Of a stretch of 64,000 bases of DNA, positions 1 through 64,000 are shown piece by piece (the first letter of the stretch is position 1; every line of letters begins with the position of its first letter). Source of the DNA: Umbilicaria muhlenbergii (lineage: Eukaryota > Ascomycota > Lecanoromycetes > Umbilicariales > Umbilicariaceae); contig KK106982.1 of assembly GCA_000611775.1 (NCBI GenBank), forward strand, positions 1,116,001 through 1,180,000, written 5' to 3'. The notes beneath the pieces were generated by a model that saw only the letters and a list, made by a program, of their open reading frames with translations, was not told where the DNA came from and made no database searches. Made by a program: the position numbers and the translations under genes.

Positions 1-62
1 TACACAGGAAATGTAGTATAGATATATGAATACGGCTTGAGCTATCTGCTGACAATCAATAG

Positions 63-950
63 CGTCTATCAGGAATATCTTGCGAAGACACTGACTGATA
101 AGTACGGTAACCTGAGTGTACACATGGACAAGATCATAAACGATGCCAACTCTGAGATCGAGAGTCTCCATCACAAGCTAGATTGTCAGTCTGGAATACA
201 CTCAATTTATGTCGGTTTATGCTAACGTCTCCTTTCAGCCATGCATGTCGACCAGGATAAGCTTAAGATGGACAATGCAAATCTGGTGCAAGCTTTTCGT
301 GAAAAGAGCCGTAAACACCAGCAAACGCAGGAGCTTTATGATAGACTCAAGCGCAAGGAGATGACTGCTGCAACTCAGTCCGCAGCTTTCGAATCTGTAG
401 ATGAGGTTCTTCAGTCCGCTACAAGCCGCCAATTGCCACTCAATACCGGTAACAGCCACCATATCCAGCAACTACGATCCAACTCGAGAGCCCCAAGCCA
501 GCCTCCATTACCACAGTTTACCCAGGATTACACTGGTGCGGAGCGCTTGAACAATCACCAGAGAGGCGGAAGTGGAGGGATGATGCCGCCACCGCCTGTT
601 CGTGCCGGAGCAGGATACAACAACTCCGCTTATGGTTCCCGCAAGTCTATCCCATCCTTTGCAAGTATAATTCTGACCCGCAAATAGAGAACGAGATGAT
701 GGCAACACCCTCACAACATCGCACGCGACTGGGATCCTCTATTCGAGTCTTCGGACAACAGGGTGCAGGCGAGGGTCCTGTCAACATGGGCGGTTATGCT
801 ACAGGGGGTGGGCACAGCCAGACTCCGTCTCAGCGGCACCCGCTTGGCGCAGTCAACGTCAACAGTGTCAGCAGATCCGGCATTAGTGGCTACGGCATGA
901 GCGCGGGCATGAAAGTGGGCAGGCAGCAAGGCACAAGTGCGTCTTCTTAG
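63..950 (+). CDS. HEI10/CCNB1IP1 (Zip3-type) meiotic crossover protein, C-terminal part
   Basis: This is the C-terminal part of a probable HEI10/CCNB1IP1-family SUMO/ubiquitin ligase that promotes meiotic crossover formation. The RING domain must lie left of the window. Visible exons are 63-184, 239-634 and 688-950. The first intron in view ends at an AATAG acceptor (58-62) just after a CTGAC branch motif. Intron 185-238 (54 nt) joins two halves of a coiled coil running from VYQEYLAKTLTDKYGNL to FREKSRKHQQTQELYDRLKR, which resembles the family's central coil. The tail is low-complexity, with polyproline and a HRTRLGSSIRVFG motif. The reading frame changes near 640-690. A 53-nt intron at 635-687 with a weak GTTCCC donor but a good CTGAC branch would explain it; an indel is the alternative. 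The family call rests on the coiled coil and tail only. Confidence 0.55.
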
Positions 951-1720
951 GTTCTCCTCTTCTTACCGTCGGAGCAGGGTGCTTCGCATCGATTGTTAAA
1001 GCGTCAAAAATCGCTGACTTGTCCCTAGCTTCAAAAGAGGTTGGCAGGAGCCAAAATGGCGACGCTTACTACTTTTGATAAGACTCTACTTTTGAACTCT
1101 TTGCTTCATGTCCTTTGGCATCGGTCGTGATGTCTAGATTTTTTGAAGTTCTCTTGGTATTGCAGACCCTAAAGCAACGTAAGTAGCAATTCTCAGACTA
1201 GGACGCCCCCCAATACTCAAACGGCGAAGAAACTGTCGAAGAAGATCAATTGTTGTGCCATCTGCGCTTTTGGGTTTATTGATTCACAACGTGCCTTTCA
1301 TTATCGGTCTGATGGTGAGGATCCCTCGGCTTTCTCTGCCTCCAAAATGTCCCTCGTTTTAAGAGTGCGCCTGGGGCTCGAAGCCGTTTCCGGAATACTC
1401 GAAGAGGATGTGGATTGAAACGGTGCTCTAAGCAGTAAGAATACAACAAAGACGATTGCTCAAATGCGTATTTTTTCCCGAGGGGCTTCTACCATAACGG
1501 TGCTTTGTTCTTTCGGCGGCTCATCGATAGTGATCAATGTTCAATTTTCTCTTTGTTTGCATATCATAGTATAAGAAGATCTTCAGGATTATGAACGCCC
1601 GTGTCAGCAATTTTCACAGCAGCTCGACTCGATCTACTTTTGCTGCTGCAAGTTTAGACGGAACTGTTCGAAGCTACTGCTTACTGCCTCAATTGCCTGG
1701 CGACCTCCCGAGTATACACA
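951..1720. other. Intergenic, 3' and 5' flanks
   Basis: This holds the 3' flank of the HEI10-like gene and the 5' flank of the Cys-rich gene. Only short open frames occur, and none has coding character. I see nothing else in it. Confidence 0.6.
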
Positions 1721-2557
1721 ATGGCCGCACCGCCGCCGCCGCCAAATGGGCCACCACCACCACCACCACCACCAAATGCGGCCCCAGGTCCAGGTCGCAT
1801 GGCTTATTACAGAGCCCAAAACCCGGGTATTACTGGACTTGAAGTCATTCTTTCGGGGCCGATCCAGGATGCTATCGCCACAATCACTCCTGTTCTCAAC
1901 CAGTATGACATTGACTCACTGCGGACTGCGTCTCCGCGCTGGATGGGCGGGCTGCCAGATGTGCCATTCGATGAAGAGGGGCCTGACTGCAATGAAGATT
2001 ATTGGGGAGGTTTGGGAGGACATCTACTTCTTCAACCATGTACAACGGGCGCCCAGTCGAAAGTAGCGATGAGACGTTGTGAGAGAGATACGGACGTGGG
2101 GCACGCAAACCCACGAAATCATCATGTATGCCAAGCATGCAGAGACCATAATGCGGGTGTCCGCGGCCACGAGTTGCAGCTCGTCAAGGAATCCAACTTG
2201 GTGAATGTCTGCAATCCGTGCAGGGACTTGATTTTAAGGCAAACCCCTTGGCAGGGTCAGAATTTCAGCACGTGCTCTTGCCAGACTAGGATCGACCAGC
2301 GTACTCCGGGCTGGGGATGCCATGACTGCTGCTGGGCCCCCATCAGGGACCTTTGGCAAGATGGTGGGCGTCTCCGTGAGGGCCTCTACTACACACGAAA
2401 GTCGGAGCTTGGAGGTGTAACTGTGGACCGAGTTCGTAACCCACGTCGCAAAACGCCAGCCTGCCCGAATTGCAGCGGTCGAAATAGGAGTACCCAAAGA
2501 ACGGTGCTGATGTGCTTGGTTTGCAGGGGTCATGATGTCCGCCATGGCCGCACTTAG
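1721..2557 (+). CDS. Hypothetical Cys-rich protein with N-terminal polyproline
   Basis: This is a single-exon frame of 278 residues that I do not recognise. The first 25 residues are a polyproline stretch encoded partly by a CCA/CCG repeat. Residues about 35-75 (GLEVILSGPIQDAIATI, then YDIDSLRTASPRW) look like an amphipathic helical pair, possibly a degenerate F-box. From residue about 135 onward there are at least five CxxC-type pairs (VCQACRDH, VCNPCRD, CHDCC, CPNC, CLVC), spaced as in treble-clef or zinc-ribbon modules, so zinc binding is likely. No signal peptide or membrane segment is visible. The start is the ATG ahead of the proline run; no upstream in-frame ATG is evident. It is probably a lineage-specific fungal gene. 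Function is unknown. Confidence 0.6.
   Translation: MAAPPPPPNGPPPPPPPPNAAPGPGRMAYYRAQNPGITGLEVILSGPIQDAIATITPVLNQYDIDSLRTASPRWMGGLPDVPFDEEGPDCNEDYWGGLGGHLLLQPCTTGAQSKVAMRRCERDTDVGHANPRNHHVCQACRDHNAGVRGHELQLVKESNLVNVCNPCRDLILRQTPWQGQNFSTCSCQTRIDQRTPGWGCHDCCWAPIRDLWQDGGRLREGLYYTRKSELGGVTVDRVRNPRRKTPACPNCSGRNRSTQRTVLMCLVCRGHDVRHGRT
1750..1773 (+). repeat. CCA trinucleotide microsatellite encoding Pro
   Basis: A run of CCA triplets inside the start of the Cys-rich gene encodes eight or so consecutive prolines. It is likely to vary in length between strains. Confidence 0.75.
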
Positions 2558-3311
2558 TGAGACGCGTGAAAGCTTCCGGAGGGCCCCAGTAGGAGGACAT
2601 GGGTCGGGAAAACGAGGTATTAGTCTAGGTAGCCCGTCCCCACTTCTAGGTCTGGTGGAGGGAGCCGCGGGATCTGATGGCTGCTATGTATTCCGCAATT
2701 TAGTACTGTTTGCCTTAATTCATGAACCTTTTGCGAATCTTTGTTATTACCATATTCTATCATCTATATCCCTCAAATCTGTACGGTTCTTGCGATGCTT
2801 AACGGTTTACTTGATGTCCTTGTGTATTCGCAGTTGCTATGATTGATACTGAAAATTGCCCCCCTTGAGGCTCCTCTGAGGGCTATAGGATGAACTGTCT
2901 AAGTTGTATTGTTATGTACATTGTTAAATTTAGTGGCAGTCCTGCGTCGGAGGACCGTATTGTCACTGAGTAAAAGGCTGCTAGGGGATCCCCGGACTGA
3001 AAATTGCACATACTACTTATTATAAAGGAACTACAATTCTTCCAAACAAAGGATTAATCTAATTCTGGCACTTTGCTTTCACGGACTTTTCTCGTTTGAA
3101 GCATTTTCATTGTGTGAAGTCTAAAGAACCTATAAGACAATGTATTTCTTTATCATCCACAGTCATTGTGAAAAACATGAAGGAAACTGTCTCTCCTTTA
3201 TAATCTCTGCGATACGCTGCCATTGTACCGGCAAATCACACGTGTAAAAGTTTCATGCAAGAACTTGAACAGTAAGCACACAACCTCTGTACAGCTAACA
3301 ATCTTCAGCCA
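2558..3311. other. Intergenic
   Basis: AT-rich spacer between the Cys-rich gene and the coiled-coil gene. The only long frame (2532-2846) overlaps the end of the upstream gene and has no coding signature. Nothing else is seen. Confidence 0.6.
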
Positions 3312-5441
3312 ATGCCTCCAAAAACAATCAAAGACCATGCGGTGGAGATCGGTGATGAACCGCACTTTCATGAAGCAGACCGCAGCAAAAATGCTCCGCT
3401 AGATCGTTTCCACCGAGAACATCCGCGTCGACCTTCACCCCTGTCGGCGTCTACCACCTCTGAGGAACTGGGAGGGCCGCCTAAGGAAGACACTCTTGGG
3501 GATGGCACCCCTTCACGCCCGCCATCACCGGCTCTCCAGCGGCCGAGACTGACGATTAACACCGCCGTGGCAACTGCCTCCACGCCTTCAAGGGGCCCAG
3601 TAAGTCCCGATACGCCAGTTGTTTCTCCCGTGTCTCCACTGTCGCCAGTCTCTCCTATTAATCTTCTATCTTCTAGCCCAGCACCCAGGTACCCTGTCAA
3701 CCTTGGAATCCGTCCAACAGGCCTGAGGAACCCCGTTTTACGAATAGATACATCCTCTTCTCAATCGAGCCAGACAACGAAATGGATCGCTCACGTTCCT
3801 CCTGCGACTTTCGCTCCTTCAGACGTCGCCGCCTCTCTCACTGACCAACGCACTTTGCTCAACCAGCGTGAGCTAATCCGCAGAAGAATCGCCCCAGTTC
3901 TCGAGCCTGCCCTTCACCCAGAGACAAGAGTTTCGAGTGTGAATGTCGCGGGTATGTATCGTGCGATCCGGACAGTGCGTGCCGAGATAACTGATGTGAA
4001 GGACTGGCAGCTCGCCGAGGCGGTCAAAGATTACGTGGGGCAATTTGGTGATTGGGAACTTTTCAAAGGGAGGTACTTCAGGGCAAACAGAGACAGGATT
4101 CGTTTGAGGGACCAGAACAGGTTTCTAGAAGGTGAGGTGCGGAGACTGGAGATGGCTCAGAGGGCGCAGAGAGACATCCTGCAGTATAAGACGACACAGA
4201 GACAAGCAAGAGGCATGGATCAAGACCCAGCATTATCGGCAGACAGTGAGTTGCAAGCATTGAGAGACGAGCTGGCGAGCCGGGACGCGGCCGTGGCAGA
4301 ATGGAGTGAGACTGAAGATGGCTATATCAAAGAAGTCTCAAACATTGAAAAATGGATCAATGACTTGCAGCATGAGAAGGAAACGTGGAAGAGAGATGAA
4401 GCTAAGTTAAGGTTGAAAGTGAAAGAGCTGAAGAAAAGGGACACACAACAACAGACGGAGCTCGCCAGTTCCACACAAGGACAAGGAACAAGCAGCAATG
4501 TTTCATCAAGCTTACCGTCATCCGAGACAACCCAAGACAGTACAAGTGTTGCTAGTCAGCTAAGAGCAGATAACACAACACTACAACGCCACTTGCAGGA
4601 TGCCCAAGCGATCTCCGCTTCCATGACCACACGCCTCACAGCTCTCACGACGGAAACCTCTTCCAGTGGCCCCGCCAAAGACAACGACGAAGCCCTGATC
4701 GCCGAAGTCGAAAGACTCAGCGAAGAAAACGAGCGCCTAATGACAGCCATGGACCAAATGAGCAGACAAATCAGTGCCACCCGTCGGCAGCAAGAGCAAG
4801 CCCAAAGCCAGCCGGACTCCTCATCCGCTTCCACCCAAACCGAAGTCCTAGGAAATTCAGACGCCGAAACACAATCCCAAGGCCCCGCTCACTCAGACGC
4901 CTCTTCACAAACAACCTCTGAAGACGAAGACGGTTTCTCGGATACGCCAGGCAATCCCCCGACCACCGCGGCCTGCCAAAGGCGCTGCGCCGAGCTGCTC
5001 GCCCTCCTCGCCGCGGAAAGAAACGCTCACGCACACACCCAGGCCCTCTTCCGCGACTTCCGCATTCGCGTCGGTGAGGCCCAACTTTCCCAGCAACAGG
5101 GGCAGTCCTCTCAGTCTTCGACTCCAGAAGAAGAAGAAGAAGAAGAAGAAGAAGACCCCCTCGAGGAAACAAGCGACACCCCCGACCACCAACCCTGTAG
5201 ACGACTCCTACAGGACGCACGAACTGCGCATGCGGATACGAAGGAAAAGCTCAGGGTGGTGTGGAGCGAGTTTAAGAACTTGAATCGGGCGCATTCGGAG
5301 CTTTTGGATGAGTTTGATGCGGTGGAGGTGAGGAGGGAGAGGGAAGAGGAGAGGAGGGATGAGGAGATTAGGGGGTGGCAGGGGAGGTTGAGGGGGATGA
5401 GGGAGATGATTGAGGAGTTTGATGCTGGGAGAGGGAGGTGA
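3312..5441 (+). CDS. Hypothetical coiled-coil protein, 709 aa
   Basis: An intronless gene for a 709-residue protein of unknown function. The first 160 residues are disordered and rich in Pro/Ser, with repeated SPVSP-type motifs that could be proline-directed kinase sites. A compact conserved-looking segment follows at about 155-275 (PPATFAPSDVAASLTDQRTL to KDYVGQFGDWELFKGRYFR). Heptad-rich coiled coils then span about 265-380, 415-490 and 620-705, separated by Ser/Thr/Gln-rich linkers. An acidic run of Glu at about residue 608-615 comes from a GAA microsatellite. No catalytic motif, signal peptide or membrane segment is visible. The layout suggests a cytoskeletal or scaffold protein, but that is inference only. 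Confidence 0.75.
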   Translation: MPPKTIKDHAVEIGDEPHFHEADRSKNAPLDRFHREHPRRPSPLSASTTSEELGGPPKEDTLGDGTPSRPPSPALQRPRLTINTAVATASTPSRGPVSPDTPVVSPVSPLSPVSPINLLSSSPAPRYPVNLGIRPTGLRNPVLRIDTSSSQSSQTTKWIAHVPPATFAPSDVAASLTDQRTLLNQRELIRRRIAPVLEPALHPETRVSSVNVAGMYRAIRTVRAEITDVKDWQLAEAVKDYVGQFGDWELFKGRYFRANRDRIRLRDQNRFLEGEVRRLEMAQRAQRDILQYKTTQRQARGMDQDPALSADSELQALRDELASRDAAVAEWSETEDGYIKEVSNIEKWINDLQHEKETWKRDEAKLRLKVKELKKRDTQQQTELASSTQGQGTSSNVSSSLPSSETTQDSTSVASQLRADNTTLQRHLQDAQAISASMTTRLTALTTETSSSGPAKDNDEALIAEVERLSEENERLMTAMDQMSRQISATRRQQEQAQSQPDSSSASTQTEVLGNSDAETQSQGPAHSDASSQTTSEDEDGFSDTPGNPPTTAACQRRCAELLALLAAERNAHAHTQALFRDFRIRVGEAQLSQQQGQSSQSSTPEEEEEEEEEDPLEETSDTPDHQPCRRLLQDARTAHADTKEKLRVVWSEFKNLNRAHSELLDEFDAVEVRREREEERRDEEIRGWQGRLRGMREMIEEFDAGRGR
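5130..5153 (+). repeat. GAA microsatellite encoding poly-Glu
   Basis: A run of GAA triplets within the coiled-coil gene encodes an acidic patch between two coils. It keeps the reading frame. Confidence 0.8.
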
Positions 5442-5848
5442 GGAGGTTGGAGGTGAGTTGTTTCTGTTTGTTGTATAATGCGCCTGTTTTGAGTTGTATA
5501 TGTATACTTTGAGATCGTTAGGAGTTTAGTTATTATCAGGAGTTTGAGGACTTCTCTTTCCATCATTGCTTTTATCATGTCAGACGTAATAATGAAAGAG
5601 TTAACAGTTCTGAGCAGGGGGTCCCTTGGACTACTTGATCACGCAGAAAGTTTGGAAAAATGTTTAGTGTGGAGGTATTAGGAGACCTTGATTCTAATAA
5701 TTTCCAGCCCAATGATTACCACATGATATCTTCATAATGGTATTATCAAGAGGGTCCTCAGCCACGGACTACGACTTATATTACCCGTATACCCAACGCC
5801 ATCGCATTTTCACAGCCCTATCCCGACTGACTTATGCAAGTTCCCTCA
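5442..5848. other. Intergenic between convergent genes
   Basis: Shared 3' flank of the coiled-coil gene (plus) and the GPI repeat protein (minus). No gene is seen. Confidence 0.6.
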
Positions 5849-8654
5849 TTATGTTATCAAGACACCTAAGGAAAAGCAAAGAAAGCTTCCAATTAGACCC
5901 CGCACAGGTCTCGAAATCGAACCTGCTCCAGTAGAGAAACCAAACCCAGTACCCGAGGCAGCCGGCGGCGCGATAGTCGTGGAGGGCAGACCTACCCCAC
6001 TGGGTCCGATAATGACGGTCTTGCCGGAAATAACCAGGGTTTCCGTAGGTGCACCGCTACCGATTGCGTAAGTAGAGCCATCAATAACAACATCAGTTGG
6101 CTCAATCGAGAAGGTAAGGCCATCAGCAACCACCGGTGTCGGTGTGACGGAAGGCAAACCAGGCGGCGCAATAGTTGTGGAGGGTAATACTACCCCGCCC
6201 GGTCCTATAACGACAGTTTCGCCCGAAATCACCAAAGTCTCGGTGGGAGCACCACTACCGATTGCATATTTAGAGCCACCAATGATAACGTCCGTTGGCT
6301 CAATCGAAAATGTAATACCATCGGCAGTCACCGGCGTTGGCGTGATGGATGGTAGGGAAGGTGGGACGAGGGTCGTCAAGGGTAGACCAACCCCACCCGG
6401 TCCTATACTGACCGTCTCAGTGCCGATGACGACGGTTTTCGGGACCGAGCCGGGGCCGATAGCATAGGTAGTACCGCTGATGACAGCTTGGGTGGCGTCT
6501 ATGGAGAATGTCAAGCCATCCACCACAACAGGTGAGGGAACTGTGGGCGGATAGAATGGCAGAATGGTCGTTGAAGGTAGACCAACCCCACCCGGTCCTA
6601 GACTGACCGTCTCAGAACCAATGACAACTGTCTTTGGGGCCGAGCCGGGTCCAACAGCATAGGTATTTCCGCTGATTACAGCTTGGGTGGCGTCGATAGA
6701 GAAAGTCAAGCCATCCACCACAACAGGCGAGGGAGCTACCGGTGGATAGAATGGCAGAATCGTCGTCGAAGGTAAACGCACGCCACCAGGTCCGAAACTG
6801 AGTGTCTCTGTGCCGATCACGACGGTCTGAGGAGTTGCTCCGCTTCCAATGGCGTAAGTGACGCCGTTGACGACAGCTTTGTTGGAGCCAACATCGATTT
6901 TCAAGCCGTCCGCTACTACCGACGAAATGGTAGGGACTGCCTGTCCTGTTGGGATTGGCACAGTAGTGCTGGCAAACCCGATGCCATTCGCGCCTATGCG
7001 GATTGTTTGCCCATCTAGAACCGTTGTTATCGTGGGGTTGCCTGGAGAGAACAAGTATGTTGAAGATCCAACAACGGCAGCTGAAGGGCCTAGTGAGAAG
7101 GTGATGCTTCCCACGGTCACAGCTGATAGTGTGGGTGAAGCAGCCGCTGCGGTAATAGGAATTGTTGTTCCAGGTGCGACTAATCGAGATGGTCCGAGAG
7201 TGAAAGATTGTCCTTGGTACACGACAACCTGCGAATAAGCTGTAAGTGGTATTGTTGCGCTCGGAGCGATGAACTCGGAAGGGTTTATAGAGATCTTTTG
7301 TCCGTTGTAGGTCAAAGCCACAGCTTCAGCCACGACAGATGAGCCGCTCGCAGCCGGAGGGATGACTAGGGGTATTAGGGGTGCCCCAGCTGCAGATGTG
7401 TGACTGTCCACCACAACATTTGAAGGCGCTATAGAAGTGTGGATCTCGGCAGCTGCGATCTTACTCGGAGCTGTCACAGCTGGTATTAGGTCGCTGACCG
7501 GTTTTAGAACAAACACAACAGCGGGGATGGCAGCAACCATGGCATCGCTGGAGGCCGCTGCGATGACTAATGCAACACCTGCGAGATGTCCAGCCGGTGC
7601 GACAGAAGCAGCTCCAGATCCTGATCTGTCAACCGGTGGAAGGTTCGCAGGGGTACTCGTCGGTACGGAGATTACTCCAGTTACAAAAGATGTGGTGATC
7701 CGGGTATCAACCGCGGGAGTAGGAGCTTCTCCAATAGCTGTGTGATCGGGTATAGGAACAGGTACAGGTATGGTAGTTGGCCCAAGTGTGGGATTTTTGG
7801 TGACAGTGGGTTGAGTCTGAGGACCAAAACTAAGGCTGACAGATTCAGCAGGAACAGTGACCACCGCGGGTGATTTCTTCGTTATCAGTACAGTGACCAG
7901 CTGCGTCGCGGTCGCTTCCATCGATTCGAAAAAAGGAGCCGGACCATTGCAGTGCCGGCAACGGGACGTGTGGCAACTCGTTGATGTTACGTTCCCGCAT
8001 AAAGGGAGGGGCTGAAGGAGGATCGGTGGAGGGCTGGGGGCGCCCGCCGTTATGGTGATGGTCTCGTTCGTCAACAAGATTGTGGACGTCACAGGAACAT
8101 ACAAATAACCAGGACAGGTCGTCAAAAAGGAGGAGCAGGCGCCCGGTCTTCCAGTTCCATGATATGAATTGGCTGTTGAGATCGATTCATTTTGGGCACC
8201 TTGAGTGCTCGATGCAATCGACGCGGGGAGTGAATGCTGCCCTCGAGTGGAGTGTTCTACCCGGATAGATGTAGTTTGATTTATAGTAGTCGAAGAGCCG
8301 CTAAATACTGGATGTTGGTTCGATGATCGCGGTGGGCCAACCTTTATTGAAACCGTTGGAAGTGCAGTCGCAGATGGGCTCTCCAAAGAAAATGAGGACA
8401 ACGACGTTGACAATGATAGTGACTGTGTTGAGATAGTTGACGTTGGAGTTAGTCCGTTAAGATCTGGAACGAAAGTTGTGTTGGCAGCAGAGTATTGCCT
8501 CCGAAAGCGGACTTGGAGCTATTAGTAAAACTAAATGGCAGCGAACCAGCATCTATATCAACCTACAAGGAGAAGAGGCAAAGTGGTCCTCAAGGGCTTT
8601 AGTACACGCCGAAAACACAAGCGCGGCGCACAAGACCTGTAGACAGTGAGGCAT
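5849..8654 (-). CDS. GPI-anchored Ser/Thr-rich cell-wall protein with about 65-aa tandem repeats
   Basis: One long frame (8413 down to 5849, 854 codons) is rich in Ser, Thr, Pro, Val and Gly. Its C-terminal half is about seven units of roughly 65 residues, each with the pattern DGLTFSI...Y.IG.G..P.T.VI..ETV.IGPGGV.LPSTT; the last five units are closely alike. The extreme C-terminus is a short hydrophobic stretch (LIGSFLCFSLGVLIT) after a small-residue region, as in GPI-attachment signals. The long frame lacks a convincing start. About 240 nt upstream, an ATG at 8654 opens MPHCLQVLCAALVFSACTKA, a good signal peptide. A stretch in a third frame (DAGSLPFSFTNSSKSAFGG) and a TTGTAG acceptor suggest one or two introns between 8654 and 8413 that I could not place. 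It is likely an exported wall or adhesion protein. Confidence 0.7.
5960..7300 (-). repeat. Tandem protein-coding repeat, about 195 bp per unit
   Basis: Recurring DNA blocks encode the 65-residue units of the GPI protein. Near-identical stretches recur about every 190-200 bp, for example around 6390, 6590 and 6780, and around 6010 and 6205. The two outer units at the 7300 end are more diverged, which fits stepwise duplication towards the C-terminus. Confidence 0.75.
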
Positions 8655-10530
8655 GGTGATGCTTTAGTTGGTTACGCCTGACCTGTGTCTATGTTGCTGA
8701 CGTCCGGAAGAGCCTCCGCTATGTCAAGAGCAGCGTGACCAGCATCACACAACAAGCACAACAGAAGAAAGGACTAAGAATGTAGTATTGAAACGACAGA
8801 CAAAGGCACAGGAGAGAAAAGGAGCAGTATGACGATAGATACTCTGTATATCTACTTGGGACGTTATGTAGCACAGAAAATGACCTAGGCACCCATGTGG
8901 CGTACCAGCCCCGATGGCCTTGACCTTTCGACGATCCATGGCCCTCGAACTTCAGCCGGTACATGAATCCTGCCCTATGAGTAGGCGATTGCGTGTTCAA
9001 TGGTGTGTGCAGTGCGTGTTTGTACCCCAGAAAGCCGCCCTTGGGGCCGGTGGGACCGTTATCTGTTGGCGGAAGTAACATGATGCCCAGGTCGGCCCAT
9101 CCGTCAGGGTAAGCACTAAAGAGGAGGAAGGAATTACGTAGCGTACGCATCCATGCCATGCAGTTGAAATGAAAGCGGCGGAGGATGAACAAGAGAGCAT
9201 GGAAAACACGAGGGAGGGTTGTCCAGTAGATCGAATCGATTGGCTGTCGGGGCTAGGTCTATAATGAGAAATACCTAACTAGGAATGCCTGGTGAAACCG
9301 AAGGGCTGAGGAGGCTGAGTCCGAACTCCCGTCAGTGGATTGCGCATTTCCCTTGGCCCCCTCCAGCTGTCTGTAGCTCGACTCTCGGCGTGAGACTTGG
9401 GACTACAGCGATGCTACCCACACCGTGCTCGTAAAGGAGGCTCTTGGTGACTTCCGGCCGCCTTCTCGTCGTCGTGCCGTGTGTCACTCAGCCCCGGGTG
9501 AAAGTCGCACAATGACAAATGTACTCGGGAAATTCCAATAGTGTTATGCAGCGCGGTATTGGAAAATGGAGAATCGGAGCATACGTCAATGCCTCAATGC
9601 ATGCACCGCCATGTGCGCGTCTAGGCAGTTGCAGGAGCAAGGCAGATTTCCTCACTACCTTAGGGCGCACTGTCGTTCCCAGTCAAAGGACCTCCTCGAT
9701 GACTGAGCAATGAGAACGATGATCAGGAGATCTTGGCATTGGACCTGCAGAGATCCATATCTTCTACCTCGGTGCTTTCTCTGCATCATTATTCCTCCCA
9801 ACCGGTCTTGATTGTTTGATTCGTCGAAGGGAACCCCAGCTAGAGAGTGCCTACTGCCGACTGCCCCTCCGTAGCCTTGGCCAATTTAGCCGACTGCGCC
9901 GCACGCACATGTGTCTACTTTCCCGGCTACTACACGCCGGAGGGCACCAATGCAGGTCCATCGGTGGGGAGGGCGGGCTATGTATGACACCTAGAAATAG
10001 AAGTCGCTCATAGTCCCTCAGCCGCTTGGTGCAACTACCCGGTTGATGCGTCTTGATCGCCATTACAAGTTACGGTAGCATGGCCTTCTGTCCTTGCCAG
10101 GGGCGCCTCCACCGTCCTTTTATCTGCCTAGCTTCGAAGCTCCCCTACTGTTACGGACATAAGATGCTTACTTGGCATGGGTGGTATCGACTTTGAATGG
10201 CTTGCTCACTGGTGACCCCTCTACTCTGATCATTTACCACATGTCTATCCTATCTACAACGTTACATATCGAATTGTCGTGCACAGTCTTTGTGCGCTTC
10301 TGCTTTGCTCCTGCTATATTGCGGTGCTTGCAGGTCGTTTCTATTTCTTTCTGACCCTGCTATCATCGCTCTCATAGGTAGCTGAGGCTCCTAGGCAACT
10401 GGGGTCCATGCGGTATCTGCTGGGCTCTTCAGAGTAGCGCTTTTTGCGCGGTCTCTTGCTACAACACCTCTCTCGACGTCTGACATCAGCTGCCATCAGG
10501 CGGTTCAGATACCGCCAAGCCAAATGTACA
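8655..10530. other. Gene-poor region with coding-like scraps
   Basis: No complete gene could be built here. A stretch at about 9847-9984 reads as a Cys-containing peptide (VPTADCPSVALANLADCAAR, then TCVYFPGYYTPEG) behind a possible CTAG acceptor. Another at 9320-9390 (ELPSVDCAFPLAPSSC) has similar composition. These may be exons of a small secreted Cys-rich gene or remains of one. Longer frames (for example 8719-9192 minus) show no domain. Confidence 0.35.
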
Positions 10531-12635
10531 ATGTTGCTATATGCTTTGTCGTTCGCTCTCTTGTTCTCCACAGCTGTCGCCGTCAAGCCTACAGCATTCT
10601 CGATACCTGTAAGGACAGATTTTCTTGGAGATGATGGGAACTGGAGTCCCGTCTCTATTAGGGTTGGGAGTCCGCCGCAGTGGGTAGATGTCCTCGTCAG
10701 CACTGCCAGTGAGGAGACATGGGTTGTGGGACCTGGGGGATGCGATGGCACTGTCATATGCCAGACCAAACGTGGTGGTCTATTTCGAAGAAATGAATCA
10801 AGCACCTGGAACGATCAGGGTTACTACAATCTCGGTCTTGACCCGCAACTGGGGTTCAGCGGGAACGGCGATTACGGACTCGATACTATCTCTCTTAACG
10901 ATCAAATATCTGTTCCGTCACAGATCATCGGTGTCATCAACAGCACAGACTACTGGAATGGGTTCCTTGGTCTAGGTGAGTGGCCATTAACCATTCGTTT
11001 GATGAGACCACCAGAGCTAATCTATTGCCTGAAGGTGTGAAGCCTACAAATTTCACCACTGTAAATCAATTGACGTTCTTGAGCAGCATGGTCGAAAACC
11101 AAAGTCTTATTCCGAGTCATAGTTATGGATACACCGCTGGAGCTTACTACCGTCAGAAAAACGTGCCATCCTCGCTCACAGTAGGAGGCTATGACCAGAA
11201 TCGATTTATACCGCATAACATAAGCTTCGAATTGAATCCCAATCAAAATCCCATGGTAGCGCTGAACTCAATAGCCGTGACAGCAAATCCGCTGCCCGCT
11301 TCAAATATGAGCACTGGCTGGGCTACCAATCCGCTCCCTATATTCGCATCATTTGGTACAGCAGATGTTGGCCTCTACATCATTGACTCTTCGACGCCAT
11401 ATCTATGGCTTCCTGAAACAATATGCGAGCAGTTCGAGAGCGCTCTCGGCCTCACGTATGACGATGAACTCGAGTTGTACACTTTCGGTCCCAACGCTAC
11501 TCAGCATGACGTCCTGGTGAATTGGAACATGACCTTCAAGTTCATCCTCGCAGACCTACCAGGATCAACCAAAACAGTGACAATATCTCTTCCCTATGCT
11601 GCGTTTGACCTGCAGCTTTCCTATCCATTTCTCGGGCTCAATGCAACCGCATCGTCTCCGGCGACCAATTATTTTCCTCTTCGCAAAGCCGCAAATGCCA
11701 CGCAATATACCATCGGACGCGCTTTTCTGCAGGAAAGCTACCTTAAGGTAGACTACGAAAGGAACAATTTCTCCATCCACCAAGCAGTTTTTGACAGCAA
11801 CGCTCTTAACAATGTCAACCTTGTGGATATCTCTCGGCCACGAAACAGCACATTCACTGGCCCATTACTTGAAGGAAGCAAGGTGGGCAAAGGGGCTCTT
11901 ATTGGGGGTGTCGTCGGTGCGGTATCTCTAGGTCTTGCCGTTTTAGCTTTCTGTGTTTTCTATCTTCGCCGGCGGAGGTTCCGCATGGCTGGTCAATATC
12001 TTGATGATAAGAACGGAGCTAAAAGACGGGGGAAATTCTTGAAGAAAAAGGATCATCTTATCGAGGTTGTAGGGTCTACACAATTCCCTACAGAATTTCC
12101 CACCGACCGAGAGATTGTCGAATTACCTGGGGCCCCGCCCACTGAATTGGAAGGCAGCCCTGTGAATGCCTCGGTCTATAGAGCAGCATACCACAAGTTC
12201 AGTAACGAGTTGCCGACCGGCATGAGTCACATCGGAAAGGAGCCGGTGGAGCTTGAAACTCGAAGGAGTCCAGCGCGGTTGTTTGAGCTGGACTATACTC
12301 CAGCGAACAGTACACCTTCGCCCCCAGGGTACTCTCCTGAAGGGCTAGGACCGCAAGGTACCGTCAGCAGTAGAGGGATGAGTACGGTGTCAAGTCAATT
12401 ATCCTCGCCAAGGCCTAGTCCTCTGACGCCGGATAAGAAAGTTTCACCCACGGCCATGACCGCTAGGATGGATGGACGGGTTTACAGGAACGATAGTCGA
12501 AGCAGGAGGTGGGTGGGGCAAGGCGCCGATGTTCACAAGAGTCCAACAGAGTCGACATATCTCGTGGACAGCGCAGAGCCGGGAAGATTCCAAGAAGGTA
12601 CACAAACAAAGTCTCGGCGATTTAGCTGGGAATAA
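10531..12635 (+). CDS. Membrane-anchored aspartic-protease-like protein (peptidase A1 fold), probably inactive
   Basis: Exons 10531-10975 and 11017-12635 give a protein of 687 residues. The start is the ATG opening a clean signal peptide (MLLYALSFALLFSTAVAV). The 41-nt intron has a perfect GTGAGT donor and a GAG acceptor; joining restores LGLANLLPEGVKP. Residues about 25-430 follow the pepsin fold (GSPPQWVDVLVSTASEETWV at the first active-site loop; SYGYTAGAYYR and SLTVGGYD are family landmarks). The first catalytic triad reads STA where DTG is expected; the second reads DSS (YIIDSSTPYLWLP). With one catalytic Asp lost, proteolysis is unlikely. Many N-glycosylation sequons occur. One membrane span (GALIGGVVGAVSLGLAVLAF) near residue 455 is followed by RRRR and a 220-residue Ser/Pro-rich cytoplasmic tail. 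It could be a cell-surface sensor or ligand-binding relative of yapsins. Confidence 0.8.
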
Positions 12636-13093
12636 TGATAGGGATAAATGGGTGCTACTATTAAGTGGTTAATTTATTTAGAGATAGATTGGTGATCCTC
12701 AGCAGAAAACCAACAGCATTGATCCGTAAAATCAAAAGGTGGGGATCCAATGATTCAGCTTGTAGCATCGGCGCATTTGATCCTTGTTAAGGCTTGATTA
12801 TCACTGTAGTAATATCGGAGGCCTCTCTGTCTGTGTTTTGATCCTTCCGCCTGGCTCGGCAAGGATGTACGAGTAGACTGACGGCAGAAAACCCCCGTAC
12901 AGCCCGATAACCTCTCACTTGGCGTCATTGCGAAACCGCAACCACACTTCGTGGTCAAATGGCCCGATAAGCAGGACATACCTTAAGGTCATCGAAGAGT
13001 ACGGTAACTTGCTGTCGCGATGTTACCACGATGAAATACGAGATGCAAATACCTCCAACCTAGCGGTATAACACAAAGCTTCTATCTCCGGAA
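12636..13093. other. Intergenic
   Basis: Spacer between the protease-like gene and the Asi-like gene, both on the plus strand. No gene or clear signal is seen. Confidence 0.6.
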
Positions 13094-16000
13094 ATGTCAT
13101 CCACAAGCAGCGTACTGTCCGGGCTTGCCCCCCAAGCCTCTGTTAACTCATCATCCGGGGCTCTCTTCACTTCGGCTTTCGGTCGTATCAAAGCCTCTGC
13201 GCCGAATGTGACCTCCTACATGAGTCCCACCCCAATGGATCTGCTCCTGGCAGTACCTCGCATGGTGGCTCGTGGAGCCTCTTTTGCCTTCATCACCGTC
13301 CCAGAACATATCGATAACATGCTTGGAATAAGGCCTGGAGGGAGCGTTATAGCAGAAGCTACAGGACAAGGGGCACAGAACATAGCATCCGCAGCAATCT
13401 CTGGCGCACAAGGCACTGCGGCGGCCGCGACGGCGGCCGCTGCACCAATCGAGGGTACAGAAGGCGGAATGCTAAGTCAAGTGCTTAGTTTTCAGCACCT
13501 GCGCAACTTCGGGGGGGTCTTCAGCTACCTGACCAGTAAATGGGCACTAAGTTGTTTCACGGTTGTCTGTGCTCTCCATCTACATGGCTTGTTCAACCTC
13601 AGAAAGGCTGACATAGCGTACATAGGCCATCATACTAAACCGCACTCACATCTATGCCTCAGCCCGTCGCCACATCACCCTCAACTTTTCGTTACGGTTG
13701 GCTCTCCGAATAGTCCCCCTTCTTCTCTTTCTTTGGCAAACGCTATCGTTCCTGCAAGCGATGCGCTGTCAGACATCACCAAACTATTCAGTGATGAGAT
13801 ACGGAAAGCCCGGGAAACGCTTGACGCTAGATTTCGCAGGTGATGGAGGTCCTCTGTATCATTTGAGCTCAAGCCTTCTCTTCTGGCAGAATGCTCAAGA
13901 GTCGTGTCTAGCAGTCAGCATGATAACCAGTACGCCTGGTCTCGAAGCCCAATCCCGTCGCGGATCGTTCTCCCTACTCTGGCCGCTCTTCCAATCCCTG
14001 TGCGTAGGCCAATTCATCGAGACGTTATCCTGTGCTGTTCAGGGGCGCGCCGTGATGACAGAAACAGGGATGTCGATCTTTGAACATTCCCTTGCATTTG
14101 CGGAGGCAGAGGCAATGGTTGGTAACTCTTTTGGCTTTGGGCCATTTGGATTTGCAAAAATGAAGCCTGCCAGAGAGATCCCTGGCGGTGACAGAGCGTC
14201 TGATACGTACACAGCTGTATCGAAGAGTCTTCTCTTCGACCACTTTAACACACCTCCGGAAGTGCTACTGATGGGGCTTATCTCTTGTCTAAACAACCTT
14301 ACCTCTCACATCCTGGCCGTATTCGGTGCGCAAGGAAGGTTTCGATTGATAAACACCGGAATCTGGGGCTTGTGTTTCATGGGCTCTTTCGTCTGGGGGT
14401 TCTTCAGCTTCTCGCCCGGGGGCCCCCTAGATGCGCGTATATTACGGTTCCCTACGGTCTGCATCGTTGGCTTCATTCCCCATATTTTACTTCTTCTCGG
14501 AATCTGTATAAGTGCCACCATATATCTACTGGCGTTGATACTCTCGACCCTTTCCCCTCCATCGACTATGCCTCCCCCTCGGTCATGGAGAGAGAGGTTC
14601 AGAATGGCGCACGAAAATTTGCAGGCGAATGGTCAGCTTTCTACGATAAGGATCAGCAGGCACGAGGACTTTTACACCGCACTGCTAAAAGTTGGTTTCA
14701 CAGTGCTAACAGCTGCGAGCGAGGCCGTTTACCTCCATGAAGGACGCAAAATCGGCGTCGGTCGATGGACATGGCTAGAGGATGAGAGGATGAAGGAGAT
14801 TGAGCAGTCACGGGGCTCTCCAAGCGATTGGCGTAGTGCTATTCCACAAGATGTTATGGATGGACCAGACGCCATCGCGAATTGGGCAATGCTTGCTGAG
14901 GAACAGGAACCGCAGACCTTTCTCGCCCCGAGAAAATGGAAAACGGGTTATGCTCGAGAAAGAACCACGAAGATCCTTAAAGGAAGTCAAAGTACGCCAA
15001 GGACTGGAACGGATGGCGTAGGAGCCTTGCAAAGAGGAAACCGATATTACATGGCTTGGGAGTTTTTCGCAGGAATTTTCTGGCTTATCACAGGCTGGCT
15101 CGCGTTGGGCTTGATGAAGATACTCAACAAAACTGGAATAACCAGACGGCCAGCATGGTTGAGAAAACTAGACAACAACGCAAGAAATGACAAAAGAGGA
15201 CACGGAGTAAACCCTGAACCTTCATCTCCCGTCCTGGACTTCTGGGTCTTATCTGAGGATGGGAAGTTGTCCCTGCCGAACAACAATGACGTAGACGTCG
15301 AAGCAGAAACTAAGAAGAGGCTTCAAATCGCCGCAGAAGCCTGGGGCAGAGATGAAGAGAGCAAACTCGACTCTAACCTCTACGATTGGTTCAAGTATGG
15401 CGGATGGTGGGGAGAAAGGGATGATAGTGGAGACTATGAAGCATCCGAGAAAGATAATGATACCACGAGCGTCGTCTCCATGTCCACAAACGCCAATGAC
15501 ACTGACTGGGAGTCGGACGACAGTGGGGACGGTAGAAGAACACCCACCCAACGAGAACCGTACCCTAGCAGCGAAGACGACAGTCCTTTTGTTGACTGCA
15601 CCCTCGATGCATCGCAACTCGCACGGCTTCTCGATCCCCGAGACCCAGAACAGCGACATGAAGCGAAAATCCTCGCACATCATCTCGCCAGCGACCGGCC
15701 ACTGACACGAGCGCAGTTCCAGCATGCTCAGAACTTCGAGAGAGCGCACGTGCTTACATCCACACGCTACCGCCCTGCAGGTTTCACGGTCTCCTCCCCA
15801 AGCGGCAAACTGACTCCCAACGAAGAAGCAGAACTGCTCGAGCACCTCATCATATCCCGCCGGGCGCACCACGCCGCCACCGCGGCTGCCAATGCGAGTG
15901 ACCCCGCATCGACGTGGAGGGAGGGCGCTGAAGGACTGGGGGCTGGGGGGCCACAGTGTGTGGTCTGCCAATCCGAGCCCCGGACCATCTTGGCCTGGCC

Positions 16001-16118
16001 GTGCAGATGTCTTAGTATTTGTGAGGAGTGCCGAGTCAGTCTCGCAATGAACAATTTCGGGACGTGCGTTTGTTGCCGGCAGGAGGTCATGGGTTTTTCG
16101 AGGTTGTATGTGCCTTGA
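13094..16118 (+). CDS. Asi1/Asi3-like inner-nuclear-membrane RING ubiquitin ligase
   Basis: Exons 13094-13564 and 13626-16118 (61-nt intron) give 987 residues. The join restores a continuous hydrophobic helix (KWALSCFTV|AIILNRTHIY). After an N-terminal low-complexity part with an alanine run come several membrane segments, including RIVPLLLFLWQTLSFLQAM, the span ending GLCFMGSFVWGFFSF, and VCIVGFIPHILLLLGICIS. Then follow a YYMAWEFFAGIFWLITGWLA span, a long acidic nucleoplasmic region and, at the extreme C-terminus, a RING of the Cys-rich MUL1/IAP type (CVVCQSEPRTILAWPCRC, then CEECR and CVCCR). In yeast, Asi1-Asi3 degrade mislocalised membrane proteins and latent Stp1/Stp2 at the inner nuclear membrane. 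The polytopic layout with a terminal RING fits that family; exact substrates are unknown. Confidence 0.75.
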
Positions 16119-16994
16119 GGATGGGAGGCAGAGGGCTTTCGTTGGGGGAGGGTTAGAGGGTTTATTAGGAGTGCGAATTGCATAGCGTCGGTTTAGCATG
16201 ATGGGATCCGGCCTTTTTGGGAGGTCCTCTTGTTATTACCGTATCGGGCGTTCGCCATAGTAGTTTATAGAGGTACAGTCGATTCTTTGTAGCAATAAAT
16301 ACTTCGCAGTGTTATAGGCGTCACACAGGCATTCCACAGCTGAGGGGCCCTTTGACTATCTCATTACCTCGTAAACAATCAAATGCGATTTTGGAGGGAA
16401 AGCCATGCGAGGTGCAAATATTCCATTCGACTGTCCAGATCTTATAATACATCCAATCACAGTCTCTTATTCTTGATCTACTGCTGAGGGTACGGACGAC
16501 CCTTAGGTTGACGTTCTTGCCCTGTTGCGCCTAGCTAGGCCCGGCCCGCGGAGTGGATCCGATATCATGTCTTCTTATCTCCACAACCTCTCCCGCAAAC
16601 CACGTCCGAGACCAGGATGCTATATCCTATCGACGAGCTGCTACCAGACCGCACAGTGCGACATTTCATTGCCATGGGCTATCTCTTCAAGCCCAAGACA
16701 CTCTGCCGTACACCCCGCTGCCGACCAATGGCACTGTGGAGCGCAATGGATGGGAGAGGGGCTCCTCCACTGTTTTCTCGAATAGAACCCTAGATCTCCG
16801 CTGAGGTCACATGCGAAATGGTAAGATTACGACGTCTGACCGGATCACGGCATTCGCACCTGTACAATGTTTGCTTTTGTGTCCTTTGAATTTCTTGTAC
16901 TCTACTTAAGGAGCCTGGCCGTCCTTGTGCCCTCCATTCCACCCTATATGTGCTACCATCCCCCGGAGGCAGATAAAGACCACACCTATCGACA
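16119..16994. other. Intergenic, promoter side of the flavin monooxygenase
   Basis: 876-bp spacer. Short overlapping frames at 16525-16804 look random. No gene is called. Confidence 0.55.
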
Positions 16995-18389
16995 ATGGCC
17001 TCCGAATTCAAGAAGCACTCCGTCATCATCGTCGGCGCCGGTCCCGTCGGTCTTCTCACCGCTCTCCGCCTTGGCCGCGCAGACATTTCAACCCTTGTTC
17101 TCGAGTCCCATCCCTCCTTACTGCGGACTACGCGCGCCTGCGTCTACATGCCCGTCATCAACCCCGTCCTGCGAAAACTCGGCATCTACTCTACTGTCGC
17201 AGCGCAGGGCTTTCTAAATCACCAGGGCGTCATATGGCGCAACATTCGGGGTGAGGCGCTGGCGCAGATGCGGCTAGGTGGGGAAAGTGACAACGAAGAA
17301 AAGGGGAAGGGAGGGGGAGAGGTAGAGTACGATGGCGTGTTATTGCTCGGACAGGCCGAGATGAACGATATCATCCTCGCCGAATTGGAGAAATGCCCCA
17401 GTGTAGAAATCAAGTTCGGCATGGGGTGCGTGGGGATTGAAAACTTGCCTGGCGCCGAAACGATTAAAGTAATGGCGCACGACCGCCGCACGGGTGAGGA
17501 TCTGATCTTTGGGGCCTCCTACCTCCTCGGCACCGACGGGGCGAATTCCACCGTCAGACGTATTTCATGCATTCCCTTCGAGGGCTTCACGTGGCAGGAA
17601 TGGAAGATGATCGGTACGGACGTGCTGTATGACTTCCCCAAAGAGCAGGGTTTCACGCCTATGAATTTCTGCGTGGATCCGGAGGATTGGGCCGTCATTG
17701 TCTATACTGGCCAAGACTCCGAGTCGGGGGATCCCCTGTGGCGGGTTGCTTATGGCGAAGATCCGAATTTGCCGGGTTCTAAAGAGGAGATTATGGAGAG
17801 GGCGCATGAGAGGGTTGCGAGATATACCAAGGGCGTCAAGGACTTTAAGATCATCAGAGCGGAGCCTTATTCAATGCATCAGAGATGTGCGGCGCAAGCG
17901 CGGAAAGGGAGAGTCTTGCTTGCGGGAGATGCGTTGCATGTGAGTCATTGTTCCTCTTCCTCCCATAAAAATCCAGGATTGATTGTACTCTAGTCCAACA
18001 ACCCAATTGGCGGCCTTGGCCTCACAGGCGGCATCCTCGACGCATTCTCCTACGGCAACGCCCTCACCCGCGTCCTAGCGGACAACGAACCCGACTCCTT
18101 ACTCACCGAATGTGCGACCTCGAGACGAGACGCTTGGCTTAAAGCGACGAATCCGACGTCGACCATAAACCTGAAGCGGATCACGTCGGACAAGGAAGAG
18201 GATGTGAAGGCGCGAGAGGAGTTCTTTGCGAAATTGAATACGGATCCGGGCTTTGCGAAGAGGGTGAGGGATGGGATGAATTTGATGATGTTGGAGTCGT
18301 TTGAGAAGGAGGGGGGGGGTAAGGGGGAGAGGAGGGATAGTGGGGTTGATGTTCTGACGGAGAAGATGGGGGCTGTTGTGGTGAAATAG
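16995..18389 (+). CDS. FAD-dependent monooxygenase (PheA/TfdB-type, PF01494 family)
   Basis: Exons 16995-17939 and 17994-18389 give 446 residues. The protein opens with a Rossmann dinucleotide-binding motif (VIIVGAGPVGLLTALRLGR, about residues 10-28) ending in a Glu for ribose binding. A central DG motif is seen in LLGTDGANSTVRR. The C-terminal FAD-phosphate motif is GRVLLAGDALH, completed across the 54-nt intron by SNNPIGGLGLTGGILDA. Such enzymes hydroxylate aromatic or polyketide substrates with NAD(P)H and O2. It is shorter than the 550-650 residues of phenol hydroxylases because the C-terminal thioredoxin-like domain is absent. No biosynthetic cluster genes flank it, so it may be a stand-alone detoxification or catabolic enzyme. 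The substrate is unknown. Confidence 0.88.
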
Positions 18390-18731
18390 GGAGGGTTTTG
18401 GAAAAAGTGATATTGGAAAGTAACATCGGGCAGGCTATCCAGGATAAATGGCTGTTTAAGTTTGGAGATTGGGGACCTCCTGGAGGATTTATGACGAAAA
18501 CGACATTGTGAAAAGAACCAGTGTGTGCAGATGTTGATAGGTGTTGAAGGTCTGAATTCTGCATTCCCAGAAATGCCGATTACCACTTTCCTTATTAATG
18601 TGCTGCCGAGGGTCCCCTCAATCTATATCCTTTCAGGAGTGTCAACTGTCTTGAAGACTTAGTGCGTCTGACATCCAATTGAGTAGACGTGACGCTGGAC
18701 AACAACGAAGCGCCAGCTAGATTACTTCGGC
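18390..18731. other. Intergenic between convergent genes
   Basis: Common 3' region of the monooxygenase and the WD40 gene. Nothing is seen. Confidence 0.6.
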
Positions 18732-20322
18732 TCACAGCGCCCATACCTTTAAGCTATTATCACCCTGACCTCCCATCTCGGAGCCTGAAGACTCTAAGAC
18801 AGAAGAGGCAGAAGAAGATGACTCATCCCCGCTCTCATTCCCAGACTCACTCCCCTCCGCAACGCCAGCCTTCCTCCGTCTCTGCCCCGAACACGTCGCA
18901 AGAACCGTGCCCGATGGATGCAGAACCGCCGACGAAACCACATCTGCCATTTCCCAAACAATCAGCAGCAGCCCATAGATATCCACGTAACAAACCACTC
19001 ACCCTCATGCGCCTTAAAAACCCAACACTCCCCCACGGCCCCCTCCCTCTCCCCGACCCCCTCCCAAACCCTCACCACCCCATCCGTCCCCCCAGCCCAG
19101 ACCTCCCGGCCCCACACCTCGACCCCCATCCTCTGCTGCGTCCTCGCTTTCCTCCCCCTCAGCCACCCGATCCGCCGTCCCAGCACCCGAATGTCAAACA
19201 CCAAGACCCCATTACTCATCCGCTCGGCTACGTACAAGTACCGCCCGCACGAACTCCACACCGTTTGCGTGATGCCGCCGCCTGTGTACCCCTCTTCCTC
19301 GGCGCCATCATCAACCCCGTCATTCTTCGTATTGTCCTCCGCAGCGGCAGCGATCGAGAACACCGCCACCGTACCCCCCCGCCCATACCCGTCGTACAAC
19401 CCGACCCACCGCCCGAACGTCCCCGCCGCCAGTACGCCTTCGGACGCACTCATCCCCATCGCGCTCACGCACCCCTTCATGCCCACCCCGCCGCCCACGA
19501 CTTTCTTCCTGCGCGACGGGACAGTCGGCATGCTACTCACGGGCCCTTCGCCATTGCGGTTGAGATCGAAGACGCTGACCGTGCTGTTGGTGCCGGCGAA
19601 GAAGGCGGTGGTGCTTGCGCCCTCCACTTGCTCGTTGAAGGAGGGGGAGGAGGAGGAGGAAGAAGGGGCAGGCGGGAATAAAAGCGAGTACGCGGCCGTG
19701 TACGTCTCCGTTTGCGGGTGCACGAGGGGGTAGGATGCGATTATCCCCGGGGCGAGGGGCGAGAGGAGGCGGATGGGGAGGTGGGCCGGGGAGGAGAGGT
19801 AGAGGGTTGTGGGCGGGGAGGCGAGGGTGAAGGAGGGGTGGATGGCGGTGCTGTAGATGGGGGTGGGGTGCGGGTGCGTGGTGTGTGGTGCGAGGACGTG
19901 TGGGTGGGGTGGGGAGAGGAGGGAGGGGGGGCTAGCTTGGAATTGGGGGGGTTAGCAGGGTGGGATGGTAGAGGAGAGGTGGAGGGAGGGGAGGGTACAG
20001 GATGAATGCTCTTAGGGTATTGTCGGCGCTGGAGGTGAGGAGGGTGGTTCCGTTGGGGGACCTGGGTGGGGGAGGTTAGTGGGGGCGAGGGAGGGGAGAT
20101 ATCGGGGGTTTGGGGGGTGAGGTACCATTGGGCGCTTTTGAAGTAGTTGGCTTCTTCGTGCATGGGAGAAAAGCCATTGGGAGTGGTGGGAGGGGAGATG
20201 TGGTGGGTGTCATGGTTTGCTGCCTCTCGCTTTGCGGTATCTGCGATTGTGCCTCGATATAGATCACCGGTTGAGCCCACCAAGTGAGGCTGATACCGCG
20301 GAGTTGTCGTGTTTTCGTCCAT
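18732..20322 (-). CDS. WD40 protein of the WRAP53/TCAB1-Swt21 family
   Basis: Exons on the minus strand: 20322-20126, 20061-19999, 19931-19003 and 18943-18732 (466 residues; the exon sum divides by three). The joins rebuild family motifs: FKSAQW|SPNGTTLLTSSADNTLRAF for the first WD repeat and KAHEG|DVVSSAVLHPSGTVLATC for the last. Between them are recognisable blades (HPSFTLASPPTTLYLSSP; AAGTFGRWVGLYDG; WSSCGRYLYVAERMSNGVLV). Human WRAP53 brings telomerase and scaRNAs to Cajal bodies; yeast Swt21 is spliceosome-linked. In a fungus without classical Cajal bodies, an snRNP or telomerase RNA role is plausible. The coding strand is very C-rich in exon 3, so the opposite strand carries long spurious open frames. 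Confidence 0.75.
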
Positions 20323-21003
20323 GAAGCGATAAGTACCTAGATGCCGAGGAGTTTCTCAGGGCACTCCTGCCGAAACCGGGGTCATGATGTAAAGTGGCGC
20401 ACCTCTCTACTCTCTACTGCTCAAGCCTTCCACTGCCCCGAAGCTTCTTTATCATGATTGGATAAGAGACAGTTGCTTAGTATTCCCTTAATCAGACAAC
20501 GTAAGGGGAAGATGTCAAGATAAGCAATACTAAGGTAAGGGCGGGCCGTGTGATGCTAGCAGGGGGTGTTGGATGCTTCAAATGCGCCTCAGAAGGCTCC
20601 TCGGGCTCAATCGCATCATCATGGCTTGAATGTAAGGAACACCATCTCCGGCCCTTTTCCACCACTCATGTCCGCCATGGGGGCCGAGGGATGGAGACCA
20701 CCATGCTTATTGATTGCTCAGAATCCATTATCGAATTCCTTTCTGCCACACGCGCTTCGTGATGCTGAAAAAGAAATCTCATGCAGTGGGCATTCTCGCA
20801 TACTTGTGTGGATGTTCATGACGTGCCCTACCTTTTTGCGTGTGTGTGCGAGGTTGTGTCACATATAAAAGTCCAGTACCGTCTGATTCCGATGTTATCC
20901 AGCATCGCATTTGTCTTTTGCATCGATATTCCGCCCCAAACTTGCATTGTGTACGTGTTATTTACTACTTTTCTCGTACTACCGCCCACTGTAAACAGTC
21001 ACG
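20323..21003. other. Intergenic, divergent promoters
   Basis: Region between the divergently transcribed WD40 gene (minus) and the small GPI protein (plus). Short open frames at 20550-20868 have no coding character. Confidence 0.55.
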
Positions 21004-21471
21004 ATGCGCTTCTTCTTCTCGGCTTTCTTTACTCTCCTTCTTTCCACCCTCGTCCTAGCCCTCTATGCCGACGACTTGGAGGTAGCCCAGGTATCTCAAA
21101 CTATCCAAGCACATTCCGAGAAAAGGCTAATTATCGACCAGCTCGAACGACGGCAAGGAAATGCTGGGCCCCTCCAAAGTACTCTCTCGGGATCCTCCTC
21201 CTATCGGTCACCCACCTATGCGATAATGTCTTCCACTTCCTCCTCCTCCATGTCCATGACATCGAATTCTTCCTCGGTTTCCGCTACAGCCACTAGCATT
21301 GCGTCAGGATCAACAATAGGGGCAGGGGCAGGTGCTGGCGCGAAGGCGCCGAGTACTGCGGCTCAGCAGGTTGCGACCACTTCGTCCAGCAAGGGTGGCG
21401 CACCCATGGCTACAGGCCACTGGGCTGCGGCCGGAATCTTAGCAGTGGGTGTGGGAGGACTGATGATCTAG
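21004..21471 (+). CDS. Small secreted GPI-anchored Ser-rich protein, 155 aa
   Basis: A single-exon gene. It has a strong signal peptide (MRFFFSAFFTLLLSTLVLAL, cleavage near residue 20-22), then about 45 mixed residues containing possible dibasic processing sites (EKR, ERR). A Ser/Thr/Ala/Gly-rich stalk (residues 60-130) is likely to be O-glycosylated. A C-terminal hydrophobic tail (WAAAGILAVGVGGLMI) fits a GPI signal. There are no cysteines. Proteins of this plan are common on fungal walls and evolve fast. No specific function can be assigned. Confidence 0.7.
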   Translation: MRFFFSAFFTLLLSTLVLALYADDLEVAQVSQTIQAHSEKRLIIDQLERRQGNAGPLQSTLSGSSSYRSPTYAIMSSTSSSSMSMTSNSSSVSATATSIASGSTIGAGAGAGAKAPSTAAQQVATTSSSKGGAPMATGHWAAAGILAVGVGGLMI

Positions 21472-21649
21472 AATCATCACGCTGTGGTTGGGCGATGAAT
21501 TAGGGTCCATGAGCATAGAGGGCCGGAACCTAAGAGTTAGGATATTCGTATGTTGGCAGGTCCTTGATGTAGATGAGCCCCAGCTTTGTATTTGTATATG
21601 AGCCATATAGAAAATTAGATTGCACATATCGTGTGTTACATCTAAACTA

Positions 21650-24490
21650 TTACCATCGAGCATCTAATGTCTTGCTAACTCGTAGGACTAGTCGTTTCCC
21701 ACCAAATATCGTCTCGAACCTCCTCAGCCTTTCCTCCACGGACATCTTCACGAAAGAAGTCAGCCCGAATTCGACCACCGGATCCAGCGTACCTAACACT
21801 ATTTTCGTTCCATCAACGGGGGATTTCAGTTCGGCCAATACTACCTGGGCTCCGTACGCATTCATCCCCGCTCTTCTGAGAAAAACCTCCCACAACGTCT
21901 CATCTTGTAGCAATTTAAGATCCGGGCGGGTGGGTCCATGACTCGCCATCACCCCTACGATCCACTTCGCCAAATCTTCCTCACCGCCACCAACATAGAT
22001 GACTTGTGCCTCGCACTCCAGCTGCTTGCAGAGACAAATAAAATCTAACAACGCTTCGCAATCTTGGCTGTCTGGAGCTCCCACGTTTATGATGTCACCC
22101 TCGAGGCGTCCTTCACTGACAATGATCAATAGCCTCTCGTAACGCGAGGAAGTCCGCATGACGCGTTCGCGGACTGAAGATCGAAGAATTTGATTGGGTA
22201 AAGCGCGTTGTTTGATCTTCTGCAGTGTCGTGCAGATCAATCCTGTACCAGGCGATAATATCAGGTCAGCCTCATCAGCCATGGTGTCATCCTGGTACCG
22301 AGCATCTGGCGCCTTGGACCCAGACGAAGAAGTGGAGTTTGTGGAGTGGAGATTGAAGTCTCGCTCAATGAATTCTGCAGTTGGAGAGAGCTGCTGTAAG
22401 CGCCGGAATAACTTCTTATTGGATGAGAAAGTGGATGAAATGACAAATGGACGATATCCTCCGGGAACTGCTATATCTGGTGAAGGTAGTGAGAGTTTCT
22501 CTGGCGCAGGCGTGGGCGGTTTTCGTGGAAGTTCGATGGGTGAGGTCTCTCTTGGCAGTTTTGGTAATGTGTTGTAGCTTGGAGTTACTGTTGAGAAGTA
22601 AGAACTATGGACGAGCTTGGGCTTCTTTATTTCACCACTCCTCGTGCCCATGAAGCTCTCCAGTGACCCTAGGGTTGAAATAGTGCTCCCCAGCAATGCC
22701 GGAAAGGGATGGCCATGTTCAGGGCTTTCCAGGGTTGCCTGGACATTCTCCTTGTGCGTAGATTTGACTTCTTGACCTCCACTCGTGGGTTCTCGCGCTT
22801 TGTCGTTACTAAAATCACGCACAGCGATACCTAGAATGGCATCCTCCATATTCTGAAGGTACAGTTTGCGCTTCCTTACGAGAGAGTCCATGTCGGTTGC
22901 TTCTGGAAAGGTGCCATGTTCAAGCTTTTCCACATCAGACTCGTATATCTCGTCAAGAATTCGAAGACCATCTGGCTTCCATACCAAGGTACTGGTGTCC
23001 ACACATCTCGGCTGCGCTAAGAAGTCAGCGAGTATCCTATCGCTGGGAATACCCTCTTCTGTTGCAATTCTTCCCAACTCCTTCGGGAAGGGTGCCCATC
23101 GCATCTCACGCTCCGCCTTTCCACTTGCAAGCCAAAGATGGCCTTTGAAGTGATCCGCCTTGGCCTTCACTAGCAGCTGCTTCTGAGTTTTGGGAACCTT
23201 GCCGTCAACATCCGTGGTATGAGATTTCCAGGGCGGCACCGGCAAGGAAAAGTCCATGATGGGTACGGTGACTCTCCGAGTAGTATCCGCTTGCTGCAAT
23301 TGCTCCTGTTCTAATCCACGGTCCACCTTCGCTGCGATCGGTGCGATACTCTCGGCGAAGAACGCATCAATATTTTCAGAAGATACATCCTCCGGTTTCT
23401 CGATCGGTAGCGGCTTGTCAGGAATGATGTCCATAAGGACTTCTCTGAAAGCTACACCATTTGTCTTCCAAGGTGGAGGCCGCTCAGATAGCGGTGGTGT
23501 TAAGGGACCCTCTACTTTGAATTCATGGGGCTTCGCTCTTCTTATCGGTGGCGAGGAATGCGGTTCTTGGACTCGTCTTATTGTACCACATAGCTGCCCA
23601 AGATCATCCGGCCCTCCCGTCACAGGATCTGAACCCTGTCGGTAGTCACTTTCGACGACCTTATCTGGAACAATCGCGTCAGTGGCCAGGATTGACACCT
23701 CGAGCTCTTGAGCCAGCTGTTTTGTTGGGGTTGTGTGGTCAGATAAGAGTTCGAGATGGCCGATGTCGGAAGATGGAACAAAGGGCATTGCTGGTGGTGA
23801 CAGTGGTAGTAGCGGTGGCGTCACCGGCTCGATGATGGCTCTCTGCAGAACCGTCAGATATCCATTGGAGTTCGCAGCCTTTCTACGAACCTTTGTCTGG
23901 AACATCATTTCGTCGTGAAGATTTCCAACGTCTCCCGCGCTCCTATGAGGCTTTATTACGGACTCTAGGTAGCGTAATGTCTGTTTGGGAGCCTCAAACT
24001 TTTCGAACATTGCAAGTGCATTGTATGTCTGTGGCAAGCAGTAATAGATCGATGGCCAAGGTATGCCTTCACCATTCCCCTCCTCAATTTTTTCCAGCGG
24101 GAGGTGTTCACTTCCAGGGTCTGGTACGACTCGGCGGTGAAATTCCAGCACGTCGAGCTCGTGTACACTTTGGAGGATTGTCAGCTCCATCTTGAGGTTG
24201 CAGCGCCTATGACTTTTGAGCAGCGTAGAATCATCGAAAAGGTGTGTATCCTGGGACGATGCTATCACCGAAGACAGTAGCATTGCTACGTCTTTGCTCA
24301 CAGATAACCGTTCTGGTGATGGAGTCGCAGTTGTTGCGTCAATGCATAAGGCCTCAGCAGGGTCCTCAAGCTGTAAACACTGGTGGTTAGGTCTGCGAAA
24401 GCTGCTTAGAGGGTTGCGCTCTAGATGGTTGTGGATAAGACCGTAGAAGTGAGCGTAGTCTAGGACTGAAGGTTCCCTGTCCTGTGACAT
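21650..24490 (-). CDS. Probable Zip2/SHOC1-like meiotic protein with XPF-like C-terminal domain
   Basis: An intronless 946-residue frame starting at the ATG at 24490; the open frame extends 12 nt further but without an ATG. The N-terminal 180 residues are helical; the middle is disordered and Pro-rich (TPPLLPLSPPAMP, PLTPPLSERPPPW). A folded module from about residue 690 to the end has an order like the degenerate XPF/Mus81 nuclease domain of SHOC1/Zip2: FVISSTFSSNKKLFRRL, then EADLILSPGTGLICTTLQKI, RYERLLIIVSEG, QVIYVGGGEEDLAKWIVG and a terminal MSVEERLRRFETIF helix-hairpin-helix-like tail. No ERKxxxD nuclease motif is seen, as in Zip2. Zip2-Spo16 binds branched DNA to promote crossovers. 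The identification rests on pattern recognition; a fungus-specific protein with an unrelated fold remains possible. Confidence 0.55.
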   Translation of the reverse strand: MSQDREPSVLDYAHFYGLIHNHLERNPLSSFRRPNHQCLQLEDPAEALCIDATTATPSPERLSVSKDVAMLLSSVIASSQDTHLFDDSTLLKSHRRCNLKMELTILQSVHELDVLEFHRRVVPDPGSEHLPLEKIEEGNGEGIPWPSIYYCLPQTYNALAMFEKFEAPKQTLRYLESVIKPHRSAGDVGNLHDEMMFQTKVRRKAANSNGYLTVLQRAIIEPVTPPLLPLSPPAMPFVPSSDIGHLELLSDHTTPTKQLAQELEVSILATDAIVPDKVVESDYRQGSDPVTGGPDDLGQLCGTIRRVQEPHSSPPIRRAKPHEFKVEGPLTPPLSERPPPWKTNGVAFREVLMDIIPDKPLPIEKPEDVSSENIDAFFAESIAPIAAKVDRGLEQEQLQQADTTRRVTVPIMDFSLPVPPWKSHTTDVDGKVPKTQKQLLVKAKADHFKGHLWLASGKAEREMRWAPFPKELGRIATEEGIPSDRILADFLAQPRCVDTSTLVWKPDGLRILDEIYESDVEKLEHGTFPEATDMDSLVRKRKLYLQNMEDAILGIAVRDFSNDKAREPTSGGQEVKSTHKENVQATLESPEHGHPFPALLGSTISTLGSLESFMGTRSGEIKKPKLVHSSYFSTVTPSYNTLPKLPRETSPIELPRKPPTPAPEKLSLPSPDIAVPGGYRPFVISSTFSSNKKLFRRLQQLSPTAEFIERDFNLHSTNSTSSSGSKAPDARYQDDTMADEADLILSPGTGLICTTLQKIKQRALPNQILRSSVRERVMRTSSRYERLLIIVSEGRLEGDIINVGAPDSQDCEALLDFICLCKQLECEAQVIYVGGGEEDLAKWIVGVMASHGPTRPDLKLLQDETLWEVFLRRAGMNAYGAQVVLAELKSPVDGTKIVLGTLDPVVEFGLTSFVKMSVEERLRRFETIFGGKRLVLRVSKTLDARW

Positions 24491-25269
24491 GATATTTTGC
24501 ACTCATATGGTAAGACAGCTCCGATTACACAATAGTTCCCCCACTAAGAATGCACATAACGTAACATAACTTTTGAAAGATTAGCAGAGGTGTGTAAACA
24601 TGCAGGCCTCAGGATTAGGGATGAGAGAGATAAGAAGGATATTTGGAGCCGCGACTCTCGCCTGAATCTGATGCTTGTAAGTCATTGCAAATAATCATCA
24701 TATATGATTGGACTTGATCATTATCCAGGCGGTCCTTGTTGGATTGTCTTTATAAGGACTGTTGTAAAAGGACGGTCGGAAAAGGACGTTAGATTAGAGA
24801 TAACACTAGCCACTTAGGGCTTCGGCACTCTTGCCAACACGTCGGTACATTGTACCATGCCATGTGGGTATAACGAAGCGTGCTTGACTACCACGTTGCC
24901 AGTAACAGCCAAACTAGGGGCTATATAACGTCTTACTGTGAAAGAGTTTGTTCGGATAACAATTATCCCAGTCCCGCCAACTGGCTGCGAAGATGCACTA
25001 CGCTAAAGCGATGACCGGTTGGTCAGGTGACTTGCCCACAGAAGATAGGAGATCGTAAAGGACAAAGTCACCAGTGATCCAAGGTGAACATTTGTCATGT
25101 GTTTTCATTGCTTCATAGATACATTGTCTACCTGTAAGTTTTCATTCTTGAATCCATTGGGTAATAGATGCACGCTCGCTAAATCGCATCAATCAAATTG
25201 ACTAACCGAGAGTAGAGTCCGAAGCGCACATCAGGCGTTGCCGCCGCCGCCCTTTGCATGATCGTCGTC
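24491..25269. other. Intergenic
   Basis: About 780 bp with no gene. It carries several AAGGAC motifs (24755-24787) facing an inverted GTCCTT, and a perfect 13-bp palindrome GGTACATTGTACC at 24844-24856. Either could be a protein-binding site; no function is shown. Confidence 0.5.
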
Positions 25270-26580
25270 CTAGTCATTGTAGTTCGACTGACCAGACCCG
25301 TCCTTGTTCACTTTTGGTAGTCCATAGCAAGCATTAAAATCCTCCTCTTGTGACTTTCCAGCAGGGTCGAAGATAGGACGTTCACCATGGCAAGCGACAC
25401 GAACTGCATGACGACGGTGAGGGGCGAAGCCATAGGACGCGGAATGGTTCTACTGCTCTGTCAGAATATGTAAGGTGCACCGGCTTGGTTATCACTTACG
25501 GAGATACGGTTGTCCCAGAAGGCAACATCGTTCTTTTGCCATTGGAAACGAACATGGAGCTCTTGCGTTGTAGCGATAACTTCGTTGAGATACCGAATGA
25601 TGGTATCACTTTCCGTCTTAGGGATGCCGACGATCTTGGTGACGAAACCTGGGTTAAAGAACAACGACTTCCAGCCGGTGACAGGGTGGGTACGAATAAG
25701 TGGATGTTCCGTGGTAACCGGATCGCGACGTACTGGACGACCTAGCGCACGAGAGCCTTCAGCTTGCATGTCGGCAGAGTGCAATGCCGTAAGCCCTTCG
25801 AGGTACTTCTGCATTGGAGCTGACAATGTGTCGTAAGCCGCATATTGGGAAGCCCAGAGTGTGTCGCCGCCACCTCCGCGTGGAGGACCCGACAGAAGCT
25901 TGAGAGACGTGTAGGACGGTGGTTGGACCTCGTAGGTGACCTGATGGCCGTCAGTGAAAGGTTTTCATGGTAGGGGAATACTTTGAACGTACATCAGAGT
26001 GCCACAAGAAAGTCGGAGCAAAGAGAGCCCTTTGATCTTTAGACTTCTCATCGGTGTACACAACATGAACATCTTCCAATCCTGCTCGACGTGGGACAGA
26101 TGTTGTAGCGTGCTTGTGAAGTTTACCAAAGTACTGTCCGAGTTCACGCTGGACGTCGATATCAAAGTCTGTCTGGTTGCGGAAGAACACAACGCCTCGA
26201 GTAGCAACGAGACGAGCGAGGTCATCTTTTTGTGCATCTGTGAGTTTAGCTAGATTGATGCCATGGACCTCGGTGCCGATCTTCGGATTGTAGTCAAAGA
26301 CGTCGGTCGCTGCATCGAGGAGGTTGCGAAACTTTGGATGACCATGGAGTCCCCTGTCATGGTACGCTACCTCGGTCAGAGCATCCCAACGAACGTCCGG
26401 AAAGGTTGGGCGAAGGTCATCATGTTCATATATGTCATGGGTTTCGACGGAGGTACGGCCAGGCTCGTAGTCAACAGGAGCCGACACAACAATTGATTCC
26501 GGCCATGCGGAGTCACCCTTGGCTTTTATGTGCGTGTAGGTTTGGGAAGTGATTGGTTCTTCCAAGGAGGGAGCCATCAT
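25270..26580 (-). CDS. TauD/TfdA-family Fe(II)/2-oxoglutarate dioxygenase
   Basis: Minus-strand exons 26580-25993, 25940-25500 and 25449-25270 give 402 residues. The joins are in frame and rebuild the core: LWHSD|VTYEVQPPSYTSLKLLSG and VAFWDNRIS|NHSASYGFAPHRRHAVRV. The iron ligands are the HSD of the HxD motif (about residue 195) and a distal His in the NHSASYGFAPHRRHAVRV segment; the nearby Arg binds 2-oxoglutarate. Earlier conserved pieces are GTEVHGINLAKLTDAQKDDL and VVFFRNQTDF. Fungal relatives act on taurine or other sulfonates as sulfur sources, or on substrates such as herbicide-like acids. No sulfur genes lie nearby, so the substrate is not resolved. The length is typical for the fungal branch. 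Confidence 0.9.
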
Positions 26581-29500
26581 GTGCTATTTGGCACTTCGTT
26601 TGGGGTTATGTATAAAATAAGACTGAACGACAGACTGAGATGTTTACGGATCAAAGACGGTTGGTGTTGAGAAGAAGACTTGTGTTTTTAGATCAGGCGG
26701 CAGGCAAGAGGGGACAGGATGAATATATAGATTGAATGACGTTCCCCACTATGACACCATAAAGAAAACGAGCACACCATGGAGGCCGGCGGTGAAGAAG
26801 AGGAACCCGGGAGACTGGGCAAGGACCCAGGAGCAACTCTATCCACAAACATCACACCTCAATCCGGCATAGAATAGCGTACCGAGGGAGCAGGACCGCA
26901 CCTGACCAAGCATAGGAGCTGCAGAACAAGGGGGATTCGAAGAGCAATGCTAATACGAATCCTTCCGCTGCGTCCATGCTTCCATGCCGAGCATCCGAAG
27001 ATCAACCTCCGCGATTAACAAGCAATCTTCATTGAGGACGGAGCGAAGCCCGGCTTTGTTTTCTTGAACATTAACAACACGCATAATGAGCACAGTCCAC
27101 TGCGGCGTATGCGGGAATGCTATGAACAGGTGAGGTCGGAAGAGGCGACGTTGGCCCTGCCTTGTTGCGAAAGAGAGCCGCGTTGCACTAGGAATGCAGA
27201 CTCACTCATAAGCGGGCACTAACTGGCGCCAAGCCGAGGTGGGACTGCTGTGATTCGCTGGAATCTGTCAAAGCGACGTACGGAGACCCGGTAAGCACGG
27301 CCATCACGCAAGAATCCACCCGTCTTGCACCTTCGGTCATATATCACTCGGAACCGTCGCTGGCCCGGCTCAACGTACAACGTCTGATGAACGGTGTATA
27401 AGAGGGCCCATTATTATTCTTTCCCTCGCGGAGGAATCCCTCGTTACGTGTCATCTTGAACCTCGGGCTGTGAAATAGCCTTGTTCCGATCGACTGATCA
27501 AAGAGCAGAGCCAAGTGGATCCGATCAAGCAGGCGAATCTTCAGCAGCTATCTGCGGATGGCGGACTCAATGGCTTGCAGGACTTGTGGCCTTGTTCACT
27601 GTTCTCTTGTTGCTTCCAACAAGGATGCCGATGTACGCGTACACTCGAAAGGTCATACACCATCATTCTACCGTATCAGCTCGGCAGCTGGAGTCTGCTT
27701 TAGGTATCGGGTATGTGGGGGGATTTCGGTATTAGTAGACTGGCTGATTGACAACCAGACAGACGATCTGGACGGCGTCCCGGGTCCAGTGTGCCCAGAG
27801 TCCCTTCACCAGCTGAAGGCTTGCTGGACAGTGTCTATTGTTGCCACTACACGCCAACGGGAGGTGCTTTCCACTGCATGATGCGCCCGGCGCATTTTCC
27901 CCGCTGAAGTAGGTAGCTAGCCATGCATATCACTGCAACTGCTGCTCGAGAAGCATCGCAGATTCTGCTTCCAGTACTTGTTGAAGAGATCATCCCCATG
28001 TGGATATTTTCTGCATCACTGCTTGAGAGCATGCTGCTAGCGCAGGGGATTGCGTTTACCAATGCTGCGGATGTGACGATTTTTCTACACACCATCATTT
28101 TGGTTCCTCTACGAAGGCCAAGTCGCGTGTCGCATTCCATGGTGGTAACCACTGCACTGCTGACCAATGAGGTTGCTTCGATGTGCGACGTTGCTGCTGA
28201 TTGCAAGTGCTGGATTTTCCACAAGAGCGGAGATCTCGGCTGACATCATCCATCTACGGCAACAGCTAACGAGGGCCTGATCCTCGTAAAAAGCCAGCTC
28301 TCCGCTCGATGTCGGTGGAGCGACCTCCTGCAATGCGCTTGTCGGTCACGCGCACCACGTGTATGCCGGGAGCACCAGCAAATTGCGCTGGTCCAGGCCG
28401 TCACTGAACGCTCAGAGTGACTTTGCCGCTCGGTGCCATATTTTGAAGGCCTTGGTCTCGTGTCCCAGCGCTATCGCATGTCAATGTTAACGAGCTTATC
28501 GACCTCTTTCACAAGGGTTCTCTAGCGTATGTAACTCACTTTGTAGAGTTTCATTCTGTCATGGCGGTGTATGCAGCTGTTTAAACTCTCCGCACTATCG
28601 CACTTGTCACTCGTTTATCTTTCCCCATCATTCTATCACCCTCGCTGCCTGATAAGCTTGCAAGACGATCGGTATTTGGCTACCCAGGTCTGCTCATACG
28701 CTAGAAGTGAAGGGGAAATACATTCCATCCCAATCTTCACACCTGATTCTGCTATGTCCCCTATGCGCCTGCGTTCGGCTTTGGCTCCTCTTGTCGGACA
28801 AACTCCGACCCCAGCATCCAGCAAGAGGCCTGGATTCTTTTACCTCAAGTGGTCACGGGTCGTTCAGAGAGAAACTGCACATCGCTGGTCGCCTCCGACC
28901 TTTCTCGTTTACGATCGGCGTTCGGGGCGGCTGGTAGCATACGTTGTCGTAGTGCGCTATATGCGGTCGAAGAATGATGGTGTGAGGGCATTTATCATGT
29001 TTCCTGATTGCACGTCGCCTTCTCTGGCGGAGGACACCCACCAGATGTGTGACAGATATAAGTGAATAGAAGGAGTCTCATCCGAGGGTGTCAAGACGCA
29101 CGTCGCGCCCTTCATCGTGTAGGTCGGTGGCAACTGCTCTTTTCCATCCAAGTGAGCCAATAACAAGTGCAACAAATGCTTGGCGCCATTTCAACTTTGC
29201 ACTGAACATGGCCCATCGATAAGGCGGCAGAACAACAGCCTGAAAGACAAGTCAGGGAAGCATCAACAAAGAACTAGGATATCGTCAAATGACTAGGTGC
29301 GCAAACGAAGGTTCTCAATGAAACGTACAGTCTTGCACACAGGCCCTGAATGGAAGAGTATGTCTATATCGAAGGTTGCCTAACGCCAAATACAGCATCC
29401 TGACTAGGTCAACACTATCTCCTCCCAGAAAGTAATGCAACGTGGAAGCTGCTTGTAGGATCATGCACGCTGCACCCCGCAAACACCAAGCGGATATCCG

Positions 29501-30317
29501 CCTCCAATGCGACAGGGCGGGAGGACATCCGATCCCAAACACGCGGCAGTTCTGACATTTGCTAGATGGCCGCCTACCTTAGTGTAATCAATGTCGATCA
29601 TCTTCGCGGCGTCGCTGCCGGAGCCGGAAAGCAATTCCCATGAGGCATCCACTGCAACTTACGTGGGGTGACAGAGCCATGAAGTGTACCTGCTTTCCAA
29701 CAAGATGCGAGTGCTATATACGATCGACAAACGACTTATGCCACCCAGATCGACATGATTACTGTAAGTCAAAGGAGCGGCTCACAAAAGCAAGTACGCA
29801 TAAAACATCTCATTGCGTAAAGGTCGATAAATGTCTGGTGGCCTAAAGTATGCCTCGACTACTAACTCTGCATGGCTGTTATCTCTAGGGGCTTGTTGCC
29901 CATTGATCCTGAAAACAAAAATGTCCTATGATGTCTTAGGATGAACTCGATCATTGCCATGCAATTACTCACTCCAGCCAGCTCCGCAGATGATGGCCGA
30001 AGAGCCTGTGTTGCCTTTCCAATCGCATCTTTGACTTTCAATCCATTGGGATCCTCTTCGAGCGAGCGACGTAGCGAGCATGTCGCTAGGAGCATGAATT
30101 ATATGCTCACGGAAGCGTCAAGCTAGGCCATGCCCTGCCTTGTAGGCTTTGCTGAGCCGCTTGGTACGACGTAGCCGGGCAGATATCGCCAGCTCGTTTG
30201 GTTGCCGACTTGCCAGGTTTGAGGTTCGTCAATCGTGCTCTTTCTCAAGAGACCATTTTATGTCAGTGCGACAGGGTAGTTGCTTGGTGCCCAAGTCGAT
30301 GAGCAGCCACAACACCA
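26581..30317. other. Gene-poor 3.7-kb region
   Basis: No gene could be built with confidence. There are scattered coding-like stretches: at about 27028-27120 plus (IEDGAKPGFVFLNINNTHNE), 27923-28243 on both strands, and 29461-29652 minus (a possible short helix-turn-helix-like MIDIDYTKVGGHLANVR). None joins to a larger product by credible introns. The region may hold decayed genes. I saw no terminal repeats or transposase motifs. Confidence 0.4.
28571..29065 (+). CDS. Hypothetical ORF, 164 aa, doubtful
   Basis: An open frame with an ATG at 28571 and an internal ATG at 28754 that may be the better start (103 residues). The product is basic (FFYLKWSRVVQRETAHRW; RRSGRLVAYVVVVRYMRS) with no known domain. 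It lies in a gene-poor region and could be chance. It is listed because it is the longest ATG-started frame between 26.6 and 30.3 kb. Confidence 0.2.
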   Translation: MQLFKLSALSHLSLVYLSPSFYHPRCLISLQDDRYLATQVCSYARSEGEIHSIPIFTPDSAMSPMRLRSALAPLVGQTPTPASSKRPGFFYLKWSRVVQRETAHRWSPPTFLVYDRRSGRLVAYVVVVRYMRSKNDGVRAFIMFPDCTSPSLAEDTHQMCDRYK

Positions 30318-31409
30318 CTATGGTCCCCATCCCTCCTCCGGCCACCCCTTGGGCATCGTGGAATACGGCGGTAGTATATACCTCCCTTCACACCTATCCT
30401 CAAAGCAAGTCTCGTTACACAACCCGAACGTTTCACAGTAACACTCCTTTGCACTTGGACAGTGTACCGCTGGCATACCAAAGATCATGTGCCAAACGTA
30501 TTCCATAATCCTCCCGCTATCGTAGTCCGGCAAAGTCGTATTTCGTAGCCACTCTCTGTAGTGCTCGTAATCGGCCTTGGGCCGTTCGAGAACCTTCGAG
30601 GAACTGACTGCGAATTGCGCACAACAGGACACGCCGACAGTCTCAGGAACGGGAGTGTTGGGAAATAGTTCTTTGAATGCATCGGCGAAGAAAACCTCTG
30701 TGCCTTTGGTGTCTGACCGTAGGGGATGTACTTCGCCGGGGCAGCCTATGACCCAGACACAGCGCAGATTGACGTAGCCGCGAGACTTTATGTGAGGCAC
30801 GCGAAGGTTCTGGAGGATGGGTATACCGTCATATATTGGATCGTCGTTGTGCCATTGATAGCGGAGGCTGTGCATGAAGACCATTACGTCTGGTAGATTC
30901 AGATAGTTGTCAATGATGAATCTACATCCCAAGAATCAGCTTGTGCAATCCCAACGAACTACTCAGCTCTGATATGGCAAAGCACATGTATTCAAGAAAT
31001 GAGCCTGGAGAGTAGGAGATATATCGTACGTTAGATATACCATTGACTCCCTCCCCTTATTGACTGGAACTGTCAAGTCCGCCGAGGGGTCGTCCACAAC
31101 ATACACGTTCTTCGTCCACTCAGTGATATCATTGTAAAGCCATGAAACGTCGTCGCCTGTAAGGCTCGCCACCACGAGCTCTTTTTCTCGACGTTGTGAC
31201 GCTTTCAGCGGAGTATTCGAAGGAACCGGCACCGTATTTGTTGCTAGAGCGGTGACGGGACTGGAATCAACATCTTCACTAGAACCTGTGGTCGAAGCCC
31301 ATTTAGAGCCTGAACGGAAATTGTAGAGCATGACCAGAGAGAGGAAGCCGGCGACTATCAGGATCTGAGCAGCGCCAGCCCTGCGGATGCGAATAGGGAA
31401 CGCGGGCAT
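30318..31409 (-). CDS. DUF3431 family type II membrane protein
   Basis: Minus-strand exons 31409-31030 and 30921-30318 give 327 residues; the join restores MVYLT|FIIDNYLNLPDVMVF. The start is the ATG before MPAFPIRIRRAG. A signal-anchor (AQILIVAGFLSLVMLYNF, about residues 13-30) is followed by a short stalk and a DUF3431 domain with its usual landmarks: VVASLTGDDVSWL, KNVYVVDDPSA, SLRYQWHNDDPIYDG, RCVWVIGCPGE, VGVSCCAQFAV, and a Cys-rich end (CYCETFGLCNETCFEDRC). The domain is widespread in fungi, looks like a lumenal glycosyltransferase-like module and is of unproven function. Golgi localisation is likely from the topology. Confidence 0.88.
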
Positions 31410-32337
31410 GGGGTCTGAGCAAGCCAAGACCAACACCAAGCGAGAGAGAGGAATGTAGGTGAGGCTCGCCCGACAACTCCAACTTGACGGCAAGCACCTC
31501 CACAATTGTCACGCACTGCTCGCAGACGACGTTTCAACGTTATAAAGGCTGTGATACAGCGTCTTCGCGTGGTGTGCGGCGAGGTTGAAGCTTTCAGCGC
31601 CACTACATTGGTGGCGGCCAGGGTAGTGACAATGCCCCCCGGAGCCTCAAAGAGATTCCTTTCTTAGCGAACTGCTCATGAAGTTCTTTGTTTAACAGAC
31701 CATCCTCGATGTTCTTGGAGACTCGATGTCTCACAAGCCGTACGAATGCCCCCCCTATCTTAGCTCTTGTGCGTGTTTTCCAAATATCAATTCTGCCTCG
31801 CGCTGTCGGGCTGTGATTGTTAGTCTCCTGCCCATCCATGCCTTAATTTAGGCCTGCAGACACCCGTGGTGTTGGTTTCAGGATAGTGGGGTGTTCAATT
31901 GGTCCGTTTTCATGCAGGCGAAGAGCAACCGGAGATGCTCTAGCGTTGTAGACCTCCTCCCCTGTCTCGACACAAGCTACTAATTGGTACAACGGGCGGA
32001 ACTAGGCACACGAAGAGGCGAAATCACTCAATTACCCTGTGCATCTTCAAGCCTCCAACAGGCATTAGTTCTGCTGGATCCGTACAGCACGAGGCAGCGC
32101 CTCTTGCAGCGGGGGCCAACAGTGATAATTCAGGACGCGGCGCAGCCTCGTCTAGATGACGGTCGGAGCAGTGTATGGCGGAATGTGCAGAACTAACTCA
32201 CAGCTGAGGTAGCGCGCTAAGATTGCGGTACTTTAGCAGAAGTAAGCGGGAATACTGAGTCCTCGATTGCCTTTTACCGTCCTGTCTTTTGTAGGTCATG
32301 GCTTTTGCTTTGCTTTGACCGTTGCGCATCACGATCA
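31410..32337. other. Intergenic, divergent promoters
   Basis: About 930 bp between the DUF3431 gene (minus) and the mucin-like membrane protein (plus). Small frames at 31603-31839 minus and 31984-32196 plus have no recognisable domain. Confidence 0.5.
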
Positions 32338-33643
32338 ATGTCTTACGCATTACACAGTTTACGACTCGTTCTCTATGGCGGTATTGCCTTGTTTATCTTG
32401 TACATTTCACTGCAATCAAGCTTACCATCGTCCGCGATAAGACGCTTCGGGGGCTTTCGTTCCCCTCACGAGGTGAACGCTGGCTTACAGCAGCTGGGCG
32501 CCATCGGCAAGTCAGCTCATGCGGATCATTCGTTCAACTACCTCGAAAACATCCCTGATTTCAGGAATCTTCCTACGTACAGCGATCTGGAAGCATCATT
32601 TTCAGGGCTTTCCAAGCGCGATGTTTGTTCGGATACGTTTCCAGGGACTGTCAAGAACACCTGCACCCCGGGCAACACTCTGTGCTGTCGGTTTTCTCTA
32701 TACTCCCCTATTCTTTCTTTGATTCCCGCCTGCTAACGAAGCCTACTGGATCAGGCGTTTCTTTGACGAGTTCGTTCCCACAATGTCAAGTTATAATAAA
32801 CTCAGGATACTGTTGTGTCAGCCCGTACGTGTGCCTACTTCCTCAATACTGTACTGTCGCTGATCAGATTCGATGCAAGAGGGGCTAGCGGAGGTTGCTA
32901 CATAGATCTGACGACATCGGCTTGTGGCACAACTGGTGCAGTAAGATGCAGTAAGTTCCCCGTTACTTTCCAGACACAATTTTGTTTGAACACGCATGGT
33001 AGTGCCTGGACTGACAGCGAGTATCACAGCCGAGTTAGCTGAGGGAACCTCCGAAGCATGTTGTCCTGCAGGCACTACTTGTCCTAACAACTTCAATCAA
33101 TCAAATTCCGATATTAGATGCCAGATACCCTACCCTTCGAGTTCGAGCACCAGCTCTAGCTCGACCACCACCTCCAGCTCCAGCGCTACCAGTAAGACCA
33201 CAAGCAGCACGACGAGTAGTACGACGAGTAGCACCACGTCCAGCCAATCAACAGCGGCCGCCTCACCAGCTGTCACCTCAGCAACATCACCGACCACATC
33301 AACCACAACCTCTTCCACACTCTCCGCTGGCGCGATAGCAGGCATTGCTGTCGGTGCCGTAGCGATCATTCTCCTTGCCATCCTCATCTTTCTGCTGCTG
33401 AAGAAACGAAGGACCAAGGCTCGCGATTCAGCCGCTGCGGCGCCTCACACGGGTGGCCCTTACGCCACTCCTGCTACCGGTTTTTATGGACCTGACCCCT
33501 ATAAACAAGGGGAGCAGTTTCCCAGACCAATGGGAGAGATGGACGCAGTGGAGCAGGTAAGACCAATGGGAGAGATGGATGCAATGGCTTCCGGTCCACA
33601 TCTGTCGCGACATGAGCTGGACGCCTCGATACCACAGCGATGA
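32338..33643 (+). CDS. Cys-rich, Ser/Thr-stalked single-pass membrane protein
   Basis: Four exons (32338-32686, 32755-32824, 32868-32950, 33030-33643) encode 371 residues; every join is in frame and the total divides by three. The N-terminus has a hydrophobic signal-anchor (LVLYGGIALFILYISLQ). The ectodomain has about 12 cysteines, several in CC pairs (TLCC|VSL, GYCCVSP, EACCPAGTTCP). A Ser/Thr stalk of TTSS repeats (about residues 190-240) precedes one membrane span (IAGIAVGAVAIILLAILIFL), a KKRR stop-transfer and a short tail with a duplicated RPMGEMDA motif. The plan resembles fungal wall-stress sensors of the Wsc/Mid2 kind, but the Cys pattern is not a standard WSC domain. Function is unknown. 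Confidence 0.8.
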
Positions 33644-34077
33644 CAGAACATTCGGTCTCTGATATTTTCGCTCTGCTCGCCTACTAGCCGTGTGCTACAA
33701 GCAAGGCTTGCATATAATGTTCGTAGAGGATTTCTTTTCAAGTTTTCAGCGAGGATAGGGTACCAATTAGTGTACGTTAGCAGATTCAAATGGGAGAGAT
33801 ACAGTGCGGTTATCCGGACTATCTGAAATCTAACAATCTGTAAACTGTTTGTAGAGTGTTCATGCTCTTTTAAACGAAACAACGTAGAAGTACCGGGATT
33901 CTATGAGGGCCAAATCTCGGCTACTGCCGGCTTGGCGCCTGAGGGCGTCTAGAAATTTCTCTGGGAAGGAAAGTCTTCCGTGAGAGCATCAACAGCCCAC
34001 TCCTGCAATCAGCTCACTCAACTCTTCCAGATTTCAAATCCCCAGGTCTCAAGCGTATCGCCTTCTCTCTGTTCATC
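33644..34077. other. Intergenic, HSP10 promoter
   Basis: 3' flank of the membrane protein and promoter of HSP10, including the heat-shock-element-like site listed separately. Confidence 0.6.
33951..33979 (+). promoter_or_regulatory. Candidate heat-shock element upstream of HSP10
   Basis: The sequence has GAA at 33952 and TTC at 33957 (the inverted GAAnnTTC pair), GAA at 33965 and 33969, and TTC at 33976. It lies about 100 bp upstream of the HSP10 ATG. Arrays of GAA/TTC units bind Hsf1, and HSP10 genes are classic Hsf1 targets. Spacing after the first pair is of the gapped type. Confidence 0.5.
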
Positions 34078-34582
34078 ATGGTATGTCAATGCATTGCGCC
34101 CTCATATCATCGCCCTTCACCGCTCCATTACTAAGCTTTGCGTGCAGACGACAGCACTCAAGTCCATCAGATCCCTTGCACCCCTCCTGGACCGTGTCCT
34201 AGTCCAAAGAATCAAGGCCGAGACAAAGACAGCAAGCGGGATATTTCTACCAGAGAGCAGTGTCAAGGAACTGAATGAGGCGAAAGTGCTGGCTGTAGGA
34301 CCTGGTGGACTGGACAAGGAGGGAAAGAGGGTAGCACCAAGTGTGGCGCCGGGTGACAAGGTCTTAATACCACAGGTATGTGGAAGGCGTGATGTGGCTT
34401 TACACTGGACGAGATACTGGTTCTGACAGATGTGATTCCAGTACGGAGGAAGCCCAGTAAAAGTCGGGGACGAAGAATACGCGCTATTCCGTGACCATGA
34501 GTAGGCTACAAATGACGATATCTTGAGTGAAAGAGTTATAGCTGACATGGACTGCAGGCTCCTTGCTAAAATCAACGAATAA
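34078..34582 (+). CDS. HSP10: Mitochondrial 10-kDa chaperonin (Cpn10/Hsp10)
   Basis: Four exons: 34078-34080 (only the ATG), 34148-34375, 34442-34500 and 34558-34582; 104 residues, the normal size. The sequence TTALKSIRSLAPLLDRVLVQ begins the GroES fold; SGIFLPESS is the mobile loop that docks on Hsp60; GDKVLIPQ|YGGSPVKVGDEEYALFRD and the end LLAKINE are family landmarks. It caps the Hsp60 folding chamber in the mitochondrial matrix. The initiator codon stands alone in exon 1, and the last seven codons lie on a final 25-nt exon. Confidence 0.95.
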
Positions 34583-34898
34583 GCCACCTTTCCAGTCACG
34601 TCACTGTACCATATGTAAATCACCATACAACGAACAAGCGCAGCGAAGGTTTCGGCGCATTTGCACCAGGCAGAGAAGCATTGCATACGTTCATCAGTGT
34701 ACTTGATCTAACAATCTAATCTATCTCCTCTCGGCCATTTGTTGCATCAGTACAGTGACACGTGTTCATCATGCTTGATACCCGCTGCCAGGGCAGCCAC
34801 TCTTTGCAAACACGCAGTATACGAGAAGCCCTTACCCGCATCGCGTTACTCCGAACCGTCCACAGATAACCTCATTCTAACTCAGATGTCTCCGTTCA
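34583..34898. other. Intergenic between convergent genes
   Basis: Shared 3' region of HSP10 and the 153-aa gene. Nothing is seen. Confidence 0.6.
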
Positions 34899-35527
34899 CT
34901 ACATAGTCACCCATGCGCTTGCTCTTCCTTTGGCTGGATAGAATTCCACGCACATGCTTCGCAGGTTCATTTGCACCATGCGATTGCCATTCCTTACTTT
35001 GCTGACTCCGAACACTTCTCTCGCTTGTGTGTTGTTCAACTCAGCAACAACGACGGGCGTTTCTGCATGGTAGGCTATTCTCATAGCATTAGATGAACGT
35101 TTCTTCTGTGGCGGCCGGCTAGAGCAAGCGTACCTTCAGGTATGATCTCAATCCCCTTGCCGCCAAAAAACGCCCAAAAGGAGGCGACGTCCATCTCCAT
35201 CTGAGAGCACCGAACCCCTCAGCATGGCTTCAATATAGAGCTCAATCATGGGCAAAGTCACACATTGATTCTGATACGCTGAACTTGGTATTTCTCAAGT
35301 AGCAGAGCAGCTTTGATCTCGTCTCCAAATTCTTTCTTGCTTAACAAGCTGGCCCCAACATCTACTTATTTCTTGGAGACTGTTGTTTTAGGTGTAGCTT
35401 TCGGCTTCTTCGCGCATGGTATCCTCTTCACGTTCGCATCCTCCGCTGGTGATGGGGTTGGAGAATAGGTAGGTTCATCTTCTTCAAGGGTATGAGATTT
35501 GCGTTTTCTGTGAAGGGATGCGTCCAT
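34899..35527 (-). CDS. Unrecognised 153-aa protein, four exons
   Basis: I built this gene from small exons on the minus strand: 35527-35381, 35335-35264, 35200-35134 and 35074-34899 (462 nt, divisible by three). Introns are 45, 63 and 59 nt with GT/AG ends; the first donor (GTCTCC) is weak. The product has a basic, Pro-rich N-terminus with a nuclear-signal-like HRKRK and AKKPKATPK. A helical stretch (KEFGDEIKAALLLEKYQVQR) follows, then FWAFFGGKGIEIIPEAYHAE and a C-terminal sheet-like part (TPVVVAELNNTQAREVF; NRMVQMNLRSMCVEFYPAKG). No family is recognised. It is tail-to-tail with HSP10 and divergent from the SNARE gene. The consistent phases make it credible, but it could be wrong in exon 1. 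Confidence 0.5.
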
Positions 35528-35910
35528 TGTACCGCCAGAAGAAAGCCTTTGTCAAGTAGCCGAAGAACAAACTATATAGAAGTTCTCTTATGAGTATGCG
35601 AAGAGAATGAATTACAGATTGGCTTGTAAGACAAGATCAGATATCTTCACGCATTCACGCTTGCGCGGGAGACGTGTTTCGCTTAATGATCGCGTTTCCG
35701 GTTAGTGGCAACGTCGCCAACAGCCAATGCTGGCGAGCCTGAGGAGCCGGAAGTGGGAAGGCATCATCCAACTCGTACAACCAGCGCTACCCTCATCGCA
35801 CACTCACCTCTACCCTACGAACTCTTTGAAACACAAAGAACATCGGCGCACATAGTACTCTCTGACTACAGTGAACGCCGATCCGGCAGTGTGGCTTCTC
35901 CCTAGCAAAG
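35528..35910. other. Divergent promoter region
   Basis: 383 bp between the 153-aa gene and the R-SNARE. A short frame at 35705-35905 plus is probably 5' leader. Confidence 0.5.
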
Positions 35911-36764
35911 ATGGCATCCTCCTCCACCCCCTCCACGCCGCTTCTCTAGTATGCGCCATCAGCACTTTCATGTAATTCTTGTACGTCTTAGCTAACGTAT
36001 CATAGCTCCTGCATCGCCTATCGTACGACTATCCTAACAGAACATACCACCTCCGCCGCCTCCCAAACGTCCTCTCTCGCCTCCCTCATCCTCCCCAAGA
36101 TCGACCACAAAACGCCACAAAAGCTAACTTATACTCACAACGACAACTTCATCCATTACATTGCCGATGCCCCGTCAGATCATCCTACTGCCGACCCTTC
36201 CGCTGGCGGCCTTACCTACCTTGTCGTCGCCTCTTCCTCATTCGGCAGGCGCATTCCCTTCGGCTACCTCGTCGAAATCAAGAAACAATTCCTTGCTCGA
36301 TATGATCCTAAAAAGACAGACTTTGCGAGTCTCCCCCCTTATGGTGCTGCAGCGTTTAATAGCCAGCTCAAGAGCTTAATGGTGAACTACGGGACGACAC
36401 AGGCGGGCAAGAACGACGCGATAGGGAACGTGCAGTCAGAAATTGAGAACGTGAGAGGGATCATGACAGAGAATATTGAGCGAGTGCTGGAGAGAGGGGA
36501 GAGAATAGATTTGTTGGTGGATAAGACGGATAGGCTGGGGGTGGGGGCGCACGATTTCAGAGTGAGGAGTCGAGGCCTCAGGAGGAGGATGTGGTGGAAG
36601 AATGTCAAACTAATGGTGCTCTTGGGGTTCGTTATCATCTTTCTCTTGTACTTGTTCATCGGTTTTGGGTGTGGTTTGCCTGGTGAGTATGTCTGCTCCA
36701 CATCCTGTAGTACGTGCTGATGTGTGATACAGGTTGGTCGCGCTGTGTAGGCAATGGAAAGTAA
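35911..36764 (+). CDS. Longin-type R-SNARE (VAMP7/Nyv1-like synaptobrevin)
   Basis: Exons 35911-35948, 36006-36682 and 36733-36764 encode 248 residues. The N-terminal longin domain (from YSCIAYRTTILTEHTT to RRIPFGYLVEIKKQF, residues 12-115) has an inserted acidic loop. The SNARE motif (about 165-220) has its zero-layer Arg in IERVLERGERIDLLVDKTDR. The tail anchor is VKLMVLLGFVIIFLLYLFIG, ending in a short Cys-containing lumenal tail completed by exon 3. Longin R-SNAREs of this type mediate fusion at the vacuole or endosome; Nyv1 is the yeast vacuolar case and the closest functional guess. Confidence 0.9.
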
Positions 36765-37440
36765 GGCGAGTAGGCAAACCTATTTACCGCTCCTGTACGC
36801 ATGAACCGCGTGGAATCCACAGTAGACAGCACGATAACACTCGGATCAAAAGCTTGTCTCGGGGTTTAATGTTGTACAAGGGTACTATGACACGGGCGAG
36901 CATGCCCTATCATAATATCTAAAGAAGTATCGCGAACGATAGCCCGCTGCGGTTAGCCAAGCATGGAGGATGTGCGTAACGTGCTAGCAGGACGATGTTA
37001 TAAGAATGGCAAACGAGTTTGCTGACCAGCTCCGAGAGGATGATGAAATGTCTGTTGAGCTCTACAGCTCTTTCACTGCAACCTTTTGGGATATTCTTGA
37101 TTGTGCGCTGGAGCCACCGATAGTAGCAATGGACCAATGTTCTATGGACTAGAAGTTGTGAGCTCACATCATAGCAATCTCCGGTCGAGTTCGTTGCATT
37201 TGTTCTTTTACAACTCATAGTTCTACTCTAGAGTAGATTACAGGTAATGGTACCTCGCAACTTATTATTGCGAGGCACGATTAAGGTACCCTTGCGTGCC
37301 TTGCTCGCCTTGTACCAAGAAGCGTTGTTCCGATGCCGGCTAGGCAAAGCCCAAGCGCGGATGCGTGGAAAATTACCTGTTGACCCTCAGAAAGACCCGG
37401 TACATAATGCGAGGAAGAAGGTAGCTATGGATATCCAGAA
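36765..37440. other. Intergenic
   Basis: About 680 bp with no supported gene. It holds the promoter and leader of the ABC protein. Confidence 0.55.
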
Positions 37441-39873
37441 ATGCGAAGATCTCTCCCTTTGTCTTTTCGCGCAAGTACACTTGCCTACGCAAATGCTTCT
37501 GTGCAGAGGTCTAGACCGCCGATAATACACATCGAGAATGCCACATTTTACCGGCACCATCCATCCTCACCGGCTCCAAATGGATCTCCAAATCCTCCTA
37601 TATTTCCAAATTTGTCATTCTCCGTTCCTTCGTTCTCCTCTGAACCGCAGTACTGGTGCATTATAGGACCCTCATCTTCCGGCAGGACAACTTTTCTAGA
37701 GATCCTGAGAGGGCAACTGCTTTGTTTTCCTCCTACAGCTCGCTCGTTCCCCTACCTTTCCTCGGAAGAGATACGTCTTAAAGATCGCCGCCTTCGCATC
37801 CCGGGACGTGCCATTCAGTATGTCGGTTTCAACGGCGAGGGTGGGGGATTCGGCGGGTCAGGAACAAGAGGTGCCTTTTTGAGCGCAAGATACGAAAGCA
37901 GGAGGGAAGGGACAGACTTTCTGTTGCTCGACTACCTGAAAGGGCAGACACAGCTGAACCCTGATGAAAGCCAGGATGATGGCGGCGTTGATGACGATAT
38001 CCTGGCGCGAGTCACCAGGGATCTTCAGCTGGAGGCGCTTCTTGACATGCCAGTGGGAAATCTCAGTAACGGGCAAACCAGAAGAGCTAGGATAGCCAAA
38101 GCATTGCTGGGCAGGCCTGAGCTTTTGCTACTTGATGAACCGTTCAGTATGTCTGAACATAGCGGAAGACACCACCCACGAAGTGGCTAACTCTTCATAC
38201 GTAGTGGGTCTTGATCCGCCTACATTAACCAAACTGTCCCCGTTGCTGTATCGCCTGGCCCAGAACCATTCGCCTCGTCTTGTACTCGCATTGCGCCAGC
38301 AGGATCCTTTGCCGGATTGGATAACACACCTGGTTTATTTGGGCCCTAGCCTACACATAGCTGGCGAAGGGGCTAAGGCTGACGTTCTTCGAGACCTTGG
38401 TGAACAGATTAAAGATACCGCTAACTTAGACAATGTCCTCAGACCTGCTCACCTGCCGCGATCGATGGCCGAAATCGGCCGGACATTAACCCCTACAGGG
38501 GTTCATACCCTAGGTTTAGAGTCCCTCACGAATTTTGAACAGCTCACCAGTGAACAACACGCCGAGCTCAAGAAGATGAAAATCACTAAAAAGATTTACC
38601 AACAAGCGAAAGCGAGATACGAAAGTGGAGAGCGGTCATTTTCAGTTTTCAGGAACCTTGGGAAAATGAATGATATTATGGATACTTACAGAACAAGGTA
38701 CAGCATTGAGGGTTTCACAACGATGGATAAAAAGGTCCCCATTATTGGGGAACCGCTGGTAGAGATGAGCGGTGTAACTGTAAAGTACGGCGATAAAAAG
38801 GTATTAGGGGACTGGACACAAAAAATTGATGGCCAACCTAAGCACGGCATGTGGTGGCAAATTTGTCGAGGTCAACGATGGGGTGTCTTCGGGCCCAATG
38901 GTAGACTACCTTCCCTGGGAATCTAACCCGGCTCCATCTCGAAGTTTCAGTAGGCTAATCCTTCATAGGATCTGGGAAAACAACGCTCCTGTCACTTATG
39001 TGCTCGGACCACCCGCAAACATACTCTCTCCCCATAAGACTCTTTGGCCGGTCACGACTGCCGAGCCCCGGTCAGCCTGGAATTTCGATCTTTGATATCC
39101 AGGCTCGAATCGGACAGTCTTCTCCCGAAATCCACGCCTTTTTCCCTCGCAACTTGACCATCCGTCAGGCTATTGAGAACGCGTGGGCTGATACTTTCCT
39201 TGCCAAACCTTTGATGACCCACGAACGCGATGTTCGTGTCGACGCTTGCCTTCGATGGTTTCAACCAGAGCTGGACGCATCGTATAATCCAGCGATGGAT
39301 GAAGTTGATCATGACAGCAGTACTGATGCGGACTCTATCGACTCTGACCCGAAGGAGGCTATCCAACTGATGGACTTCTCAAGGGGGAATTACCGGTTCA
39401 GAAGCGTTGACTGGGCCGACAACGTGCGATTTGGCGATGCCCCTTTTTCTGCCCAGCGGGTAGCGCTATTTCTACGAGCATTCATTAAGCAGCCTGACCT
39501 CCTGATTCTAGATGAGGCGTTCAGCGGGATGGACGATTATGTCCGCGATAAGTGTATGCTATTTCTAGCATTTGGCGAGCAAAGAATGTGGCTTCGGGCG
39601 TCCGTGAATCGACACAGTGGCAAGAGGCTCAACCGATTGATGGTGAGCTGGCATCACATAAAAGGGAGGGCTGTCATTACAGGCTTACAGAAGGAGCAAG
39701 CATTGGTTTGCGTAAGTCACGTGCCAGAAGAAGTACCCGGGGTGGTACGAGAATGGGTCTGCCTACCAGAGGCGAACGAAGGGAAACCTGCCCGGTTTGG
39801 GCGCTTCCCAGGGCCCTTTGAACGTCAACCTACGGCGTGGGCTGAGATATGGGGAATGACGGGACAGGAGTAA
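37441..39873 (+). CDS. Soluble twin-ABC ATPase (YDR061W-like)
   Basis: Exons 37441-38146, 38205-38900 and 38969-39873 give 768 residues without membrane spans. The basic, Ser-rich N-terminus (MRRSLPLSFRASTLAYANAS) looks like a mitochondrial presequence. ABC domain 1 has the Walker A sequence GPSSSGRTT, where Arg replaces the invariant Lys, an LSNGQTRR signature and the Walker B LLLLDEPF, completed across intron 1 by MGLDPP. ABC domain 2 has a canonical GPNG|SGKTTLL Walker A rebuilt across intron 2, a degenerate signature (FSAQRVALFL) and the Walker B LLILDEAFSGMD. This matches the yeast YDR061W group, whose role is unknown. ATP hydrolysis, if any, probably uses one composite site. Confidence 0.85.
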
Positions 39874-40256
39874 TTAACTATAGAGGCTATATCATAATTA
39901 CTCTGGACAAGGCTGCATTCCAGTGTCTCAGCACTGTGCCTAGTAGCTCACGTACTTATGTGTAATCATATTAAGTTGAAACTGATGCAGAGTGGTGAAC
40001 ACGGGCAGGTGAGGCAGGCACGTGGCAAGCTGGCGCTGCACGTCAAGATAGTGCCAAGGTGGCCCCTTTCGCTTGCCGTTTAGTAATCTCACCGCGTCCG
40101 CCAATGACACAATCCACGATTCTCCTTTCATTCGAAAATCTTCTCCTTCTCCTTCTTTGACGAATAATCTGCAAAAGTCAACAGCGCTCACATTCGTCTG
40201 ACTGACCTAAATCCGGCTCAGTCTTACTTACTCACCATCACGTTTTCCCGATTTAT
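39874..40256. other. Intergenic
   Basis: 383 bp between the ABC gene and the F-box gene on the same strand. No gene is seen. Confidence 0.55.
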
Positions 40257-43200
40257 ATGCAATCAGAGCCATTCAAAGAAAGCAACACCATTCTATCTAC
40301 CAGAATCTTCCAAGTAAACCAACAGCAACCTAGCAACCATGGACTCGACAATGACGAAATTCAGCTCCCAAGCTTTCTCCCCTTCGGAGAACGGCAGGGA
40401 GCTTCAGCCGCTCGTAACGGTGGGGGGGAGACAGCACCGGCCGATGTCGCCGTTATCAATGGCCCGTTGGCAACACCATCGCGGCGGCTGAGCGCAGATT
40501 TACCGTTAAAGGGACGTTCGCCAGTTGATCGCATTGCTGAGTATGAAAACGCCATGGTACAGACTGTCCCGAAGAAGGACCAAGGACCCAGATTCAGAGT
40601 CGTGCAAATGAGTCAAAAACGTAGCAATGGCAGCTCCGCCATTGCTGGATTTCCAAACGGTCAGTGAAGGGTTCTCTTCACTGGTCTTGTTCCTGGCTAA
40701 TCGTTCCAGAACTCTTGACGCATATCCTGTCCTATCTGCCTCCCACATCGTTGTCAGCAGTCTCACTTGTATCGCGCCGATTTCATACCCTGGTGACCAC
40801 GCCACATGCATGGAGGGCTGCCTTTTCACGATTCTTCCCTGGGCCAGACGCCATGGTGACGCGAGACGATGTCTCTGAATTGCATAGCGGTGATACCGAG
40901 GAACTGACAACACAGAGGCGCGTTTTTACTCGACTTACAGCTCTTGCTTCCTGGCGCAGCGAGTACATTCTCCGAACTCGACTTCTCAGGTCCCTCGGGA
41001 GAGGAAAGCCTGCACAAGACCACAATTCAGGTGTGTCTGGAACATCAAGGTCTGGTCCTGGCCACAATGGAAATGCACAGACTACGTACAGTTCAAACCT
41101 TTCTACGACGGTCAACCATATCCAAGCAACATTTGGCACCGGACTCAACAAAAGGCTGCCCCGCTTCATTCACGGCGCTGATGAGGTTGGCCTGGTTAGT
41201 TCAAGTGACCCCAGCAACGGTAAGGTGGACCACTGGGGGTTTGCAGACCCACACCTTTTCCTACAATTTGCCGACCGATTCCCCGGCGATTCTGAATACA
41301 GGCTTGGTGCTGGGGACGTAGTTGGCGTACCGAACTCGATGGACATCAGTCAGGCATATGGCATGGTCTACGCAGAGGGTTGGCCTGGTGGTGTGGTGTA
41401 TTACAGGTCTACTGAAGAGCAGCGTGGTCGCTACTTGGCCACCTCTTTAGACATTTCCGGCCCTGATCTTGGTATTCCGAAAGTCGATGGAGATACGGAG
41501 TCAATGTGCTCGGTCTGGATTGCAAAAACAGCAAGTATTCCAGCGCTGACAGAGGGCCTGATCGGCATCTTGTCCGGTTCTTCTCACGGTGTTGTTACGG
41601 CGTACTCTCTCAGTACCAACACCATCCACGAGAGACGACTTGAACGAGGCGAGATCACAGCTCGTTGGATCCTCAGCCCGGGCGTTCCCATCATTGCGAT
41701 TGCAGTGGACGAGAATTATTCTATTCAACGACATGCGCATAAAAGGATTTGGGCCGCTGTGCTCAATGCTCTTGGCGAGCTTTTCTATATTACGGGTCTA
41801 CCCACGCGTCCTATTATCGCACGGGCGCAGAGATTGAACGATTCGGCTTTGGAACAATTAGCCTGGGAGACTGGGCGCACAGTTCATTGGTCTCTGGTAG
41901 AGCCTACACGGCGGGAAGCAAGGCCTGATGCATTTGATAGGCCTGGCGTCACTGCTACATATTCTCCACGGACGTCTTGGAATGGGATGGGTCTTAGCAA
42001 GGAACAGATCCGTGCCGAGACGCATGAAATCGAGACTTATATAAAACGCAAGCCAAAGCACTTTCGCAAGGTGTGCCAGGGCTGGGATATGCGGCGGCAG
42101 CTCGAAGTTGATTTTGCTGGTGGTGATGAAAATGGTGCTCAGGAGGGTCTTGTGGTTATTGGATGCGGAGTCGACGAAGGCAACATAGCTAGCGTTAAAC
42201 GGTTTACACGCTACCTTGCTAAGACGACGGATGATGCGTCACAAGATACTGGAGACACCCAGGACCGAACAGTGTCATCGAACACATCTAGGGTGACTTC
42301 CTTATTTGGTGGTGTGACTGCCACTCCTGCAGAGGCTACAAGGGTTTCTGATAATGCATCACCGCATCGTCCTAGTTCCGCTTCTAAGCAACTAGAAGAA
42401 GAAATTGAAAAATGGCGCACATCTGAACTCTCATTTGGTGGCCTCAAGTCGGTACAAATTACAACTACAACAATCGACAAGTCGACGTACGCTCTTTTGT
42501 CTATCTCGGAGGACCCCCTTCTGAGCATGACGGGGTCTTCGATCGCTTCATCGCCAGCATCCACTCCCCTAGGGCAAGCTTTTGACTTGAACCAAGCCTC
42601 TGATACACCCGGTCAACGGGCTCGATTCTTCGCAGCAGGCACGACGATAGGCACTATTCTGGTCTGGAACATGCGCGCTCCCATAGCAAGCAACAGCGTT
42701 TTAGTGAACACGATCAATCCAGTCCAGATCATTCATACAGACTCTCCCCAGATTTCCTGCCTCGGGCTATCAGCTCTCTACCTGGTCCACGGTGGTAACG
42801 ACGGCCTAGTCCAAGCATGGGATCCACTTGCTTCTAATATCCAGCCAATCCGTACTCTTAACTCGAGATTCTCGTCTCGCGCACGCCGTAGGCTTGTTCA
42901 AGCCGAGGCATCTATCCAAGGCGTTGGCATCAATCTCTTCGCTGCTGGCGCTATCTGTCTGGACCCTGATCCAACCGTACTTCGAGGCATGGTCTCCCTT
43001 GGCACACATTTACGCTACTGGAGCTACAGCTCCTCGGCTGCGGATCAATATAAGACTAGTAAACGCCGACTGCGACGCTCTGAACGTGGAAGCAGCCAAG
43101 GAGCTGAGAGGATCTCAGGTACCGGTAGAGGGGTGTTGAAGGATTACATCGCGAATGAGAAGTTGGAACTAGATCGAGAAAAGGAGCATAAGCGGAAAGA

Positions 43201-43747
43201 GCAAGAGAGGTTGGCTGGGAGATTTGGTGTGGACTTGTTAGGGCCAGGGGCCACTGAAGACGAGATCTTAGCGTATGCAACGCTTTTAAGTGAGGAGGCG
43301 TTGTTGACTGATGAACAGAGGAGGAAAAGTGAGAGCGAGGGAAGTATTGGTGAAAGGGCTGTGGAAGAGATCGTGGACCCTTCGACGCCGTCTCGAACTA
43401 TCAAAGACCAAGAGGACGATTTTGAGATCGCCGAAGCTATCAGGCTTAGCTTGCAAGAAACAGGCATCACTTCTGAGACGGAAAGTGGAGTTTTCACGGA
43501 CATCCCTATCAGATACGCAAAGAATCGAAAGATTCCTTTTAGCTCACCCTCAAGGGTAGGGACAGGACCTGGAAGAAGTCGCGATCCCGAGGTCGACGAT
43601 CTTGATTTTGCGTTGCAGCTCAGCTTGGCTGAAGAGAAGAGTAAGCAGGAGCAGGGCGTGGTTGAAGAGTTTCCCGTTCTTGCGAAGAGTCCAAATCCTA
43701 CGCCAGCAGGATCCAGCAAAGGGAAGGGGAAGAGGCGAGCGTCGTGA
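40257..43747 (+). CDS. F-box protein with WD-like repeats and C-terminal UIMs
   Basis: Exons 40257-40659 and 40710-43747 (50-nt intron) give 1146 residues. The join creates the F-box FPN|ELLTHILSYLPPTSLSAVSL (about residues 133-165), followed by SRRFHTLVTTPHAW. The middle has beta-propeller-like strands (AVLNALGELFYITGLPTRP; LVHGGNDGLVQAWDPL). Two ubiquitin-interacting motifs close the protein: DFEIAEAIRLSLQE and DLDFALQLSLAEE. It is probably an SCF substrate adaptor that also binds ubiquitin. The start is uncertain: the ATG at 40257 is in frame with the conserved GRSPVDRIAEYENA. A second ATG at 40340 opens a more typical-looking N-terminus (MDSTMTKFSSQAFSPSENGR) in another frame that would join after one extra G in the G-run near 40421. 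Confidence 0.85.
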
Positions 43748-43944
43748 GTGTTAGTTCGGGGGTCGTTCTTAATATTTCCATTTTTTCGATAACACGGTGT
43801 GTAGCTTGTTGCACGTAAGGTTCTATAACATTTCTACCCTGCGCGTCACGGTTACCGCTCTCCATAGACGATGGCATTACTAGAAGTAACGTATCTGCCG
43901 AGAAATAGTCTACATCAATATTCCTTGTACACGTGGTAAAATGT

Positions 43945-44787
43945 CTAGCTGTTCGACGTCTTCGCCGTCCTTATAATCACCTCTCCGTCGACCATCCCGA
44001 AGTACGCCGCTACAGGCTTCTGGCCCCCCAACCTCTTCCCCGAGGCCGCCGCCTCGGCTCCGTTAAACCCTACAAATAGCCCTACACTTAATACACCCTC
44101 GATCGCTTTGATCTCCTTCGCTAGAGCCTCCACCTCCCACACGCCTCCTTCCCCTCTCCCTTTCGTTCCATTCGACCGACCTTTCTCAAGATCCGACGGT
44201 ATCAGTAAAGTAGGAAACGGAGCGTCAACGATGAAATTATCCTGATCGGTCTTGATTGGCCCAGCTTTAGTGATATGGCCCTCACGAATAAACGGTCCAT
44301 TACTACCAAGATCTTCCAAAGCTTCGATAACAGTAGACGCAGCCAAGGGCTCAACTTCTATCGGAATCGTAGGCCACTTCGTCAAAAGCCTTGGTTGCAA
44401 CTTGCGATAATCGGCCACACAGACGAATTTCCTCGCATGCGTCGCCACCAATTTCTCCTGATACAAACACGCCCCCCCGCCCTTGATGCAGTTCAGCTCC
44501 TCGTCGATCTCGTCCGCGCCGTCAAAGGCCACGTCCATCAGGACCCCTCTTGGGAGCGAGTCGAACGCTATGGGGGTGAGGCCGGCGCGGACGATCACTT
44601 GCCGGGATTGGTAGCCTGTGGGGACGAAGTTGATGCCCGAGAGGTCGGCTTGCAGGTTCGTGATTGCTTCGACGACGTAGACGATTGTGGTGCCGGAGCC
44701 GATGCCGATGTAGCGGGCGGTGGGGTCGAAGTGGTCGGCGACGGCGCGGATGGCGGCGTTGCGTTTGGCGGTTTCGATGTCGGCCAT
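43945..44787 (-). CDS. RKI1: Ribose-5-phosphate isomerase A
   Basis: An intronless 280-residue enzyme of the pentose phosphate pathway interconverting ribose-5-phosphate and ribulose-5-phosphate. The start is the ATG of MADIETAKRNAAIRAV; the open frame continues 69 codons upstream but that part is not family-like. Active-site motifs are visible: IGIGSGTT (phosphate loop), FVPTGYQSRQVI, FDGADEIDEELNCIKGGG (catalytic Asp and Glu), the KGGG loop followed by EKLVA, and VADYRKLQ. A Gly/Lys-rich insertion (EKGRSNGTKGRGEGG, about residue 222) is seen near the C-terminal domain. It is cytosolic. Confidence 0.95.
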   Translation of the reverse strand: MADIETAKRNAAIRAVADHFDPTARYIGIGSGTTIVYVVEAITNLQADLSGINFVPTGYQSRQVIVRAGLTPIAFDSLPRGVLMDVAFDGADEIDEELNCIKGGGACLYQEKLVATHARKFVCVADYRKLQPRLLTKWPTIPIEVEPLAASTVIEALEDLGSNGPFIREGHITKAGPIKTDQDNFIVDAPFPTLLIPSDLEKGRSNGTKGRGEGGVWEVEALAKEIKAIEGVLSVGLFVGFNGAEAAASGKRLGGQKPVAAYFGMVDGEVIIRTAKTSNS

Positions 44788-45253
44788 TGGGGCGGAGTGG
44801 GGGCTATATGGGGGGTGGATGGGGTGTTTAAGATAGGAGCGGCGGGGCGCGGTGGATATGGCTTTGTATTTATGTCTGTAGGTCTTTTGGTTAGCATGAG
44901 TGTATTGGCACAGGCGCAAAAAGCATGGGGGTTCCTGACAGTGCGGAAGTGGGGATACGCAGTCTCCACCCAAGCATCCATGCGCAAATAGCAAGGGTAA
45001 GAGCTGGAGTATAAACTAAGACAGTGTTGATTCTATTCTGAAGCCATTGACAGTTACCCTAAGTTTCGAAGAGCTCGATGGGTTGACAGCCGCATGTTGG
45101 TGGGGGAGGGGTGTTTCCGCCTCAGCCCACTCAACTTTCCGCACCGTTTTAAGTTGTGCGTCATACCTATCAACCCACGGCTTTAATACAACTAACCTTC
45201 GGACGTCAACAATCTAAATAACCTGTATAGGTAGCTTTTGCGTGGCCGCCGAG
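44788..45253. other. Divergent promoter region of RKI1 and ULA1
   Basis: 466 bp between the two start codons. No separate gene is seen; the in-frame codons upstream of RKI1 are taken as leader. Confidence 0.6.
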
Positions 45254-46997
45254 ATGGCGACCATGAGCACGACGCCGCCGATACTCCAAGGACCCTCAGC
45301 AAAAGAGAAAAAGTATGATAGGCAGCTTCGTCTCTGGGCAGCGAGCGGTCAACAAGCGCTCGAAGACGCTCACGTGCTCTTACTGAACTCTGCTGGAGGA
45401 TCACACGTTGCCGGCATTGAAACACTGAAAAATCTCGTTCTACCAGGCGTTGGAAATTTTACGATTGTAGATGGGGAAAAGGTGAAGGAGGAGGATTTGG
45501 GCGTCAATTTCTTCTTAGACGAAGACAGCATGGGCCGTTCGCGCGCTGAAGAGACGTGCAATTTCCTGAAAGAGCTGAATCCAGAAGTCAATGGCTACGC
45601 TGCCGACGAGGTAAGTAATTGAATCACCGTAGGGACATTGGCACTGCTGACGACCCAACAAGTTCCCAGCGAGCTTTCTGGAGCATGGCAAAGATGTTTT
45701 GAGCCCGTACACCTTGATTATACTCACCGGCCCGGCAAGACAAGATGAGGTGGTCAGAACCGTTTCTAAACATGCCTCAGAACATTCCATCCCTTTCATC
45801 TACATACACTCTGTTGGATTCTACTCGCATTTCTCAGTGCAACTACCCTCCGAATTCCCCATCGTCGACACACATCCAGATCCCGCCTCCACCCAAGATC
45901 TTCGACTTTTAAATCCATGGCCGGAACTGATCGAGTTCATGCACAAGAAGACAGATGATCTGGAGACCCTAAGCGATCATGACCATGGGCACATCCCATA
46001 CCTCTTACTCCTTTTGCACTTTCTAGACAAATGGCGGGCTACTAACGACGGCAAAGCTCTAAATAGTTACAAAGAGAAGACTGCATTCCGAGATATGGTA
46101 AAAGAAGGTGCAAGGAGAAACAACGCTGAGGGTGGGGAGGAAAATTTCGACGAAGCAGTGGGTGCAGTGCTCAAAAGCCTGAATCCCTTGGAGATACCGA
46201 GCGGTCTTCGAGAGGTACTAGAAGTGGTAGATTGCCAATCACCAAAACAAGAATCCGCAAATTTCTGGATCATCGCGCATGCAATCCGGAACTTTCATCT
46301 CAATCACTCCGCCCTACCGCTGCCAGGTGCACTTCCGGACATGAAGGCACAATCAGCAGACTATATCCAGCTACAGAACATCTACAAAGCTAAAGCGCGA
46401 ATGGATCTTTCAGAGGTGGTGCAAAACGTGCGATCTGTTGAACAGAAACTGGGTAGGCGGTCAGCCGCAGAGGAGAAGGAGATTGAGGCGTTCTGCAAAG
46501 GCGCCGCGTTCGTGAAATTGGTGAAGGGACGACCAATACGGTTTGCGGATGCGCCCAAACAGATGGATTGGACCGACCGAGCGAAATATATCTGTCAGGA
46601 GCTTCAGGATGAAGAGTCATTGTTGCCGATATACTTGTCCTTCCTAGCTTACGACTGGTCTGTAAAAAACCGGCGCGATGAGGAAACCACCAAAGCAGAA
46701 ATTGAAGCTCCTGAAGCGATTTCAATGGCTATGGGAGAATACACTGGTGACTTACTCGACCATATAGCCAAATCCGCCGGCAGCGATTTCGACATGGAGC
46801 CGGCTAAAGAAAGGATGAACAATGTGGCTGCGGAGATCGGACGAGCAGGCGGCGGCGAATTGCATAATATTTCTGCGCTGACGGGTGGTATGGTGGCTCA
46901 GGAAGTAATTAAGGTCATCACGAAGCAGTACGTACCGGTTGACAACACGTGCGTTTTCGACGGTATCACAAGCAAGACGGCGGTGTTTAAGCTGTGA
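45254..46997 (+). CDS. ULA1: NEDD8-activating enzyme E1 regulatory subunit (Ula1/APPBP1)
   Basis: Exons 45254-45610 and 45663-46997 give 563 residues. The start chosen is the first ATG (ATGGCGACC). The ThiF/Rossmann-like start KYDRQLRLWAASGQQALEDA and GIETLKNLVLPGVGNFTIVD, then VNFFLDEDSMGRSRAEET, are diagnostic of the APPBP1/Aos1 branch. The subunit lacks the catalytic Cys, as expected; it pairs with Uba3 to activate Rub1/NEDD8 for cullin modification. The C-terminal part ends HNISALTGGMVAQEVIKVIT...VFDGITSKTAVFKL, a complete E1 ending. It lies one gene away from an F-box protein, a component of the cullin-RING system that neddylation activates, but such proximity is likely chance. Confidence 0.93.
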
Positions 46998-47374
46998 GGC
47001 ATCGAGACAGGAGGATCGATTTGAGGGGTTCGGAGGCATTGCGCCTGGCGTTGGAGGACATAATTTTGGTGGCACGAAGATATGAGGAACGGCAATTTTA
47101 GATCTTCGGGCCAAGGGCCAAACTATCATCGAGATGATGCCAGCATAGATGCACCTGCCGAACCAGGGAATCGGGCTTGATCTCCAGAGTCAAGTCACTA
47201 CTCTAGGCTGCGCAGGACGCTTACAATCCGTGGCGTGTACTGGACCAGCTTCATATAAGACAACCGATAGCCTGCCGGCCGGACAGAATCAAATCTCGTG
47301 TTTACGAATAAGTGATCGCTCACGACCAAGATGTTCACCGGAACTCAGACGAGTATTTACCAACCCAACGGCTT
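46998..47374. other. Intergenic between convergent genes
   Basis: 3' flanks of ULA1 and TYW1. No gene is seen. Confidence 0.6.
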
Positions 47375-49825
47375 TCATAACTCCACCACCCGACTCTCAC
47401 CACTCCCGCCACCAACCTGCCTATTCTTCCCCTTTCGATAAACCCTCTCATCCGCCGGATCAAACCCTCCATTCCCCCAAAGCGCCCACTCCGGCGTCTC
47501 CGGCCCCACATAATCCTCCGGCCGGAACTCCCTCCCAGACTCCAAGCACTCGAAGAACTTGTCATACCCAATAGTCGTATGCCACCTGCCCTCGATGAGA
47601 AACCGCTTGCTAGCAATAAGCACGCAGCAACTATGCCGATGCTCGGCCGCCAAGCCGTATTCCAGCCCCCTTTGCTCCAAAGCTTTATTAAGCGCCACAA
47701 CGAACGTTTCGACCTCTTCCCAAAAAGGCACATTCTGCATCGTCAACCCGGCCCCCTTACTATCGCTCGTCCCACAATACGTAACGCCCTTAACCTCCAC
47801 AAAACACGGTAATCCCCTCTCGACCAAATCCGCATACCCCTCCACCTCCTCGTCGACATTAAACCCCTTCACAAGCGTCAACCGAAACACCGTCCGCTGC
47901 GTAAACCTCTTCTCCCGCAAAATGTCCAGGCAAGCCTGGAAGCGTTCCCAGAAATCCCGATGCAGCGGCCGGTCGATCCGGCGCAGACTGTCCCGGTTAC
48001 TGGCGTCGATACTGACGTACAACTGCGTCACGGGCTGCAGCGCCGCCAGTTGCGCCGGGTGCTGCGCGTTGCAGACGAGGAAGCTGCTGATGCGCTCGGC
48101 GTGCAACAGGGCGGTGAACTCGTTGATGTGCGGGTAGAAGATCGGTTCGCCCACCAGACTCATCGCACAATGCCGGATTCTCATCGCTTCCGCGAACCTC
48201 TCGGCGCGCACCCCGGGGACGCCGCGCATCATTTTGATTTTGCGGTAATGCCCCTCTTTGACGCCGTTGAAGATCATTTCGGGCGGGTCGACTTTCCAGC
48301 GCCAGGTGGTGCCGACGGGGTTGGTGCCGTGGCGCCAGCAGAAGACGCATTTGTTGCTGCAGGAGAGGCTGGGGGTTGTTTCCATGCAGAGGTGGGATTT
48401 GATGCCGTAGAAGGAGAATTTGTAGCAGGAGCCGCGGCCGCGGAGGGCGGATTTGGTCCAGCGGCAGATTTTGACGCCGGAGTGGGAGCCGACGATTGTG
48501 TAGCCTTGTTTGGTGAGAGCGGCGTAGGTGGGAGATGTGGTGGGGACCATTTCTTTGAGGGGTTGGGTAGGGGCTGAGGGTCGAGATGTACGGCTCAATG
48601 TTGTGAAATCGATTGCTAACGGGGTGGTCGAGGTTGCTGGGTCGTTAGCGGTGCTGTTGTTCGAAGGGACTTTGTTGCCTAGATCTTCTAGATCATCAAC
48701 ATTTCCTGTGTTGTTGGGTTTTGATTGCCCTGACTTCTTCTGCATAGGATTTCTAGGCTTCAGGTCTTTATCCTCTGCTGTTTCCATGTCTTCCTCGTCG
48801 CTTTCCACTGCATCTCCACTGCCTGAAACGCCCTCACCAAGGCCTCCGTTGATAATGAGATCTCTTAGTACATCCTTAACACCGGATCCCCATTCTTCTA
48901 ATCTAGCTAGAGCATCAGATTTAACATCTCCCATGCCGAGTGGGAAAGCTCTCTTTCTCCCAGTCAACCTTGCCATCCACTTGTCAACCTCTCTGGCCTG
49001 GGAGCAAAAACCCTCCTCTTCTGTAGGCCATCCTTCCTTATCCCCAAAGCCAAAGACGGAGTAGCCGAGTAAGCCAGACATTGACCCTGTATCTATGCGA
49101 AAATCATGGTGGGTCTCTTGGAGGTGCGCTAGGAAGGAGCTTAGAACCGTGTCGATGTTATAGGTTGGTACAAGTAGGAGATAGAAGTATCGGATGTTCT
49201 CGGTAGACCCAGCGGGCTTTGGTGGGGTGATAAAGAATTCGTCGTAATCAATGTAGGACAGATCGTGAAGTCGGGGATTTAGGATGGTCGTATCTGGCAC
49301 AGCATCCGACTGCGGTCGAAAAGTGTTCGCAAAGTCGGTCGCATACCTCTCGGTAGTCCCTGTAAGAGATGAAAAGAACACAAGTGGCTGTACTTTCAGT
49401 TGCTGGGTCCGTTCGTCTCCGGATTGTCGCTCAGTTGTACTGGCTGACTTCCTTGGAGTTGTGCGAGTCACTCTCTTCGGCCCTAGACGTGGACGCGCAA
49501 TGACATTTTCAATGTCCTTAGCCACACTCTCAATGCTTGTCTGGGCTGGGGTCTCATATTGTTTCTCTTGAACGACGAAGCTTGCTTCTTTCTCATCCAG
49601 CACTGGGTATTTCTCTGGAGTGGTGGGAGTCAAGCTTGGGCTCCCAGCACTTGGTGAGCTGGACAGCCTCTCGCGGCGGTGCCACCACCGTGGTAACCGG
49701 ACCACCATAATCCACGCCAGGCATATGGCATTGAGTAGCCCACACAGGATAAGTATTCGGTATTCGTGCCATATTTCTATCCGCCCTACGATCTCAATAG
49801 TGTCAGCAAGCATGTCCAACAGCAT
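47375..49825 (-). CDS. TYW1: S-adenosylmethionine-dependent tRNA 4-demethylwyosine synthase TYW1
   Basis: An intronless 816-residue gene, close to the length of yeast Tyw1. An N-terminal membrane anchor (YRILILCGLLNAICLAWIMV, about 22-41) and RRWHRR-type basics precede a flavodoxin domain (about 125-310; FFSSLTGTTERYATDFANTF, GYSVFGFGDKEGW). The radical-SAM domain has the 4Fe-4S motif CSNKCVFC near residue 490. Further motifs are VGEPIFYPHINEF, QLYVSIDAS, and FVEVKGVTYCGTSD. TYW1 makes the tricyclic core of wybutosine at position 37 of tRNA-Phe, using pyruvate; it is ER-associated in yeast. A long acidic disordered linker at about 345-440 separates the domains. Confidence 0.95.
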   Translation of the reverse strand: MLLDMLADTIEIVGRIEIWHEYRILILCGLLNAICLAWIMVVRLPRWWHRRERLSSSPSAGSPSLTPTTPEKYPVLDEKEASFVVQEKQYETPAQTSIESVAKDIENVIARPRLGPKRVTRTTPRKSASTTERQSGDERTQQLKVQPLVFFSSLTGTTERYATDFANTFRPQSDAVPDTTILNPRLHDLSYIDYDEFFITPPKPAGSTENIRYFYLLLVPTYNIDTVLSSFLAHLQETHHDFRIDTGSMSGLLGYSVFGFGDKEGWPTEEEGFCSQAREVDKWMARLTGRKRAFPLGMGDVKSDALARLEEWGSGVKDVLRDLIINGGLGEGVSGSGDAVESDEEDMETAEDKDLKPRNPMQKKSGQSKPNNTGNVDDLEDLGNKVPSNNSTANDPATSTTPLAIDFTTLSRTSRPSAPTQPLKEMVPTTSPTYAALTKQGYTIVGSHSGVKICRWTKSALRGRGSCYKFSFYGIKSHLCMETTPSLSCSNKCVFCWRHGTNPVGTTWRWKVDPPEMIFNGVKEGHYRKIKMMRGVPGVRAERFAEAMRIRHCAMSLVGEPIFYPHINEFTALLHAERISSFLVCNAQHPAQLAALQPVTQLYVSIDASNRDSLRRIDRPLHRDFWERFQACLDILREKRFTQRTVFRLTLVKGFNVDEEVEGYADLVERGLPCFVEVKGVTYCGTSDSKGAGLTMQNVPFWEEVETFVVALNKALEQRGLEYGLAAEHRHSCCVLIASKRFLIEGRWHTTIGYDKFFECLESGREFRPEDYVGPETPEWALWGNGGFDPADERVYRKGKNRQVGGGSGESRVVEL

Positions 49826-50219
49826 AGCATGCTATTGACATTTGTACGACATAGGAGGCTCACCGTCTAGCCATCCCTGCTGCCCGAATGAAGGCACCAT
49901 AATGATTTGCCCCGACTCTTTTCTTTTGCCCTTGACCAAGATCCAAGGTGCTCGATGGCGGGGGAAACCAGCAGATCCCGCTAGGTGGCCCTGGCGGGTA
50001 GGGCTGACCAGGGCGTCCCCCAGTCTTTGGCCAGAGGCGAGAAGGGGTTCTCCTTGTTTTCCGCTCGGCGCCTCCACCAGATGCTAGGTAGCGAGGTACG
50101 CCACGGTAGTCCTCAGCATGGAGTGATCCATTCCGACATCGCGCCTTTGCGTGCGCCTTCATCTCCAACATACATCGAAACGATCAAGAGAACTTGTTGA
50201 AAGCTGAGGGCTTACGACC
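49826..50219. other. Divergent promoter region
   Basis: 394 bp between TYW1 (minus) and the PQ-loop gene (plus). Open frames on both strands here are Pro/Gly-rich shadows. Confidence 0.55.
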
Positions 50220-51217
50220 ATGTTCCAAAATCACTGCGATGCGCTGGCATTACCAAACTATACCAACTTCACCCTCTCCTTGTACGTTACCGTCACCCGG
50301 CATGGTTCTAGCGACCGCAACGCTGACTTCAAGTCTGTAGAATAATCCTTGTTGGCATACTCATATCCTACCTTCCTCAGCACCACCGCATCATTTCGAG
50401 GCGCTCATCCGAGGGCATTTCACCCTACTTCGTCCTCTTAGGCACCACCTCGGGGACCTCTGCGTTTGCCAATATACTTGTACTTCCTGCAAGTCGTGCC
50501 GACTTAGCATGCTGCAGAGAGGTTACGGGGTTTGAGTGTTTCGCCGCGCTGTTGGGCATAGCGCAGGTTGGCGTGCAATGGTCGTGCTTTGCCATCATGC
50601 AAGTTACCTGACTTTCCCGTCCTCCGGAACTGCTAACGTTGGAGCCGACCAGCCTTCTTCTCTTCCTTCTCTTTTTCCCACGGGCCACCGCGCTCATGCC
50701 TCCGAAGCCAGCTTCCTCGGGACCTTCCTACCGCACCGCCCTCCTCGTCACCTTCCTGTGCATCATCCACGTTCTCATGGTCTTTGCACTGAGCCTGGTC
50801 TTCGTCTACAAACTCCCCAGCCACCTCCAGTCGTGGGCCAACGCTCTGGGCATTCTTGCAGCGGTACTTGCCAGTATCCAGTATTTTCCGCAGATCTACA
50901 CCACGTGGCGCTTGCAAGATGTTGCCAGTTTGAGCATCCCGATGATGTGTATCCAAACCCCGGGAAGCTTTGTCTGGGCCGGAAGCCTCGCGTCGAGACT
51001 CGGAGTGGAGGGGTGGAGTGCTTGGGGGGTCTATCTCGTAACCGGCTGCCTACAGGGAGGGCTCTTAGGCATGGGCATCTACTTTGAGGTCAGAAATCGG
51101 CGGGACACGCGGTCCAAGAGGCCGAACGGTACGGGCAACGGACACGTGGTCAGCGAGGAGCATGGAGCTGCAGATGGTCCCAGTGAGCAGGCACCACTAT
51201 TGGGGAACGAGCGATGA
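50220..51217 (+). CDS. PQ-loop repeat membrane protein
   Basis: Exons 50220-50281, 50341-50602 and 50645-51217 give 298 residues; the total divides by three. The last intron (42 nt) needs a GAG acceptor; the more canonical CAG six bases on would break the frame. Two PQ-loop repeats are clear: LIILVGILISYLPQHHRIIS with SSEGISPYFV (about 21-50), and VLASIQYFPQIYTTWRLQDV (about 185-205) followed by SLSIPMMCIQTPG. Six or seven membrane spans are expected. The tail ends QAPLLGNER, a possible dileucine vacuolar sorting motif. Relatives include Ypq/PQLC cationic amino-acid exporters of the vacuole and PQ-loop proteins of the endomembrane system; the substrate is unknown. Confidence 0.85.
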
Positions 51218-52595
51218 TGCAGTGGGGCAAGCATCGGCATCGCGGACCTCACACCTCATGGATGGGCAAAGGGATGGGAGAGAATCTTCGGTCTAGATGT
51301 TGGGGAGGCGCCTGGGGAGTGTGGTTGCTCTCTGAAGCTCTGCAAGCTCGGCGCCTGGGATCTGTATCTGTTCCATTGGGGGCACCGCACAGCATAGAGC
51401 AGGACCGAAGCGGTCATTGCGATCACATGAAAGATCACGTCGGCGATCAATCCTGGCGAGATAGTCGCACTCGAGCAGGGTCAGTGGCGGTCTAGATGCG
51501 CAAATCCGGGCTGGTGTCGGAGATGACCATGACTGATGTGAATGATGTGTGCAGCCGGGAGGATCCTCCAGTTTCAAGTTTGATCAAGGAGGGCGCGCCC
51601 GGCCAATGAGGGACGCGGCCGGTCCCCCCACTCGGCTCGGCCCCATTTAAGCGACAGCTCTCGGCTAGAGCGGAAGCGCTGAGTGTGGGCGAGGTGGGGC
51701 GTGGTGGGCAAGCGAGGCAAGGCCGCCGCGCCCCCTGGCCCTTGGCGCTGTTTCGAAAGCAACGACGGCACGGCGAGCAGCGTGACAGGAACGGCGTGGT
51801 GCGGGGCCTGTCAGCGTGCCGGTCAGCGTGCCTGTCAGCGTGCCGGTCAGCGTGCCCGTCTGCGTGCCTGGCTGGTGTGCCCGTCTTCTAGATGAGCCAT
51901 CTCCGTCCACAGCGACTCTGCGCCTATCAAAATGCCCGGCTGGCCCCCTCCTGCCGCAAAGACTGCAGCCAGCTGGCGGTCCTTCATCGCAATCCTGACT
52001 CTCCCCCCCCCCGGTGCCGTCAGGCTGTGATCTCATTTGGATGCAGCGCATGGAATGCTTGGTGCGCGTCGCGAGGACCCTGCAGCCTCAAAGGCATGTG
52101 CCTTGCGTCAGATGCTGGTTCTCCAGGAAGCAGGAAGCAAATGTAATAACCTCCCCCTTTCTCCCACCGAGATGTCTCCGAGGTATGTAAGAAGCTTAAG
52201 TCTTGCACTTCCACGCCTCGCAGTGCAGCTTCGTTGAGATTTACACTTTGCATTCGCTTTGGACACTCGTCCCTTACATTCATTTTGCTTGTCCTCGACA
52301 AAGTCCCCTCCTTTAAACTTGCGAGCGCGTCTTCAATTCCATTCACAAGTACTATTTATTCACAACTGCTACTCCGTGTTTACCACAACAACCTCACTCT
52401 TCCGTCGATCCAACACTTTCGCACGCCCTTTCTGTTCAGACGCGTACTGCGCCCCAAGATCCGTGATCTTTGCCGTTCATTCAGCCTCCCTTCGATTCTC
52501 TACCTTCCTTCAACAACTTGCAGGCTCGTTGACCGAGCCCTTGCGATCATTCCCAAAGCGTTCAGGCTGCAGAGAAATTGCAACAACCGTTCGAC
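51218..52595. other. Intergenic, promoter of the AA9 gene
   Basis: 1.4 kb without a gene. It holds the 12-bp minisatellite (51809-51868) and, from about 52230 to 52590, a pyrimidine-rich stretch typical of the leader of a highly expressed fungal gene. Confidence 0.55.
51809..51868. repeat. 12-bp tandem minisatellite, five units
   Basis: Five copies of a 12-mer: TGTCAGCGTGCC and GGTCAGCGTGCC alternate (units 1-4), then a diverged CGTCTGCGTGCC. The alternation of the first base shows a 24-bp higher-order unit. Confidence 0.9.
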
Positions 52596-54267
52596 ATGAA
52601 GCTCCTTGACCTGAAGAGTGCCGTGGTCGCTATCGCCGTAGCTCGGGCTGTTGATGCTCACACCGTCTTCACCAACTTCTACGTGGACGGCGCAAACCAG
52701 GGCCCTGGCACCTGTGTTCGTATGAACAAGAGCGTCCCGAACGCCACCTTCTACGTTCCGAGTGTTACCAGCGATGATATGGCATGTGGTGAGTACCTTT
52801 GCCCCCCTCGTCTGAAATGGCTGCGAGCGGCCAACTTGGCTCACTGGCTAATAATACTTCCAGGTATTGATGGCAACATCGGTGTTGACCGCGTCTGTCC
52901 CGCCAACGCCGGCTCGACCTTGACCCTCGAGTTCCATGATAGACCGGACATCATTACATCTGGCGCCATTGATCCATCGCACAAGGGTCCCTGTGCTGTT
53001 TATATGAAGAAAGTTGATTCGGCTGTGGCTAACGACACCGCTAAAGGCGATGGTTGGTTCAAGATTTGTATGGAAGACCACCGCATCCCCATTACCCTCA
53101 TCAATCACTGACTGCTTTATGTAGACGCCGCCGATTACAACACCGCTACGAGCACATGGTGCACTGAGGATTTGATTGCCAACAACGGCCTTCTTTCCGT
53201 CAAGATCCCTAGTGACATCGAGGGAGGTTACTACCTAGTTCGACCAGAGCTTCTCGCCCTTCACCAAGCGGACAGGACACCACCGATCCCCCAATTCTAC
53301 ACCGGGTGTGCCCAAGTGTTTCTGACGTCCACTGGTTCGGCCGTACCGGGTAACACCGTCTCAATCCCCGGCTACGTCGACATGAATAATCCAGCAATGT
53401 CCTTCAACATCTATAAAACGCCTATGGCACTGCCGTACCCAATGTTTGGTCCTCCGGCGTACGTATCGACCTCCTCGAAGCGTGGTATTGAAGGCCGTGC
53501 AGTCCAACAAACAGAGGGGTTGAAGCCCGCTGGGTGTGTTCTGGAAATGGGCAATTGGTGTGGCATGGAACTCGCCAGCTATTCCACCTCGGATGGCTGC
53601 TGGAATGTGCGTCTACACACTGAAACAGCCGTTTCATATCTAATTGCTAATGTCCTTCTCAGGCTTCCCAAATTTGCTGGAACGAAGGCACGGATTGTTA
53701 CAGCTCCGCCGACGCAACGGGCGACGCCAGCTGCAAGATCTGGGATGACAAATGTACGGCCATGGACAATGCCTGCAATGCGGGAAATTTCAACGGACCA
53801 CCGGATGCGGGCAAAGATCTTACGCCCCCGGTAGCTTCGCCAGTCCTGCCACCACCTGCAGTGGAGACACTGAGTACTTCGGGTGCTAAGGAAGCGGCAG
53901 TGTCTGGGGCTTCCTACTCTACGGCGCCGGCGGTGACCTCGGTGGCATATGTGGCCAGCACAAGCACAGCGGCCGCGGCACCGGCATCGACGACTGCTGT
54001 CCAGTCAAGCTGTAGTGCGTCCGAGTCCACCTGTGGGTCTAACGGCCAAACCTGTGCATCCGGGATGTGTTGTTCTTCGCACGGGTAAGTTGGGACAAGC
54101 ATCTTCCAGGCTGACTACAGAACTGACGTTGTTCTAGCTACTGCGGAACTACGGACGAATACTGCGGCTCCGGATGCCAATCCGCCTTCGGAACATGCTC
54201 TTCTGGCTACAAGCTGCGTCGAAGACACCCGCATGGACGGAGGCACGGAAACGAAGCTCTTCCGTAG
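52596..54267 (+). CDS. AA9 lytic polysaccharide monooxygenase with C-terminal CBM18 chitin-binding domain
   Basis: Five exons (52596-52788, 52864-53067, 53125-53606, 53663-54084, 54138-54267) give 476 residues. A signal peptide (MKLLDLKSAVVAIAVARAVDA) cleaves to expose His22, the N-terminal half of the copper histidine brace. The second brace His is His104 (DPSHKGP), the axial Tyr is Tyr191 (PQFYTGC), with Gln189 and second-sphere His179 (LLALHQA). These are AA9 features; AA9 enzymes oxidatively cleave cellulose and related glucans. A second Cys-rich module (ICWNEGTDCYSS...CKIWDDKC...NACNAGNF, about 315-360), a Ser/Thr/Ala linker and a hevein-type CBM18 follow (CGSNGQTCASGMCCSSHGYC, GTTDEYCGSGCQ). 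The last residues are very basic (RRRHPHGRRH). Usual AA9 partners are CBM1, so a chitin-binding partner is unusual. Confidence 0.88.
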
Positions 54268-54736
54268 GAGTCTAGTTTTGCCCAGGTCGACGAAAGGCTG
54301 GTCCGGCTGGAGTTAGCTGGTCTAGCTGAGTTGTAGATTACCATTCTCAGGTGCGGAATTTGGAGGTTGGACATATTTCGTGTTGGATAGTTGAGGCGGT
54401 CTGACTACGGCACGATTTGGAGTCGAGTGCATTGACCCTGTCACATTTAAGCGCGCAGTCCCTGGCACTTGATAAATTGAATCTGCTGTTGTGACACCCT
54501 CTCGACACCCCCCTCGAGCCCCTGTGCCCCTCACGCCCCCTGAAACCCCCCGGCTCTTAGCGCCATGGCCCCAGTTGCATGCACCCTAAGCGAGTCGCGC
54601 TCAATATTACTGCAGCTTGTTTTACCCCCAACTCACTGACATCGAACGTCTCCAACACGTTTCCCAACCAATACCGATACACGATATCGACCCTCTAAAT
54701 CAAAGCGAGACTTCGAACGCCATCTCGTCCGTAACT
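54268..54736. other. Intergenic
   Basis: 469 bp between the AA9 gene and the H4 variant. A C-rich run occurs near 54500-54550. No gene is seen. Confidence 0.55.
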
Positions 54737-55974
54737 ATGGTTTTGCCTAAGATTGGAGGTGGGAAAACCCGTCCCGGAACCGCACGCCCTACTCTGGGCG
54801 GGAAAGGCATCAAGACCGGGGCCGGCGGCAGAGGTCTAGGGAAAGCAGGAGCGCGACGCCACCGGTATGTTTCTTATTGGAGTCCAATCGTTTGGTTTCT
54901 CCGTTGTCGAAGAGTTTTGTGTGTTTGTGCACTTTGCGGTGTTGTCTCTTGAGTCTCGCTTCTGGATCAGCACCTCGACGGAGAGGATGGGCTGGATCTA
55001 GAGTATATTGCTCCATCCACTTCGTTCTTGGTCTATCAATGGATTTCTTGGTGTAGACTTGATACTTCTCGGGGAATACGAAACTTACGGGGCAGTAGGA
55101 AGATTATCAAGGACACGATTCGCGGCATCAGTGAGTTAGCGCTGCAGGGTATGATGAGCTATGTCTGGTTTCTAACATGTGATTCCTGCAATAGCGAAGG
55201 GTGATATCAGGTCTGTCTGGAGTCCTTTATGTCTATCTCTACTGTATCGTTTGAACCTTGTACATCTCCTTCGCTCGCACTTGCTCAGGTCAATCTTCTG
55301 TGGCCTTACTCATATCTGCTTGATGTTCCCTATGAGTAGCAAACGCGATCTACCCTTCAAACCAGAGTGTGGAAGGATGCATCACAGATATACTAACCCA
55401 CTTTGGCTTCCAGACGTATGGCGCGTCGTGGTGGTGTTAAGCGTATATCTGGCCAAATATACGAGGACGTACGAGGCGCGCTGAAAGACCGAATGACCCG
55501 AGTAAGCTGTCTCTCTTCCCAGGGTGGCCACCAGGAAACTGACCACGCCCACAGATAATCAAAGACTGCTGCGCCATTCTAGACAATTCGGGCCGCAAAA
55601 GTGAGCCTCTGGTAGACTGAAGCTCTGTGTCACTATGCAAACATACTAACATAATCTGATCTGCACTTAGCCATCTCTGTGTCTGACGTAAGTACTACAA
55701 CTCTCTGTGCTCTGTATTATGCTGAACTCATCTAGGTCATCTTCGCCTTAAGACGAGTAAGTCCTCTTGAGTCTTCTATGCCCATGTTCTACGGATGGAA
55801 CCCCAGTCTCCAGGTAAACGGGGCATTTGCTAATTCTTGTGGTTTGCTTACATTATAGATCGGAACACCTGTCTATGGTACGTACTTTCAGGCAAGGCTA
55901 AAAAGGTATACCACATGTTAACGGTTGTAGGTTTTGATCAAGACACATATAATCCGAAGAAATTACGCCGTTGA
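54737..55974 (+). CDS. Divergent histone H4 variant, nine exons
   Basis: Exons 54737-54864, 55099-55130, 55195-55210, 55414-55501, 55555-55600, 55671-55687, 55736-55756, 55859-55877 and 55931-55974 total 411 nt (136 residues). The joined protein aligns to H4 without gaps in the core: [20 protein letters not shown], then [20 protein letters not shown], and GRKTISVSDVIFALRRIG. It has a 24-residue N-terminal extension and ends YGF plus 12 residues (canonical H4 has two). At the positions of K5, K8, K12, K16 and K20 it has A29, R32, K36, R40 and K44. Two Cys (CC at 93-94) sit in the alpha-2 helix region. Introns include two over 200 nt. Fungal H4 variants are known, for example Neurospora hH4v, but are little studied. 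All joins use GT...AG. Confidence 0.9.
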
Positions 55975-56506
55975 CCGAAGAGCACCTGCCTCCGTCTCCG
56001 CTATTGACGACACCTCATCATCATCCTCCAACACCTCATCATAGCCGACACCATCCCCCATCAATTTCTACCTACGCGGACGCGATGTTTCGATGATACC
56101 CCTTACTAATAGCGTCTGAGGTTTGAGATATCAAGTAGGTTATCTGTGATGGCGCTACACTTGAGCTTGGGGTACGCAATATTGAATTATGCAGTATTAA
56201 ACTATGCAGCTGCAGGAGGCCTTGCGCATAATTATCGCAGGTAGTACCCGGGACGAACAAAATGCACTGAAGCCATTGTGGCTGTTCGTGATCGCATCTG
56301 CATTGTCCCTTTCGGGCTCTCAGGGCTTCCTGAAGCAACATAAATTACTGGATTGGGGCGCGCTCACGATCGCCGTTGAACATAGCGGGCCTTGAATAGC
56401 GACAAAATATCGCCAAGCATGGTAATCAAGCCATTCTACTCCATGATTTAAATGTAGCCTACCCAGCCATTGATATATAACCTAATGTCTTCCGCCCTTC
56501 CAGCAA
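55975..56506. other. Intergenic between convergent genes
   Basis: 532 bp between the H4 variant and the GNAT gene. Small frames at 56072-56395 overlap on both strands and look random. Confidence 0.55.
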
Positions 56507-57778
56507 CTACCTCTTCTTCCCAACAGCCATCTGCGCATCCACCACCTCCTGTAAAGTCTTCCTCGCTCTCGCCTCTCGGCGGTCAAACCCGCCATTAAAG
56601 ATCTTCGGCAACACTCTTCCCGAATCTGTAACACATGGAGTCAGCCAAACAACCCTATCCATCCCCACCCCTGGCCACAAAACTCACTCGCGTGCACCTC
56701 CGCAAACTCCACACTCTCACACCCCTTCTCCACGACCGCGACCCTAACCGCCTCCTCCAACAACCCCCTCCCCACGCCCTTCCCCCTCCACCTCAACCCC
56801 ACCGTCCACGCCCTCACCACGCCCTTCTTCCCCACCCCCCCCTTCCTCCCCCTCTTCCCCTTCTCCTTGTCCCTCTCCCCCGGCACAATCCTCAAAACGA
56901 CACACCCGATAACCGTATCCCCGTACTGCGTCACCACCACCACATCCCTCTCCCCGCCTTCTTTCCCCCCCCCCTCTTTCTTCCCCGNNNNNNNNNNNNN
57001 NNNNNNNNNNNNNNNNNNNNNNNNNNNNNNNNNNNNNCCGGGTCCAAAAACCCCCACCCCACCCCCTCCGCCCGCTCCAAATACCCGCCCGCCGCCCACC
57101 GCACCCCGACCAACATCGCCATCACGCACCCCGCCCACGTCGTCGCCACCAGCGCCCAGCTCCCGTGCTGCAGACTCAGGATGTACTGCGCCACGGCGGC
57201 GAGGACGGCGAAGGCGGGCGCGAGGAAGAGCGGGTGCGAGAGGAGGAGGCGCGAGGCGAGTTGGCGCTGCTGGGCGATGCTGTCGGCGATGAGGTGGAGG
57301 GCAGGGGGGCGGAGGAATGGGTGGGGGCGGTGGGGGACGACATTGTTGTGGGGGGAGGGTCGATGGCGAGGGAGAGTTGGAGGTTTTGGCGCAGGGTGGA
57401 GAGGAAGGCTGTGCGGGAGGAGAAGAGGAGGTTAGTGTGCGGGATATCTGTGAGGAGGACGGATGGACGCGAGCGGGCGCTGGGGAAACGAGAGGGACCT
57501 TTTGGGTGCAGAGGTGCGGGTGCTGGTGCGGTGGAAATAATCATTCTACCAACCACGAGGTCGGAGCGATCGATGTCTTTTTCCGCTCTTTTCAAACAAC
57601 AAAGGACGAACAGCACCTTGATAGACTTACCGGCGCTATATCTCAACCCAGGAATCCTCTCGACAAAAGCCTTTCCCAGATATTCGATCCCGTCCGCCGT
57701 CTTGTTCTGAAGCTGTCCCAGCTGCGTCTGAAGGTTCGATGGGAAACTCGATTGGAAAGACTCGTATCGCCGTGCCAT
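56507..57778 (-). CDS. GNAT-family N-acetyltransferase with two membrane spans, interrupted by assembly gap
   Basis: A minus-strand gene. The start MARRYESFQSSFPSNLQTQL leads to GLRYSAG, then an intron beginning with GTAAGT near 57630. The next part (TDIPHTNLLFSSRTAFLSTL) runs into two membrane spans (FLAPAFAVLAAVAQYILSL; ALVATTWAGCVMAMLVGV). The gap at 56988-57037 cuts the coding region. After it, VVVVTQYGDTVIGCVVLRIV, RAWTVGLRWRGKGVGRGLLE (the acetyl-CoA-binding R/QxxGxG/A loop) and VEKGCESVEFAEVHA identify the GNAT fold. A last intron (56687-56626) leads to a 119-nt exon ending at 56507. Near 57310 the frame shifts within a C-run; one missing C would restore it, so sequence error is likelier than pseudogenisation. 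Substrate unknown. Confidence 0.7.
56988..57037. other. Assembly gap, 50 N
   Basis: Exactly 50 N, probably a placeholder of unknown true length. It is flanked by C-rich, low-complexity coding sequence of the GNAT gene. Confidence 0.98.
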
Positions 57779-58348
57779 GGTCTTTTTCAGTCTAGCTCCG
57801 AATGCTTCTCTCCTTTGTCACGGAGGCTTAAATTTAAGCTTGCTGCTCTCGAACAGGAATGCAAATGCAGACGACGGCGGGGGAGACATGATGGTCTGGT
57901 GCTGCTGGGTCTTTATGAGAGCACGTTCTTGAGGCATTGGCTGTCGGGCCCGTCTTGGCTTTTCATTGGGGACACTGATTAGAGCGATAAGGGGATGGTG
58001 GGCCGGCTGGGGTGGCGAGGGTGCTAGTGCATGCCGGCATGGACGGGATTGGACTCGATGTGCAGCATTGTCTCGACAGTATCGCCTGCTCCATAGAGGT
58101 AGACGAGAAATCTGTACAGTGTTCTAATCATCAGGCTCGTGATCCAAAGCTTTACATGGAAATGAAGCGACGATACACAATCTACGCAAACATGGGGTAT
58201 ATCCGCCTAACCCTGCAGGCTGCATACCAACCCGAACGCCCTGCACTCGTTGCAATCTCTTCGCCCACAAGACGCCGCCAATGCTCGCCAAGAGGCAACG
58301 ATATGATGACAAGCAAAACACAATAGACATTTGTAGTAGTACCAGAGT
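57779..58348. other. Intergenic
   Basis: 570 bp between the GNAT start and the dynein stop codon. A frame at 58012-58326 plus has no recognisable domain. Confidence 0.55.
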
Positions 58349-61300
58349 TCAAGGTGCCGTCTCCGCCTCCGCCATCAGCTGCTCTCCTTCATCCAATAGT
58401 TCGGTGATTTTCGCCACATTTGCGATCACCTTCTTTCCATGCCCGACCAGCAACAGTTTCTCCGCGTTCGCCGGCAGCCCTAGATATGTGGGTGGCTCGC
58501 GCTCCGGTAAGCGGTTCACCCACTGCATAAAGTCTTTCATTCCTATCCCCTCGGGGACCGTCAAGTCTCCGTCTCCGTCTGTGTAAGCACCGGCTTCCTC
58601 GCCTCTGACTCCTTCGACTAGTTTGTGGCCCTGGTCAAATGCTGCGGGCGTCAAAATACCGTGGACGAGTTGCGCAAGTTGCTTGAAGTCACCGTCATCG
58701 TCGATCTTGCCACCGTATGTTTCGGTGATGAGGGTGCGTATGAGATCCCAGGGCATGTTGAGGGGAGCAATATTGGATCGACCGTGTGCCACTGTATCAA
58801 TCCAGTAATCGATAATAAATGCAGCGCATTCATACTGCATGCATGTTAGTATTCTGCCTTCTGCAACGCGGACAAGATCCTTACATCGCTGTCATTAAAC
58901 TCCCAGAACCCCTTCCATCCCAAAGTCGGGGCATATCTCAACCGCTCCTGGATCACTGCATGTAGGAATGAGAGTAGAAGATATACTCTTGCCTTCTCCA
59001 CTGGCTCTTTGACCCCTCGTATCGAAAGCGACGATAGTGAATCCTTCATATTAGCCTTCACTCCGGCTGGTTGCTCATACATGAGCACTCTTGAAGCCCG
59101 AAGTAGATTAACCGGTATCTTGAGACTTGACTCCATGGCAAGGAACAACCGGAAGTCAGGATGAGGCTTCAACGAGTTCAGTCGCTTTTCAAGACTCTGT
59201 AGCCACGTCGGTGCCAGATGAACATTCTTGATCAACACCCATGACCCAGTAGCTGCTGCGTTACTGATGGCTTTGTCCGCGCTGGCCAGGCCTTCATTGG
59301 AACCCATGGCAATGTTCGAGCATTGAGTACGCGTCTCTGCCACTAGACTGTCCACTTTGTAGCTGGCGTCGAATCCAGGACTAGAACATAGAGCAATCGG
59401 TGTAGTTGGAGAAACTTGCTTCACAACGCGGCCGAGATTCTCCGTTGCTTCTAGCAAATCTCCGCCAAACACAGCGGTAACAAACTTCTCAGCCGCTGGC
59501 ACAAAACGGTCCATTCTGAAGATCTTGACGAGCAACAAGGATATAAGACGTTGATCTAAATCATTCGTGTCCTCGTCCCATACTGCGGGGACAAAATCCT
59601 CTGCTATTTCTTCGGTGCAGAATCGATTCCATTCCGAGGACGAAACCTTCGCAATGTTTGGCTTCAAAGCAGGAAAGCGGGAAGCTTTGGCTAATGCCTC
59701 GTCTTTACGCCCAGAGTCTGCTGAAACGTCGCTCCCCTCGAAGCTAGGGTCTAGAATATTTGCGATAAGTCCAGTGTCCATTTGGTACGGTGAAGCCTGA
59801 GCAAGAAGCATGGCCAGGGTGACACGATCTTTTTGCAACAGACTGAGTGAAGTCCTTTGGTAAGTGCACACGAAAAGATCTCTGAGAATAATGTCGCCGC
59901 TAACAGAATAATCTTTTTGAGCTGCGAGTCGAGGGTTGTCATGAAGGACGGAGTTGAAGATGTCCACGAAATATTGCAACGAGAACTGGTAGAAATGATT
60001 AAGGTGGTGAAGTTGCTCTAGGACAGCAAAGACTGCACTGCAAGATCTGGCAATGGTGTTATACTGCAGGGTGATGTTCTCAACCTCAGTCATCACACCC
60101 TCCGTCTCCGACATCTTCCTGGAAATCTCTTTGGCTTCCTTCTTCAATGTCTCAAGCGTCTCAACGACGACGTCATCATCGAGGATGTTGCCTCGAGATT
60201 CATTGAGTGCCTGGAGAAGGCGTTTCTCCAAAGCTCGTAGATGGACGTTGAATTCGCCCTGCATTTTGACAAGGTTGGATCGCCTCTCGTCCACGTCCGG
60301 TCGCTCGGACTTGAGAACTTCATTCAATGACTGTGTTTGAAGGCTGCTTCGAGTGACAGTGAAGTTCACGAAAGTGGTTCGACTGCAGATATCGGGAGGG
60401 AACCTGGCTGAAGGGTCTCGAGTGGAGAGGTAGAGCTTGAACGCAGGCGAGAAATCGATCTCTTGCTTTCCCAGCTGAATAAGCACACGACCCCCAGTTC
60501 TTTGGTACTCTTTATTGAGAACGTGGTTCAAAACAGGATCGAGATGCTCGGCATCCTGGATAAGAATCGGGTTTCCAAAACGAAGCGAGCTCTCTAGCTG
60601 TTTGATGAAGGAATCATCAAGAAAGCTGGTAACGGTAAGCCGCCGTTCTTTGCTCTCATTTTGTAAGAAGTCTGCGGCACGTCCGGAAGGATCGATGATC
60701 AGGGGGTAGCGGTTGAAGCGCTTCAGAAGTATAGCATTTTCGGTACACAGTTCATCCACAGGAAGCCCATTCTCGTGCCAATTGAGACGTTCATCAGCGG
60801 TCGACAGGTACTCGGTTACCGGGTTGTGAGGCTTGTAGCTGATGCCAGACATCACAAGCTGACCCAGCCAGTCATTCGTCATAGCCTTACGGAATTGCTG
60901 ATCAAACAAGCCACTGTAGGCCAAGAAGGCCGCTGCAAGTAGGACATCACCGACAATGGTGCTAATCTGTGTCTCGAAAGATTTGCTTCCTTCCTCCCAT
61001 CTCAATCGTTCGGAGGAGAGACTGTCAAGTAGCTTCACACTCCGGTCAACCTTGAATTGAACGCGGGACATTTCGGTTTTGATGGCTTGCGTTTCACTTA
61101 TCAGGGCCGCGTACTCGGTCTTGTATTTGGAAATGCTGCGCTCAAGATTAGTGATGGTGTTATTGATCGCTTGTGCTTCAGCTTTGGTCTGCAGCGCTTG
61201 CTCCTCGAGCTGCTCTGCCTCCTCGCGTAGAGGACCAACCCGATCTAATATTGCAGAATAGTTGACTTGAGCCTCGACCCACTGCACAAGCGGCCCACAT

Positions 61301-64000
61301 GCTTTGCTAGCACGATTGACGCGTTCGTACGTAAAATCGTCCTTTGATAGGAAATCATTCTGCATCTTCTGACGGAGGCCCCTTGTCATTTGTCTCTCGT
61401 TATCGTAGCCGACTATGCTGGCAATAAAGTCATCTCGACGTACGATTCCTTGGATTGTCTTCCAGCTGTCGACCTTATGACCGAGCAGTGTGCAGACTGA
61501 CTCCAAGGCAAGTTTGACGCCAGCTGGAGGGTTGCCCATCGAGCGAACTTCGGTCAGATGCTGACGCTTGATATTGCTTACGCTTTCTTGCGCATCCAAG
61601 ACAGCCGGCTCCGCCTTCTCCAAGTCCGCACTGACCACTTCTTTCCGCTTTGCGACTTCTTCCTCCTGTAGGTCAAGATCCACCTGAATTTTGAGAGAGG
61701 TTGCTTTACGTTGCTCGGCCTCCCGCTGATCGGCTATCATTTTCTGCAGCTTCTCGTTCGCCTCAGCATCCTTTCTTTCCAGTTGGGTCTTTTTCTGTGC
61801 AAGACTCGCTCTCAAGTCCCGAACCTTGTCGACAGTGTCTCTTAGCTTTTCCAACCCAACATTAAGATGGCGTTGCTGCTCTTCGAGGTCCTCGCGCTTC
61901 TCGTTGAACAAGCGAACGTACTGAGCAACAAAGTCGAGGAAATGTCGTGGAGTCAAGAAGGTCGTTCTGCCTTGTTGCTTTTGCATTCGTTGGTTGAAAC
62001 GATGCAGAGAATGATGCACGTATACCATTGAGTTGACCACAGTGTCTCGGTGAGATGCTGGAAGTGAGATATCTCTGTAAGCCACAGGAATACTGTCCGG
62101 TGCCACGAAGCTGGGCTTGTCTAGATCGACAGACTGTGTCAGTTCCAGGCCAACTTGATACAAAGCTTGATCAGACCAGTCACCGAACCAATTAAGGACG
62201 CAACGATTGAAGAGTGCAGGGCTTGTTGCAGCTTTCGAAGACAAGCCGTCCTCGGGGGGGTTCATCGTGAACACTACGTGCAAGTTCTTGACGATTTGCT
62301 GGGTGAACCATTTGTAGAGCTCTTCTTGAGAATCCAGCAAAAGCCCTTGGCGCTGCGCGCCTTCCTTGCAAGCGGTCATCAGAGACGCAAAATCATCACC
62401 CTCAAACAATCCAGGGACTTCGGCGTTCGCGAGCAGGGTGTTCATGCGCTCTAGGAAGCCGGATTCCAGGACGTTGGACTCATCCATAATGAAGCAGATC
62501 TTTTCCCCTTTACAGCCGGATCTGCGAAGAACATCCCGCAAATCGTTATCGAAATCCTCGGCACAATACTTTCCATGGACTTTGATTTGAAACACCTTGA
62601 GGCCATTCATCCAAGCGACAAACCTGGAAAGAGTGGTTTTACCGCTTCCGCTTACACCGATGAGTATAAGATGTCCTTGAGGTTGTCGGAAAACTCGGTC
62701 GATGCGAAGGACGTGCTCGAGAACATCGTTGAATAAGACTAACGGTACATCGACTTCTTCTTCGCAGAAGGTCTTCAGCCGTGCCTTGACAAATTCGCGA
62801 AGCTGTTCGCGTTCCACAGGAACGTAATCCTTAGAGAGCCAGTTTGAGTATAAGATGGGCCCTTTCAGGGCTAAGTCTTCGTCAATCGTGGGGAAGTGTA
62901 CCAAGGCAATGCGATGTGCCGTTTCCTCCGTCCATTTCCTTTCGTCATCCGCGATGAGTCTGTCCTGAAACAAGCGAAGCGCTTCATGGGCCCAGATTCG
63001 GACCAGACCCTCTACAGGAAGGTTCTCGAGAGGCCTTATGGCTTCATACACACCACGTACCCACCGAGTCAACTCACGAGGCGAGTAGACGTAATGGGGC
63101 TGAATCTTTGGTGTAAAGCGTCTTTGAGACTCCAAGTAAAATTGAACCATGGCGCTGGTCAGCGCTTCGGAGTATCCCCGTAGATTTGGGATTATCTTCA
63201 GAACTGCACAGTTAAAGGTACCATATATCTGTAGTAGCGACAGTTCTCCAGGGTAGTCGACCATGATCAGAGGCGCGTGTCGAAGAAATCGTGCACCTAG
63301 CAGCGTACGCCCAACATCGGTAGGCGGATTACAGGCTCCAACGAACTGAACACGCTCGAGCGTGATCCACGTTTTATCGGAAGCCCTCCAAAAGCCATTT
63401 TGTTCCACTAATTGGCGAAGGAAAGCGATTGCGCGCTGTGTGCCATACTTATCTGGTGCAGGCAGGTTTATTTCATCGCAGAAAAGAACCAGCCATCGGC
63501 CAACCTGACTTGGTGACATTACCACACCATTGAGTGTCTTGCGATATTCGCAATATTGATCGAACGTCTTGATGATAAGATCTGGCGTTGTAGCGCTAGA
63601 GAAATTGAGGCCAACGACTTCCAGGTTCGGAAGCTTACGCAGAGCACTGAACAAAGTCATTGTCTTACCAGAACCCGGTGGACCACAGAGGATCAGAGGC
63701 TTATGTTCTGCCAGCCAGGAGTAAAGGACATCCTCATGGCGTACAGTGTCGAGTGTCGGTATTACCATGTCGGTTTGGGTGATGGAGTGAGTATTGATCT
63801 CGATGTTTGGTACTTGAGTTTGCCAAGGTGTCCACTCTGCCTTAGGCAACGAAATGTCATAGTCGATGAGAGACGAGGTTTCGCTCAAGAGCGGCGTATC
63901 GAATGTCGTCAGCCCAGCAACGTAATCGCCAAAGATCTTGCGTTCTGATAACGGACAGTCTCCTGTGAACGACCAAACCAGAGCGAGAAGCATCTTCTTC
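58349..64000 (-). CDS. Cytoplasmic dynein heavy chain, C-terminal part (AAA3 to tail end), runs off right edge
   Basis: The 3' part of a dynein 1 heavy chain gene on the minus strand: one long exon from the window edge to 58885, a 50-nt intron (58884-58835) and a last exon 58834-58349. The join restores [16 protein letters not shown]. In order: the AAA3 P-loop [11 protein letters not shown], the AAA4 P-loop [13 protein letters not shown] with sensor-type [11 protein letters not shown], and the long antiparallel stalk coiled coil around the microtubule-binding domain ([20 protein letters not shown] is the conserved base). The AAA5 and AAA6 regions follow ([40 protein letters not shown]), then the C-terminal domain. 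It moves nuclei, vesicles and spindles towards microtubule minus ends. The missing N-terminal part (tail, AAA1, AAA2) lies to the right. Confidence 0.97.

Follow-up and report, generated by a model that had tools for sequence, protein, structure and literature searches.

The window analysed here, 64,000 nucleotides of the Umbilicaria muhlenbergii genome (C2:1116001-1180000; C with a number denotes a contig of this 34.8-Mb, seven-contig host genome), contains a gene for a highly divergent histone H4. It is almost certainly the H4E gene of the host, the orthologue of hheA of Aspergillus nidulans and hH4v of Neurospora crassa. The gene model, predicted from the DNA, joins nine exons into a 411-nt coding sequence for 136 residues, and all eight introns (48-234 nt long) have GT-AG ends (Table 1).

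Two genes on the opposite strand follow H4E in the window, encoding a GNAT acetyltransferase domain and the C-terminal domain of a dynein heavy chain, the nudA orthologue. The motor and N-terminal domains of the latter were located further along the same contig, and Svf1 is encoded beyond them. The gene order is H4E, GNAT gene, nudA, svf1, with both published neighbours of H4E within 19 kb of it. The GNAT frame contains the sole N run of the window, which is either masked sequence or a gap in the assembly. A chitin-binding type 1 domain (PF00187) comes after the AA9 lytic polysaccharide monooxygenase sequence on the opposite flank of H4E, apparently within one gene; this domain scored 36.8 bits with its two pieces joined (cut-off 27.8) and 21.9 bits as a single piece. 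A long frame with DUF7102 and SAM-like domains was also detected in the window.

Table 1. Features of the H4E locus and related loci of the host genome (plain numbers, positions in the window; C numbers, positions on contigs)
Feature	Position	Strand	Remarks
DUF7102 and SAM-like domain frame	21653-24502	-	950 residues; PF23394, PF23395
AA9 lytic polysaccharide monooxygenase gene	52533-54267	+
H4E gene	54737-55974	+
H4E exon 1	54737-54864	+	128 nt; covers the lengthened N-tail and the first part of the basic patch; phase 2 at end
H4E exon 2	55099-55130	+	32 nt; published model 29-32
H4E exon 3	55195-55210	+	16 nt; published model 16
H4E exon 4	55414-55501	+	88 nt, as in the published model; covers loop 1 with the end of helix 1 before it and the first half of helix 2 after it
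H4E exon 5	55555-55600	+	46 nt; 45 in Eurotiomycetes, added codons not counted; helix 2 (second half) and loop 2
H4E exon 6	55671-55687	+	17 nt; Eurotiomycete exon 18
H4E exon 7	55736-55756	+	21 nt; published model 21
H4E exon 8	55859-55877	+	19 nt; phase 1 at end; the published spacing is the same in Lecanoromycetes and earlier-diverging classes
H4E exon 9	55931-55974	+	C-terminal extension and stop
GNAT acetyltransferase-domain frame	56641-57540	-	domain in 56644-56985; between H4E and dynein gene
N run	56988-57037		50 N
Dynein heavy chain C-terminal domain (nudA orthologue)	58349-58891	-	domain 58352-58891; remainder extends past the window
nudA orthologue, motor and N-terminal domains	C2:1180756-1186686
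Svf1	C2:1188679-1189216
Canonical H4 gene	C1:486170-486507
Canonical H4 gene	C2:1831884-1832339
H3-like repeat, two of six stretches	C5:10000-29999
H3-like repeat stretch	C2:6618500-6628400
H3-like repeat stretch	C3:3462500-3472400
H3-like repeat stretch	C5:878500-888400
H3-like repeat stretch	C1:5898500-5908400

The H4 fold is complete

The first-pass annotation had described a deep H4 variant that keeps the whole fold with a gap-free core, and this was borne out. Placed without gaps on the host's own H4, the predicted protein is identical at 54 of 103 positions; from Gly4 to the end, identity is 54/99 with zero gaps. The 24 residues claimed in front and the 10 behind were recovered in this placing, before mature residue 1 and after the canonical end, respectively. 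The alignment program instead opened a gap of four residues behind the first four of the tail, where the ungapped placing matches none of four, so the front count is good to within a few residues. Matches among solved structures (PDB) were all named histone H4 among the 60 listed of 96, with E values of 1e-31 to 7e-25.

The changes are unevenly distributed. The DNA-contact residues R36, I46, K79 and T80, as named for canonical H4 in PMC10878826, are all kept, and so are six of nine residues in the basic patch (16-24) and six of seven in loop 1. In the ungapped placing lysines 5, 8 and 16 are lost (K5A, K8R, K16R), and further substitutions include Y72I, H75N, Y88F, R95T and T96P. Exon 5 is the most diverged stretch, and the heaviest change was found in residues 61-77 (2/17 kept; a stretch chosen after viewing the alignment), in the second half of helix 2. 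Identity is 33/48 in residues 1-48 vs 21/54 in residues 49-102 (Fisher p 0.003, for a split likewise chosen with the alignment in view). Later helix 2 and helix 3 of H4, by the usual helix limits, form the H4-H2B bundle and face H2B. The N-tail has 7 Lys and 6 Arg in 46 residues vs 5 and 4 in 23 residues of canonical H4, a higher count at a lower density.

Exon plan and splicing

Flipphi et al. 2024 (PMC10878826) describe H4E as a divergent H4 variant that occurs through most of Pezizomycotina and has lengthened tails and a gene plan of its own. The published plan is a phase-2 intron, a 29-32-nt exon, a phase-1 intron, a 16-nt exon, a phase-2 intron, an 88-nt exon and then phase-0 introns. For the later exons its legend gives 60, 18 and 21 nt, while the text gives 63 nt, divided in Eurotiomycetes into 45+18, in most cases with extra codons, frequently five; we read the legend's 60 as 45 plus 15 (five added codons). 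A phase-1 intron 19 nt further on is given for Lecanoromycetes and earlier-diverging classes, and at 18 nt for Dothideomycetes (PMC10878826).

In the host gene the exons after exon 1 measure 32, 16 and 88 nt with the published phases, then 46+17 (=63), 21 and 19 nt. Intron 5 lies one nucleotide off the Eurotiomycete place, so that it is in phase 1 (46/17) instead of phase 0 (45/18), and no codons are inserted before it. The last intron is additional to those of A. nidulans H4E, as in Lecanoromycetes. In the predicted gene, the 46+17 split and the last phase-1 intron combine features that the published survey gives to different classes (PMC10878826).

Retention of any one of introns 1, 2, 4, 5 and 6 would end the frame prematurely, at residues 72 to 125, and retention of intron 3 or 7 would move the end to residue 150 with an altered sequence. 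Intron 8 (55878-55930) could be retained with the frame open and the total length equal, the last 13 residues being different, so the predicted C-terminal extension depends on its splicing. Alternative splicing at this intron is possible; we favour the spliced form, since it brings back the canonical YGF and some classes have a published intron at such a spacing.

Canonical H4 genes and identity of the variant

The first-pass annotation had also proposed looking for a canonical H4 elsewhere in the genome. The search with canonical H4 detected two ordinary genes (Table 1) in addition to H4E, and two other weak hits, at 29% and 26% identity, whose scores are not those of H4 genes. The two ordinary genes, H4.1 and H4.2, code for an identical 103-residue protein; they have two introns in common and a third occurs only in H4.1, which is divergently arranged, head to head, with H3. 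In the genome search with H4E as the query, no second copy was detected among the best candidates scored. H4E shares with H4.1 and H4.2 the gap-free core, but its tails are longer and none of its eight introns coincides with any of the three intron positions of the canonical genes.

The match of exon lengths and phases to the published plan, the lack of canonical intron places, the linkage to nudA and svf1 and the presence of two canonical H4 genes together make the gene almost certainly H4E. The H4 fold, the longer tails, the 29-32/16/88/21-nt exons with their phases and the nudA/svf1 linkage are shared with A. nidulans and other Pezizomycotina H4Es, as are the two canonical H4 genes alongside and, as in many H4Es, the change of K16 to Arg (PMC10878826). 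In Aspergilli hheA lies between nudA and svf1, a synteny kept in Eurotiomycetes and Dothideomycetes (PMC10878826); here the linkage is retained with nudA standing between H4E and svf1, an order that an inversion of the H4E-nudA block would yield. The N-tail extension also differs, about 24 residues here vs 5 in A. nidulans, and the A. nidulans tail is reported with 2 Lys and 2 Arg (PMC10878826). The Neurospora hH4v, named in the same paper as an H4E orthologue, is comparable by description: it is a divergent H4, coexists with canonical H4 genes and apparently cannot replace them (PMC10878826). No stable tree of H4Es was obtained by these authors (PMC10878826).

We also scanned contig collections not meant for fungi for relatives of H4E, and confirmed none of three pattern matches in viral contigs and none of 76 in prokaryote genome contigs. 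The hH4v of Neurospora crassa reportedly goes back to Hays et al. 2002.

Dispersed arrays of H3-like genes

Elsewhere in the genome we detected an AT-rich dispersed repeat in which divergent histone H3-like genes stand in arrays. Identity between shared pieces longer than 2 kb is 82-99.5%, and the longest such piece measures 5.3 kb. The six stretches of this repeat that we examined (Table 1) contain 16 H3-fold exons, 38-53% identical to H3, with four apiece in two stretches; a second exon was matched for 14 of the 16, and stops occur in several. Two paralogue types, compared over one 192-nt exon, gave dN 0.21 and dS 1.03, and the types were therefore once under selection. Within types, dN is near dS for one (3 pairs) and below dS for the other (6 pairs). 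RIP-type dinucleotide ratios gave no clear sign in this repeat. The Pfam histone search of the genome gave 63 matches in all, ordinary histones included, part of which have been classified. Compared with the H4E finding, a repeat that has spread divergent H3 genes seems the more unusual.

Selection and alternative identities

Among codons of kept residues, fourfold sites of H4E agree at 12/30 with H4.1 and 12/29 with H4.2, much as between the two canonical genes (24/62), so silent sites are saturated. The NG86 comparison with canonical H4 gave dN 0.46 with saturated dS, for which reason no dN/dS figure is given. A recent copy of H4 was among the readings rejected. An older H4 duplicate in decay, one that no longer makes a useful protein, would fit the absence of a detectable deletion phenotype in A. 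nidulans and the loss of H4E in whole groups such as Penicillium (PMC10878826). The open frame is in itself weak evidence against such a relic, since in a simulation of neutral drift that started from H4.1, with substitutions alone and 4000 runs at each step, about 15% of the copies at 0.3 changes per site still had open frames, with about 56/102 residues kept. That distance is far too low for H4E, because its silent sites are saturated; at 1.5 changes per site neutral drift left a mean of about 12/102 residues, and H4E retains 54/102. With silent sites saturated, H4E still has about half of its residues and every one of the eight splice-site pairs intact, on which ground the pseudogene reading was rejected and we consider a decaying relic very improbable. 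With silent sites saturated yet the fold kept, H4E looks selected rather than decaying, a constraint that the comparison places over most of the life of the gene rather than in the present day.

Another histone-fold protein, such as CENP-T, TAF6, CENP-S or an archaeal-type histone, was considered as Pfam returned CENP-T_C, TAF, Histone and CBF/NF-Y, all weak and under their cut-offs. The scores of H4E were 19.5 bits for CENP-T_C (cut-off 28.1), 15.9 for TAF (21) and 13.8 for CBFD_NFYB_HMF (21.4). The canonical H4, however, matches the same four models first and in nearly identical order, and the general Histone model (cut-off 26.4) misses both H4E (16) and canonical H4 (25.2). The structural matches to H4 alone among those listed, a separate strong CENP-T-type match in the genome and, decisively, the ungapped match to the H4 fold refute this alternative, which we regard as next to impossible.

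Possible function

In A. nidulans the H4E protein is nuclear, scarce and unable to stand in for H4.1; it meets H3 in a BiFC assay and its GFP fusion overlaps histone H1 in nuclei (PMC10878826). Under nitrogen starvation at 37 C the gene shows good expression (PMC10878826). Its deletion and its overexpression from the alcA promoter had no detectable phenotype, while expression from the H4.1 promoter mildly altered growth, which the authors say may reflect nucleosome entry under cell-cycle-timed supply (PMC10878826). The deletion result means that no role has been demonstrated in A. nidulans. The first-pass annotation was right in its main point: the gene is an intact and highly divergent H4 variant, in a filamentous fungus that also has canonical H4, and the class has already been described as H4E/hH4v (PMC10878826). 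Its further claim that the depth of divergence implies a specialised chromatin state is unsupported, given these deletion and overexpression results. In the papers covered, our search of the H4E/hH4v literature found no function, and hH4v is cited in one of them as "with unknown function" (PMC6703697).

We tentatively propose that H4E partners ordinary H3 and takes the place of H4 in a minor fraction of nucleosomes, and that it would be made outside the bulk S-phase supply. The altered H2A-H2B-facing half would weaken H2A-H2B docking and give looser particles, and the altered tail may make these particles less accessible to the marks usually placed on H4 tails. This working has a little less than an even chance in our estimation. 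Instead of serving as an octamer subunit, H4E could function away from nucleosomes, for instance as a storage or chaperone-like partner of H3 during starvation. The low protein level, the BiFC contact with H3 and the failure to rescue loss of H4.1 in A. nidulans (PMC10878826) are consistent with such a function, as is a divergence that peaks in the latter half of helix 2. The retained DNA-contact residues and most of the basic patch argue against it, together with the overlap of the GFP fusion with H1, and we find it unlikely. Hardly more probable, though we rate it slightly higher, is a distinct, loosely closed nucleosome or H3-H4E tetrasome, with the DNA-binding N-terminal half fixed and the H2A-H2B-facing half and C-tail rewritten, which would shed H2A-H2B easily and escape K5/K8/K16 acetylation, perhaps under starvation.

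Taken together, the gene is probably best explained as H4E, an old, intact and intron-rich H4 paralogue, which we infer to be a minor H3-pairing replacement with weaker docking. To our knowledge, H4 variants are rare. The gene is already known in kind, being a further copy of a family without explained function, and it raises no question beyond those opened by the 2024 paper (PMC10878826). H4E is kept across most of a fungal subphylum without a known job. The host H4E adds to this a gene structure that mixes class-specific features of the published survey, and its residue map singles out the H2A-H2B side of H4 as the site to test.
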